Origin: Candidatus Endomicrobiellum guadaloupense
GTDB lineage: Bacteria > Elusimicrobiota > Endomicrobiia > Endomicrobiales > Endomicrobiaceae
Length of the DNA stretch: 45,306 bases
Assembly: GCA_031278895.1 (NCBI GenBank)
Contig: JAITJN010000018.1
Location: 1-45,306 of the forward strand
Reading direction: 5' to 3'
The notes under the pieces are model-generated. The model had not been told where the DNA came from, searched no databases, and saw nothing but the letters and a program-made list of their open reading frames with translations. Below are positions 1 through 45,306 of the stretch, piece after piece. Both the position numbers and the translations under genes were made by a program. Numbering within the stretch: the stretch's first letter is position 1; each line of letters opens with the position of its first letter.

Positions 1-2
1 TA

Positions 3-293
3 TTAACAGACAGCGGAGGTATTCAAGAAGAAGCTCCTTCTTTTGGAGTTCCTGTTTTAATACTGAGAAATACAACCGAAAGAAATGAAGGAATTAAAAT
101 CAAAGCTGCAAAACTTGTTTGAACCGATACAGAAATGATACTCACTACAGCAAGCCGCATATTAGAAAAAGACAACCCCTTATCAATGAATAAAATAAAA
201 AACCCTTATGGCGATGGTAAAGCAAGCAAAATAATATCAAAACATATAGATAACTTTTTTGATTTTAAGGATAAGTTATATGGCAAATATTAA
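3..293 (+). pseudogene. wecB: C-terminal part of UDP-N-acetylglucosamine 2-epimerase, with in-frame TGA
   Basis: The reading frame open from the window edge shows the C-terminal signature of the UDP-GlcNAc 2-epimerase family: a [11 protein letters not shown] motif, then [13 protein letters not shown], and a final NPYGDGKAS block. These enzymes make UDP-ManNAc for surface polysaccharide. A TGA stop at 120-122 lies exactly where the family has the Gly of a LVGTD motif, a single-base GGA-to-TGA change, and about 56 recognisable codons follow it up to TAA at 291-293. TGA is an ordinary stop elsewhere in this window (for example at the recN/nadK and argS/nitroreductase junctions), so recoding is unlikely. 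The N-terminal part lies outside the window. A sequencing error cannot be excluded. Confidence 0.8.
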
Positions 294-1038
294 ATATTTA
301 GACAAAGAATTTGATAAATTTTGGCAAAAAATTAAAATGGGTGAAAATTTTGCATTAACTAGAAATGGAGATGGAGAGAGAGCAGTAATGTCTGGCAGCA
401 CATTAAAAGCTCAGGAAGGCGGCTGGAAATTTCCAGACTATATTTGTGCGTTGGGAAAAGATTGTTCGAGATCCCTTCTTATTAACAATGATAAATTTTT
501 CTATGGAATTTCATGCCCTTGCTGTGATGAAGAGTCATATTATTGGTATAGAAGCAGAATTAACACTAAAAACATAACTTTTGCTAATTTATGGATTAAT
601 GGAAATTACACAAAATTTAAAGAAAATTTTAATGATCTAAAAAGAGATTCTGTGTTAATAACGAATTACCGAGCCGCAAATCATCAGATTGCCAACTTAA
701 ATATTTTAAAACACTATACAATTTCTGACGACTGCATAACATTCTGGGAAACTGATGCAAAGAAAATGTTAAGTCAGATAAAATATGAGTTGGAAAATAA
801 AAATAATATACTATATGTAGTTTCAGCTGGTCCGATTATCGCGGAATTATTCAAAAACAATCCAAACAACTGCTATATAGATTTTGGTTCTGCTATAGAA
901 CCATATTACAACAATTCATATTTTAAAAGACCTTATATGATTGCGGGAACTATTTATAATCAAAGAAATTGCTGGATGCACGATGAAAATGAAAGTTTTG
1001 ATGTAAGTGTTGTATTAAATCTTTTGAAAAAATTGTAA
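280..1038 (+). CDS. GT-D-fold-like glycosyltransferase (DUF1792 type)
   Basis: A protein of about 252 residues with no signal peptide or membrane span. Near the N-terminus it has the sequence TRNGDGE, resembling the R-x-GDGE motif of the GT-D (DUF1792) glycosyltransferase fold, and late in the protein VSAGPIIAELF followed by YIDFGSAIEPYY, resembling that family's conserved end. The likely role is a sugar transferase for a surface glycan; donor and acceptor cannot be read. A TTG at 259 would extend it by seven residues, but ATG 280 is preferred because AAGG (267-270) precedes it at suitable spacing. It overlaps the broken wecB-like gene by 14 bp, so the two probably formed one operon. Family call is moderate. 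Confidence 0.55.
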   Translation: MANIKYLDKEFDKFWQKIKMGENFALTRNGDGERAVMSGSTLKAQEGGWKFPDYICALGKDCSRSLLINNDKFFYGISCPCCDEESYYWYRSRINTKNITFANLWINGNYTKFKENFNDLKRDSVLITNYRAANHQIANLNILKHYTISDDCITFWETDAKKMLSQIKYELENKNNILYVVSAGPIIAELFKNNPNNCYIDFGSAIEPYYNNSYFKRPYMIAGTIYNQRNCWMHDENESFDVSVVLNLLKKL

Positions 1039-1067
1039 CAAATATATCAATACCCTAAGGAGACACA

Positions 1068-1810
1068 ATGAATTGTTTAAATTTGATTAAAGATTTAAAA
1101 AATATTCCCCTTTATTATAGAAGTATGACAGAATCAAGATTTATAACTACCGATGATAATAAAGCTGATTTTTTTATGTATAAATTACCTATTACATGGT
1201 GGAGTCGCCCTTATGAATATGAATGGTGTAAAAATTTTATTGATAAAAATGATATAGTTTTAGATGCTGCAAGCGAAATAATACATCCTTTAAGATTTTA
1301 TTTGGCAGATAACTGTAAGCAAGTTTTTGCTTGCGACTTGAACAAAGATATTACTACAGACATATCAAATTACAACTTCCTAAAGATATAATTGCTTCCA
1401 AATACACAAAAATTAGAAACACATGTTGTTCTATTACAAAAACTCCTTATAGAGACAACATGTTTGACAAAGTATTTTGTATTTCTACTTTAGAACATAT
1501 GGAAGGATATTTGATAAAAATTATAAGACGCCTCAGATTAAATCGTTATTGCACAGAAATAGTAAAAAGAAGTAAATACAAATTAATTTTAAAAGCTCTT
1601 TTAGAGTTTCAAAGGATTTTAAAACCAAAAGCACTACTCATATTAACATTTGATTATCCTGATATTGATTTGGATTATCTTTTAAGTATAATCAAGAAGA
1701 CTAAATTAAGCTTGGTAGGAAATATTACAAAAGAAATACCATCTAATGCATTAAAAAACAATGATCTTAATTTATTCTGTTTTAGAATGGCATTGTATAA
1801 AAATTTTTAA
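1068..1810 (+). pseudogene. SAM-dependent methyltransferase split by a frameshift
   Basis: Two overlapping frames together make one class I methyltransferase. The first (1068-1391) has the start, a motif I-like IVLDAASEIIHPLRFYLAD and the acidic ACDLN of motif II. The second continues from about 1380 to 1810 with TPYRDNMFDKVFCISTLEHM, typical of motif IV and post-IV. The shift is equivalent to loss of one base near 1375-1392. Start ATG 1068 is preceded by AAGGAGA, a good ribosome site. The gene follows the GT-D-like protein by 29 bp and is probably part of the same glycan operon. It ends 4 bp before the convergent GT4 gene. Mutation and sequencing error remain alternatives, but other broken genes nearby favour decay. 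Confidence 0.75.
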
Positions 1811-1814
1811 TTCA

Positions 1815-2903
1815 TTACATTTTATATATATCAAACCATTGGTTTGATATTAATTCTACATCAAACCTTTTTGATTTTTCTTTATTTTCATTACCAACTT
1901 TAAATTTTTGTTGAGGATTTTTAAGAATATATTTCATCTTTGCAAATAATGCTTCACTATTTTTTATAGGGACAACAAACTCTTTATTTTGTAAAATCTC
2001 GCCACAAGCTCCGCCTGCTTCAGTAGTTATAACAGGAAGACCAACAGCCATAGCTTCTACGATAACAATTCCAAAGCCTTCAAAAGATGAACTTAAAACA
2101 AAACAATCCGCCACAGAATAATAGTCTTCTACGTTATTTCGGATTCCGGTAAAAATGACGTAATCTTCTATTTTTTTTTCACAAGCATATTCTTTCAATT
2201 CATTCACTAATTCTCCTAAGCCAACAATTATCAATTTCGCTTTTGAGCCAGCTTTAATTAAAAAAGAAAAAGATCTAAGCAGATTTTTATGATCTTTCTG
2301 CAAGATTAATCGTCCAACATTAAGAAAAACAAAATCGTCTTCTTTAATATTATATCGATTACGTATATCTTTCCTTACAGTGTTATTGAATCTGAATTTT
2401 GACAAATCTATACCATTGTAAACAGTTAAACTTTTAGATTTAGAAAAAGCTTTTTTTTCAACAAAATAATTTGTTGCAGTCTCAGAAACATTTGAATTTA
2501 TATCAGATAAGAAATCAGTAATACGATATATAAACATTCTAAAATTAATACCTATGTATATAGTATGCTCTGTGGAGATTAGTTTTGGTATTCTGTAGAA
2601 AATCTTGAGAATTCTTGCAAAGATATTTGCATGAAACATTTGTCCGTGTACAACATCTGGCGAGAAACTCTTTAGAATTTTACGAGTTCTAAAAATAGCT
2701 CCTATAAAGCTCCATGGAGTTTTCTTCATATTAAGAGCATATGTTTTTACGGAAGCGTCTATATCCGTTTTATGTAAATTTTCTCCAGTAAGATAAAGTA
2801 TTATTACATTATTGCTTAATTTTGAAATACGATTAGCAATATCAATTGTTACTCTCTCTGCACCGCCAATACCTAACCCTGTAATTATGTATGCAATATT
2901 CAT
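1815..2903 (-). CDS. GT4-family glycosyltransferase (GT-B fold)
   Basis: A 362-residue protein, a normal length for GT4 enzymes, which transfer sugars from nucleotide donors with retention. The N-terminal Rossmann domain starts with IAYIITGLGIGGAERV, a GGAER glycine loop typical of the family; the C-terminal domain has VGRLILQKDH and the donor-binding E-x7-E element in SSFEGFGIVIVEAM. It probably builds lipopolysaccharide or another surface glycan at the inner face of the cytoplasmic membrane. Two GTG codons precede ATG 2903 in frame; ATG is the conservative choice. It follows the MNT nucleotidyltransferase gene by about 23 bp, so it seems co-transcribed with the HEPN/MNT pair. Sugar specificity is unknown. 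Confidence 0.88.
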   Translation of the reverse strand: MNIAYIITGLGIGGAERVTIDIANRISKLSNNVIILYLTGENLHKTDIDASVKTYALNMKKTPWSFIGAIFRTRKILKSFSPDVVHGQMFHANIFARILKIFYRIPKLISTEHTIYIGINFRMFIYRITDFLSDINSNVSETATNYFVEKKAFSKSKSLTVYNGIDLSKFRFNNTVRKDIRNRYNIKEDDFVFLNVGRLILQKDHKNLLRSFSFLIKAGSKAKLIIVGLGELVNELKEYACEKKIEDYVIFTGIRNNVEDYYSVADCFVLSSSFEGFGIVIVEAMAVGLPVITTEAGGACGEILQNKEFVVPIKNSEALFAKMKYILKNPQQKFKVGNENKEKSKRFDVELISNQWFDIYKM

Positions 2904-2926
2904 CACCACTCTGTGATATAATTTAT

Positions 2927-3247
2927 TTAATTATTTTGTCCATCGTAGACAACAAAATATTTCTTTTTAATTTCTTTTTGAAAACTTAATGGCAAAGTAC
3001 TAAATTCCGAAATATCTATTAAGAAAGGAATATTACTTTCTTGGAAAACTGTTTTGAACTCGGATATGTTATGTTTATCTTGTCCAAAATCTATAACTGT
3101 TAAATCCAAGTCGCTACCATCGTGGACATTGTTTACATTGTAGCCAATTCTGCTGCCATATGCCCAAACAATAGATTTTGGATATAACTTTTTTATAATT
3201 GTACGTAATTCTTCTAAAGAGTTATTATCTATAAAAATATCTATCAT
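2927..3247 (-). CDS. MNT-family minimal nucleotidyltransferase (MntA-like)
   Basis: A 106-residue protein of the DNA polymerase beta superfamily. The diagnostic GS-x-n-D-x-D pattern is present as YGSR followed by GSDLDL, about 18 residues later, providing two catalytic acids. In characterised HEPN/MNT systems such proteins act as antitoxins that add nucleotides to, or bind, a HEPN partner. The gene overlaps the upstream HEPN-like gene by an ATGA junction (3244-3247), which indicates translational coupling and supports a paired role. The third acidic residue (around VIDFG or LIDIS) is plausible but not certain. It could instead be a housekeeping NTase/substrate-binding pair of the HI0073/HI0074 type. 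Confidence 0.82.
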   Translation of the reverse strand: MIDIFIDNNSLEELRTIIKKLYPKSIVWAYGSRIGYNVNNVHDGSDLDLTVIDFGQDKHNISEFKTVFQESNIPFLIDISEFSTLPLSFQKEIKKKYFVVYDGQNN

Positions 3248-3657
3248 TTATTTATAGCTTCCTTGAGATTTTTTGCATCTTTTATAAAGTCCCCAATAAA
3301 AGATAAAGTTTCTTGTGCAAACTTTTGTCCGTAATCATGAGCAGTATTATTTCTATTGTCTCTATATTCTAGCCATCTTAGAACCTCGTCTTGCGATAAT
3401 AATCCATATTTAGCAGCACTGCGAAACAAATCTTTAAACATTAGATTATCTGCTGCTTTCTTTGTAGAAAAATATGGAGTTATCTTTTTTCTTAAAAGTT
3501 TTCCACTTTGCTCTAAAGTCATTTCAAATGCTTTTACTAAAGAATTGCGATACATTTCATAATCTATACTTCCTTCTTTGCTCTCCATTAATAATCCATA
3601 TGATTTCTCTAGTGTTGCTATACATATATCTAAAAATTCAGTACTAATTTCATTCAT
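3244..3657 (-). CDS. HEPN-domain protein, HI0074-type nucleotidyltransferase partner
   Basis: A 137-residue, mostly helical protein of the nucleotidyltransferase-substrate-binding (HI0074) branch of HEPN. It keeps the R-x4-H motif of HEPN ribonucleases as RNNTAH near residues 112-117, so RNase activity is possible. A longer frame starts at 3693, but ATG 3657 is chosen because AGGAG (3663-3667) sits five bases upstream. It is first in an apparent operon with the MNT gene and the GT4 gene. In type VII toxin-antitoxin systems the HEPN protein is the toxin; in HI0073/HI0074 pairs its role is unclear. Confidence 0.8.
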   Translation of the reverse strand: MNEISTEFLDICIATLEKSYGLLMESKEGSIDYEMYRNSLVKAFEMTLEQSGKLLRKKITPYFSTKKAADNLMFKDLFRSAAKYGLLSQDEVLRWLEYRDNRNNTAHDYGQKFAQETLSFIGDFIKDAKNLKEAINK

Positions 3658-3693
3658 TGCAACTCCTAACAACAAATATAATATTAAAAACAA

Positions 3694-3925
3694 ATTTTAC
3701 AGCTTTGTTAGACCAACAACGGGAAAACACGTTAACATCTAGTACCGCGGCTTTGCTTGACATAACGAACAAGAAACATTACTATGTACAGACGGACAAA
3801 AGCATCATCTCTCAATAACGTTAAGTTAATTGATGAAGCACAAAAGCATTGTTACACACACCAAACAAGCAAAAAAATTATTCATTGAAAAACATCTTCC
3901 AGCGCCTTTATACGCTTTATTATAT
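3694..3925 (-). other. Intergenic stretch with possible gene remnant after recN
   Basis: About 230 bp between the HEPN gene and recN. On the minus strand, directly after the recN stop, a frame stays open for about 33 codons and includes a hydrophobic, signal-peptide-like run beginning MNNFFACLVCV (about 3835-3855) before a stop. No full gene, tRNA or clear terminator is visible. The promoter of the HEPN/MNT operon should lie at the low-coordinate side, but no convincing -35/-10 pair is seen. Confidence 0.3.
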
Positions 3926-5602
3926 CTATCTCTTAAGAAACACAGTTTGAGAACTATTTATTAAATTCTTTGCATGCTCTAGTGCTGTTTTGGATATTCT
4001 TTCACCAGATATCATTCTTGCTATTTCTTCAATATGTTCGGATTCTTTTAAAACTTTTGCTCTTGTATATGTTCTTGAATTCTCTATTTCTTTATAAATT
4101 TTAATGTGTGTTTTAGCAAAAGATGCCACTTGAGCAAGATGAGTTATAGAAAAAACCTGCTTCTTTTTGGCAAGTTCTGCAAGGTTTTCTCCAATCTTTT
4201 CTCCAGTTTTTCCACCTGTACCTGTATCAATTTCATCAAAAATAGACGTTTGATAAGTTTGTACCTTTGCAGATAGTTCTATCGCAAGCAAAACTCTAGA
4301 AAGCTCACCACCTGAAGCTGTACTTTTTAAAGGAAGGATTTTTTCTCCTTTGTTGGCACAAAACATAAATTCTACAGTATCATAACCATTTGCTGAAAGT
4401 TCTCTCCTATCAAATTTAACTTCAAACACTGCGTTTTTTATTTCTAACTCTAAAAGTTTTTCTTGAACAGCTTTAGCAAAAATCTTTGCTGTTTTTTGTC
4501 TTTTTACACTTATCTCTTTGCAAAGTTCTAATAAGTGATTCGTTTTTTCTTCAAGTTCTTTTTTAAGTTGAACTGAATTATCTTTGTATACACTTAAAGA
4601 ATTTAATTCTGCAACTATCTTATCTCTATATTTAATAATTTCTTCTATCGTATTGCCATATTTTTTTTTAAGCTTTTTTATGAGATCTGCTCTTTCAATG
4701 GAAACATTTAATTTCTCTGGTTCCACACTTGTCTTTGAAAGAATATTTTCAATCTCTCTATAAGATTCTTCAGCTTGATAATAGGATTGCTCTATAAGAG
4801 ATAAAGTTTCTGAAGCATCTTCGCCGTAAGAATTTATTAATTCAATATTTTTCTTAGCTCTTAAAATGCCGTCTAACACCGCATTATCTGAAGAGTATAA
4901 TGTGGAAATTACTTCTTGCGCTAAAGAAGAAATCTTCTCAGCATTCTTCAATTTAGGAAGTTCTAATTCAAGTTTTGCATCTTCGCCAAGTTCAAGTTTT
5001 GCATCTTCTATTTCTTTAATTTGAAATGAATACAAATCAATTTTTCTTTCTCTTCCTAAATCAGATAGATTCATAGCTTCAATCTTTGATTCTAATTCTT
5101 TAACTTCACCATATATATATGCTGATTTTTTAAATAATGGCTTTATATCTAAACCTTCATTGTCTAAAATTTCTAACTGCGAATCTAAATCAAGAAGCGA
5201 ATGCTTTTCGTTTTGTCCATGAAAGTCTATAAGAAGCTCTCCAATAGAAGTAAGTGCCGATATACTTACTTGTGAATCATTGATAAAAGCTTTACTTTTG
5301 CCAGTATTCTCTATTGTTCTGCGTATTAGAATTATATTATCATCAAAAGGTATTGAAAAATTGTTTAGAAACTCTAATATCTTACTATTTTTTGTCTCAA
5401 AAGAAGCACTGATTGTACATACAGAACAACCTGAACGTATAAGAGCTAAATCGGCTCTAGCTCCTGTAAGGAGTTCAATAGATTTTATAAGTATAGACTT
5501 TCCAGAACCAGTTTCCCCTGTAATTACAGTAAAACCGTTGGAAAAATCTATATTTAAATCTTCAATTAAGGCGAAATTTTTTACAGAAAGAGACGTTAAC
5601 AT
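3926..5602 (-). CDS. recN: DNA repair protein RecN
   Basis: A 558-residue SMC-like ATPase for double-strand break repair, of normal RecN length. Walker A GETGSGKS lies at residues 29-36; the central part is a long coiled coil; the C-terminal half has the ABC signature ASGGELSRVLLA and Walker B with IFDEIDTGTGG, all typical of RecN. The frame opens at a TTG at 5614, but ATG 5602 is chosen because it overlaps the nadK stop (TGATG) and has GGAG six bases upstream. Coupling to nadK is a common arrangement for recN. Confidence 0.96.
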   Translation of the reverse strand: MLTSLSVKNFALIEDLNIDFSNGFTVITGETGSGKSILIKSIELLTGARADLALIRSGCSVCTISASFETKNSKILEFLNNFSIPFDDNIILIRRTIENTGKSKAFINDSQVSISALTSIGELLIDFHGQNEKHSLLDLDSQLEILDNEGLDIKPLFKKSAYIYGEVKELESKIEAMNLSDLGRERKIDLYSFQIKEIEDAKLELGEDAKLELELPKLKNAEKISSLAQEVISTLYSSDNAVLDGILRAKKNIELINSYGEDASETLSLIEQSYYQAEESYREIENILSKTSVEPEKLNVSIERADLIKKLKKKYGNTIEEIIKYRDKIVAELNSLSVYKDNSVQLKKELEEKTNHLLELCKEISVKRQKTAKIFAKAVQEKLLELEIKNAVFEVKFDRRELSANGYDTVEFMFCANKGEKILPLKSTASGGELSRVLLAIELSAKVQTYQTSIFDEIDTGTGGKTGEKIGENLAELAKKKQVFSITHLAQVASFAKTHIKIYKEIENSRTYTRAKVLKESEHIEEIARMISGERISKTALEHAKNLINSSQTVFLKR

Positions 5603-6423
5603 CAAACGCTCCAATGCAATTTTGTCTTTAAAGTCTCAAAATAAGATTTGCTGCGGTTTTTTATAAGTTTTAATTGTTTTTTATAAAGTGAAAATTTAAC
5701 AATAGCACCATTTTGAAGAGTATAATTCTCCTGACCATCAATTGATATCATAATTTTTTCTTTGCCATATTTATTTTTAGCAGAAAAATAAACATTTGTT
5801 TTATCCGGTAATATCATAGGTCTTTGAGTAAGTGTATGTGGAGAAATCGGTATAAGAATAAATACAGGAATATTAGGATACACTATAGGCCCAAAAGCAG
5901 CTAGAGAATAAGCCGTTGAACCTGTGGGTGTCGATATAATCATTCCATCGCATTTATATTCAGTAGTAAAATCTTTATTTATGGTTACATCAACACTTAT
6001 AAGCTTTCCACCGGTTAAAGAACGAATTACACAGTCGTTTGCTGCTATTGTTTTTATTTTTTCTCCATAGTATTCAAATTCAACTGACAATAAAATTCTT
6101 TTTTCTATTTTAAAACCAGAAGACAATAAATGCTTTAGAAATTCGAAAACTTCGTTTGTATCTGTATCAGTTAAAAAACCTAAAGATCCAAGATTTACGC
6201 CTTTTATAGGAACTGACAATGGAGAAAATGTCCTTATAACTTTAAGCATTGTTCCATCTCCGCCGATAGATAAAACAAAATCAAATTTTTTAGGTTTTAC
6301 AGATATGGAATCGCTTAAAAATACTTTACAGTTGTTGTCTTTAAGCCAAACTGCAATTTTAAATGCAAGTTTTTTAGCATTTGCTTTAGATTTGTTATAA
6401 ATAATACCAGCAGTATATTTCAT
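5602..6423 (-). CDS. nadK: NAD kinase
   Basis: A 273-residue cytosolic enzyme that phosphorylates NAD to NADP using ATP or polyphosphate. The hallmark GGDGT is at residues 54-58, followed by NLGSLGFLTD and the substrate-binding TPTGSTAYSLAAFGP. The length is normal for bacterial NadK. It starts at ATG 6423 without a strong ribosome site and ends in a TGATG overlap with recN, so the two are translationally coupled. It lies downstream of a hairpin that probably ends the yidC operon, so a promoter within about 6424-6510 is expected but not clearly visible. Confidence 0.95.
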   Translation of the reverse strand: MKYTAGIIYNKSKANAKKLAFKIAVWLKDNNCKVFLSDSISVKPKKFDFVLSIGGDGTMLKVIRTFSPLSVPIKGVNLGSLGFLTDTDTNEVFEFLKHLLSSGFKIEKRILLSVEFEYYGEKIKTIAANDCVIRSLTGGKLISVDVTINKDFTTEYKCDGMIISTPTGSTAYSLAAFGPIVYPNIPVFILIPISPHTLTQRPMILPDKTNVYFSAKNKYGKEKIMISIDGQENYTLQNGAIVKFSLYKKQLKLIKNRSKSYFETLKTKLHWSV

Positions 6424-6509
6424 AGAATTATTATATAATTTTTAGCAAGGACTTTTACAAACACTCCTTAATCTCAATAAAGTTATCTTAATCTATTAAT
6501 GATAAAAAT

Positions 6510-6544
6510 ATAAGGTCTTTTTTTTATTATTAAACAGGCCTTAT
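6510..6544 (-). terminator. Candidate terminator after the yidC/jag region
   Basis: ATAAGG at 6510-6515 pairs with CCTTAT at 6539-6544, with a further C-G pair across a mismatch. On the minus strand the hairpin is followed by TATTTTTATC. It lies between the jag remnant and nadK and could also work on the plus strand, where TCTTTTT follows. The loop is long and A/T rich. Confidence 0.5.
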
Positions 6545-6606
6545 CTTTTTGACATAAATAGCTTTATAAAGACATTTAACTTGTTGTAATATTTTTTACG
6601 GCTTTA

Positions 6607-6873
6607 TTACAACTTTTCTTGAAATACTATCTTCTTTAGAAAAAGATTCAACATAATGATTCTCTTTAATATATAGGTGAATTGTTCTTTTCTGCAGGTT
6701 TCACAACCTAAATTTACTTTAAGTTTAGAATTAAGATCTTTGTTTATAATTATTTGAGCTAAGTATTCTAGAGGCTCCAATGTTTTCCAATTTTTACCTA
6801 TAATAAAATAACTATCAGACAATATAATATTCTTTTTATTTCTATAACTCTTTAAAATTAGACTTATGTTAGT
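6607..6873 (-). pseudogene. khpB: Remnant of jag/khpB, KH domain only
   Basis: Directly after the yidC stop, and in the same frame, a coding-like stretch runs to TAA at 6607-6609. It matches the KH domain of Jag/KhpB: an IIGKNWKTLEPLEYLAQII block corresponds to the family's LIG-x-x-G-x-TL-x-AL-Q-YL segment, followed by a hydrophobic strand and a Cys/Arg-rich helix at the place of Y-x-x-R-R-E. The GxxG loop has become GKNW, the N-terminal Jag domain is absent and the C-terminal R3H domain is missing. The rnpA-yidD-yidC-jag order is widespread, so position and sequence agree. A TTG at 6820-6822 could start a 71-residue product, but a functional RNA-binding protein seems unlikely. Confidence 0.7.
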
Positions 6874-8427
6874 TTAAGAATGTTTAATATTTACTTCGTC
6901 TTCTTTTATTACAAAATACTGTTCTATCATTGAAATTATACTATTAGTACTCCAGTATAGCACAAGTCCTGAAGGGAAAGACCAAAACATAAATGTAAAT
7001 ATAATAGGCATTAAATACATCATTCTTTTTTGCATTGGATCAGAAACTGCCATACTCATTCTTTGCTGGAAAAACATGCCTATTCCCATAATAAGAGGAA
7101 GAAGGTTAACGCTGAAATCGCCTAAGTGCATAAATTGATCTGAAGCAGACAAATCTTTAACCCACAAAAGCCATCCTTCATTTCTAAGCTCGTAGGCATT
7201 TCTTAGCATTGTAAAGAAAGCCCAAAAAATAGGAAGCTGTAAAAGCATAGGCAGACAACCTCCAAGAGGGTTAACCTTTTTTGTTCTGTAGATATTTAAC
7301 ATTTCTGCCTGAAGTCTTTGTGGTTCATTCTTATATTTTGCCTGAATATCTTTTATCATAGGCTGTATACGCTTCATTGCAGCGGCAGACTTTAAACTCT
7401 TTAATGTTAGAGGAAGAACTAATATTTGAATAACAACTGTTATCATAATTATAGCCCAACCATAATTATGTGTAATCTTATAGAAAAACTCTAAAACAGC
7501 AAAAGCTATTTTTCCTAAAAATCCAAAGAAACCAAAATCAACACTTTTCTCAAGTCCTAAGTTATAACTTTTTAAATATGTGTATCCTTTAGGACCCAAA
7601 TAGAAATTAACTGAAAATTCTTTTTTATCTAAATTTTGAGGAACAGTTGCAGTCATTGTTAAAGAATAAGGATGTTTTTTATCAAGTCTTAAAGGAATAA
7701 TTTTGTCAAAATCTGATGATTTTTCGGGAATAAAAGCTGCAAGGAAATATCTATTGTCCACAGCAAACCATTTATAAAACGACGCTAGTTCATATTCGTT
7801 TTTTAGTTTTTTGAGTTTATACGGTTTTTCTGATGTGTAGGCTAAAGCTCTTGACACAGAAATATTTTCTTTTGCTTCTTTAGCATCTGTTCCAAGGCCG
7901 GGGCCCCATTCAAGAGATATTTCAAGAGCTGAAACAGAATTATCTTTTTCAATGGAAATATTTAAATTGTGCATGTACGAATCTGATAAATTATATGTTT
8001 TTGTAATTTTCCAGCCTTGTTTAGAAGCATATTCAAAAACTACTTTATTATCTGATTTAGAAACTACTTTATAAACTGAGCCTGGAAAGTTTGCCATTAC
8101 AGGAGAAGATCCTGGAAAAACCAAATCCACCCACTGGCCATTCTTTTCTTTAACAAACCAACTAAGTACTGCAGCACCTTTGTTTGTCAAAACTGCTTTA
8201 TATTTATCTGTCTCAATATTTATATTTTCTTCTTCAACAAGCTGTCCTTCATCAGAAGCTTGAATTTTATTGTTTTGAGACGCTACATTATTAGATTGTT
8301 CTTTATTTTCAGTCTGCAAGTGAGCTTGTGGTTGATTTATTTGCTTTGGCTGCGGATAAATAAAAAAATACCATCCAAAAATTACAACTGCTGATAAAAT
8401 TACAAACAACATAGAATTCTTCTGCAT
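6874..8427 (-). CDS. yidC: Membrane protein insertase YidC
   Basis: A 517-residue inner-membrane insertase of the long Gram-negative form. There is an N-terminal membrane anchor (residues about 5-24), a large periplasmic domain (about 60-320), then the conserved core with five hydrophobic segments, including GWAIIMITVVIQILVLPLT and the cytosolic loop with MKRIQPMIKDIQ. It inserts proteins alone or with SecYEG. The periplasmic domain argues for a diderm. It follows yidD by 17 bp in the rpmH-rnpA-yidD-yidC operon, and the jag gene normally next is reduced to a remnant. Confidence 0.97.
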   Translation of the reverse strand: MQKNSMLFVILSAVVIFGWYFFIYPQPKQINQPQAHLQTENKEQSNNVASQNNKIQASDEGQLVEEENINIETDKYKAVLTNKGAAVLSWFVKEKNGQWVDLVFPGSSPVMANFPGSVYKVVSKSDNKVVFEYASKQGWKITKTYNLSDSYMHNLNISIEKDNSVSALEISLEWGPGLGTDAKEAKENISVSRALAYTSEKPYKLKKLKNEYELASFYKWFAVDNRYFLAAFIPEKSSDFDKIIPLRLDKKHPYSLTMTATVPQNLDKKEFSVNFYLGPKGYTYLKSYNLGLEKSVDFGFFGFLGKIAFAVLEFFYKITHNYGWAIIMITVVIQILVLPLTLKSLKSAAAMKRIQPMIKDIQAKYKNEPQRLQAEMLNIYRTKKVNPLGGCLPMLLQLPIFWAFFTMLRNAYELRNEGWLLWVKDLSASDQFMHLGDFSVNLLPLIMGIGMFFQQRMSMAVSDPMQKRMMYLMPIIFTFMFWSFPSGLVLYWSTNSIISMIEQYFVIKEDEVNIKHS

Positions 8428-8444
8428 TATAAACTTCCTTTTTA

Positions 8445-8672
8445 TTATTTTTTCTTCTTATTAAAAATAGAAACAGGATCTATCCCGCCCTCACAAAATG
8501 GATGGCATCGTATAATTCTTTTAAAGACTAGAAAAGATCCCTTAAAAACCCCATACATTTCTATAGCCTGATAAGCATATGTAGAACAACTTGGATAGAA
8601 CCGGCATCTGGCAGGCAAAACACTAGAGACAACTTTATAGCACTTGATAAGAAAAAGAGAAAAACCCTTCAT
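8445..8672 (-). CDS. yidD: Membrane protein insertion efficiency factor YidD
   Basis: A 75-residue protein with the full YidD pattern: a hydrophobic N-terminus, [19 protein letters not shown], and [16 protein letters not shown] with the conserved Cys residues. It associates with the inner membrane and helps insertion of Sec/YidC substrates. The frame opens farther upstream, but ATG 8672 is chosen since GGAG lies eight bases before it and the protein then matches the family. It slightly overlaps the rnpA end. Confidence 0.95.
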
Positions 8673-8677
8673 ATACT

Positions 8678-9100
8678 CTACTCCGCAACAGCACAAAGCT
8701 TTGCATTTTTTAACAAAGACAAAATAATGCTTTCAAGTTTTTTGTAATCAAGCAACGCAGTCTCTGGTTTTGAAATAAAGATTAAATCCAATCCCGGCTC
8801 CAACAAATGTTTATTAGTTCTAAAAATTTCTCTAAGTCTTCTTTTAGTTCTATTTCTTACAACAGCAATGCCTACTCTCTTTGGAGTTACAAGACCAAGT
8901 CGTCTTAAATCTTTCCTATCTTTTCTTGTATAGGCTAAAATTCTTACTGCTTTGCTTTCAATCTTTAATCCATCTTTAAATACTTTATCGAAATCTCTTT
9001 GTGTATGAAGACGTTCAAAATACGTAAAGGAAAACTTCTTCCAGTCTAATTTATTATTAGGCACACTACCTAAAAAAGTTTTCCATTTTCTTATTCGCAT
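8678..9100 (-). CDS. rnpA: Ribonuclease P protein component
   Basis: A 140-residue basic protein that assists the RNase P RNA in 5' tRNA maturation. The RNR signature [13 protein letters not shown] is present, as is the [10 protein letters not shown] motif near residue 35. The N-terminus is about 20 residues longer than most RnpA proteins; the ATG at 9100 has AAGG just upstream, inside the end of rpmH, so the extension seems real although an internal start cannot be excluded. It sits 6 bp after rpmH. Confidence 0.95.
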
Positions 9101-9106
9101 AGAACC

Positions 9107-9241
9107 TTAAGCGCAAATTGTTTTGCGCCCTTTTCTTCTACGAGAGCTTAAAACTTTTCTTCCTCCAGATGTAGCCATTCTTGCCATAAAACCTATTTTC
9201 TTCTTTCTTCTGTCTTTGTTTGGTTGATACGTTCTTTTCAT
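9107..9241 (-). CDS. rpmH: 50S ribosomal protein L34
   Basis: A 44-residue protein beginning [18 protein letters not shown] and containing [18 protein letters not shown], which is unmistakable L34. The ribosome site GAGG lies about eight bases upstream of ATG 9241. It leads the rpmH-rnpA-yidD-yidC operon from a near-consensus promoter just upstream. No dnaA or origin-like DnaA-box cluster is visible next to it, although rpmH is often near the origin. Confidence 0.97.
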
Positions 9242-9280
9242 TTTAAAATCCTCTTTCTAACTACTATTTACAGTCTGTTT

Positions 9281-9309
9281 ATTATATCTAAAAGCCTACT
9301 TGGTGTCAA
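9281..9309 (-). promoter_or_regulatory. Sigma70-type promoter of rpmH operon
   Basis: On the minus strand TTGACA (9304-9309) and TATAAT (9281-9286) are separated by exactly 17 bp, a perfect match to the vegetative consensus. The predicted start lies about 35 bp before the rpmH ATG. Confidence 0.9.
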
Positions 9310-9314
9310 ACAGA

Positions 9315-9344
9315 AAAGGGCTTCGGCAAAAGCCGAAGCCCTTT
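9315..9344 (-). terminator. Rho-independent terminator of the small basic protein gene
   Basis: A perfect 13-bp stem (9315-9327 with 9332-9344) has a four-base loop and is G+C rich at its centre (GGGCTTCGGC). On the minus strand it is followed by CTGTTTGA after the stem's own T's. It lies 20 bp after the stop of the 9366-9665 gene and 5 bp before the rpmH -35 box, cleanly separating the two units. Confidence 0.88.
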
Positions 9345-9365
9345 CTAAGTAAGATCTTTCAAAAT

Positions 9366-9665
9366 TTATTTCTTTTTTCCTTTCTTTGCTACTTTTTTTA
9401 CAGCTTTCTTAACTATTTTTTTTGCTTTCTTAGCCTTCTTTTTACCACCTCTACTCATAACTGATCTTGAAATATCACCATTCTTATCAATAAAGTATAG
9501 ATACCCTTTTTCTTTCTTAAGACCTACTTTTGCTACTTTTGAGGGTTTACCGCCTTTTTTTCCGCCTCTTGCCATTAAAGCTCTTGAGACATCTCCCTGC
9601 TTGTCAATAAAATAAAGATATCCAGATTCTCTTTTTACCCCAACTTTCTCTACTCTTTCAGCCAT
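9366..9665 (-). CDS. Small Lys-rich protein with a duplicated GYLYFIDK-GD-SR motif
   Basis: A 99-residue, very basic protein. Residues about 7-37 and 46-76 are near copies of one unit: KVGVKRESGYLYFIDKQGD and then VSRALMARGGKK, against KVGLKKEKGYLYFIDKNGD and then ISRSVMSRGGKK. A tail of about 25 residues of Lys/Ala/Val resembles the tails of histone H1-like nucleoid proteins. I do not know an assigned function for the repeat; the tail suggests binding to DNA, RNA or another polyanion. Similar small proteins occur, as I recall, in other anaerobic phyla. A perfect AGGAGG (9672-9677) lies six bases before the ATG and a strong terminator follows, so high expression is likely. It is co-transcribed with the HTH gene upstream. 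Confidence 0.88.
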   Translation of the reverse strand: MAERVEKVGVKRESGYLYFIDKQGDVSRALMARGGKKGGKPSKVAKVGLKKEKGYLYFIDKNGDISRSVMSRGGKKKAKKAKKIVKKAVKKVAKKGKKK

Positions 9666-9688
9666 TTTAAACCTCCTGTAGTTGCAAT

Positions 9689-9946
9689 CTAATCTTTTTT
9701 ATCTTCGCCGGATTTTACCGGAATTGCATTTTGCTGTGAAGAATTCTCTTTCTTTGTAATTATTTTATCTCTTAACCAAGAATTTACAATATCTTTTGAA
9801 AACCTATATTGTCCTCCTATTTTTGAAGCAGGAATCTTTTTCATTCTTATCAAACTATAAATTGTAGACTTTCCTATACCTAAGTATTGCGAAAGCTCTT
9901 TAATATCCATTATTTGCTTATTTGAAGAGTCTTGTATTTTTTCCAT
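9689..9946 (-). CDS. Excisionase/MerR-like helix-turn-helix protein
   Basis: An 85-residue protein with one winged-HTH of the excisionase/helix-turn-helix-17 type at residues about 13-62: MDIKELSQYLGIGKSTIYSL, then KIPASKIGGQYRFSKDIVNSW. Such domains bind DNA as small regulators or recombination factors. No integrase or phage gene is near, so a chromosomal regulator or architectural role is more likely. It is followed after 23 bp by the small Lys-rich protein gene; the pairing suggests a joint nucleoid role or control. It has its own good promoter. The start could be ATG 9946 (used) or the internal ATG at codon 13. Confidence 0.85.
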   Translation of the reverse strand: MEKIQDSSNKQIMDIKELSQYLGIGKSTIYSLIRMKKIPASKIGGQYRFSKDIVNSWLRDKIITKKENSSQQNAIPVKSGEDKKD

Positions 9947-9987
9947 TTTTTATTCTTCTTTATTATTAATTATCCTTCTGCGTTAAA

Positions 9988-10016
9988 ATTGTATGTATTT
10001 TATTATATTTTGTCAA
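9988..10016 (-). promoter_or_regulatory. Sigma70-type promoter of the HTH/basic-protein operon
   Basis: On the minus strand TTGACA (10011-10016) and TACAAT (9988-9993) are spaced by 17 bp. It lies about 40 bp before ATG 9946. Confidence 0.8.
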
Positions 10017-10351
10017 ATATTTATTTTGATATTAAGTTTAATTATAGTTTTATATACTTTATTATTTAATGTTATATTTTATCAATAGCAATTCAAAGAC
10101 CTATGGTAGAAATAGAACAGGAGCATTTTCTATAACCAAAAATACTCCATGAAATCTAGATGACTATGTTCTTTTAAAGATGAGTTTCTCACACTTATTA
10201 TACTTATTATATCAGAGTTTAGGGGTTGAATTATCCCGACAAGGCTGCCAGTTTCTGGATTAATTGATATATATTGTCTCAGTATTTTAACTCATTTCTG
10301 GATAATTTAGCTATCATACATAACAATTTATGCTTATTTTACAACTTAAAA
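10017..10351. other. Intergenic, A+T-rich, no intact gene
   Basis: About 335 bp between dnaQ-like and the HTH promoter. Short open stretches occur on both strands but none has a start, ribosome site and recognisable family. Two similar 11-12 base segments (TATCCAGAAA and AATCCAGAAA on the minus strand, near 10296 and 10253) are the only internal repetition seen. Probably decayed sequence. Confidence 0.4.
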
Positions 10352-10942
10352 TTACTTGTGGTCGTATACTAATGGCTTTACTATGTCAATATCTTTCCTG
10401 TACATATTGGGGAATATGTACTTAGCAACTGCTTTCATTGTAACAACATCTGCCATTGCTCTGTGACTTAGATCAACTTTTACACCAATAGCATTTGCAA
10501 TACTGGCAAGTCTATTAGATTCAAAATTGAAATATTGCCTTGCAAGTTTTAGCGTATCCACATAAAAAATCTCTTTTAAAAAAATACCTGCTTGAGCAAC
10601 CTCATTGCAGACAAAAAGTAGATCAAAAGAAGCATTATGACATACAACTATACCATCGCCAATAAAAGAAATAACATCTTTTGCGATATCTTTAAATAAA
10701 GGAGCATCCTTAACCATATCATCATATATACAATGAATTTTTGAACATTCCTCTGGTATCAAAAACTCTGGATTTACAAAACTTTCATATCTCTCTTCAT
10801 TTCCAGTAATATCTTTAAGCATTGCAATTTCTATTATCTTTGCACCTTTTAATGGATCAAGTCCTGTTGTTTCAATATCTAAAAAGACTAAATTTTGCGG
10901 ATTTTTTGTATAGATAAATTTTTCTTTATAGTCGTATTTCAT
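10352..10942 (-). CDS. DnaQ-like 3'-5' exonuclease (DEDDh)
   Basis: A 196-residue exonuclease of the DNA polymerase III epsilon type. Exo I is LDIETTGLDP (Asp22, Glu24), Exo II is CHNASFDLLF, and Exo III is the DEDDh form LSHRAMADV with catalytic His and Asp. It may be the proofreading subunit or a stand-alone DNase/RNase; without polymerase context this cannot be decided. It directly follows the 104-residue membrane protein, with its ATG adjoining that gene's TAA, and closes a four-gene operon starting with the beta-CASP protein. Confidence 0.9.
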   Translation of the reverse strand: MKYDYKEKFIYTKNPQNLVFLDIETTGLDPLKGAKIIEIAMLKDITGNEERYESFVNPEFLIPEECSKIHCIYDDMVKDAPLFKDIAKDVISFIGDGIVVCHNASFDLLFVCNEVAQAGIFLKEIFYVDTLKLARQYFNFESNRLASIANAIGVKVDLSHRAMADVVTMKAVAKYIFPNMYRKDIDIVKPLVYDHK

Positions 10943-11257
10943 TTAATATTCCGTAATCTTAAAAAATATAATAAATATACACAGGTATACAAAAATACTA
11001 AAAATATTCCAGAGAAACTTTTGTTCTATCTTTCTTTTTTTTAATTTAAATAACCATTTAAAAATCTTAAACAAATACAACAATATCAAAGTAGCAACAG
11101 AACAAGAAGTTAATATAATTGCGTAAATTATAATTGATCCTAGAATTATATTAAAACCCATTTCTAAAAAAATAAAACATTTATTTATAAGCAAACATAA
11201 AATAAAATTCATTAAATAAGAAACAACAACAAATAGATATCTTTTATTATAAAACAT
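10943..11257 (-). CDS. Small hydrophobic membrane protein, unknown function
   Basis: A 104-residue protein with three predicted membrane segments (about residues 8-30, 38-64 and 84-101) and a basic loop FKWLFKLKKRK between the second and third. No family recognised. It overlaps the end of the TPR gene by 11 bp and abuts the dnaQ-like gene, so it is real operonic coding sequence rather than noise. Its bases are even more A+T-rich than its neighbours, as expected from Phe/Ile/Leu content. Confidence 0.65.
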   Translation of the reverse strand: MFYNKRYLFVVVSYLMNFILCLLINKCFIFLEMGFNIILGSIIIYAIILTSCSVATLILLYLFKIFKWLFKLKKRKIEQKFLWNIFSIFVYLCIFIIFFKITEY

Positions 11258-12248
11258 TCCGCCTCTTAATTTCTTTTAAAGCTTTATCATTTCCATAGAA
11301 AGCAGCTTTCTTTAAATATTCCAAGCTTTCTTTATCTTGACCAAGTTGTTTATACGACATTCCAAGACTATAGTTAGCACTATTATCTTGAGGATTTATC
11401 TTTAAAACTTTAAAAGCCACAGCAATTGCTTTTGTAAAATTATTCTTATCATAATAAAGATTTGCAATTTTTATATAGGCAGGTACAAACTTTTCATTAA
11501 CTTCTATGGCTTTTTGATAATTTTTTAATGCAGATTCATAATCATTCATTTTCAGGAACATATCTCCTATACTACAAAAAGCTGTAACAAAAGAGTTATC
11601 AGATACTACAGCTTTTTCGTAATAAATGACAGCTTCTTTGTAATTTCCCTCTTCATCAAAAGTATTGCCAATTAAATTGTAAAAACCTGCTTTATTAAAA
11701 TTATCTGATGATAAAGCTTTATTGTAAAAAGTTCTAGCTTTTTCATAAAGACCTCCTCCTCTACAACAAAGACCTCCCAATAAATATAATTTTTCAGAAT
11801 CAGGGTTTAACTCAACTGCTCTTTCAATATATTCAATAGCCTCAACGAAAGATTGTTTATCTCCGTTCTCACAAGCCTTACGATATAAAGCATCTCCAAG
11901 GGAACAATAAGCCTCATCGTCATATGCATCAATTGATGAAGCAAGTCTAAAATATTTTGCTGCCAAAGAATAATTCCCTAACTTTAGAAGAGATGTTCCG
12001 TATTTTTTATAAACTTCAGTATCTGCAATATTAAAATTTAAAGCCTTTGAAAAATATTTTGCCGCACGGAAATGTTCTTCTTTAGAGTAATACTCGTTTG
12101 CTTTTTGTAGAAGATATTTTTTTGAATAGTTTAAGTTTCTGATAAAATATATACTGCCCATTATTGCAACAAAACACATAGTTACAATAACACTATGCTT
12201 TAAATTTTTATCGTATACTTTTATGGCAACCCTTTTTTTCAAAGTCAA
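11247..12248 (-). CDS. Membrane-anchored TPR-repeat protein
   Basis: A 333-residue protein with a basic N-terminus, one membrane anchor (about residues 19-37), and a run of about eight TPR units from residue 45 to 325. Typical TPR patterns are seen, such as AAKYFRLASSIDAYDDEAYCS and YESALKNYQKAIEVNEKF. The repeats probably lie in the periplasm and serve as a protein-binding scaffold. Its ATG overlaps the TGA of the exported beta-CASP gene (ATGA), indicating coupling; the two may act at the same place. Confidence 0.87.
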   Translation of the reverse strand: MTLKKRVAIKVYDKNLKHSVIVTMCFVAIMGSIYFIRNLNYSKKYLLQKANEYYSKEEHFRAAKYFSKALNFNIADTEVYKKYGTSLLKLGNYSLAAKYFRLASSIDAYDDEAYCSLGDALYRKACENGDKQSFVEAIEYIERAVELNPDSEKLYLLGGLCCRGGGLYEKARTFYNKALSSDNFNKAGFYNLIGNTFDEEGNYKEAVIYYEKAVVSDNSFVTAFCSIGDMFLKMNDYESALKNYQKAIEVNEKFVPAYIKIANLYYDKNNFTKAIAVAFKVLKINPQDNSANYSLGMSYKQLGQDKESLEYLKKAAFYGNDKALKEIKRRNVL

Positions 12249-13831
12249 TGTAACGTTTCTCCAAATTTTGCGCCGTTTACTTTAGTCCATCCTTTATGAT
12301 GTAGAAGATCAATAACTTGAGATGTATTTTTTTTGTCTGAATGTATCACATATATCTTTACATTTTTATCTTGTTTTGAAAGCCATTTCTGTAACATTTC
12401 AAAATCTGCATGGTCTGAGAATACATTATACTTCTTTACTTTTGCAGCAATCTTTTTTATCAAAAAATATGGCTTCTTATTTTGCAAAATGAGACCTGCA
12501 GAACTTGTCGGACTTACATAGTTTGCTATCATAACGAAAACATTCTTATCAGACAACATTATTGGAGCAAGTTGCTCAGACTTACCTTTATCCATATCTC
12601 CGCTTGCTGAAAATAGAATCATCTGCATTTTATAATTTTTTATCATCTGTAATCTTGTATTTTCTGGAAGAATAGATTTCTCTTGATACACGCTGTCTAA
12701 AAACCAGTCATCCTCACTATATTCTTGAGACTCCTCTTCTTTACTTAAAATCTCTTTTTGATATAAAGATGTTACCGCATTTGCAGATGGCGAAACTGAA
12801 TAGATTGGAACTTTTGTTGATATATAGCCGTCGTCTTGCATAAGTTTTAACTCATATAAAATTTCTTGAGTTCTGTTTAAAGCAAATGCGGGAATCCAAA
12901 CAGTTTTCCCTGATTCCAAAGCGTTTTTTAGGTCTTTTCTAAAAAGATTGTACTCTCTAGATATATTACTGGTAACTTTACCACCATAAGTTGCTTCCAT
13001 AAAAACTAAATCTACAGGTTCTGGGATCTCAAATTCACCGTTAAATTTTGAGTGTCCACTTCCTAGATCTCCAGAAAACAAAACTTTTTCTTGATCTGCA
13101 CTACAAATAATACTTGCAGATCCAGGAATATGTCCAGCATTTATAAATTTTATTTTTAAACTATCTGTAACTTTTATTTCTTCATCGTATTTTACAGTAA
13201 TAAATGACTCGGATATCTCCTCTGCTTCTATCTCACAACAGTTTTTACACAATAAAAATTTAACCCCTCTATTTTTTTCTAAATCTTTTAACAATATTTC
13301 ATCTTTTGAATAATCTATAGCTTTTATATTTCTCTTGCATTCTTGTCTCCAATGAGCTGCAACAGTCCTACTTTTTTCTTGTGCTTTCTCATATTGACTT
13401 TCAGACCAAAACCACTTTCTTTTTATCAGATCAAAACCATTTCTTTCTTTAAAAAGTGTAAGAGTCAAATCTTTTGTAGCCCTAGTGGAATAAATTTTAC
13501 CTTTGAAGCCTTTATGGATAAGAAGAGGAATTCTGCCGCTATGGTCTAAGTGGGCATGTGTTAAAAAGAGAGCTTTGGCATTTATAAGATCTTTTGGGAT
13601 TTGAAGATTAAGATTTGAATCTTCAACTGGATTAGAATTTTTTATACTCTGATTTTGCGCATCAGGCATAAAAAGGCCACAATCAACTATAAACTTTTCA
13701 CTATTTAAATCTAAAAGGAAACAACTACCAGAAACTGTTTCTGCAGCCCCATAAGGCGTAACAGAAATGTCAGCAAATAGTTGTGACAAAGCAGCTAATA
13801 AGATAAACAACAACGGAAATATTTTTTTCAT
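12245..13831 (-). CDS. Exported beta-CASP metallo-beta-lactamase-fold hydrolase
   Basis: A 528-residue protein. Residues 1-20 form a signal peptide (MKK, hydrophobic core ending SQLFA). Then comes a metallo-beta-lactamase fold with Zn ligands in LTHAHLDHSGRIP, a later AGHIPGSAS, and FSGDLGSG; the beta-CASP insert begins near VDLVFMEATYGG and the C-terminal RMMBL-like part includes NVFSDHADFEML. Family members of this type are normally cytoplasmic RNases, so export is odd. It leads an operon with the membrane TPR protein, a small membrane protein and a DnaQ-like exonuclease. Substrate could be extracellular or periplasmic nucleic acid; that is inference. Confidence 0.88.
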   Translation of the reverse strand: MKKIFPLLFILLAALSQLFADISVTPYGAAETVSGSCFLLDLNSEKFIVDCGLFMPDAQNQSIKNSNPVEDSNLNLQIPKDLINAKALFLTHAHLDHSGRIPLLIHKGFKGKIYSTRATKDLTLTLFKERNGFDLIKRKWFWSESQYEKAQEKSRTVAAHWRQECKRNIKAIDYSKDEILLKDLEKNRGVKFLLCKNCCEIEAEEISESFITVKYDEEIKVTDSLKIKFINAGHIPGSASIICSADQEKVLFSGDLGSGHSKFNGEFEIPEPVDLVFMEATYGGKVTSNISREYNLFRKDLKNALESGKTVWIPAFALNRTQEILYELKLMQDDGYISTKVPIYSVSPSANAVTSLYQKEILSKEEESQEYSEDDWFLDSVYQEKSILPENTRLQMIKNYKMQMILFSASGDMDKGKSEQLAPIMLSDKNVFVMIANYVSPTSSAGLILQNKKPYFLIKKIAAKVKKYNVFSDHADFEMLQKWLSKQDKNVKIYVIHSDKKNTSQVIDLLHHKGWTKVNGAKFGETLH

Positions 13832-13902
13832 AGCTTATAAATTAAATACTACAATTTTGTGGCTTAACTTCTCGCGCAGGATTATTAAGTAGAAATACAA
13901 AA

Positions 13903-15561
13903 TTACATTTTATCAGGAGAAGAAACGCCAAGCAAGCCAAGACTTGTCTGAATTATCACCATAACACCTTCAATTAGTTTTAATCTCGATGATGCAAGAT
14001 TAGCATCATCTGTTAAAACTTTACACTTTTCATAGAATCTGTGATAAATATCTGCAAGCTCTATTAAGTATAACGTAAAATGGTGTGGACTCATAGTTTT
14101 TTCTGATAATATCAATGTATCGTAAAAGGCTGAAAGTTTTTTAATTAAATCTCTTTCCTCTTTTGATGTAAGCAAATTAAAATTTATTTTTTCAGTATCG
14201 TTTACAATATCTGTTCTATTTCTACTCTCTTTTAAAATAGAGTTACATCTTGCATTTACATATTGAACATAAAAAACAGGATTTTCACTTGACTGTTTTT
14301 TTGCAAGCTCCAAGTCAAATTCTAGTTGAGAATCTGGCGCACGAAGCAGAAAGAAAAATCTACAAGAATCTTTACCAACTTCATCTAAAACTGATTTTAA
14401 AGTTACAAATTCACCACTCCTTGTAGACATTGCTACAGGCTGCCCATTTCGTACAAGAGAAACCAACTGATATAAAACAATATCTAGATCTTCTTTACTA
14501 AAGCCAAGCATCTGGACACAAGCTTTAATTCTTGCGACATATCCGTGATGATCTGCTCCCCATAAATCTATAAGTTTTTGAAAACCTCTCTCAAATTTAT
14601 TCTTATGATATGCAACATCAGAAGCTAAATAAGTATATCTGCCATCGCTTCTTTTTAAAACTCTGTCTTTATCATCACCGAATTTTGTTGAGGCAAGCCA
14701 CAAAGCATCGTCTTTTTCATAAGCATCGCCTTTTTCAAGAAGATACTGACAGGATTTATCAACATCAGTTTTACCATTCTTATCTTTAACTACTGCAATA
14801 TTTCCTTCAGAAAACCAGTTATCAAATTCAACCTCAAAATCTCCTAAATCTTCTTCTATTATCTTTAAAATATCCTTCACAGCTTCTTTTCTAAAATCTA
14901 TTTCTTCAAGTTTTTTACCTTCAGAAATAAGCCTTTTAGCAATATCAACTATATATTCACCTTGATAATGGTCTATAGGAAAATCAATCTTTTCACCTTT
15001 AAGCTGCCTGTAGCGACATTCAACAGAATTTGCCAAGACAAGCATTTGATTGCCTACATCATTTAGATAGTATTCTTTTATAACACTATATCCTAAATGT
15101 TTTAAAATTCTTGCAATAGAGTCTCCTATTGCAGCTCCTCTGCCGTGACCTATGTGTAAAGGACCAGTAGGGTTTGCAGAGACAAATTCCACTAAAATCT
15201 TTTCTTTGTCATTTGCCGCTTTACTTCCATATTTATTTTTTTCTTTAAGAATCGTTTTTAACTCTGCAGACAAAGCGTCGTTTTTTATATGAAGATTTAT
15301 AAACCCAGCACCAGCAATCTCTGTTTTTTCTATAATGTTTTGAGAGGTTTTAGAAATAATAGCTATTATTTCTTGAGCTACAACTCTTGGGTTCCTCTTT
15401 ATCTTTTTTGCTATAAGCATAGCAGCATTTGTAGCAAAATCCGCATCAATATTTTTTGGGGGGACTTCTATCGTAAAATTAACATTCTCTATTATACCCT
15501 CTAACTCTAAATATTTATTTATTATTCCATTTAAAACAGTTGCTACATTTTGCTTTATCAT
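13903..15561 (-). CDS. argS: Arginyl-tRNA synthetase
   Basis: A 552-residue class I synthetase that charges tRNA-Arg. It has the N-terminal additional domain, then FVSANPTGPLHIGHGRGAA carrying the HIGH motif, WGADHHGYVARIKA, a degenerate KMSKS-like MSTRSGEFVTL, and the all-helical DALR anticodon-binding domain at the end. ATG 15561 is used because it forms an ATGA overlap with the nitroreductase stop and has GAGG seven bases upstream; a TTG two codons earlier is less likely. Confidence 0.97.
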   Translation of the reverse strand: MIKQNVATVLNGIINKYLELEGIIENVNFTIEVPPKNIDADFATNAAMLIAKKIKRNPRVVAQEIIAIISKTSQNIIEKTEIAGAGFINLHIKNDALSAELKTILKEKNKYGSKAANDKEKILVEFVSANPTGPLHIGHGRGAAIGDSIARILKHLGYSVIKEYYLNDVGNQMLVLANSVECRYRQLKGEKIDFPIDHYQGEYIVDIAKRLISEGKKLEEIDFRKEAVKDILKIIEEDLGDFEVEFDNWFSEGNIAVVKDKNGKTDVDKSCQYLLEKGDAYEKDDALWLASTKFGDDKDRVLKRSDGRYTYLASDVAYHKNKFERGFQKLIDLWGADHHGYVARIKACVQMLGFSKEDLDIVLYQLVSLVRNGQPVAMSTRSGEFVTLKSVLDEVGKDSCRFFFLLRAPDSQLEFDLELAKKQSSENPVFYVQYVNARCNSILKESRNRTDIVNDTEKINFNLLTSKEERDLIKKLSAFYDTLILSEKTMSPHHFTLYLIELADIYHRFYEKCKVLTDDANLASSRLKLIEGVMVIIQTSLGLLGVSSPDKM

Positions 15562-16058
15562 TCCCAAACCTCGTACTTAATCTTTTCTGGATCCCACTTG
15601 TCTTTGGGTGGATTATTATCATCAGACTTACCTACAACCACAAGTGAAAATGCTTTTATGTTTTCAGGAAGCTTTAAAAGCTTTTCTATAGCTTCTGATC
15701 TTTCCTTATTTGAGTATACTCCACACCAAACAGAACCATAACCCTTTGATGTTGCAGCTAGAAGTAAATTTTCAGTGGCGGCAGCACAATCTTGTGGTAA
15801 ATATTCTTGATAAGCTAAATTTTTATCGCCAACTACCAAAATGGCCAAAGGCGCTTGCAAAATCATCTGAGCGGCTTGATGGACAGCTGCAAGCTTTTTG
15901 TGAGTATCTTTATCTTTTATTACAAGAAAAGATACGCATCTTGAATTTCTTGCAGTAGGAGCAGCAAGACCTGCTCTTAAAATGTATTCCAAATCCTCTT
16001 TTCTAACATCCTCACTAGTATATCTACGAATGCTTTTTCTCTCAAGTATAATATCCAT
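15558..16058 (-). CDS. Nitroreductase-family FMN oxidoreductase
   Basis: A 166-residue protein of the small nitroreductase family. It has the FMN-phosphate-binding RKSIRRYTSEDV at the start, AAPTARNSRCVSFLVI, and the late GYGSVWCGVY segment. These enzymes use NAD(P)H to reduce nitro groups, quinones or flavins; the native substrate is not readable. GGAGGGG lies just upstream of ATG 16058. It is first in an operon with argS (ATGA overlap). Confidence 0.92.
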   Translation of the reverse strand: MDIILERKSIRRYTSEDVRKEDLEYILRAGLAAPTARNSRCVSFLVIKDKDTHKKLAAVHQAAQMILQAPLAILVVGDKNLAYQEYLPQDCAAATENLLLAATSKGYGSVWCGVYSNKERSEAIEKLLKLPENIKAFSLVVVGKSDDNNPPKDKWDPEKIKYEVWE

Positions 16059-16470
16059 TTCCCCTCCATATTAGCTAATAATACATAGATTATATCAAAA
16101 TTATTTATAAGCTTATAACCACAATATTTAAAATACAACACTGCTCATTTATGCAGGTAATCTCTGTAAGCTCTGTTTATTACTCTAACAAAAAATCTAT
16201 TATCTTTTTTGCTTCAATTCCGTTTAGAGATTGAACTATTTTATCAGCTATTATAATATTTACCAATCATAATTGTCACGCAGTTTTTGCAGCGAGGTTA
16301 TTTATCTATCAAAAGTATCTTTTGAAGAAAGTGTTTGGCACATTTGACAATAAGCAATATCTTTTTGAGACTGATATGTTGAGAAATGTTATTCCCGCTA
16401 GAAGTATTTGGATTCATTAAGATGAGAAACAAAATAACGTTTATTACAATCATTAATCCGGTCTTTATGG
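16059..16470. other. Intergenic region with two short coding remnants
   Basis: About 410 bp between divergent nitroreductase and uvrD. On the minus strand, 16180-16266 encodes about 28 residues ending GIEAKKIIDFLLE before TAA, which looks like a protein C-terminus. On the plus strand, about 16307-16419 encodes a coding-like segment with FGTFDNKQYLFETDMLRN and a stop after SIWIH. Neither could be assigned to a family. Probably the debris of genes lost between the two flanking units. Confidence 0.4.
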
Positions 16471-16476
16471 TATAAT
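16471..16476 (+). promoter_or_regulatory. -10 box of uvrD, predicting a nearly leaderless mRNA
   Basis: A perfect TATAAT ends ten bases before the uvrD ATG. A start site six or seven bases downstream of it would leave only two to four untranslated bases. No Shine-Dalgarno sequence is present in the nine bases between. No good -35 box is seen 16-18 bp upstream. Confidence 0.6.
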
Positions 16477-16485
16477 ACTAACACT

Positions 16486-18729
16486 ATGGAAGAGATATTA
16501 ATAAAAAACCTAAATTCTCATCAAAAAGAAGCTGTACTCTGCACTGAAGGACCTTTAATAATATTTGCAGGAGCTGGAACTGGAAAGACTAGAGTAATAA
16601 CGCATAGAATAGCGTATTTGCTATCTAAAGGTGTTGCTCCTTGGTCAATATTAGCTGTTACTTTTACAAATAAAGCAGCAGCTGAAATGAAACAAAGAGT
16701 TGTTGATTTAGCTCCTGAGAGTGGCGAAAAAGTATGGGTATCTACATTTCATGCATTTTGTGCTTATTTCTTGCGTATTGAAGCCACAAAAATAGGGTTA
16801 AATCCTAATTTCCTCATATATGATTACAGTGAACAAAAAAATTTAATAAAAGACTGTTTAAAAGAATTAGACCTTGACGAAAAGAAGTTTAAAATATCGA
16901 GCATTGCAGATAAGATAAGTCGTGCAAAAGATGATTTGAAATCTCCTTCTGATATAGCAGCTAAGGCTAAAGAAGATAATGATTTATTTGGTATTGCTAT
17001 TGCAAAGATATATCAATTTTATCAAAGAAAACTAGAAAGCTCCGGTTCTTTGGATTTTGGCGATTTAATAATGCGTACAGTTATTGCATTAGAGCAATAC
17101 CATATTTTATTAGACTATTATCAGGATAAGTATAAGTACATAATGATTGACGAATATCAAGATACAAATCATGCACAATATATGTTTGCAAAACTTCTTG
17201 CGGCAAAAAATAAAAATATATGCGTAGTTGGTGATGACGATCAGTCTGTTTACTCGTGGAGAGGCGCTGATATTAATAATATTTTGGATTTTGAAGGCGA
17301 CTATCCAAATGCAAAGACCGTTAAACTGGAACAAAATTACAGATCAACACCTAAAATACTTGAAACAGCACACAAGGTGGTACGGCACAATGGTGAGCGA
17401 GTAAACAAACAATTGTGGACCCAAAATCCTGACGATGGGTACGTATCTGTGATAAATGCTACAACAGAAAATGACGAAGCGGTCAAAGTCACAGATTTAA
17501 TATCTCTAAAAAGTATAAGTGATGGATATAAATTATCTGATTTTGCTATTTTTTATAGAACAAACGCTCAATCTCGTACTTTTGAAGACGCGTTAAGACG
17601 TGCAGGACTTCCCTATATAATAGTTGGAACATTAAAGTTCTATGACCGTGCCGAAATTAAAGACATAATGGCATACTTAAAACTTATACATAATCCCAAT
17701 GATAATATAAGTTTTAAAAGAATTATAAATGTACCAAAAAGAGGGATAGGAAAAACTTCTTTAGAAACGCTAGAGAAGTTTGCCATTATTAAAAACATCT
17801 CTATCTGGCAAGCAATTGATTTTGTTCAAGATGCTGGATTAACAAAAGGTGCAGTTGCAGCATTAAAAGCTTTTGTTATACTCTTAAAAGGTTTTATTGA
17901 CTTAAAAAACAATGCGTCAATTAAAGAGGTTGCAGAAAAGATTATATTGCATTCTGGATATTTAAAAGATCTTGAAACAGAAAACTCTCCAGAATCTAGA
18001 ACTAAAATAGAAAACATTCAAGAATTGATTTCTGCAATTGATGATTTTGAAAAACGTTCTCCAGATAAATCTCTTGCTGGATATTTAACACAAATAGCAT
18101 TGATAAGCGACATAGACTCTCTAGATGAATCTAACGGTAAAGTTACATTGATGACATTACATCTAGCTAAAGGTTTAGAGTTTAAAAATGTTTTCTTATG
18201 TGGCCTTGAAGAAGGATTATTCCCTATTGGAGAATCTGCATTTAATCCTGAAGAGTTGGAAGAAGAAAGAAGACTTATGTATGTCGGCATGACAAGAGCT
18301 ATAAAAAACCTATATTTATGCTGGGCCACAGAAAGAACTGTATATGGCAAAACCAAATGGAATATGCCTTCAAGGTTTATTACCGAAGCGGGTTTTAGAC
18401 AAGAAGCTGCCGAAGGAGTTAACAGAACAAAATGGAGCAATTCATACAGTCGCGAAAGATGCAACAATTTATCAAAAGCAAAAGTCTTATATAGGAATGA
18501 TTATATACCAATAAATGATGAACTAATTAAAGATAAATCTCTTTATATACCCTCCCAAGATTCAAGCCCTTACAAAATAGGGAACATTGTTTCCCACCCT
18601 CTTTTTGGAAAAGGCAAGATTATTGAAAAAAATGGCATGGGAAACGATTTAAAAATTGTAGTTTTGTTTGAGACAGGACAATGGAAAAAGCTTCTTGCCA
18701 GAGTTGCAAATTTAACTGTAATTTCTTAA
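16486..18729 (+). CDS. uvrD: UvrD/PcrA superfamily 1 DNA helicase
   Basis: A 747-residue ATP-dependent 3'-5' helicase for repair and clearing of DNA-bound proteins. It has motif Q near residues 7-20, Walker A AGAGTGKTRVI at 28-38, motif II DEYQDT near 222, motif III GDDDQSVYSWRGAD, motif V LMTLHLAKGLEFKNVF, motif VI EERRLMYVGMTRA, and a C-terminal Tudor-like end with HPLFGKGKIIE typical of PcrA. Single gene on plus with its own promoter. PcrA versus UvrD naming depends on lineage. Confidence 0.96.
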   Translation: MEEILIKNLNSHQKEAVLCTEGPLIIFAGAGTGKTRVITHRIAYLLSKGVAPWSILAVTFTNKAAAEMKQRVVDLAPESGEKVWVSTFHAFCAYFLRIEATKIGLNPNFLIYDYSEQKNLIKDCLKELDLDEKKFKISSIADKISRAKDDLKSPSDIAAKAKEDNDLFGIAIAKIYQFYQRKLESSGSLDFGDLIMRTVIALEQYHILLDYYQDKYKYIMIDEYQDTNHAQYMFAKLLAAKNKNICVVGDDDQSVYSWRGADINNILDFEGDYPNAKTVKLEQNYRSTPKILETAHKVVRHNGERVNKQLWTQNPDDGYVSVINATTENDEAVKVTDLISLKSISDGYKLSDFAIFYRTNAQSRTFEDALRRAGLPYIIVGTLKFYDRAEIKDIMAYLKLIHNPNDNISFKRIINVPKRGIGKTSLETLEKFAIIKNISIWQAIDFVQDAGLTKGAVAALKAFVILLKGFIDLKNNASIKEVAEKIILHSGYLKDLETENSPESRTKIENIQELISAIDDFEKRSPDKSLAGYLTQIALISDIDSLDESNGKVTLMTLHLAKGLEFKNVFLCGLEEGLFPIGESAFNPEELEEERRLMYVGMTRAIKNLYLCWATERTVYGKTKWNMPSRFITEAGFRQEAAEGVNRTKWSNSYSRERCNNLSKAKVLYRNDYIPINDELIKDKSLYIPSQDSSPYKIGNIVSHPLFGKGKIIEKNGMGNDLKIVVLFETGQWKKLLARVANLTVIS

Positions 18730-18789
18730 GCGCATTATAATCAATTTTTATAAAATATATTACAAAATAATATTTAATACTTATTCATT

Positions 18790-18966
18790 TTAAGCATTTT
18801 CATCTATAACTTGTTGTGATTGAATCTCTTCAATTCCTGAATCTACTTCTTCTTGCAAAACTTTTTCAGTCTTAGTAAGAGGCTTTTTAAGCAAAGTGCT
18901 TATTGCAAGTATTACAATTACTACTAATAGCATAACTGCAATCCCTAATTTATATTTATCTTTCAT
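18790..18966 (-). CDS. 58-residue single-span membrane protein
   Basis: A short frame from ATG 18966 to TAA 18790, preceded by GGGAGGAG, a strong ribosome site. The product has a short basic N-terminus, one hydrophobic segment (residues about 7-26), a KKPLTKTEK stretch and an acidic, Gln-rich tail of about 25 residues. The tail probably faces the periplasm. No family recognised. The strong ribosome site and sensible topology support a real gene despite its size. Confidence 0.65.
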   Translation of the reverse strand: MKDKYKLGIAVMLLVVIVILAISTLLKKPLTKTEKVLQEEVDSGIEEIQSQQVIDENA

Positions 18967-19017
18967 ATCTCCTCCCTGAAATACAATCTATAATTCTAAC
19001 CTCACTATTTTATTAAA

Positions 19018-19035
19018 TTGTATAATTTTATACAA
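19018..19035. repeat. Perfect 8-bp inverted repeat upstream of the small membrane protein
   Basis: TTGTATAA, two T's, then TTATACAA, a perfect dyad lying about 50 bp before the 58-residue gene. It contains promoter-like -10 sequences on both strands (TATAAT on plus), so it may be an operator overlapping a promoter. Confidence 0.45.
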
Positions 19036-19042
19036 TAACTTT

Positions 19043-19174
19043 ATGAATTTAAAACACAACTCTATTGTCTACCAAAATTATGATTTATCTCTTTTTTCAG
19101 ACAAAAGAAGAGATGGTTTATTTGCTAAATGCGCAATCATTGAAAAAGTGTGGACATTGGTATTTAAAATTTAA
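19043..19174 (+). other. Weak short plus-strand frame, possible remnant
   Basis: A 43-codon frame from ATG to TAA with no Shine-Dalgarno sequence. Its middle (LFSDKRRDGLFAKCAIIE) looks coding-like, but no family was recognised. It ends tail-to-tail with the MORN-like gene. It may be the start of a truncated gene or chance. Confidence 0.2.
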
Positions 19175-20169
19175 TATGAAGCTGAAAAGTTTTCTTCTCC
19201 ACTCTGTGAAAATCTCCTGCTTCTAACAATTCTACCGTCTGAAAATTCCACTAAGTATTCAATTTGACTTGAAAATGGAAAATAATATTTTAGTTTATTT
19301 ATAAGTTTGCCTTTAGAAAATTCTGCCTTTAAACAATGTGTTCTATCCCTGTAAAAAACATTAACCTCACCATCAAGTAAACCATCTTTGTAATGAGCAT
19401 TCATTTTAATTTTTCCATTCATATCATAGATAACGAAATCTCCATTAGGCAAGCCATCTTTATATTTATAGTCTGCAAGCAAAGCTCCTGATAAATAGTA
19501 TATTCTAGAATCACCGTTAAGCTTGCCATTAACATAAGTGTCATATGACATTATCTTTCCACTAGGATAATATATTAAACAATAACCTGACGGCAATCCT
19601 TTATTAAAAGTGCATTCACAATAAATTTTTTTATTTTCATAATAAGAAATTAAAAATTGATTCCTTTTTTCTCCAAAAAATTTAAGATTTTCTATAATAT
19701 GCTGCGTATTTTGAGTATGCCTTTGAGCAAGCCCGTCCCAGAAAACACCTACTTTAAAGTGATATCTATCTAAATTAAAATTGAATCTTGCATTTTGAAA
19801 GTTGCTAACAGAAGATATCTTATTATTGTCATGATACCCAATAACTCTTGTCTTCTGTTCTCTTCTATCATACAAAGTGGAGAGTCCTTCAAGTTTTCCA
19901 TTAACGTATTCTTTTTTTTCTTTTATTGCTCCAGATAAATAAAATTTAACTTTTGTTCCGTCAAGCAAATCATCTTTATATGTAGCAATTTCTATAATTC
20001 TGCCTTTTGAATCGTAGAAGACGGCTCTGCCATTACGTTTATCGTTTTCATAAGAAATTTCATAATGACCACCATTCTTTAATGGTATAGTCTCTACTAT
20101 TGCGCGTCCAACAACGGCGGAATTAAACGTCAAAAATATACTAAATAAAAAAATTAGATTTTTTATCAT
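19171..20169 (-). CDS. Exported MORN/YwqK-type repeat protein
   Basis: A 332-residue protein with an N-terminal signal peptide (about residues 1-22) and about ten repeats of roughly 22-24 residues with the G-x-x-x-x-Y-x-x-G-K/x-x-x-x pattern, for example KEYVNGKLEGLSTLYD and YKDGLPNGDFVIYDMNGKI. This is the MORN_2 pattern also seen in proteins labelled YwqK antitoxin. It probably acts in the periplasm or on the surface as a beta-rich binding module; function unknown. Its ATG overlaps the proB TGA (ATGA), so it is translated with proB without an obvious functional link. Confidence 0.82.
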   Translation of the reverse strand: MIKNLIFLFSIFLTFNSAVVGRAIVETIPLKNGGHYEISYENDKRNGRAVFYDSKGRIIEIATYKDDLLDGTKVKFYLSGAIKEKKEYVNGKLEGLSTLYDRREQKTRVIGYHDNNKISSVSNFQNARFNFNLDRYHFKVGVFWDGLAQRHTQNTQHIIENLKFFGEKRNQFLISYYENKKIYCECTFNKGLPSGYCLIYYPSGKIMSYDTYVNGKLNGDSRIYYLSGALLADYKYKDGLPNGDFVIYDMNGKIKMNAHYKDGLLDGEVNVFYRDRTHCLKAEFSKGKLINKLKYYFPFSSQIEYLVEFSDGRIVRSRRFSQSGEENFSASY

Positions 20170-21254
20170 AACAATACCAAATTATCTCTATGTATAATCT
20201 CATCTTCTTCAATATCCATAATCTTTTTTATATCCTGAGTTTTTTCCCCTTTTATCTTTTCAAGTATATTACTGTCATAGTTTGTTAAACCTCTTGCAAA
20301 ATCTCTTTTTATTTTAACGTCAGCTATATTGACAGTGTCACCCCTATGAAAAATTCCACTTATTTTAACTATACCTGATGGAAGAAGACTTTTCCCTTTA
20401 TTTAACAAAATATCAGTGGCTTTATTGTCAACAAATATAGTCCCTTTAGGTTTTTTACTAAAAGCTATCCATGATTTTTTTGCTTCAAGACATTGCTTCT
20501 TGCCTTTAATAATAGTTCCATAATTACAATCTGTAATTATATCTCTTAATAGACCAAGTTTTGAACCGTTTGTAATAACAGTATCAACACCTGAAGCAGC
20601 TGCTATTTTAGCGGCTGCTATTTTTGTCTTCATTCCACCAAAGCCTTTGCCACTTGAAGAACCACTTGTAGCATAACTTTCTATTTCTTCAGTGATTTTT
20701 TCAATCTTTGGAATAAGCTCAGATGTTTCAGGGTTTCCTTTATAAAAACCATCTACATCAGTAAAAATTACCAATTTATCTGCGTCTATAGTAGCAGCAA
20801 TCAAAGCAGCCAAAGTATCGTTATCACCAAAATTTATTTCGCTTATGGAAACAGTATCATTTTCATTTATTATAGGGATAACTTTATTCTCAATTAAAAC
20901 ACTTAGAGTATTTCTTGCATTTATATATTCTGCTCTTTTATCAAATACTTGTCTTGTCAAAAGAACTTGAGCAACAGTTTTCCCATATTTCGAAAATGCA
21001 TCTGAGTAAGCACTCATAACCAAAGGTTGCCCTATAGCTGCAAAAGCCTGTTTTTCTCTTATAGTTTTAGGTTTAGAGCATGCCCCAATTTTTGCACAAC
21101 CTGCACCTACTGCACCTGAACTTACAAGTATAATTTCGTGATTGTCATCTTGAAGAATGGAAAGTTTCTGCGCTAAATTCAATATATTATCTCTATTTAA
21201 CAAACCATCTGCCGACGTAACTGTACTTGTCCCGACCTTTATTACAAGTCTCAT
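20166..21254 (-). CDS. proB: Glutamate 5-kinase
   Basis: A 362-residue enzyme that phosphorylates glutamate in the first step of proline synthesis. The amino-acid kinase domain has VIKVGTSTVTS, VSSGAVGAG, and INENDTVS with FGDNDTLAA; the nucleotide loop GSSSGKGFGGMKTKI is typical. The C-terminal 100 residues form the PUA domain (ARGLTNYDSNIL). proA is not in the window. The gene is followed directly by the exported MORN-like gene. Confidence 0.96.
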   Translation of the reverse strand: MRLVIKVGTSTVTSADGLLNRDNILNLAQKLSILQDDNHEIILVSSGAVGAGCAKIGACSKPKTIREKQAFAAIGQPLVMSAYSDAFSKYGKTVAQVLLTRQVFDKRAEYINARNTLSVLIENKVIPIINENDTVSISEINFGDNDTLAALIAATIDADKLVIFTDVDGFYKGNPETSELIPKIEKITEEIESYATSGSSSGKGFGGMKTKIAAAKIAAASGVDTVITNGSKLGLLRDIITDCNYGTIIKGKKQCLEAKKSWIAFSKKPKGTIFVDNKATDILLNKGKSLLPSGIVKISGIFHRGDTVNIADVKIKRDFARGLTNYDSNILEKIKGEKTQDIKKIMDIEEDEIIHRDNLVLL

Positions 21255-21336
21255 TTTGCCTCTTTTATTTTTATACTAACTTCTAACTTCTAAAATTTAT
21301 ATTAGTATATTAATAAATTTTTAATATCTATAAAAT

Positions 21337-21364
21337 AAGGAAGTCGTTGGAAAGCGATTTCCTT
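21337..21364 (-). terminator. Terminator of the gat operon
   Basis: A 10-bp imperfect stem: on minus AAGGAAATCG (21355-21364) pairs with CGACTTCCTT (21337-21346) across one mismatch, and ATTTTAT follows. It lies 27 bp after the gatB stop. Confidence 0.7.
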
Positions 21365-21390
21365 AAATGTCAATTTTTCTCAGATAGAAT

Positions 21391-22845
21391 CTATGCTTTA
21401 AGTTTTTCAAGTAGAATTTTGTTTACAAGCTGAGGATTTGCCTGTCCTTTAGATTTCTTCATAACAAGTCCTACTATAGCGCCAATCGCTCTTTCTTTAC
21501 CAGCTTTAAACTCTGCAACAGCTTTTGGACTTTCTGATATAGCTTCCTCGCACATTTTTATAATTGCAGATTCATCTGAAATCTGAATTAATCCTTTTTC
21601 TTTTACTATTATCTCTGGATCTGAAGATTTCTCATACATTTCTTCAAAAACAGTTTTAGCAATTTTCCCAGAAATTGTACCGCTCAAAATCAGAGAAACC
21701 AATTTTGCCAAGTTTTTGCTAGAAACCGGCGATTCTAAAATATCTATTTTTGAACTGTTGAGCCTAGCATTTAATTCTGTGGAAATCCAATTTGCTACAA
21801 GTTTTGCAGCTACTTTTTTATCTTGCAGAATGTTTAATGCTTCTTCATAATAATCTGCGATTATTTTTGAAGAAGTTAAATAATTAGCGTCATATTTTGA
21901 TAAGCCATAATCTTTTATAAATCTTACTCTTCTTGCTTTTGGAAGTTCAGGCAGCTCTTTCTTTAGAGTCTCAACAAAAGAATCTGGCAAATCAAAAGGA
22001 ACTAAGTCCGGCTCAGGGAAATATCTATAATCCAATGCACTTTCTTTTGTACGCATTGATTTTGTTATTCCTTCTCGCGCGTCCCAAAGTCTTGTTTCTT
22101 GGACAAGTTTCCCCCCAGAGTCTAGAACTTCTATTTGTCTTTCAACTTCATAAGTTATAGCATCTCTTACACCTGATATAGAATTCATATTTTTAATTTC
22201 AATTCTTGTACCAAGCTCTTTTTGCCCTGCAGGACGGATACTGATATTTACATCACATCGCATTTTACCTTCTTCCATGTTACATTCTGATGTGCCTAAA
22301 TACTCAACTATATTTTTTAGCTCCATCAAAAACTCTAAAGCTTCTTGAGGGGAACTAAGTTCTGGCTCTGTAACAAGTTCCATAAGTCCAACGCTTGCTC
22401 TGTTTAAATCAAGAAGAGAATAATCAAGTTTTCTGCTTCCTATTTCGTGGACAAGTTTACCTGCATCTTCTTCAAGATGAATTCTTGTAAGATTTACAAC
22501 TTTTTCTTTACCAGCGACATTAATTACAAGTTTGCCTTTTGAACACAATGGTGGCTCAGACTGTGTTATTTGATAGTTTTTTGGGACGTCAGGATAAAAA
22601 TATTGTTTTCTTGCAAATGTACATTGCTTGTTTATTGTAAAGTCTAAAGCAAGACCTGTCTTAACAATAGATTCTACTGCTTTTTTATTTAGAATAGGAA
22701 TTGCTCCTGGCTGTGAAGTACAAACAACGCAAGTATGGGAATTAGGGGCTTCTCCAAATTCTGTAGAGCATTCACAAAAAACTTTTGATTTTGTGTTAAT
22801 CTGCATATGTACTTCAAGACCTACAACAGTTTCGTGTTTAGACAT
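21391..22845 (-). CDS. gatB: Asp-tRNA(Asn)/Glu-tRNA(Gln) amidotransferase subunit B
   Basis: A 484-residue subunit that binds mischarged tRNA and activates it with ATP. The start [18 protein letters not shown] is the family signature, followed by [18 protein letters not shown] and [11 protein letters not shown]; the C-terminal part is the tail/YqeY-like domain. It follows gatA by 26 bp with AAGG before the ATG. Last gene of gatC-corA-gatA-gatB. Confidence 0.97.
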
Positions 22846-22871
22846 TTTTACACCTTATATTAATGAACATT

Positions 22872-24329
22872 TTAAAACGATGGATATTTGCTTATGTCAA
22901 AGCCTGAAATTTTTTCAAAAGAACGCGCGACTTTAAATAGGTTTGCGTCGAACAATCTTTGGCCCATAAAATGCACTCCCATTGGCATACCAGTACTTGT
23001 AAAACTGCAAGGGACAGTAATGCCTGGAAGACCAGCAAGATTTGCAGCTATAAGAAATATATCGCATTCCTCAGGCAAAATTTCTCCAAACTTTACCGGC
23101 ATTTGCAATGTTGCAGGTGTAAATATAAAATCACACTTTTTATATGCATCAGTTATCTGATTTATAAGTAAAGTCCTTACTTTCTGGGCCTGATGGTAAC
23201 ATCTATGATAATTTTTTGAACCTAAAACATAAGTACCAAATAATATTCTTTTTTTTACTTCGTACCCTAAAGATTCTCCTCTGGATTTGGCATATTCATC
23301 ATTTAAGTTTTTTCCGTTTAGAGATCTATACCCATAACGGATACCGTCAAAAGTAGCAATATTTGCAGAAACTTCTGCGCACATAATCACTTTATATAAT
23401 GCAGGGACATACTTATATGCAGGAACATCTACCTCTGCTATCTCAACGCCTTCAAACTTAAGCTTACTTACAGCATCGTTAAAATATTTTGATATTTCAG
23501 AATCTGTCTTATAGTCAAAAAGTTGTTTTGGTATACCAACTTTTAAAGCCTTTAAAGTATCTGGATTATCTATGTCATTTGTATAATCTATCCATTCTTT
23601 GGGTTCACAGACGGGATCTCTATAATCTTTTCCCGCTATAACGCTTGTAAGAAAAGCTGAATCAGTAACATTTTTTGAAAACGTACCAATCTGATCAAAT
23701 GAAGATGCTAATGCGCAAGCCCCATATCTACTTATCAATCCATAAGAAGGTTTATACCCGACTATACCACAAAATCCCGCTGGCTGCCTTATTGAGCCAC
23801 CTGTGTCAGAACCCAATGCAAAAGGAATCATCCCTGAAGCAACTGCCGCGGCGCTTCCACCAGAAGATCCTCCAGGTATATGCTCAATATCCCATGGATT
23901 TGCAGTTTTTTGATAAGCCGACGTTTCTGTAGAACCACCCATGGCAAACTCATCCATGTTTGTTCTTCCAACAAAAATTGCCCCTGCATCTTTAAGTTTT
24001 TCTATAACAGTGGCGTCATAAGGCGAAATATAATTTTCAAGATATTTTGATGCTGAGGTCATACTTTCGCCTTTAACCATGATATTATCTTTTATACCAA
24101 TAGGAACACCTTCAAGTAGTCCACATTTGGCGCCTACTTTAATTTTATTATCAGATTCCTCGGCTTGTTTCAATGACATTTTCTCGTTTAGTTTAAGAAA
24201 AGCTTTTACCTTGGAATCTGCTTCTTTTATGCGATCAAAACACGCTTTTACAGTATCTACACTTTTGACTTGGCCAGAACAAATTTTTGTCTTTAGTTCT
24301 TTCACTTTTATTTTTAAAATTTCGTTCAT
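22872..24329 (-). CDS. gatA: Asp-tRNA(Asn)/Glu-tRNA(Gln) amidotransferase subunit A
   Basis: A 485-residue amidase that frees ammonia from glutamine for GatB. The catalytic triad is in place: Lys in GVPIGIKDNI, cis-Ser in the GGSSGGSAAAVASG block, and nucleophile Ser in GSDTGGSIRQPAG. ATG 24329 is chosen over an in-frame GTG at 24344, which would overlap corA. The spacing to corA is about 5 bp, so it is co-translated with it. Confidence 0.97.
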   Translation of the reverse strand: MNEILKIKVKELKTKICSGQVKSVDTVKACFDRIKEADSKVKAFLKLNEKMSLKQAEESDNKIKVGAKCGLLEGVPIGIKDNIMVKGESMTSASKYLENYISPYDATVIEKLKDAGAIFVGRTNMDEFAMGGSTETSAYQKTANPWDIEHIPGGSSGGSAAAVASGMIPFALGSDTGGSIRQPAGFCGIVGYKPSYGLISRYGACALASSFDQIGTFSKNVTDSAFLTSVIAGKDYRDPVCEPKEWIDYTNDIDNPDTLKALKVGIPKQLFDYKTDSEISKYFNDAVSKLKFEGVEIAEVDVPAYKYVPALYKVIMCAEVSANIATFDGIRYGYRSLNGKNLNDEYAKSRGESLGYEVKKRILFGTYVLGSKNYHRCYHQAQKVRTLLINQITDAYKKCDFIFTPATLQMPVKFGEILPEECDIFLIAANLAGLPGITVPCSFTSTGMPMGVHFMGQRLFDANLFKVARSFEKISGFDISKYPSF

Positions 24330-24334
24330 AATAT

Positions 24335-25327
24335 CTAAAACCACTTTTTCTTTCTAAAGTATGTAAGCATTGCTATTATAGCTAACAACATCAATCCAAC
24401 TGCAAAAAACCACAATCCTTTTTGGCCAAATATTGCGTATTCTGGAAAAAGAACGTTCATTCCATAATACCCTGAAACTATAAGCACTGGCATCAAGACA
24501 GTTGCGATTATTGTCAAAAACTTCATAACTTCTGTAAGCCTTACAGTAACACTAGACATATAAACTTCTATTAAACTTACAACCATTTGGCTTCGCATAA
24601 CTATAGCTTGATTGATTCTTGCACACTGAGTATAAATATCTCTAAAATATACAAGATATTCTCTTGTTATCAAATTATTTGTTGCTCTTGTAAAGTAAAC
24701 ATATGCTACTTGTTGAGATTCAGCGATTTTCCTCATGGCAAAAATCACTTTTTTAGTATCAAGTATTTCTTCCATGTTTTGTGTTTCAGGATCTTCTAGA
24801 ATATCATCTTCTAGAAATTCCATTTTATCGTCTATTTTTTCAAGAGTAAATTCATAACTTGAAACTACTTTATTGAATATATTATAAAGCAGGTTTTCAA
24901 ACCTCTTCATTCCAACTTGAGGTCTAGCTTTTGCTTTTTCATAAAGAGTTTCTAAAAAAAACAACTCTTCCGTATGTACAGTAACAATAAAACCTTTACC
25001 TACAAAAAAATTAAGTTCATATATACTGTCTTCAAATTCTTGGAAATAATTTGGTTTCAATTGTATGCCATGTACTGCACCAAAAACATAATTTTCAAAT
25101 TCTTCTATCTTTGGGAAATACTGAGGGAAAAGGCAATCCTCAATTGACATTTCGTGAAACTTAAACGTTTCTGAAAGAAGAGAAGTTTCTTCTTGGGTAA
25201 GCTCGTGATTTCCCAGAAAAATATCTACCCAAATAAGGTCAGGTTTCTGTGAGTAGTCACTTACAACATGAGTAATATTCTCAGTGCTTGTTATTGAACT
25301 ACCTATAGAATAAATTGCTTTTAACAT
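24335..25327 (-). CDS. corA: CorA-type magnesium/cobalt transporter
   Basis: A 330-residue inner-membrane channel. The cytosolic N-terminal funnel domain covers residues 1-265; two membrane segments near 268-288 and 302-322 flank the YGMN signature with VLFPE just after it. The protein forms a pentamer that admits Mg2+. It lies between gatC and gatA with gaps of 7 and 5 bp, an unusual position inside the amidotransferase operon. Confidence 0.95.
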   Translation of the reverse strand: MLKAIYSIGSSITSTENITHVVSDYSQKPDLIWVDIFLGNHELTQEETSLLSETFKFHEMSIEDCLFPQYFPKIEEFENYVFGAVHGIQLKPNYFQEFEDSIYELNFFVGKGFIVTVHTEELFFLETLYEKAKARPQVGMKRFENLLYNIFNKVVSSYEFTLEKIDDKMEFLEDDILEDPETQNMEEILDTKKVIFAMRKIAESQQVAYVYFTRATNNLITREYLVYFRDIYTQCARINQAIVMRSQMVVSLIEVYMSSVTVRLTEVMKFLTIIATVLMPVLIVSGYYGMNVLFPEYAIFGQKGLWFFAVGLMLLAIIAMLTYFRKKKWF

Positions 25328-25334
25328 TGGAATC

Positions 25335-25622
25335 CTATTCTATTACTTTTTGTATTTTATAAAAAGTTCCTTCTCTTGATGGGGCACTGTTTAACATCCG
25401 GTCTATAACTTCTTTCGAGCAGATCTTTACAATGTCTTCACGCCAAACATTTCGGAGTTCTGTAACATGCGTTGTAGGCTTTAAGCTTGCAACATCAGGC
25501 TCTTGCAAAATTTCAATATAATCAAACATGCCATTAATATCTGAAAGATATTTTGCTTTTTCTTCTTCTTTAATATCTATCCTCGCAAGGGAAGCAGTAG
25601 TTTCTAGCTCTTCTTTTAACAT
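25335..25622 (-). CDS. gatC: Asp-tRNA(Asn)/Glu-tRNA(Gln) amidotransferase subunit C
   Basis: A 95-residue subunit that holds GatA and GatB together. The N-terminal helices carry TTASLARIDIKEEEKAKY and the second half VASLKPTTHVTELRNVWRED, both typical of GatC. First gene of the operon, 30 bp after a strong promoter, with GAGAGG before the ATG. Confidence 0.93.
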   Translation of the reverse strand: MLKEELETTASLARIDIKEEEKAKYLSDINGMFDYIEILQEPDVASLKPTTHVTELRNVWREDIVKICSKEVIDRMLNSAPSREGTFYKIQKVIE

Positions 25623-25650
25623 AAAAACCTCTCAAACTAACATTGAAAGT

Positions 25651-25679
25651 ATTATAATAAAATCCGTTTTCTTTGACAA
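25651..25679 (-). promoter_or_regulatory. Promoter of the gatC-corA-gatA-gatB operon
   Basis: On minus TTGTCA (25674-25679), 17 bp, TATAAT (25651-25656), about 30 bp before gatC. Its -35 box overlaps that of a divergent plus-strand promoter. Confidence 0.8.
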
Positions 25680-25701
25680 TACAAATAAGCAAAGATATAA
25701 A
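25673..25701 (+). promoter_or_regulatory. Divergent promoter sharing its -35 region with the gat promoter
   Basis: TTGACA (25673-25678), 17 bp, TATAAA (25696-25701) on plus. It reads into the broken gene at 25768. The -35 boxes of the two promoters share five bases, so polymerase can bind only one at a time. Confidence 0.7.
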
Positions 25702-25767
25702 ATTCTAGAGTTTTGCAGTTTACACAGGATTGTTATACTCGCAAATCGTAGTAAATGAGGATTTGGA

Positions 25768-26057
25768 ATGGTAAATATTGTATCTTGTAAAGAGGTTTCT
25801 CAGGAATATTGGCTGGCAATGCCATATCATAATTTTACATTCAATGTCTCTGCTTTACAATTAACGAATCCAGAAAAATCTCATTCTCTGAAGTAAAGCT
25901 TCAACAATAGCATTTCTAAATCAAGGCTAAAGGCTATGATCTATTATCTGAAAAACTTATACATAAAGTCTCAAGTACATCTGAGACTGGAATAGTTTCT
26001 TATGGGGGCTATAATCCATACTCCATAGGAACAAGTACAACACTGGTTCATATGTAA
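25768..26057 (+). pseudogene. Degenerate gene of unknown family
   Basis: ATG 25768 has GAGG seven bases upstream and a promoter further up, but the frame stops after 42 codons (25894-25896). A second coding-like frame, offset by a shift, runs from about 25920 to TAA at 26055, with a tail containing GIVSYGGYNPYSIGTSTTL. Together these look like a short broken gene whose expression signals persist. No family recognised. It converges on the autotransporter gene. Confidence 0.45.
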
Positions 26058-26109
26058 GTGTACAGGGTTATCACAATAGGTATCCTTAATTTACAATCTC
26101 TCTATTTCT

Positions 26110-29100
26110 TCAATACAAATCAATAAATATCTCCGTCTCCACTCTCCTATTATTTGCTCTTCCTTCTTCAGTCTCATTACTATCTATCGGCCTACCCTTA
26201 CCATGCCCTATCTTCTCCATCTTCGCTGTGTCTATCCCATACTTTGCAAATACTTCATGTACTGCATGCGCTCTTGCCAATGATAACCTCATATTATACT
26301 CATCACTCCCTAGCGCATCCGTATGCCCCTCTATCCTTATCTTCTCAACCTTATATCTCTTCCCTATCCTATTTACTAACGCCTTTATCTCTTTCTCCGC
26401 TTCTGGCTTTATATCAGCCTTATCAAATTCAAACAATACTGCATTTATTTTAAAGTTTTCATTATCCGTTTTTCCCTCATCCGTCTTTGCCTTATCCGTC
26501 TTTACCTCTTCTGTCTTTACCTTATCTGTCTTTGCCTCATCCGTCTTTGCCTTATCCGTCTTTACCTCTTCTGTCTTTACCTTATCTGTCTTTACCTCAT
26601 CCGTCTTTGCCTTATCTGTCTTTACCTTATCTGTCTTTACCTCATCCGTCTTTGCCTCATCCGTCTTTGCCTCTTCTATATTCTTCTTCCCTGTCCACTT
26701 CCCAAACGAATACCTTACTCCTATAATACCACTTATATCTTTTACCATAGACGACCATCTTATATCTCCACTGCAATACGCCTCAAGCCCATCTAAAATA
26801 TAGTAACCAAACCCTATATCCCCTACAGCACTCACCACGTCTAACGTTACACTCCTCGATTGGAAATCTCTATTCCCAACTCCGTTCGGTAAACTATCTC
26901 CTCCACTAATTCTACTTGCTATCTCATTATTCCTTCCACTCAATATACAATCCAACCCCAAAGATCCATTCCACCTAAATTTATTTCCTTCACCTGTAAA
27001 TCCTACTCCTCCTCTCAGTCCTGCTCTTAAATAATTATTTGCTTTTACTTCTAAATTCCAAATATTTGCACCTTTTTCTGTAAACCCATTTGTATGTATT
27101 AACCCTACCCCTACTCCTGCATATGGCCTTAACTTTATTCTACCTAACACGCTCCTGCTTGCTACTCCTATTCTATACCCTGCCTCTACATCTAATATTG
27201 CACTAATACCACCAAACTCGCCTTTGGCTTTTGCCATATTCTCAAACCTTAAACATCTTGTTGTTTCATAATTGTCTAAACCAAATGACAATAATCCTTT
27301 TATGTCATACTTCTCTTCCACTATTCCACCATATACACCTATGCCATAACTGTTAATATCCGCCTTGTGTAAATCATCCCCCTGCCTTATAGAGCTCTTA
27401 TTTTGTTTTGCATAAACTCCAGCCGTAATGCTTGAGCTTGCCATCATGTCAAAACCTACTAGTACTCCTGTATTATTTACTTTAAATGTTTGTGGTGATT
27501 CTACATCTTTGTCTGTCTCTATTGCGCTTCCTTTTGCTTGCGCCCATATACCTTTTGTCGGCTCTTCGTATTCTATATAGTTATATATTCTGTTATATAC
27601 ATCTCTTTTTGATTCATCATATGCTCTGCTTACTATCACATTGCTTATAAAATATCCTGATAAATCAAATAGCGCTTCTTTTAATCCCTTTATATTCTTT
27701 CCTTCGCCTCCTACACCATATGATGTTATATCTTCAAGTCCGTCTCCCAATGCATTTTTAAGATCTTGTAATTTGTCCCCTAGTATTTTGGTTTCTCCAC
27801 TGTATCCTGATCCTGATGGATTATTTCCATATGCTTCATCATAATAATCTAATGTATTTGCTACTTCCATCTGATTAAAACACAGATTCAACTTATTCAA
27901 TGATCCAAATTTTGGATCATCATTCGCGTATCCTTTTGCCACCAATGCTATATACTCGCCCAAATAGTCGTACCTCATTTCATAACTCTTTGGTAACGTT
28001 CCAACTAATGTTACCGTACCAAAATTTCCTGTATACCCCTTTTTATACTTCATCAGCTTAAATGCTCTAAATTTAAATGTCTCTAAATCATCAAATGCAT
28101 CGTTTGTTGCTAACTTTAACCTGCTACTATCTGATAATTCTATTTGCCCATCTACATTTATTAAATCACTATCTCCTGTACTGTACTGCTCACCGTACTG
28201 CTCTACATTTGTTGTATCACACATCCTAATTATTCCTCCTCTCCCTAACGTTGGCTCTCCAAACAAATTCATGCTCAATGTCCCTTCTTGTAAAAAACTC
28301 GTCCCTACTTTTACTTCTTTCCCATGCCCTGCTGTTCCATCTATCACGAACTCTGCACTTGACTCTATCCTCATATCGCTATTTATTATGACTTCTGTTT
28401 CACCTATTATGTTAAACCGAGCGTTTCCATTTACGTTTAGATTCGGTATTACCGTCGCCCCTCTTCCTTCTGTTTCTAACGCAATGTCCACAAATCCATT
28501 AACATTTACTTTTCCTTCATTCCCGCTACTATTTATTGGATCAAGAATTCTAACTTGCCCTGCATCGCCTCCAAAATTTACTACTGATTGTCCTTCTAAC
28601 CATATTGAATTTGACAACCCGCCTGCCGTATTTTCTTGAAATATTTTTGTACTTACTGTGTCAACTATTATATCTAAAAATCCATCTTCTATATATATTG
28701 CTCCACCTTTTCCTGATGCACTATTTCTTTTTACCTGTAATGTCCCTGATAGCGTTACTGTTGCTCCACATATATGTATTGCTCCTCCGTTACATTCCCC
28801 GCTATGTCTTCTTCCTCTTTCAACATTCATTACAGTATCTTCTTGTTTTTGTTCTTCTTCTGACATACCATCATTTTCTGCAATGTTTCCAATAAATCCC
28901 GTGTCTTTTAAGTGAAGCCTTGCTCCTTGTGACACATATATCGCTCCTCCTCCTCCTTGTGTCGCTGTATTTGAGTCGAATGTTACGCCTATACAACGAA
29001 CTTTAGCGTTATCTGTTTCTATCATTAACGCTGCACCTTTATCTCCTTGTGCTCCTCTCACTTCTACTCTCAATAATTGAAAATCTACTTGATCATTTAT

Positions 29101-32100
29101 TTTAAAGACTGATACGCCTTCTTTTTCAGTATATGGATGCGCTACTATATAACTCTGCCCATTAAAGTCATCATGCCCTTCCACATAAAACGTCCCGGTA
29201 GACATGTACGCTAAATTTTCACCTATGTAGTACGTGTTAGTTGTACTATCAAACGAAAACTTTAATGCCCTGTCTCCCACCTTAGTATTCATTTCATTTA
29301 AGGAGTTTTCATCTGTCACTTTATAAGCCTCTACTACTACATCATGTGCATCTGTAGTACTAACTGTTATTGCATACTCATATGCTAATGTTGCTATTGC
29401 GCTATTAGAACCTTCTTCAAATAGTATATTCCCTCCTAATAAAGTTACCGTGTGCGTAGGAATATGGCCCCTCTCGCCTGTCAATTCTCCTACTGTCAAA
29501 ATACCAAGCTTTACTCTAGTTTCTGCTCCTGAACCACCTGATATTAATTTAGACCCTGTTGCCTCTGTAGATTGCATTACTATTGTTGTATTTAAATGCG
29601 TGTTGGAGGTCACAAGATTACTAAATGTTACTTGTCTTGTTCTCGGCTGGGTTGACAAATCAATATGATTTGAATCTTCAAAATCTATGTCAATTACAGA
29701 ATCTGTAAATGTATATGTCGCTCCGGTATAGTTGTCACTATCAACATCAACATAACATCCTTCAAATACTACTTCATTTCCTTCAGAGAATTCTCCATTT
29801 TCTAATTGTTCGGTTAATACATACCAAGTACCTAAGGACGCCCCGCTAAATTTCGCTTTTGCATTACCATTACTTCCAGTAAATCTTATATTACTAATTG
29901 TCGTGCTTAAATCATCATCAAGTCCTGATATATGTTCTAATACCCCTTCATCGCAAAGATCTACTTTATAATCTATTGTTCTGTTGTCAGCCCCATTCAT
30001 GGTTACTCGCAACGTACTGGTCTCTATTGTATGCGTTCCTTTAAACATATGATCACTATCAGAAACTATTGTCATTCCCGATCTTTGTATATATTCCCCA
30101 TAAAACAGTCCGCTAAAGATGTCACTAGTTCCTTCTATTCGCACTGTTCCAGCACCTGTTTTCTCTATACTTGTACCAACACTTCCTATCATCTCTCCTT
30201 CTTTTATAATTAACTCATTTCTCTCCGGTATCTCTATACTCACTTCTCCCCCATCCCATAATTGCAACTGACCTGGTATTATCCGGTTGCTCCAATTGAG
30301 AAAAGATAATTTCCCTCCGGTTATACTACTTACACTTGTTTCTCCGAAGTATCCACCATCGTTAACAAGTGTCATTCCATTTTTATGTAAAAACAGCCCT
30401 TCAAATGAACGCATATATCCCAGTACAAGGACTCCATCACCCGTTTTATCTATTATTCCATTTCCTACTAGCATGTCACTTCCTTCAAAATTTATACTTC
30501 CTTGTATTTCTAACTTTCCTGCTGTATCCAAATCTCCTGCTGTATTCCAGAGTTGTATTTGTGTTGTTGGTAGAACATCAACTTCACCCTTATCGGCAAA
30601 TATTAGAAGTCCATTAGATGTTACACTTGTTACTCCTGTAAAATAGTTTGTATCCCTAGCGGAAACTGCTCCTGAGAATAAATTGAATGTTCCTGAAAAA
30701 ACACTGTTGTCTCCTGATAACAATAAATGTACTCCACTAGTTGAATCTATTACTATTATTCCATCGCCTTCTGCCTCACTCTGTACTTGACCTGACAAGG
30801 ATACCTCTCTATTATTTTCTAATCTTAACTCTCCACCTTTCGACAACGTTATATTAGTACCATCACCAAAGTCTAGATTTCCCCATTCCAACACACTTCT
30901 TGTTATTATGCTTTTTCCAGAAAAATATTGCACACCCGTACTGCCGCCTCTTACGCTTGTAGTGCCATTACTTTGTTCAAATGTGCCAGCAAACTTAGAA
31001 TTATTCCCTGTCAATATTAAGAGGCCATTACCTTCTTCTTTTTTTATTGTACCATAACCAGTTAATTGTCCATTTATAGTTAACGTACTTGTTTTTATTT
31101 CAAGTGTACATTTTTCGTCTATATTTACAATGCTTTCTTCTACTAACTCTGTTCCTTGATTAAATATTAAATAACTTTCTTCAGATATTTTACTTTCTCC
31201 GCCAAAAAATGTCCCTGATACGGCTGTTGTTCCTTTATGTTGGATGTAATACCCGTTAAAAGCACTATTGTTACCACTTACTACTAATAGTGTCTCCCCT
31301 ATTTTTTGTATTTCCCCATTCCCTTCAAAAAGATTATTTACTTCCACTTGTCCTTCATTTTTTGTTATTAGTAATCTCCCAGAATTCTCCCACAACCCTA
31401 CTCGCGCTCCATTTGTAAACTCTCCGTTTGTCCCTATCTCCAACATGCCATGGGCTGTCACACTGGTTATCCCTCCAAAATATCTCGCAATGCCGCTATC
31501 ATTTGTTACATCTATCTTTCCGTCAGTTAGATGACATGTTCCTATAAATCCACTATTATCACCACTTAATGTCAATATACTATTGCTTGCTTTATTTAAA
31601 CGTGCTCTTTCATCTCCAATTAGTTGTCCATCAAATTGCAACTCCTCAGTAGTATTTATATTCATTTCTGCATTGTACAACATTATGCGTTGCGTCGCAT
31701 CAGTAAATGATGCGCCTTCTCCTAAATTTAATACTCCTCCTTCTGTTATACTGCTTGTTCCTCCAAAATATGTTCCTGTTACTCTTGTAGTTCCACCGGT
31801 TTGATGAAACAAACCATCAAAGTATTGATTAACACCACCTAACTCAAATAAACCGTTACCTGACTTTCTTATAGTTCCTTGATTAGTACCTGCAATGCCA
31901 CCGGTTATCACAACCCTTCCTGAGGTGCCCGTTATATTTACTGTTCCTGCTCCAAAATATATATCATGCCCTGCTTGGTCCCCACCATATGCTCCATTAT
32001 TCTCAAAAATTATATCGCCCTTACTAGTATCTAAATCAAGAGTTCCTCCATCAGCAACAAATATCGCCCCTCCACTACTAGTAGCGACGTTACTATTAAA

Positions 32101-33045
32101 ATTAGCTGCCATACAGTGAAAATCTATTGTTCCTGCTCCATATATTGCACCGCCATTTCTTGCTCCGTTTGATGTAAAGCCCACTTCTGTATTGTTTGTA
32201 AAGGAAATACTTGTACTGTGTTGCTTAAGGCTGATTGCGCCTCCTATTCCCAAATGTGACCCAACTCTTGTATAAACTCCTTCATCATCAAAGTCTGCCT
32301 GGTTTCTAAGAAATGTAACTCTAGAATCTCTAAACTCTATATGTGCGTCTTGCCAAGCCCAAAGAGCACCGCCTTCATCGCCAGATTTATTATCTTGAAA
32401 TAAAATAGTATCGCTATTAAATGTAAGTTTTGAACCGTTAAAGTATATGGCTGCTCCTGAAGCATTTCGACTTAAGTTATTTATAAATTCTATTGTAATG
32501 CCTGTAGAAGCATCTAAAGTGGCATGATTTAAACATAATCCTGCACAATCTCCACCATACTCAGCAAAACTTCCACCGCCGCCGGTAACAGTGTTGCTTA
32601 TAAAACTTACATCTCCATCAAAATAGACTTTTGAATTGTTTTCAAAAAAAAGCGCACTACCGTTTTTTGAGCCATCAAAGTCAGCAGTATTAAAAAAATT
32701 ACAAAATGTTATGTTACTTAAATGGATGGCGATGTGGGGACCACCATTGCCATAAATACCAACGCATCTTCCACATCCATCTAAAGTTGCGCCTCCGTCA
32801 GACGCTCCGATTATTGTTTTTGTATACAAACATTGTGTAGGTAAACCTGAATCTTGTTGTTGAAACTCAATAGTTGGAGTAGTAACTCGAATTGTTTCTC
32901 CGCTTGAGTAAGATTGAAGCTGATCTTTAAGTTCGTTAAAGCTGTTAACGTCTACAGCAAAAATTTTTGATGCGAAAACAAAAAAGAAAAACAAGATTAG
33001 AAGTACATTGAAAAAAGATACGAATAAATTCCTTACAAAGTACAT
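26110..33045 (-). CDS. Giant autotransporter with C-terminal OmpA-like domain
   Basis: A 2311-residue surface protein. Residues 1-30 are an extended, very hydrophobic signal peptide. The passenger is a beta-helix: GGA-[IL]-[YWF] motifs as in Chlamydia Pmp-type proteins at about residues 225-330 and 1365-1455, and between them about seven autotransporter-associated strand repeats (pattern L-x-LSG-x-N-S-x-F-x-G) near 398, 495, 588, 678, 775, 875 and 972. A beta-barrel covers about 1831-2117, starting KGIWAQAKG and ending GVRYSFGKW. Unlike classical autotransporters it continues: a Lys/Thr/Asp/Glu pentapeptide linker (2127-2196) and an OmpA-C domain (about 2197-2311) with LFEFDKADI, EGHTDALGSDEYN and NNRRVE. 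That domain should hold peptidoglycan from the periplasm. AGGAGG precedes the ATG. Likely an adhesin or surface coat; partner unknown. Confidence 0.92.
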   Translation of the reverse strand: MYFVRNLFVSFFNVLLILFFFFVFASKIFAVDVNSFNELKDQLQSYSSGETIRVTTPTIEFQQQDSGLPTQCLYTKTIIGASDGGATLDGCGRCVGIYGNGGPHIAIHLSNITFCNFFNTADFDGSKNGSALFFENNSKVYFDGDVSFISNTVTGGGGSFAEYGGDCAGLCLNHATLDASTGITIEFINNLSRNASGAAIYFNGSKLTFNSDTILFQDNKSGDEGGALWAWQDAHIEFRDSRVTFLRNQADFDDEGVYTRVGSHLGIGGAISLKQHSTSISFTNNTEVGFTSNGARNGGAIYGAGTIDFHCMAANFNSNVATSSGGAIFVADGGTLDLDTSKGDIIFENNGAYGGDQAGHDIYFGAGTVNITGTSGRVVITGGIAGTNQGTIRKSGNGLFELGGVNQYFDGLFHQTGGTTRVTGTYFGGTSSITEGGVLNLGEGASFTDATQRIMLYNAEMNINTTEELQFDGQLIGDERARLNKASNSILTLSGDNSGFIGTCHLTDGKIDVTNDSGIARYFGGITSVTAHGMLEIGTNGEFTNGARVGLWENSGRLLITKNEGQVEVNNLFEGNGEIQKIGETLLVVSGNNSAFNGYYIQHKGTTAVSGTFFGGESKISEESYLIFNQGTELVEESIVNIDEKCTLEIKTSTLTINGQLTGYGTIKKEEGNGLLILTGNNSKFAGTFEQSNGTTSVRGGSTGVQYFSGKSIITRSVLEWGNLDFGDGTNITLSKGGELRLENNREVSLSGQVQSEAEGDGIIVIDSTSGVHLLLSGDNSVFSGTFNLFSGAVSARDTNYFTGVTSVTSNGLLIFADKGEVDVLPTTQIQLWNTAGDLDTAGKLEIQGSINFEGSDMLVGNGIIDKTGDGVLVLGYMRSFEGLFLHKNGMTLVNDGGYFGETSVSSITGGKLSFLNWSNRIIPGQLQLWDGGEVSIEIPERNELIIKEGEMIGSVGTSIEKTGAGTVRIEGTSDIFSGLFYGEYIQRSGMTIVSDSDHMFKGTHTIETSTLRVTMNGADNRTIDYKVDLCDEGVLEHISGLDDDLSTTISNIRFTGSNGNAKAKFSGASLGTWYVLTEQLENGEFSEGNEVVFEGCYVDVDSDNYTGATYTFTDSVIDIDFEDSNHIDLSTQPRTRQVTFSNLVTSNTHLNTTIVMQSTEATGSKLISGGSGAETRVKLGILTVGELTGERGHIPTHTVTLLGGNILFEEGSNSAIATLAYEYAITVSTTDAHDVVVEAYKVTDENSLNEMNTKVGDRALKFSFDSTTNTYYIGENLAYMSTGTFYVEGHDDFNGQSYIVAHPYTEKEGVSVFKINDQVDFQLLRVEVRGAQGDKGAALMIETDNAKVRCIGVTFDSNTATQGGGGAIYVSQGARLHLKDTGFIGNIAENDGMSEEEQKQEDTVMNVERGRRHSGECNGGAIHICGATVTLSGTLQVKRNSASGKGGAIYIEDGFLDIIVDTVSTKIFQENTAGGLSNSIWLEGQSVVNFGGDAGQVRILDPINSSGNEGKVNVNGFVDIALETEGRGATVIPNLNVNGNARFNIIGETEVIINSDMRIESSAEFVIDGTAGHGKEVKVGTSFLQEGTLSMNLFGEPTLGRGGIIRMCDTTNVEQYGEQYSTGDSDLINVDGQIELSDSSRLKLATNDAFDDLETFKFRAFKLMKYKKGYTGNFGTVTLVGTLPKSYEMRYDYLGEYIALVAKGYANDDPKFGSLNKLNLCFNQMEVANTLDYYDEAYGNNPSGSGYSGETKILGDKLQDLKNALGDGLEDITSYGVGGEGKNIKGLKEALFDLSGYFISNVIVSRAYDESKRDVYNRIYNYIEYEEPTKGIWAQAKGSAIETDKDVESPQTFKVNNTGVLVGFDMMASSSITAGVYAKQNKSSIRQGDDLHKADINSYGIGVYGGIVEEKYDIKGLLSFGLDNYETTRCLRFENMAKAKGEFGGISAILDVEAGYRIGVASRSVLGRIKLRPYAGVGVGLIHTNGFTEKGANIWNLEVKANNYLRAGLRGGVGFTGEGNKFRWNGSLGLDCILSGRNNEIASRISGGDSLPNGVGNRDFQSRSVTLDVVSAVGDIGFGYYILDGLEAYCSGDIRWSSMVKDISGIIGVRYSFGKWTGKKNIEEAKTDEAKTDEVKTDKVKTDKAKTDEVKTDKVKTEEVKTDKAKTDEAKTDKVKTEEVKTDKAKTDEGKTDNENFKINAVLFEFDKADIKPEAEKEIKALVNRIGKRYKVEKIRIEGHTDALGSDEYNMRLSLARAHAVHEVFAKYGIDTAKMEKIGHGKGRPIDSNETEEGRANNRRVETEIFIDLY
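26458..26667 (-). repeat. 14 x 15-bp tandem repeat coding the KT[DE]-x-x linker
   Basis: Fourteen in-frame 15-bp units coding KTDEA, KTDEV, KTDKV, KTDKA, KTEEV and like variants. A 60-bp (four-unit) higher-order period is visible: 26473-26520 and 26533-26580 are almost identical. Unit length is a multiple of three, so gain or loss of units changes linker length without breaking the frame. It joins the barrel and the OmpA domain. Confidence 0.93.
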
Positions 33046-33077
33046 ATAATTTCCTCCTATGCGGAAACCTCATTGAT

Positions 33078-33107
33078 ATATAATGTTTGTTTTATGTATC
33101 TGTTCAA
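33078..33107 (-). promoter_or_regulatory. Candidate autotransporter promoter
   Basis: On minus TTGAAC (33102-33107), 18 bp, TTATAT (33078-33083), about 35 bp before ATG 33045. The perfect AGGAGG at 33054-33059 is the ribosome site. The -10 match is only moderate. Confidence 0.4.
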
Positions 33108-33113
33108 AAAAAG

Positions 33114-33133
33114 ACAAATATTTTCATATTTGT
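33114..33133. repeat. Inverted repeat just upstream of the autotransporter -35 region
   Basis: ACAAATA, six bases, TATTTGT: a perfect 7-bp dyad flanked by A and T runs that lengthen it. It ends six bases upstream of the predicted -35 box, the usual place for an activator or repressor site. Confidence 0.45.
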
Positions 33134-33770
33134 TTTTCACTTATACTAGTACTAGCTGAAAAATTGTTGGTATTTTCCTTTTTTGAAACAGGAATATAAA
33201 ATACCACCATCAACTAAAAAGAAATTCGCCAACGACAATACCATTTATATAATCTAGGCACATTTTTAACCTCAGAGCGTTAAAAATATCGTAACAATCA
33301 ATAATATAACAAATTATAATAAATGTTAGCTATATATAGAAATTCAAGCTGTTTAGTATTCAAGCTTTTCTAATTTTATTTGTCAAGTCTTTAGAGTACG
33401 TGTTCATGACAAATTAGACTTTTGAAGTATTAAGCGATTGATTATTGATTTAAGAATAGGACAAAAGGAGTAAAAAGCTTGACATTTATTTCTAACTAAT
33501 GTAATATATGTTGTGTCAGCTAACAGCTATCCACGCTACATATAGTATTGTAGCAATGATTTTTGACTTCAAACCATATAAACAAACAAAAAAAAAGTCC
33601 GTCAAAATCAAAGATAGCTTATGCAGTAAACAGTGTTAAGAGTGCTCATTTAAATAAATGCAAATATCTGATTGATTATTTATCTCTAAACTCACTTAAA
33701 ACAGAAAATATAACAAATTTTATCATCTTTAATAAGACATATGGACTTTTATGCCTAAAGAGGAAATTTT
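33134..33770. other. Long intergenic region and nrdD 5' leader
   Basis: About 640 bp between divergent autotransporter and nrdD. From 33134 to about 33478 nothing coding is recognisable. From the plus promoter at 33479 a leader of about 255 bases runs to nrdD; it contains the hairpin GCTACA-8-TGTAGC (33535-33554) and the pair GATTTTTGAC (from 33558) with GTCAAAATC (from 33601) around an A-rich loop. No known riboswitch class was recognised. The 76-codon frame at 33563 has no ribosome site and low-complexity content. Confidence 0.5.
33479..33507 (+). promoter_or_regulatory. Candidate promoter of the nrdD operon
   Basis: TTGACA (33479-33484), 17 bp, TAATAT (33502-33507). It would give a leader of about 255 bases before nrdD ATG 33771, long enough for regulation at the RNA level. 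Confidence 0.65.
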
Positions 33771-35831
33771 ATGAAAAAAGAAGAAATTTTTAGCTCAATT
33801 GTAAAAAGAGACGGAAGTAAAGAAGCGTTTAATCCTAAAAAGATTTGCGCAGCAATAGCAAAAGCTGGCAAAGCTACAGGAGAATTTGAACAAAATATTG
33901 CTCAAAAGCTTACGCTAAAAGTGTTATCTATACTTGAAAACGCTATAGAAGAAAGAAAGCCTTCGGTAGAGGAGATCCAAGATGTAGTTGAAGAAGTTTT
34001 ACTTTCGTCTTTGTACAAAAAAACTGCAAAAGCTTATATACTATACCGCGATCAACACAATAAAATTAGAGAAATAAGCTCTTCGTTTAATGTGGATTTG
34101 GTTGATCAATATTTAAAAAAGTTAGATTGGCAGGTAAACGAAAACAGCAATATGTCTTATTCATTACAAGGATTAAACAACTATGTTTCTTCTGAAATAA
34201 GCAAAATATATTGGCTAAATAAAATATATCCAGAAAATATAAGAAAGGCACACTGTGAAGGCGAACTACATATACATGATTTAGGGCTTTTAGGAGCGTA
34301 TTGTGTGGGCTGGGATTTACAAGACCTTTTAACAAGCGGATTTAAAGGGGTTTGTGGGAAATCTGAAGCTAAACCTGCAAAGCATTTTAGAACAGCGTTG
34401 GGACAGATTGTAAACTTCTTTTATACTCTGCAAGGAGAAAGTGCAGGAGCTCAAGCATTTTCTAACTTTGACAGCCTTCTTGCGCCTTTTATTTATTACG
34501 ATAAGCTTACATATAAAGAAGTAAAACAAGCTTTGCAGGAATTTCTTTTTAACATAAATGTGCCAACAAGAGTAGGTTTTCAAACACCTTTTACGAATCT
34601 AACATTAGATTTAACAGTAGCTCCTCATTATAAAAACGAACCTGTTATTATAGGTGGACAACGAGAAGACAAAAAGTATGGTGACTTCCAAAAAGAGATG
34701 GATATTTTAAATCAGGCTTTCTTAGAACTTATGCTTGAAGGCGACGCCAAGGGAAGAGTTTTTACATTCCCCATACCTACATATAATATAACTCGTGATT
34801 TTGATTGGCATAACCCTAATATAAAAGCTTTATGGGACATTACAGCAAAATATGGTATTCCCTATTTTGCAAATTTTATAAATTCCGATATGAAACCTGA
34901 AGACGCAAGAAGTATGTGTTGCCGTCTTAGAATAGATAATCGTGAATTACAAAAAAGAGGTGGAGGACTTTTTGGTGCTGCTCCTCTAACAGGCTCTATT
35001 GGCGTGGTAACTATAAACTTGCCAAGGCTTGGATATTTATCTAAAAATGAAGCAGACTTTATGAAAAGACTTAAAAATATAATGGATATAGCAAAGCAAA
35101 GCTTAGAAATAAAGAGAACTGTTTTGGAAAAATTAACTTCAAGCCATTTGTATCCTTATATGAGTTTTTATTTAAGAAGAGTAAAAGAACGATTTAATGA
35201 ATATTGGAAGAACCACTTCTCAACCATAGGAATAGTTGGACTAAATGAAGCATGCATGAATCTATTTGGCCAAAGAGTAGGAAGCCAAAAAGGAAAAGCA
35301 TTCGGTGAAAAAGTATTGGATTTTATGAGAGAAACCCTAATTGAGTATCAACAAGAAACCGGAAACAACTATAATCTTGAAGCAACTCCTGCAGAAGGGA
35401 CTTCATATAGGCTTGCAAAAATTGACGCAAAAAAATATCCTGATATTATTTCTGCAAGTCAAAAAGCAGATACACCTTTTTACACAAATTCAAGCCAACT
35501 GCCTGTAAATTATACAGACGATATTTTTGAAAATTTGAATTTGCAAGATTCTATGCAGTCCAAATACACAGGTGGAACAGTTATGCATATATTTATGGGT
35601 GAAAAAATTAAAGACACGCAAGCACTAAAAATTTTTATAAAAACTGTATGCGAAAATTATAGTTTACCTTATTTTTCAATAACACCAACTTTTAGTGTTT
35701 GCCCAAAGTGTGGATATCTTGAAGGCGAACAAGATGAATGCCCAAAATGTAAGAATGAAAAGTATGCGCAGATAGACCAACAAATAAAATCGCTTGAAAA
35801 TATGTTATATACAAGCGTTAACGCAAATTAA
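33771..35831 (+). CDS. nrdD: Anaerobic (class III) ribonucleotide reductase, large part lacking the glycyl-radical motif
   Basis: A 686-residue protein that makes deoxynucleotides without oxygen. An ATP-cone covers residues about 5-95 (IVKRDGSKEAFNPKKI). The catalytic barrel follows, with NINVPTRVGFQTPFTNLTLD and an active-site Cys in RSMCCRLRID. The C-terminal Zn site is CPKCGY with a later CPKC. Normally the chain continues to a RVVGY glycyl-radical loop, but this one ends with a 25-residue helix and TAA. That loop is in the next, separate 59-codon gene. Start ATG 33771 has GAGG upstream. Probably oxygen-sensitive and activated by the NrdG encoded downstream. Confidence 0.95.
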   Translation: MKKEEIFSSIVKRDGSKEAFNPKKICAAIAKAGKATGEFEQNIAQKLTLKVLSILENAIEERKPSVEEIQDVVEEVLLSSLYKKTAKAYILYRDQHNKIREISSSFNVDLVDQYLKKLDWQVNENSNMSYSLQGLNNYVSSEISKIYWLNKIYPENIRKAHCEGELHIHDLGLLGAYCVGWDLQDLLTSGFKGVCGKSEAKPAKHFRTALGQIVNFFYTLQGESAGAQAFSNFDSLLAPFIYYDKLTYKEVKQALQEFLFNINVPTRVGFQTPFTNLTLDLTVAPHYKNEPVIIGGQREDKKYGDFQKEMDILNQAFLELMLEGDAKGRVFTFPIPTYNITRDFDWHNPNIKALWDITAKYGIPYFANFINSDMKPEDARSMCCRLRIDNRELQKRGGGLFGAAPLTGSIGVVTINLPRLGYLSKNEADFMKRLKNIMDIAKQSLEIKRTVLEKLTSSHLYPYMSFYLRRVKERFNEYWKNHFSTIGIVGLNEACMNLFGQRVGSQKGKAFGEKVLDFMRETLIEYQQETGNNYNLEATPAEGTSYRLAKIDAKKYPDIISASQKADTPFYTNSSQLPVNYTDDIFENLNLQDSMQSKYTGGTVMHIFMGEKIKDTQALKIFIKTVCENYSLPYFSITPTFSVCPKCGYLEGEQDECPKCKNEKYAQIDQQIKSLENMLYTSVNAN

Positions 35832-35846
35832 TAAGGGGGACCAAAA

Positions 35847-36026
35847 ATGACTGTTAATGAAATTCAAGAAAAAATCAATGAATTAAAAGCACAAAGAGAC
35901 AGTGTTGAAGGAACAAAATGCGAAGTTTACTCAAGAGTTGTAGGTTATTTGAGACCTGTTTCTCTATGGAATGAAGGAAAGAGAGAAGAATTTAAAATAC
36001 GTAAGACATATTGTCCTTGTGAATAA
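35847..36026 (+). CDS. Separate glycyl-radical subunit of NrdD
   Basis: A 59-residue protein between nrdD and nrdG. After a charged helix of about 22 residues it has SRVVGYLRPVSLWNEGKREEF, the glycyl-radical loop that normally ends NrdD; Gly33 should carry the radical. It ends KTYCPCE. ATG 35847 is preceded by AAGGGGGA, a proper ribosome site, and its TAA directly adjoins the nrdG ATG at 36027. This suggests an evolved split into two chains, not an accidental stop. The helix may dock on the helix that ends the large part. An alternative is a spare-part protein in the manner of GrcA for pyruvate formate-lyase, but here the large chain has no such loop of its own. Confidence 0.9.
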   Translation: MTVNEIQEKINELKAQRDSVEGTKCEVYSRVVGYLRPVSLWNEGKREEFKIRKTYCPCE

Positions 36027-36599
36027 ATGAAAATTGCAGGATTACAAAAATTATCATTGATAGACTATCCTGGGGTGCCTGCAGCTGTTATTTTTACTCA
36101 AGGCTGTAATATGACATGTCCTTATTGTCATAACCCCCAGTTAGTATATCCGGATTTATTTGAAACAACTATAAGTGATGAAGATATTTTTAGTTTTTTG
36201 AAAAAAAGACAGAAACTTCTTAAAGGTGTTGTTATAACAGGTGGGGAACCTACTCTTCAAAAAGATTTAATCGAATTCATAAAAAAAATAAAGAACTTAA
36301 AGTTCTCTATAAAGCTTGATACTAACGGAGCAGTCCCCAGAGTTTTAAAAGATTTAATTGATAAAAATCTTTTAGATTTTATTGCTATGGATATAAAATC
36401 GCCACAGGCCAAATACAATCTATTTTTTAAAGGCGATTTGGAAATGATAAAGCAATCTATAAATATAATTCAATCTTCAGGAATTGATCATATTTTTAGA
36501 ACTACATACGATACATCTATTCTAAGTGAATCAGACTTAAAGTCTATTAAAACATTAGCAACAACTTCAACACATATAGTGCAACAATGTAGGAAATAA
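36027..36599 (+). CDS. nrdG: Anaerobic ribonucleotide reductase activating protein (radical SAM)
   Basis: A 190-residue radical SAM enzyme that makes the glycyl radical of NrdD. The cluster motif C-x3-C-x2-C is CNMTCPYC near residue 30, followed by GGEPTLQ for SAM binding. It starts MKIAGLQKLSLIDYPG, typical of the NrdG2 branch. Homologs often continue 20-40 residues past the LQQFR-like motif, seen here as IVQQCRK just before the stop, so the C-terminus may be slightly shortened. Its ATG abuts the stop of the glycyl-radical gene. Confidence 0.93.
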   Translation: MKIAGLQKLSLIDYPGVPAAVIFTQGCNMTCPYCHNPQLVYPDLFETTISDEDIFSFLKKRQKLLKGVVITGGEPTLQKDLIEFIKKIKNLKFSIKLDTNGAVPRVLKDLIDKNLLDFIAMDIKSPQAKYNLFFKGDLEMIKQSINIIQSSGIDHIFRTTYDTSILSESDLKSIKTLATTSTHIVQQCRK

Positions 36600-36616
36600 A
36601 CATTTTTAATTATTGA

Positions 36617-36916
36617 TTAGTTAAGTCCAGGGAATTTCATATTGCCCATCATTTTTTTAGACTCTTCAGTCATAATAGATTGGGCTTTTTCTCTGGCTTC
36701 TTCAAAAGCTGCAAGCACAACTTTTTCAATTTTGTCTTTTTTTTCTTTAAACAACTCTTGAGGAATATTTAGACTCAAAAATTCGTTCCTGGCATTTACT
36801 TGTATTTTAACACCTTTATATTCAACGTCAATGACTTGCGACTTCAATCTTTTATTCATTTCATTAAGTTTACTTCTCATAGACATAGCTTCTTTTGCCA
36901 TCTTAAACAATTCCAT
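36617..36916 (-). CDS. ybaB: YbaB/EbfC family nucleoid-associated protein
   Basis: A 99-residue DNA-binding dimer of the YbaB/EbfC type. It has the N-terminal helix with KMAKEAMSMRSKLNEMNKRL, a central beta sheet with VIDVEYKGVKIQVNARNEF, and a Met-rich C-terminal helix ending GNMKFPGLN. AAAGGAG precedes the ATG. It closes the nadC-birA operon; recR and dnaX, its frequent neighbours, are absent here. Confidence 0.92.
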   Translation of the reverse strand: MELFKMAKEAMSMRSKLNEMNKRLKSQVIDVEYKGVKIQVNARNEFLSLNIPQELFKEKKDKIEKVVLAAFEEAREKAQSIMTEESKKMMGNMKFPGLN

Positions 36917-36917
36917 C

Positions 36918-37121
36918 TTAAATCTCCTTTCTATTTTTGGACGATTTTCTATCTATTATTGTCAGCGCCCTTACAACAACGCCAATAACCGCCCAGACAG
37001 CTATTAAACACCAAGCTAAAACTTTAAATCCTTTATAAAGAAAATATACTCCAAAGACTCCTGAAAGAGTTGATATTAAGAGCATATTTTTATATATGAC
37101 TGCTTTATTCCTTTGTTCCAT
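36918..37121 (-). CDS. 67-residue membrane protein, unknown
   Basis: Two predicted membrane segments (about residues 12-30 and 33-52) and a basic tail. It overlaps the upstream small membrane gene by 17 bp and ends just before the ybaB ATG, with the ybaB ribosome site inside its end. Family not recognised; may form a pair with the 62-residue protein. Confidence 0.65.
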   Translation of the reverse strand: MEQRNKAVIYKNMLLISTLSGVFGVYFLYKGFKVLAWCLIAVWAVIGVVVRALTIIDRKSSKNRKEI

Positions 37122-37293
37122 GCCTTCCTGCTTTATCTACTTTAACTATTATAGCATAAACAGTTATATTTAGTGAAAGTAACACTACAGCCGTTGCTAT
37201 ACCTGCAGTTGTGTTTGCAGCAAATGCCACAACAATACTTGCTAAAATATCAAGAATAAAAAGCGTGTAAAAAAATATCTTTATCTTTTTCAT
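37105..37293 (-). CDS. 62-residue membrane protein, unknown
   Basis: Two hydrophobic segments (about residues 6-25 and 29-52) and a basic tail. AAGGTGA precedes ATG 37293. The ATG overlaps the TGA of the restored NlpC/P60 frame (37290-37293), which supports both the gene and the ancestral length of its neighbour. Family not recognised. Confidence 0.65.
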   Translation of the reverse strand: MKKIKIFFYTLFILDILASIVVAFAANTTAGIATAVVLLSLNITVYAIIVKVDKAGRHGTKE

Positions 37294-38625
37294 TTTATCA
37301 CCTTTAACAAAGCTAATCTTTTAACTAAAGAGCCTTTTTTTGAATTTATTCCTATCAACATGCTTGAAACTGTAACTCTATTTAATAAATACATTAGATT
37401 ATTTTTTTCCGCCATAACCATACAATGAATGAATTATGTATGGCTGCCCATCATTACTTCCTAAATATAGCATTATGTGACCAAGTAAATAAAATATTGT
37501 TATGGTTATGCCTGGTATTGCTTTCTGTAATATTGTTTCAGTTTTTTGTTCATTAGTTCCTTGATCATCAAAATTTACCACAATATTTCCTATCTGACTT
37601 TGTGCTTTTGAATTTCTAGGGAACACTATACCAAAACAAGAAAAAATTTGCCTTACAAAGCTTGAGCAATCTGGATAACCGCTATCATCGCCCCATCCGT
37701 AAGGAATATCCAAATATTTAAATGCTTGATTGATAACACTGCTTTGAGTATATGGCAAAAAGCCTAAAGAAATATCTGCCTTTTTGACAAATACTTTTTT
37801 AAAGCTTAATTCTCCATTGGTTTTTGTAACCGGAACTTCAACCTCAACAATATTTGCGACTATTCTTGAACATGGTAGTATAGACCCCATTCTGACATTA
37901 TCATAAAAATCAGACATGTTTGAACTATTATATAAATCCGCTTGCTTTGAAATCACAATCACAAAATTCTGTTTCTTTTTGTAAGTCTCTATATTTTTCT
38001 TTGAACCAAAAGCAATGGAATCAGCAGTTATCCAACCATCTGAAATTTCAGAAATTACGTAATACCAATTTTTGTCTAAAGTTGAATACAAAACAATTAA
38101 TGGAGATGCAAAATCAAGCTGCGTTTCTTGCAATCTGTCTAAATTTGTTGATGTTAAAGATGAATATAGAGGTTCTTTAACTGGCAAAATCCTTAGATCT
38201 GCAATTTTTGTCGTTATTGCAAAAGTTTCGTTTGAGTAAGAACAATTATAATCTATACTATTTAATATTGAGTTAATATATTTTTTACCTGCACGATTTA
38301 AAGAAGAATTATAATAACTTCCATATTTCCGCACAATTTGAGAAGACTTTTTCTTAGTAAATACATCCTCTTTATTTAAATCTAAATTAAAAATATCCTT
38401 TATATGCCTATTGTTCTCTATTGTAATTTTATTAAATTCATCTATTTCTTTTTTAGAAAGAATTATTCTGTTTGGATTTTTGATCTTTGATATCCAAAAA
38501 TATGGCGTCTTCATATCTCTTGAAACATCGCTAAAAGATTCTGGAGATGGCACAACTACTTGTTTTGATAAACATGAAGAAAGGAAAACAAAACATAAAA
38601 GTAAAATACTAATTTTTAATTTCAT
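37290..38625 (-). pseudogene. SH3/NlpC-P60 lipoprotein peptidase with frameshift in an A-run
   Basis: The main frame (37399-38625, 408 residues) has a lipoprotein signal with lipobox LSSC near residues 15-18, an N-terminal NlpC/P60-associated region, SH3b-like domains (about 130-280), and an NlpC/P60 peptidase with Cys in GYPDCSSFVRQ and His in GHIMLYLG. It cuts peptidoglycan peptides, probably at D-Glu-diaminoacid bonds. The frame stops at GYGGKK. If one A is added to the seven-A run (T's at 37402-37408), the frame continues 36 residues to TGA at 37290, with the family-like end SKKGSLVKRLALLKVIK and an ATGA junction to the next gene. Both catalytic residues precede the break, so the short form may retain activity, or slippage may restore the frame. 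Confidence 0.8.
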
Positions 38626-39563
38626 TAGTTTAATCTTAAAGTTCCTGATATTATTTTTTCTACCCCATTTGTTGTTTTTACAATAAGTTTCCCATCTTTG
38701 TCTATACCTAAATTTATACCGAAAACAACATTATATCCGTCATCAATGGTAATAGATTTATTTTTATATGCTAGTTTATCATTGTATTCATCTGCAAAAA
38801 AACTGAAACATTTATTTTGAAAATCATCATATATATTTTCAAAATTAATTAAGAAAGAAGCAAGGAAAGCAGACCGGTCTGTTTCTTTTTCTAAAACTTC
38901 TTTAAGTGATATTGAAATATTTTTTAGCTCTTTTGGAAGCGTATTGTTAATGTTTATACCTATACCGACAACCAACCAATCTATCCTATCTTGCTGTGCA
39001 GACATTTCTACTAATATACCTGCAATCTTCTTACCATTTACAAGGACATCGTTAGGCCACTTTATCTCACTATCAACTTTATATTCTTTAAGTGTTCTAT
39101 TTAGCGCTATACTTAAAATCAGAGATACTTTAGATAATTCTTCTGGACGTATTAAAGGCTTTAGTAATATTGAAAACCAAAGCCCACCTTCATTAGAATT
39201 CCACATTCTTTTTATTCGTCCGTAAGCATTGGTTTGTTTTTCTGCAATAACAATAATGCCTTCATCAAAATTTCTCTCTGCAAGTTTTTTTACACTTGTC
39301 TGTGTTGACGCCAGCTCTTTATAATATTTTAAAATCTTACAGATTTTAAGACTTCTTTTCAAATTACATTCTATCTCATATTCATTGAAAAGAACTTTAT
39401 CATTAATAAGAACATACCCTTTGTGAGAAGAATTTATTGTATATCCGATTCGTTTCAAAACATTGATCTGTTTGTGCACTGCAGCTCTTGAAATTCCTAA
39501 AAGCCTACCAATACTATTACCTGAAACAACCTCTTTGGACTTAAGAATTTCAAGAATATTCAT
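38625..39563 (-). CDS. birA: Biotin-protein ligase with repressor domain
   Basis: A 312-residue bifunctional BirA. Residues 1-60 form a winged HTH (SGNSIGRLLGISRAAVHKQI) that would bind a biotin operator. The ligase domain has GRIKRMWNSNEGGLWFS, KWPNDVLVNGKKIAGIL and VGIGININN; the C-terminal SH3-like domain ends the protein. It attaches biotin to carboxylase subunits. TAATG overlap with the NlpC/P60 gene; it starts directly after nadC. Confidence 0.95.
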   Translation of the reverse strand: MNILEILKSKEVVSGNSIGRLLGISRAAVHKQINVLKRIGYTINSSHKGYVLINDKVLFNEYEIECNLKRSLKICKILKYYKELASTQTSVKKLAERNFDEGIIVIAEKQTNAYGRIKRMWNSNEGGLWFSILLKPLIRPEELSKVSLILSIALNRTLKEYKVDSEIKWPNDVLVNGKKIAGILVEMSAQQDRIDWLVVGIGININNTLPKELKNISISLKEVLEKETDRSAFLASFLINFENIYDDFQNKCFSFFADEYNDKLAYKNKSITIDDGYNVVFGINLGIDKDGKLIVKTTNGVEKIISGTLRLN

Positions 39564-39564
39564 A

Positions 39565-40416
39565 TTAATTTATCGCCACTTCAAACGTTATATCTAAAGC
39601 AGGGGCAGAATGTGTTATCATACCTATTGATATTCTATCTATATCAATCTTTGCAAATTCTTTAACAGTATCAAAGTCTACACCACCGGAAATTTCTATT
39701 TCAGGTTTATAACTTTGAGTTGAGCTTTTTCTTATAACATCAATCATCTCACCTGCAGTTTTGTATGTTGTATTATCAAGCATTATGATATCTGCTTTTG
39801 CAGACAATGCCTTTTTAACTTCTTCCAAAACCTCGCATTCTACTTCAACTTTAATATCTGTATATTTCTGCCTAAAGTTATATATTGCAGAAGTTAAATT
39901 TTTTATAAGTTTAAGATGATTGTCTTTTATAAGAACCATATCAGAAAGACCCATTCTGTGGTTAGTCCCACCACCGCATCTTACGCAATATTTAGCAAGC
40001 TCTCTATAACCTGGGAGAATTTTTCTTGTGTCATAAATTTTTGTTTTGCCATTTTCTGTTGCTTTTACAAAAACATTCGTCAAAGTTGCAATTCCTGACA
40101 TATATTGCAAAAAATTAAGAGCAGTTCTTTCTCCAGATAAAATTATCCTTGCAGGACCATTTATTTCAAGAATTTTATCACCTTGTTTAAGAGAGTCTCC
40201 ATCTTTCTTTTTTATTATTGCTTGGCAATCATTGTCAAGCGTTTTAAAAACTTTAACAAAAACATCAACGCCTGCAAGAACACCATCTTTATTTGCTATC
40301 AAAACAGCTTTTGCTTTTTTATCTTCCGGAACAAATTCTTTTGAAGTAATATCATTAAATACACCGTCTTCTTCTAAAGCAAGTTTTATTAAAGTATCTA
40401 GAGTGTTCATTTTCAT
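39565..40416 (-). CDS. nadC: Nicotinate-nucleotide pyrophosphorylase (quinolinate phosphoribosyltransferase)
   Basis: A 283-residue enzyme that turns quinolinate and PRPP into nicotinate mononucleotide in NAD synthesis. Seen are SGERTALNFLQYMSGIAT, TRKILPGYRELAKYCVRCGGG, HRMGLSDMVLIKDNH and IEISGGVDFDTV, all family hallmarks. The nadC-birA adjacency is common. First in its operon; an ATG two codons later is an alternative start. Confidence 0.96.
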   Translation of the reverse strand: MKMNTLDTLIKLALEEDGVFNDITSKEFVPEDKKAKAVLIANKDGVLAGVDVFVKVFKTLDNDCQAIIKKKDGDSLKQGDKILEINGPARIILSGERTALNFLQYMSGIATLTNVFVKATENGKTKIYDTRKILPGYRELAKYCVRCGGGTNHRMGLSDMVLIKDNHLKLIKNLTSAIYNFRQKYTDIKVEVECEVLEEVKKALSAKADIIMLDNTTYKTAGEMIDVIRKSSTQSYKPEIEISGGVDFDTVKEFAKIDIDRISIGMITHSAPALDITFEVAIN

Positions 40417-40623
40417 ACCTAACTTTAATATTTAGATAATTTCATAATAATATTTAAGTTTATAAAATCATAAATCAATAATTTGGATTCTTCCTTGTGT
40501 ACGTGCATGTCATATTATATAGCTTTCTGGATAATGGATCCATTCTTCCCTTATGTGTAACAGTCCTACCTTTATGATTTTTATAAAACAATAAAACTGA
40601 CACAAATATTATATTAACCACTT

Positions 40624-41109
40624 CTAATTATTCTTGTTATTAATACTATTTAATTGAGAATACAAATTTACCATTTCTATGACGCTGATAGCTGCATCTG
40701 CACCTTTGTTGCCAGATTTTGCTCCTGCTCTTTCAATTGCCTGCTCTATGGATTCAGTAGTTACAACTCCAAAAACTACTGGAACATTCCCATTAATGCT
40801 AACAGCTGCAACTCCTTTTGAAACTTCTGCAGCAATATAATCAAAGTGTGGAGTTGCGCCTCTGATAACACAACCTAAACAAATTATACCATCAACTTTT
40901 TTGTTGTCAGCTATTTTTTTTGCAACTGCAGGGATTTCAAACGCTCCTGGTACCCAATAAGTTGAGATATCTTCATCAGATGCACCGTGTCTTACAAGCA
41001 TGTCTTGCGCGCCGGATATTAGCTTACCTGTAATAAACTCATTGAATCTTGACGCTACTATTGCGAATTTTTTCCCATCTGCTTTTAATTGTCCATTAAT
41101 AATTTTCAT
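40624..41109 (-). CDS. ribH: Lumazine synthase (6,7-dimethyl-8-ribityllumazine synthase)
   Basis: A 161-residue enzyme for the penultimate riboflavin step. It has [37 protein letters not shown] (with the catalytic His) and [10 protein letters not shown], the full RibH pattern. Likely forms a capsid-like or pentameric assembly. Last gene of the rib operon. Confidence 0.97.
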
Positions 41110-41124
41110 TTATTCCCCTTATAC

Positions 41125-42336
41125 CTAAACTGTTTTTAACATATGTCCCATTTTTTCTTTTTTTGTTTTTAAATATCTTTTATTTGCTTTTGTAGGATTT
41201 ATTTCCACAGGAATACGCTTTGCTATTTTTAAACCATATCCTTTAAGTCCAACTATTTTCTTAGGGTTGTTAGTCATAATATTTATACTTTTTATTCCAA
41301 GCTTTGAAAGTATTTGCACGCATATCGCATAATCCCTTAAGTCTGAAGGGAAGCCAAGAGCTACATTAGCTTCTACAGTATCAAGACCTTGCTCCTGTAG
41401 GTGATATGCTTTCAACTTGTTTACTAAACCTATACCTCTTCCTTCTTGGTGCATGTATAAAAGAACACCTTGCCCTTCTTTTTCTATAGCGTTAAGAGCA
41501 GCTTCAAGCTGATAGCCACAATCACATCTTAAAGAATGGAAAATATCACCAGTCTCACATGACGAATGAACTCTCACCAAAACATTTTTTTTATTTTTAA
41601 CATTACCTTTTATTACAGCCAAATGCGATTCTTTTGTTATAGCATCTTCAAATAAAGTCATTTTAAAATCACCATATCTTGTTGGCAAATCAACAGCAAC
41701 AACTTCTTTGACAAAGTTCTCAGTACGTCTGCGATAATTTATAAGTTCTGCAATTGTCACTATTTTAAGTTTATGTTTTTTTGCAAACTTTACTAAACCT
41801 GGCATTCTTGCCATTGTCCCATCTTCATTCATTATTTCGCAGATAACACCTGCAGGATAAAGTCCTGCAAGGTTAGCTAAATCTACTGCAGCTTCAGTAT
41901 GTCCTGCCCTTAACAAAACACCGCCTTCTTTATACCTTAAAGGAAAGATGTGTCCTGGTCTTGCAAAATCTTTAGCTTTGGCAGATTTATCTATAAGTTT
42001 CTTTACAGTTATAGATCTGTCGTAGGCAGATATTCCTGTGGTTGTTCCTATTCTGTAATCAACAGATACGGTAAAAGAACAGCCTTTTTTTTCAGTAGGG
42101 TTTTCAACCATGTTTTCTATATCAAGCTGTTCTAAACGTTCGTGATTTATTGGTACGCATATAAGTCCTCTGGCATACTTAGTCATAAAGTTTATAAGCT
42201 GCGGAGTAACCTTTTGTGCAGCACAAACTATATCTCCCTCATTTTCTCTGCCAGGGTCATCAACAACAATAACAGGTTTTCCTTCCTTTATATCCTTTAT
42301 TGCATTTTCTACAGTTGCAAAAACATCGTTCTTCAT
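41125..42336 (-). CDS. ribBA: Bifunctional DHBP synthase / GTP cyclohydrolase II
   Basis: A 403-residue two-domain protein supplying both riboflavin precursors. Domain 1 (about 1-200) makes dihydroxybutanone phosphate, with DDPGRENEGDIVCAA and GHTEAAVDLA. Domain 2 (about 205-403) opens GTP, with the Zn site SSCETGDIFHSLRCDCG and the QEGRGIGL motif. Lies 3 bp after ribE and 15 bp before ribH. Confidence 0.97.
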   Translation of the reverse strand: MKNDVFATVENAIKDIKEGKPVIVVDDPGRENEGDIVCAAQKVTPQLINFMTKYARGLICVPINHERLEQLDIENMVENPTEKKGCSFTVSVDYRIGTTTGISAYDRSITVKKLIDKSAKAKDFARPGHIFPLRYKEGGVLLRAGHTEAAVDLANLAGLYPAGVICEIMNEDGTMARMPGLVKFAKKHKLKIVTIAELINYRRRTENFVKEVVAVDLPTRYGDFKMTLFEDAITKESHLAVIKGNVKNKKNVLVRVHSSCETGDIFHSLRCDCGYQLEAALNAIEKEGQGVLLYMHQEGRGIGLVNKLKAYHLQEQGLDTVEANVALGFPSDLRDYAICVQILSKLGIKSINIMTNNPKKIVGLKGYGLKIAKRIPVEINPTKANKRYLKTKKEKMGHMLKTV

Positions 42337-42339
42337 TTT

Positions 42340-42960
42340 CTACTCCACAAATCCATTTCTTTTTAACATTTCAAAAGAAATATTAGTTGTTTCTTTTTTT
42401 GTAAACGTCTCTACATATTTTGCAAGAACATCAGTTTCAATATTTACTTCATCTCTTGCCTTTTTTAACTGCATTATTGTATTGCCAAAAGTTTCTGGAA
42501 TTATAAAAATTTCAAATCCATAATCTAAAATTGAAGCAATTGTTAAACTTATTCCATCAACTGCAATGGAACCTTTATTAACACAATAATTTAAAATATC
42601 TTTTTCGCATAAAAATTTGACTTTATAAAATCCTTTCAAGACTTCAATTTTTTCTATTTTTGCAATACCATCTACATGGCCGCTTACTATATGTCCGCCA
42701 AGTCTTGAAGAAAGTGCTAATGCTCTTTCTAAATTTACTTTTGAATCTTTCTTTAACTTTGAAAGCGTTGTAATTTTGTCAGTATGCGGACTGTAATCTG
42801 CTGCAAAGATATTTTTGTTTATAGACACTACCGTTAAACAAACACCATTTACGGAAATACTGGCGCCTTTTGAAATATCATTAAGTGTTGTCTCTATTTC
42901 AATCCTTGAAGATGAAATATTTTTTATTACACCAATATCTTCAATTAACCCTGTAAACAT
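42340..42960 (-). CDS. ribE: Riboflavin synthase alpha chain
   Basis: A 206-residue enzyme with two lumazine-binding repeats. The first begins MFTGLIEDIG and contains SISVNGVCLTV; the second has GSIAVDGISLT. Dismutates two lumazines to riboflavin. Its ATG overlaps the ribD TAA by one base, so translation is coupled to the riboswitch-controlled ribD. Confidence 0.96.
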   Translation of the reverse strand: MFTGLIEDIGVIKNISSSRIEIETTLNDISKGASISVNGVCLTVVSINKNIFAADYSPHTDKITTLSKLKKDSKVNLERALALSSRLGGHIVSGHVDGIAKIEKIEVLKGFYKVKFLCEKDILNYCVNKGSIAVDGISLTIASILDYGFEIFIIPETFGNTIMQLKKARDEVNIETDVLAKYVETFTKKETTNISFEMLKRNGFVE

Positions 42961-44033
42961 TATTTGTCCTTTAAGGTTCCTGTTATAAGCAGATCATTGC
43001 CTATTTTTTTTACTTTCATATTTTTTACTTTTATAGCCTCTGAAATTTTTTTAACCCCAACACCGCCAACTACAGGCACAGCATTCTTACCGCCAGATAT
43101 TTTTGGAGCAATAAAAAAGAATACATCATCAACAGCATTTGAAAATAATGCAGATGAAATTATTTCACCTCCTCCTTCTATTAAAATCTTTTTTACAGAT
43201 AAAGAGTTTAATTTCTTTATTATTACATTAAAATCTTTTTTTGCTGCATTCATATCAACAGAGGCTAAAATAATTCCTTCTTTATCCAACAAATGCTTTG
43301 GGATATTATTAACGTTTGAATCATAGACAACAATAGTCGGAATACTTCCATCAAACAAATGATAATATCTTGGAAGTTTTAGTTTTGAGTCTATAACTAC
43401 TCTAATAGGATTCTTTAAATTTTTAGAACGCGATGTAAGAAATGGGTTATCTTTTAGAGCGGTATTAAATCCAACAAGAACTGCATCATATTGAGATCTC
43501 ATCTTATGGACAAAGCTTCTTGATTTTTCCGATGTTATCCATTTTGAATCATAATCATGCGTGGCAATTTTACCGTCAATAGTCATAGCTGCTTTGACTG
43601 TTACCTTTGGCTTATCTTGTAAAAATTTGAGATACTCTTTAACAAGAACTTTAGACTTTTTTTTCAACATTCCTTCATAAACTTCTATATCATTTTTCTC
43701 GAGCAAGTCTTTAGCGCCAGATACATTTTTATCATGGAAAGAAAAGAATACTTTTTTTATTCCAGCTTTTATAATTGCAAGCGTGCATGGAGGCCGCTTG
43801 CCATAACTGTTGCAAGGCTCCAGCGTAACATATAAGTCTGCATTTTTAGCATTTTTACTTGCATTATCTAATGCATTAATTTCAGCGTGTTTTCCACCAA
43901 AATATTTATGCCAGCCTTTACCAACAACTTTATTATCTTTAACAATAACACAGCCAACCAAAGGATTTGTATAAACTTTACCTTTGCCTTTTTTTGCAAG
44001 ATTTATGGCCATACGCATGTATTTTTTGTTCAT
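42960..44033 (-). CDS. ribD: Bifunctional riboflavin deaminase/reductase RibD
   Basis: A 357-residue protein. The N-terminal cytidine-deaminase-like domain has Zn ligands in GGKHAEINAL and EPCNSYGKRPPC; the C-terminal DHFR-like reductase has VKAAMTIDGKIAT and KILIEGGGE. ATG 44033 gives the usual start MNKKYMRMA; a TTG six codons earlier would use up the GAGG. The GAGG at 44046-44049 lies 13 bases before this ATG, rather far, and inside a hairpin that can hide it. Confidence 0.95.
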   Translation of the reverse strand: MNKKYMRMAINLAKKGKGKVYTNPLVGCVIVKDNKVVGKGWHKYFGGKHAEINALDNASKNAKNADLYVTLEPCNSYGKRPPCTLAIIKAGIKKVFFSFHDKNVSGAKDLLEKNDIEVYEGMLKKKSKVLVKEYLKFLQDKPKVTVKAAMTIDGKIATHDYDSKWITSEKSRSFVHKMRSQYDAVLVGFNTALKDNPFLTSRSKNLKNPIRVVIDSKLKLPRYYHLFDGSIPTIVVYDSNVNNIPKHLLDKEGIILASVDMNAAKKDFNVIIKKLNSLSVKKILIEGGGEIISSALFSNAVDDVFFFIAPKISGGKNAVPVVGGVGVKKISEAIKVKNMKVKKIGNDLLITGTLKDK

Positions 44034-44046
44034 ATAAAAGAAAATC

Positions 44047-44070
44047 CTCAAAACAAAAAAATGTTTCGAG
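44047..44070 (-). promoter_or_regulatory. Hairpin masking the ribD ribosome site (riboswitch output)
   Basis: On minus CTCGAAACA (44062-44070) pairs with TGTTTTGAG (44047-44055) around six T's, with one mismatch. It covers the GAGG before ribD. No terminator with a T-run was seen, so FMN control is probably translational. Confidence 0.6.
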
Positions 44071-44094
44071 AGTATAAAATAAACCTTATTTTAT

Positions 44095-44271
44095 CTTCTC
44101 GCATCCGGACTAAAGCGCAAGTTTGCGCTATCACCGTCGGCATCCGATTCTCACGGACTCAGTTTTTGCATTGCAACAATGCAAACTCGCAGGCTTAAGA
44201 AGTTTTAACTTCTATCACTGCCGGTAAGGAATAGTGTCCAAAATACTAGACACTTTCACCTTCCCCGAAGA
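44095..44271 (-). ncRNA. FMN riboswitch (RFN element)
   Basis: All conserved RFN blocks appear in order on minus: CTTCGGGGAAGGTGAAA, CCTTACCGGCAGTGATAG, GAGTCCGTGAGA, GATGCCGACGGTGATAG, and AGTCCGGATGCGAGAAG, with variable hairpins between. It precedes ribD by about 60 bases, so FMN represses riboflavin synthesis. Confidence 0.96.
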
Positions 44272-44303
44272 CTATTGAAGACTATTGTTATTTAACTATG
44301 TCA

Positions 44304-44333
44304 ATTGTATTTATTTTTACATATATGTGTCAA
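44304..44333 (-). promoter_or_regulatory. Promoter of the rib operon
   Basis: On minus TTGACA (44328-44333), 18 bp, TACAAT (44304-44309), placing the start about 25 bases before the riboswitch. The -35 box overlaps the stop codon of the acetyltransferase gene. Confidence 0.75.
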
Positions 44334-44785
44334 CTTAGTGAAAACAGCAAAGGAACTTCTCCGCAGTCTGGGAACAAATAACAATTAACGCATTCGTTCC
44401 AAATTTTATGAGGAAGTATTTCTTTTGGTATTTCAACATACCCAAGCTTTTTAAAAAAGTTTGGTTTAAAAGTAAGTGTGAAAACTTTTTTTATTCCAAG
44501 ATCTGTGGCATTCTCTTGTAATCTTTCAACTATCTTTCTACCTATGCCTTGCGCTTTATATTCTTCAGTCACTGCTAAAGCTTTAACTTCAGCCAAGTCT
44601 TCCCAAGATACATGCAAAGATCCACAAGCTATTACCTGTCCTTCTTTTTCGAGAACAACAAATTCCTGTATATTCTCATATATGGCATTTAAAGATCTGT
44701 GGAGCATTTCTTTATTATTAGCATAATGCTCAACAAGGGCATGTATCCCTTTTACATCAGAAACTTTTGCCGGTCTTATATTCAT
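44330..44785 (-). CDS. GNAT acetyltransferase, short ArgA-like type
   Basis: A 151-residue GNAT enzyme. It has acetyl-CoA-binding YKAQGIGRKIVERL and the pattern of short N-acetylglutamate synthases: MNIRPAKVSDV at the start, LHVSWEDLAEVKALAV, LTFKPNFFKKLGYVEI, and the Cys-rich tail WNECVNCYLFPDCGE. It may make N-acetylglutamate for arginine synthesis; other amine acceptors are possible. It is followed at once by the rib promoter. Confidence 0.85.
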   Translation of the reverse strand: MNIRPAKVSDVKGIHALVEHYANNKEMLHRSLNAIYENIQEFVVLEKEGQVIACGSLHVSWEDLAEVKALAVTEEYKAQGIGRKIVERLQENATDLGIKKVFTLTFKPNFFKKLGYVEIPKEILPHKIWNECVNCYLFPDCGEVPLLFSLS

Positions 44786-44892
44786 TTTCCCCTCATTAAA
44801 AATCTAGCTACAAGCGTTATTGTATAAATTGCCTTATTAGTAGTCAAATTTTAAACTATAGCAATAATTTTACTTTGTCCATAACACAAAAT

Positions 44893-44921
44893 TTGACGGG
44901 AATCAGGCTTTTTGATAAAAT
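44893..44921 (+). promoter_or_regulatory. tRNA-Leu promoter
   Basis: TTGACG (44893-44898), 17 bp, TAAAAT (44916-44921), ending 17 bases before the mature tRNA 5' end. Confidence 0.75.
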
Positions 44922-44938
44922 AAGAATGCTCTTTGTAA

Positions 44939-45024
44939 GCCGAGGTGGTGGAATTGGCAGACACGTGAGACTCAAAATCTCAAGTTGCTTAGGCGGCGTG
45001 CGGGTTCAAGTCCCGCCCTCGGCA
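44939..45024 (+). tRNA. tRNA-Leu (anticodon CAA)
   Basis: Acceptor stem GCCGAGG pairs with CCTCGGC; D-arm GGTGGAATTGGCAGACAC; anticodon stem TGAGA/TCTCA with loop CTCAAAA, giving anticodon CAA at 44973-44975; a long variable arm (GTTGCTTAGGCGGC) typical of class II leucine tRNA; T-arm CGGGTTCAAGTCCCG. CCA is not encoded. Confidence 0.97.
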
Positions 45025-45189
45025 TTTTCAATCTTATTTATTTTTCATTTAACTATTTAAATATCTATTTTTGAAGTGCGTTGATGTTGTGATATTCTAC
45101 ACATTATATTGCAACTCATTTAGAATTTTTGTAGAATCCATGTAGAGTATCAAGAGAGCTTTATAGTATAATGAACAATTGGAGACAAA

Positions 45190-45306
45190 ATGCTTTTAAA
45201 ATTCAACAAGTTTTTAGTTCTTTTTATATCCCTCTTTCTTCTTGTCTTTTTTTATAATATTTCCTACGCAGGAAGAACTGTCAACATAGATTTTAAGATA
45301 TCTAGT
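45190..45306 (+). CDS. Start of an exported protein (truncated by window end)
   Basis: ATG 45190 has GGAG five bases upstream and TATAAT at 45167-45172. The first 39 codons give a basic start, a hydrophobic core (about residues 9-22) and a likely cleavage after ISYA, then GRTVNIDFKI. So the product is exported; the rest is outside the window. Confidence 0.75.
   Translation, partial: MLLKFNKFLVLFISLFLLVFFYNISYAGRTVNIDFKISS

Follow-up and report, generated by a model that had tools for sequence, protein, structure and literature searches.

Gene organization of the locus

Three consecutive genes on the forward strand of the 45,306-nt stretch of DNA analysed here (the window) encode a large NrdD chain (D), a small chain (S) and an NrdG activase. 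Their features are as follows:

33771..35831, + strand: large chain NrdD (D), 686 aa, with ATP-cone, barrel, four-Cys site and tail helix; glycyl loop absent
33795..34061, + strand: ATP-cone domain of D, residues 9–97 (PF03477, E 3.1e-22)
35700..35750, + strand: putative Zn site of D (C644, C647, C657 and C660), from sequence and alignment
35751..35828, + strand: heptad C-terminal tail of D (665, 668, 672, 675 and 679), proposed docking helix, from a heptad count over 71 loci
35829..35846, + strand: TAA TAA tandem stops, ribosome-site-like AAGGGGGA at 35833–35840 and spacer, from sequence
35847..36026, + strand: small chain (S) bearing the glycyl radical loop, 59 aa (PF13597 531–562 of 562, E 4.2e-10)
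35856..35909, + strand: N-terminal heptad stretch of S (I6, I10, L13 and V20), proposed to pair with the D tail helix, from a heptad count over 72 loci
35934..35957, + strand: glycyl loop RVVGYLRP of S, Gly33 codon at 35943–35945, from alignment with T. maritima NrdD Gly621
36027..36599, + strand: NrdG activase, NrdG2 type, radical SAM (TIGR02495 209 bits, cut-off 131; PF04055)

The NRDD family PF13597 matched residues 124–664 of D over profile positions 1–531 of 562 (E 1.5e-189), and D also scored over the cut-off for PRK08270 (NF006126; 1045 bits vs 548). The end of the PF13597 profile is missing from D, in agreement with an earlier note on this DNA, which had described an NrdD that ends past its Zn site and a helix without the RVVGY loop. 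That note took the next gene for the missing loop, and the profile bears this out: positions 1–531 fall on D and 531–562 on the 59-aa product, so S is the missing end of NrdD. Between the two genes the order is TAA TAA, AAGGGGGA, ATG, which gives S a ribosome-site-like stretch of its own, and the NrdG gene abuts the small gene, S ending at 36026 and NrdG beginning at 36027. In the window S shares the reading frame of D, with two stop codons between them.

Among the marks of a class III NrdD, D has the NRDD catalytic domain, the ATP-cone and the four-Cys site (as cysteines in the sequence). The glycyl loop, normally at the C-terminus of the same chain, sits on the separate 59-aa chain, and the gene cluster thereby holds a glycyl loop together with an adjoining radical-SAM activase, NrdG, that scores over the TIGR02495 cut-off. 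D carries the motif SMCCR, and since this fits the MCCR variant given as a feature of subgroup NrdDh4 in section 13 of PMC4493059, D probably belongs to that subgroup. The window genome (94% complete) has one NrdD and one S, and a search of this one genome found no class I or II ribonucleotide reductase (RNR) large subunit (PF02867); the split enzyme is therefore the only RNR seen there.

The small chain is under purifying selection

A profile of 15 S proteins aligned to the final part of T. maritima NrdD at E 0.0019 and placed Gly33, invariant in all 15 aligned S, on Gly621, the residue marked in a figure legend comparing glycyl radical enzymes (PMC4493059). Apart from PF13597 NRDD, no Pfam family matched the 59-aa S at E values up to 1. 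S is under strong purifying selection: over 66 pairs from 12 loci, the window plus 11 relatives, mean pN was 0.096 vs a pS of 0.610, and a shifted-frame control for the same loci gave a pN of 0.205 and a pS of 0.150. The E-values, the conservation over 77 loci described below and the pN/pS of S exclude a chance ORF.

We considered whether S, instead of being the catalytic radical subunit, could bind D or NrdG as a regulator or a decoy, given that the stand-alone and viral copies described below could be inhibitors. We regard this as unlikely. D has no loop of its own, yet belongs to the only RNR seen in the window genome, and N42, K45, E48 and R52 of S, which the search pattern left free, show no variation in any operonic, stand-alone or viral locus that includes the complete core. 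The whole-core loci behind this count were 57 of 74 operonic, 5 of 23 fused, 11 of 19 and 12 of 12 extra S, 72 of 80 of a second split form (see below) and, for the two viral sets, 60 of 80 and 55 of 80.

The split is conserved within the phylum

D matches were found in 137 of 198 genomes of the same phylum. Taking one locus per genome, window included, with a D match at E < 1e-100 and an ORF > 1300 nt gave 101 loci; partial D (G172, G188), a broken D (G169) and 33 genomes with weaker matches (L106–L111 among them) were left out. Seventy-seven of the 101 loci are split, 23 are fused and one (G008) has no S nearby, its small gene lying on another contig. In the 77 split loci S lies in frame 0, 1 or 2 relative to D in 31, 22 and 24 cases, the D–S gap ranges from -4 to 284 nt, and D stops at TAA (48), TAG (17) or TGA (12). 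A script that favours such starts gave every one of the 77 S genes an ATG, each preceded by three or more bases resembling a ribosome site. D and S overlap by ATGA in some relatives, and five genomes from another family of the phylum (L100–L104) have the second split form, also with an ATGA overlap. G052, a genome of the same genus as the window, has a fused nrdD, and the excluded G169, likewise of this genus, has a visibly broken NrdD.

The split is conserved in the window's lineage, and these loci confirm the two-gene NrdD as real; gene anatomy, conservation, selection and separate translation starts are all direct observations. The earlier note had judged both pieces intact, and both are indeed conserved across the split loci. 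It had set two outcomes against its own reading, a single joined frame and a split confined to this one genome. What we found was spacers of all three frames with two stops in the window, and a split in most loci of the phylum, with the fused G052 nested in split relatives. It had suggested testing whether a short loop gene always lies beside a loop-less NrdD: one does in the 77 split loci, and the small gene is on another contig in G008 and ~95 kb away in G292.

Readthrough of a stop codon or a programmed frameshift might still yield one fused product, as the shared frame in the window and the ATGA overlaps in some relatives could suggest. The use of all three frames, the variable gaps and the selection on S speak against this, together with the three different stop codons, the tandem TAA in the window and the location of D and S on separate contigs in G008 and ~95 kb apart in G292, and we consider it very improbable. 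That a fused nrdD was broken by a frameshift, a false stop or an assembly error, a reading to which the fused copy in G052 and the broken NrdD of G169 lend some colour, is refuted by the conservation of heptads, starts and ribosome-site-like stretches over independent genomes with differing frames and gaps, by the strong purifying selection on S and by the same arrangement in other phyla, and deserves practically no weight.

Heptad helices flank the break

The tail of D after the four-Cys site is hydrophobic at positions 4, 7, 11, 14 and 18 in 0.85, 1.00, 1.00, 1.00 and 0.96 of 71 loci, respectively; position 13 falls off the strict heptad and is likewise hydrophobic, in 0.73 of these loci. 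The start of S is hydrophobic at positions -19, -15, -12, -8 and -5 from its first Cys in 1.00, 1.00, 1.00, 0.54 and 0.86 of 72 loci. In fused relatives the four-Cys site and the loop are 3 residues apart in 17 of 23; in the remaining 6 the pattern matched from the first Cys pair, leaving 3–4 residues. The heptad helices were absent from the fused relatives seen, and the fused G052 gene is without both. Judging from the heptads, the helices on D and S likely form a docking clamp, and on the simplest reading this two-helix clamp would stand in for the lost peptide bond. The second split form, found in proteobacteria and campylobacteria, is without this pair of heptad helices, so that docking there must differ from that in the window's lineage.

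Distribution beyond the phylum

A contig scan with the S alignment returned at least 576 relatives. Among the best 80, which were kept, 69 are split with D in the locus, nine have S without D in the stretch examined and two are fused. Judged by record titles, Pseudomonadota, Campylobacterota, Omnitrophota, Actinomycetota, Verrucomicrobiota and Gracilibacteria are among these 80; because S served as the query for rows from beyond the window's phylum, those rows are biased toward split forms. In genome searches, 61 of 150 Campylobacterota genomes matched, and 59 of these 61 show short frames only (48–129 aa). A frame of 600–900 aa in this search is insufficient to call a fused gene, because D and S of G207 share one reading frame and are separated by a stop, and the two long frames in Campylobacterota are thus at most two fused genes. 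Matches were found in 16 of 299 Pseudomonadota genomes, ten of them with a clear short-frame S, making the split a minority trait there, and in 7 of 198 Actinomycetota genomes, one with a short frame. Nearly every matching genome sampled from Campylobacterota has the second split form, as do some Pseudomonadota.

There were 29 matching plasmid records, and the small gene is annotated as nrdD in many of them, so the arrangement is already present in databases. On plasmid pHG1 of Cupriavidus necator H16, a small nrdD of 66 codons lies between a 676-aa NrdD and NrdG; a 1999 study reportedly found nrdDG on pHG1 to be needed for anaerobic growth. Records from Actinomyces, Acidiphilium and Geoalkalibacter are fused.

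Origins of the split

A FastTree phylogeny built from 177 D rows truncated ahead of the four-Cys site requires five changes of state, as does a quick IQ-TREE analysis of 56 rows. Both trees place the window's split clade inside fused relatives; in the FastTree phylogeny this clade (74 rows; support 98, starred) includes the single fused G052. Because its fused gene nests inside split relatives (support 100, starred), G052 looks like a re-fusion. The five genomes of the phylum with the second form (L100–L104) were placed among mostly pseudomonadotan rows in both trees. A constraint uniting all split rows in one clade was rejected on the set with nested fused rows (p 2.9e-78); we do not take this as proof of two split origins, since the nested fused rows (G052, Actinomycetota and Acidiphilium) alone force that result. 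With these removed (47 rows: 36 split and 11 fused), one split clade was not rejected (p 0.53), the tree holding it being slightly better. As reconstructed from these trees, the split/fused state has changed more than once, chiefly by G052.

Stand-alone and extra S genes

Sixteen genomes were searched with NRDD, about half of them picked because the locus had S without D. One D occurs with three S in G203 and G206 and with two S in G204 and G211; G198 and G200 have an extra S plus a further NrdD; D and S are unlinked in G199 and G202; G201 and G205 have S only; and in the remaining six one D lies beside one S. Joint dosage is therefore not assured in the genomes where D and S are unlinked.

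Two or three clear S accompany a single split D in 16 genomes of the window's phylum, one of which, G104, has a fused NrdD as well. No second S was found in the window's genome, where S adjoins D. The extra S of the phylum sit away from D; six scanned neighbours comprised five ordinary genes and one integrase. In G292 one D and three S share a single 1.85-Mb contig, the nearest S being ~95 kb from D. Other extra S lie beside phage genes, namely endolysin and terminase (L265), a tail assembly chaperone (L262), a tail fibre (L259) and an integrase (L273, L364). Extra S accompany 18 of 78 split D vs 0 of 23 fused D (Fisher p 0.011), a value we dropped as independent evidence because G026 and G138 among the 18 are weak cases and the remaining 16 come from one family group.

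S genes in viral records

Two scans of IMG/VR returned 295 and 94 relatives, and 80 were kept from each and classified by HMM and motif. In the first set 79 have S alone (22 with < 2.2 kb upstream examined) and one is split. The second set comprises 59 with S alone (7 with short upstream sequence), 18 without the motif, two of which have D present, two fused and one split; a KCGxKCEVYSR-type start occurs in 25 of its 80 loci. When 57 of these viral records, which may be fragments, were searched whole with NRDD, 53 had S without D, two had D and S, one was fused and one gave no match; within the 53, a second, weak match to profile positions 503–529 occurs in G861, and in G911 the match starts at 496 and contains two stops. 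Of ten proteins that flank S at seven viral loci, nine match PHROGs, including reverse transcriptase, HNH endonuclease, tail fibre, endolysin and integrase. The profile phrog_4132, listed as of unknown function, was matched by the four viral S tested and by the S of C. necator. Protein searches of a phage collection found no stand-alone S in isolated phages: in Oceanotoga phage UFV02 and MT835493 loop and NrdD share a single frame, and the ANMV-1 match falls under an annotated NrdD. Lak phage gave weak matches.

Proposed model of a two-chain enzyme

We consider it highly likely that the locus encodes a class III RNR of two chains, in which D is catalytic and S bears the radical glycine, with docking through the heptads and NrdG acting on Gly33. 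Binding, helix pairing, activation in the complex and catalysis are deduced from sequence and would run as follows. Nucleotide binding, the finger-loop cysteines, the four-Cys site and the catalytic barrel would belong to D, and the radical glycine to S. In this lineage the N-terminal heptad helix of S would pair with the one that terminates D, and this docking would put the RVVGY loop into the barrel at the position it has in the fused enzyme. NrdG, from the same gene cluster, would turn Gly33 of S into the glycyl radical, which would then move from S to the finger-loop cysteine of D. The two chains would thus have to assemble before NrdG acts, as the earlier note had proposed. A loop on its own chain fits a glycyl domain that is already mobile: that of P. 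copri is described in PMC11226230 as ordered with ATP and not seen with dATP. As oxygen is reported to cleave class III RNR at the glycyl radical (PMC3019208), only the separate S would be lost to such damage.

Fused NrdD, such as that of Thermotoga maritima (4coi), likewise has the barrel, the four-Cys site, the glycyl loop and an NrdG activase, and 8p23 and 9d3x show an aligned ATP-cone as well; in the window, by contrast, the glycyl loop and C-terminal tail form a separate gene, with heptad helices flanking the break. In published descriptions, class III RNR is homodimeric and its catalytic chain bears the radical glycine in the C-terminal domain (PMC4520616; PMC9531940). An RNR catalytic chain in two genes of one operon, both needed, is described for NrdJa/NrdJb of Pseudomonas aeruginosa (PMC4520616), but this is a class II, B12-dependent enzyme whose small NrdJb has 229 aa and, as described there, no glycyl loop. 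That 2015 paper gives split NrdJ as the only split RNR found outside viruses, and our literature search, largely of openly available papers, found no published description of a split cellular class III RNR. Phage nrdD can be split too, by introns or fragmentation, as reported for T-even phages, phiAS4 and Lactococcus phage 949; those cases are described as whole genes interrupted or fragmented (PMC3653736), whereas here cells use two genes and viral records have S without D.

YfiD (GrcA) and T4 Y06I are small stand-alone glycyl-loop proteins, also phage-borne, described as restoring oxygen-cleaved pyruvate formate-lyase (PMC8683613). Whereas these serve pyruvate formate-lyase, S matches only PF13597 NRDD and not the pyruvate formate-lyase-type family (E up to 1). 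GrcA/YfiD is encoded apart from the enzyme it serves, as are S genes in some relatives; the window's S lies beside D. The occurrence of the small gene alone in genomes, near phage genes and in viral records suggests that S may be an exchangeable radical subunit, as YfiD is for pyruvate formate-lyase, and the extra and viral S genes fit the repair model of YfiD and Y06I. S might go further and act as a radical cartridge, a proposal whose chances we put at roughly even: oxygen would destroy S and fresh S restore D, bacterial extra copies would be spares, phage S would sustain the host RNR during infection, and viral S of the KCGxKCEVYSR type may serve hosts with fused NrdD. If S is a spare part, it would to our knowledge be the first such system for an RNR.

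The breadth of the split, the heptads of both chains over many loci and the lone S genes extend beyond the single-sequence view of the earlier note. RNR surveys by the NrdD catalytic domain overlook S, and a viral record that matches NRDD may contain S alone. The viral S matches suggest a role for part of phrog_4132. PMC8683613 names YfiD and Y06I as the only validated spare parts and considers parts for other glycyl radical enzymes possible; stand-alone and viral S are candidates of the kind it foresaw. With the radical on a subunit of its own that can be added, labelled or swapped, the long-standing question of how the glycyl loop gets to NrdG to be activated would become directly testable.

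NrdD in other genomes

At locus L105, on contig C34 of the same-genus genome G169, nrdD is broken and spread over several frames, and a search of this genome for the small chain that carries the glycyl loop found none; within the genus, the NrdD search drew a complete blank in 19 or more genomes. In genome G008, the genes for the small chain and NrdG share one stretch (L372), where a gene for cobalamin-independent methionine synthase separates the two, and the large chain lies on a different contig. Small nrdD genes are also annotated on Allochromatium plasmids (L116 and L121), with no NrdD or NrdG within 2.5-3 kb on either side.

Upstream of nrdD, the window encodes a further protein:
26110-33045, minus strand: 2311-aa protein
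A domain scan of its C-terminal 1000 residues only revealed a match to Chlamydia-type PMP repeats, KTDE-type repeats, an autotransporter beta-domain and a C-terminal OmpA domain.

Viral small chains

The PHROG family phrog_4132 (179 positions; noted with loci L285, L288, L306 and L342) is labelled as of unknown function. Its positions ~108-160 match the NrdD glycyl loop, leaving the N-terminal part outside the match. Among the best 80 of 94 relatives in the second viral set (L377-L456), 25 small chains start with a KCGxKCEVYSR-like motif, and half of a Cys pair is retained in them. These chains look as if they had been excised from the fused NrdD of other hosts.
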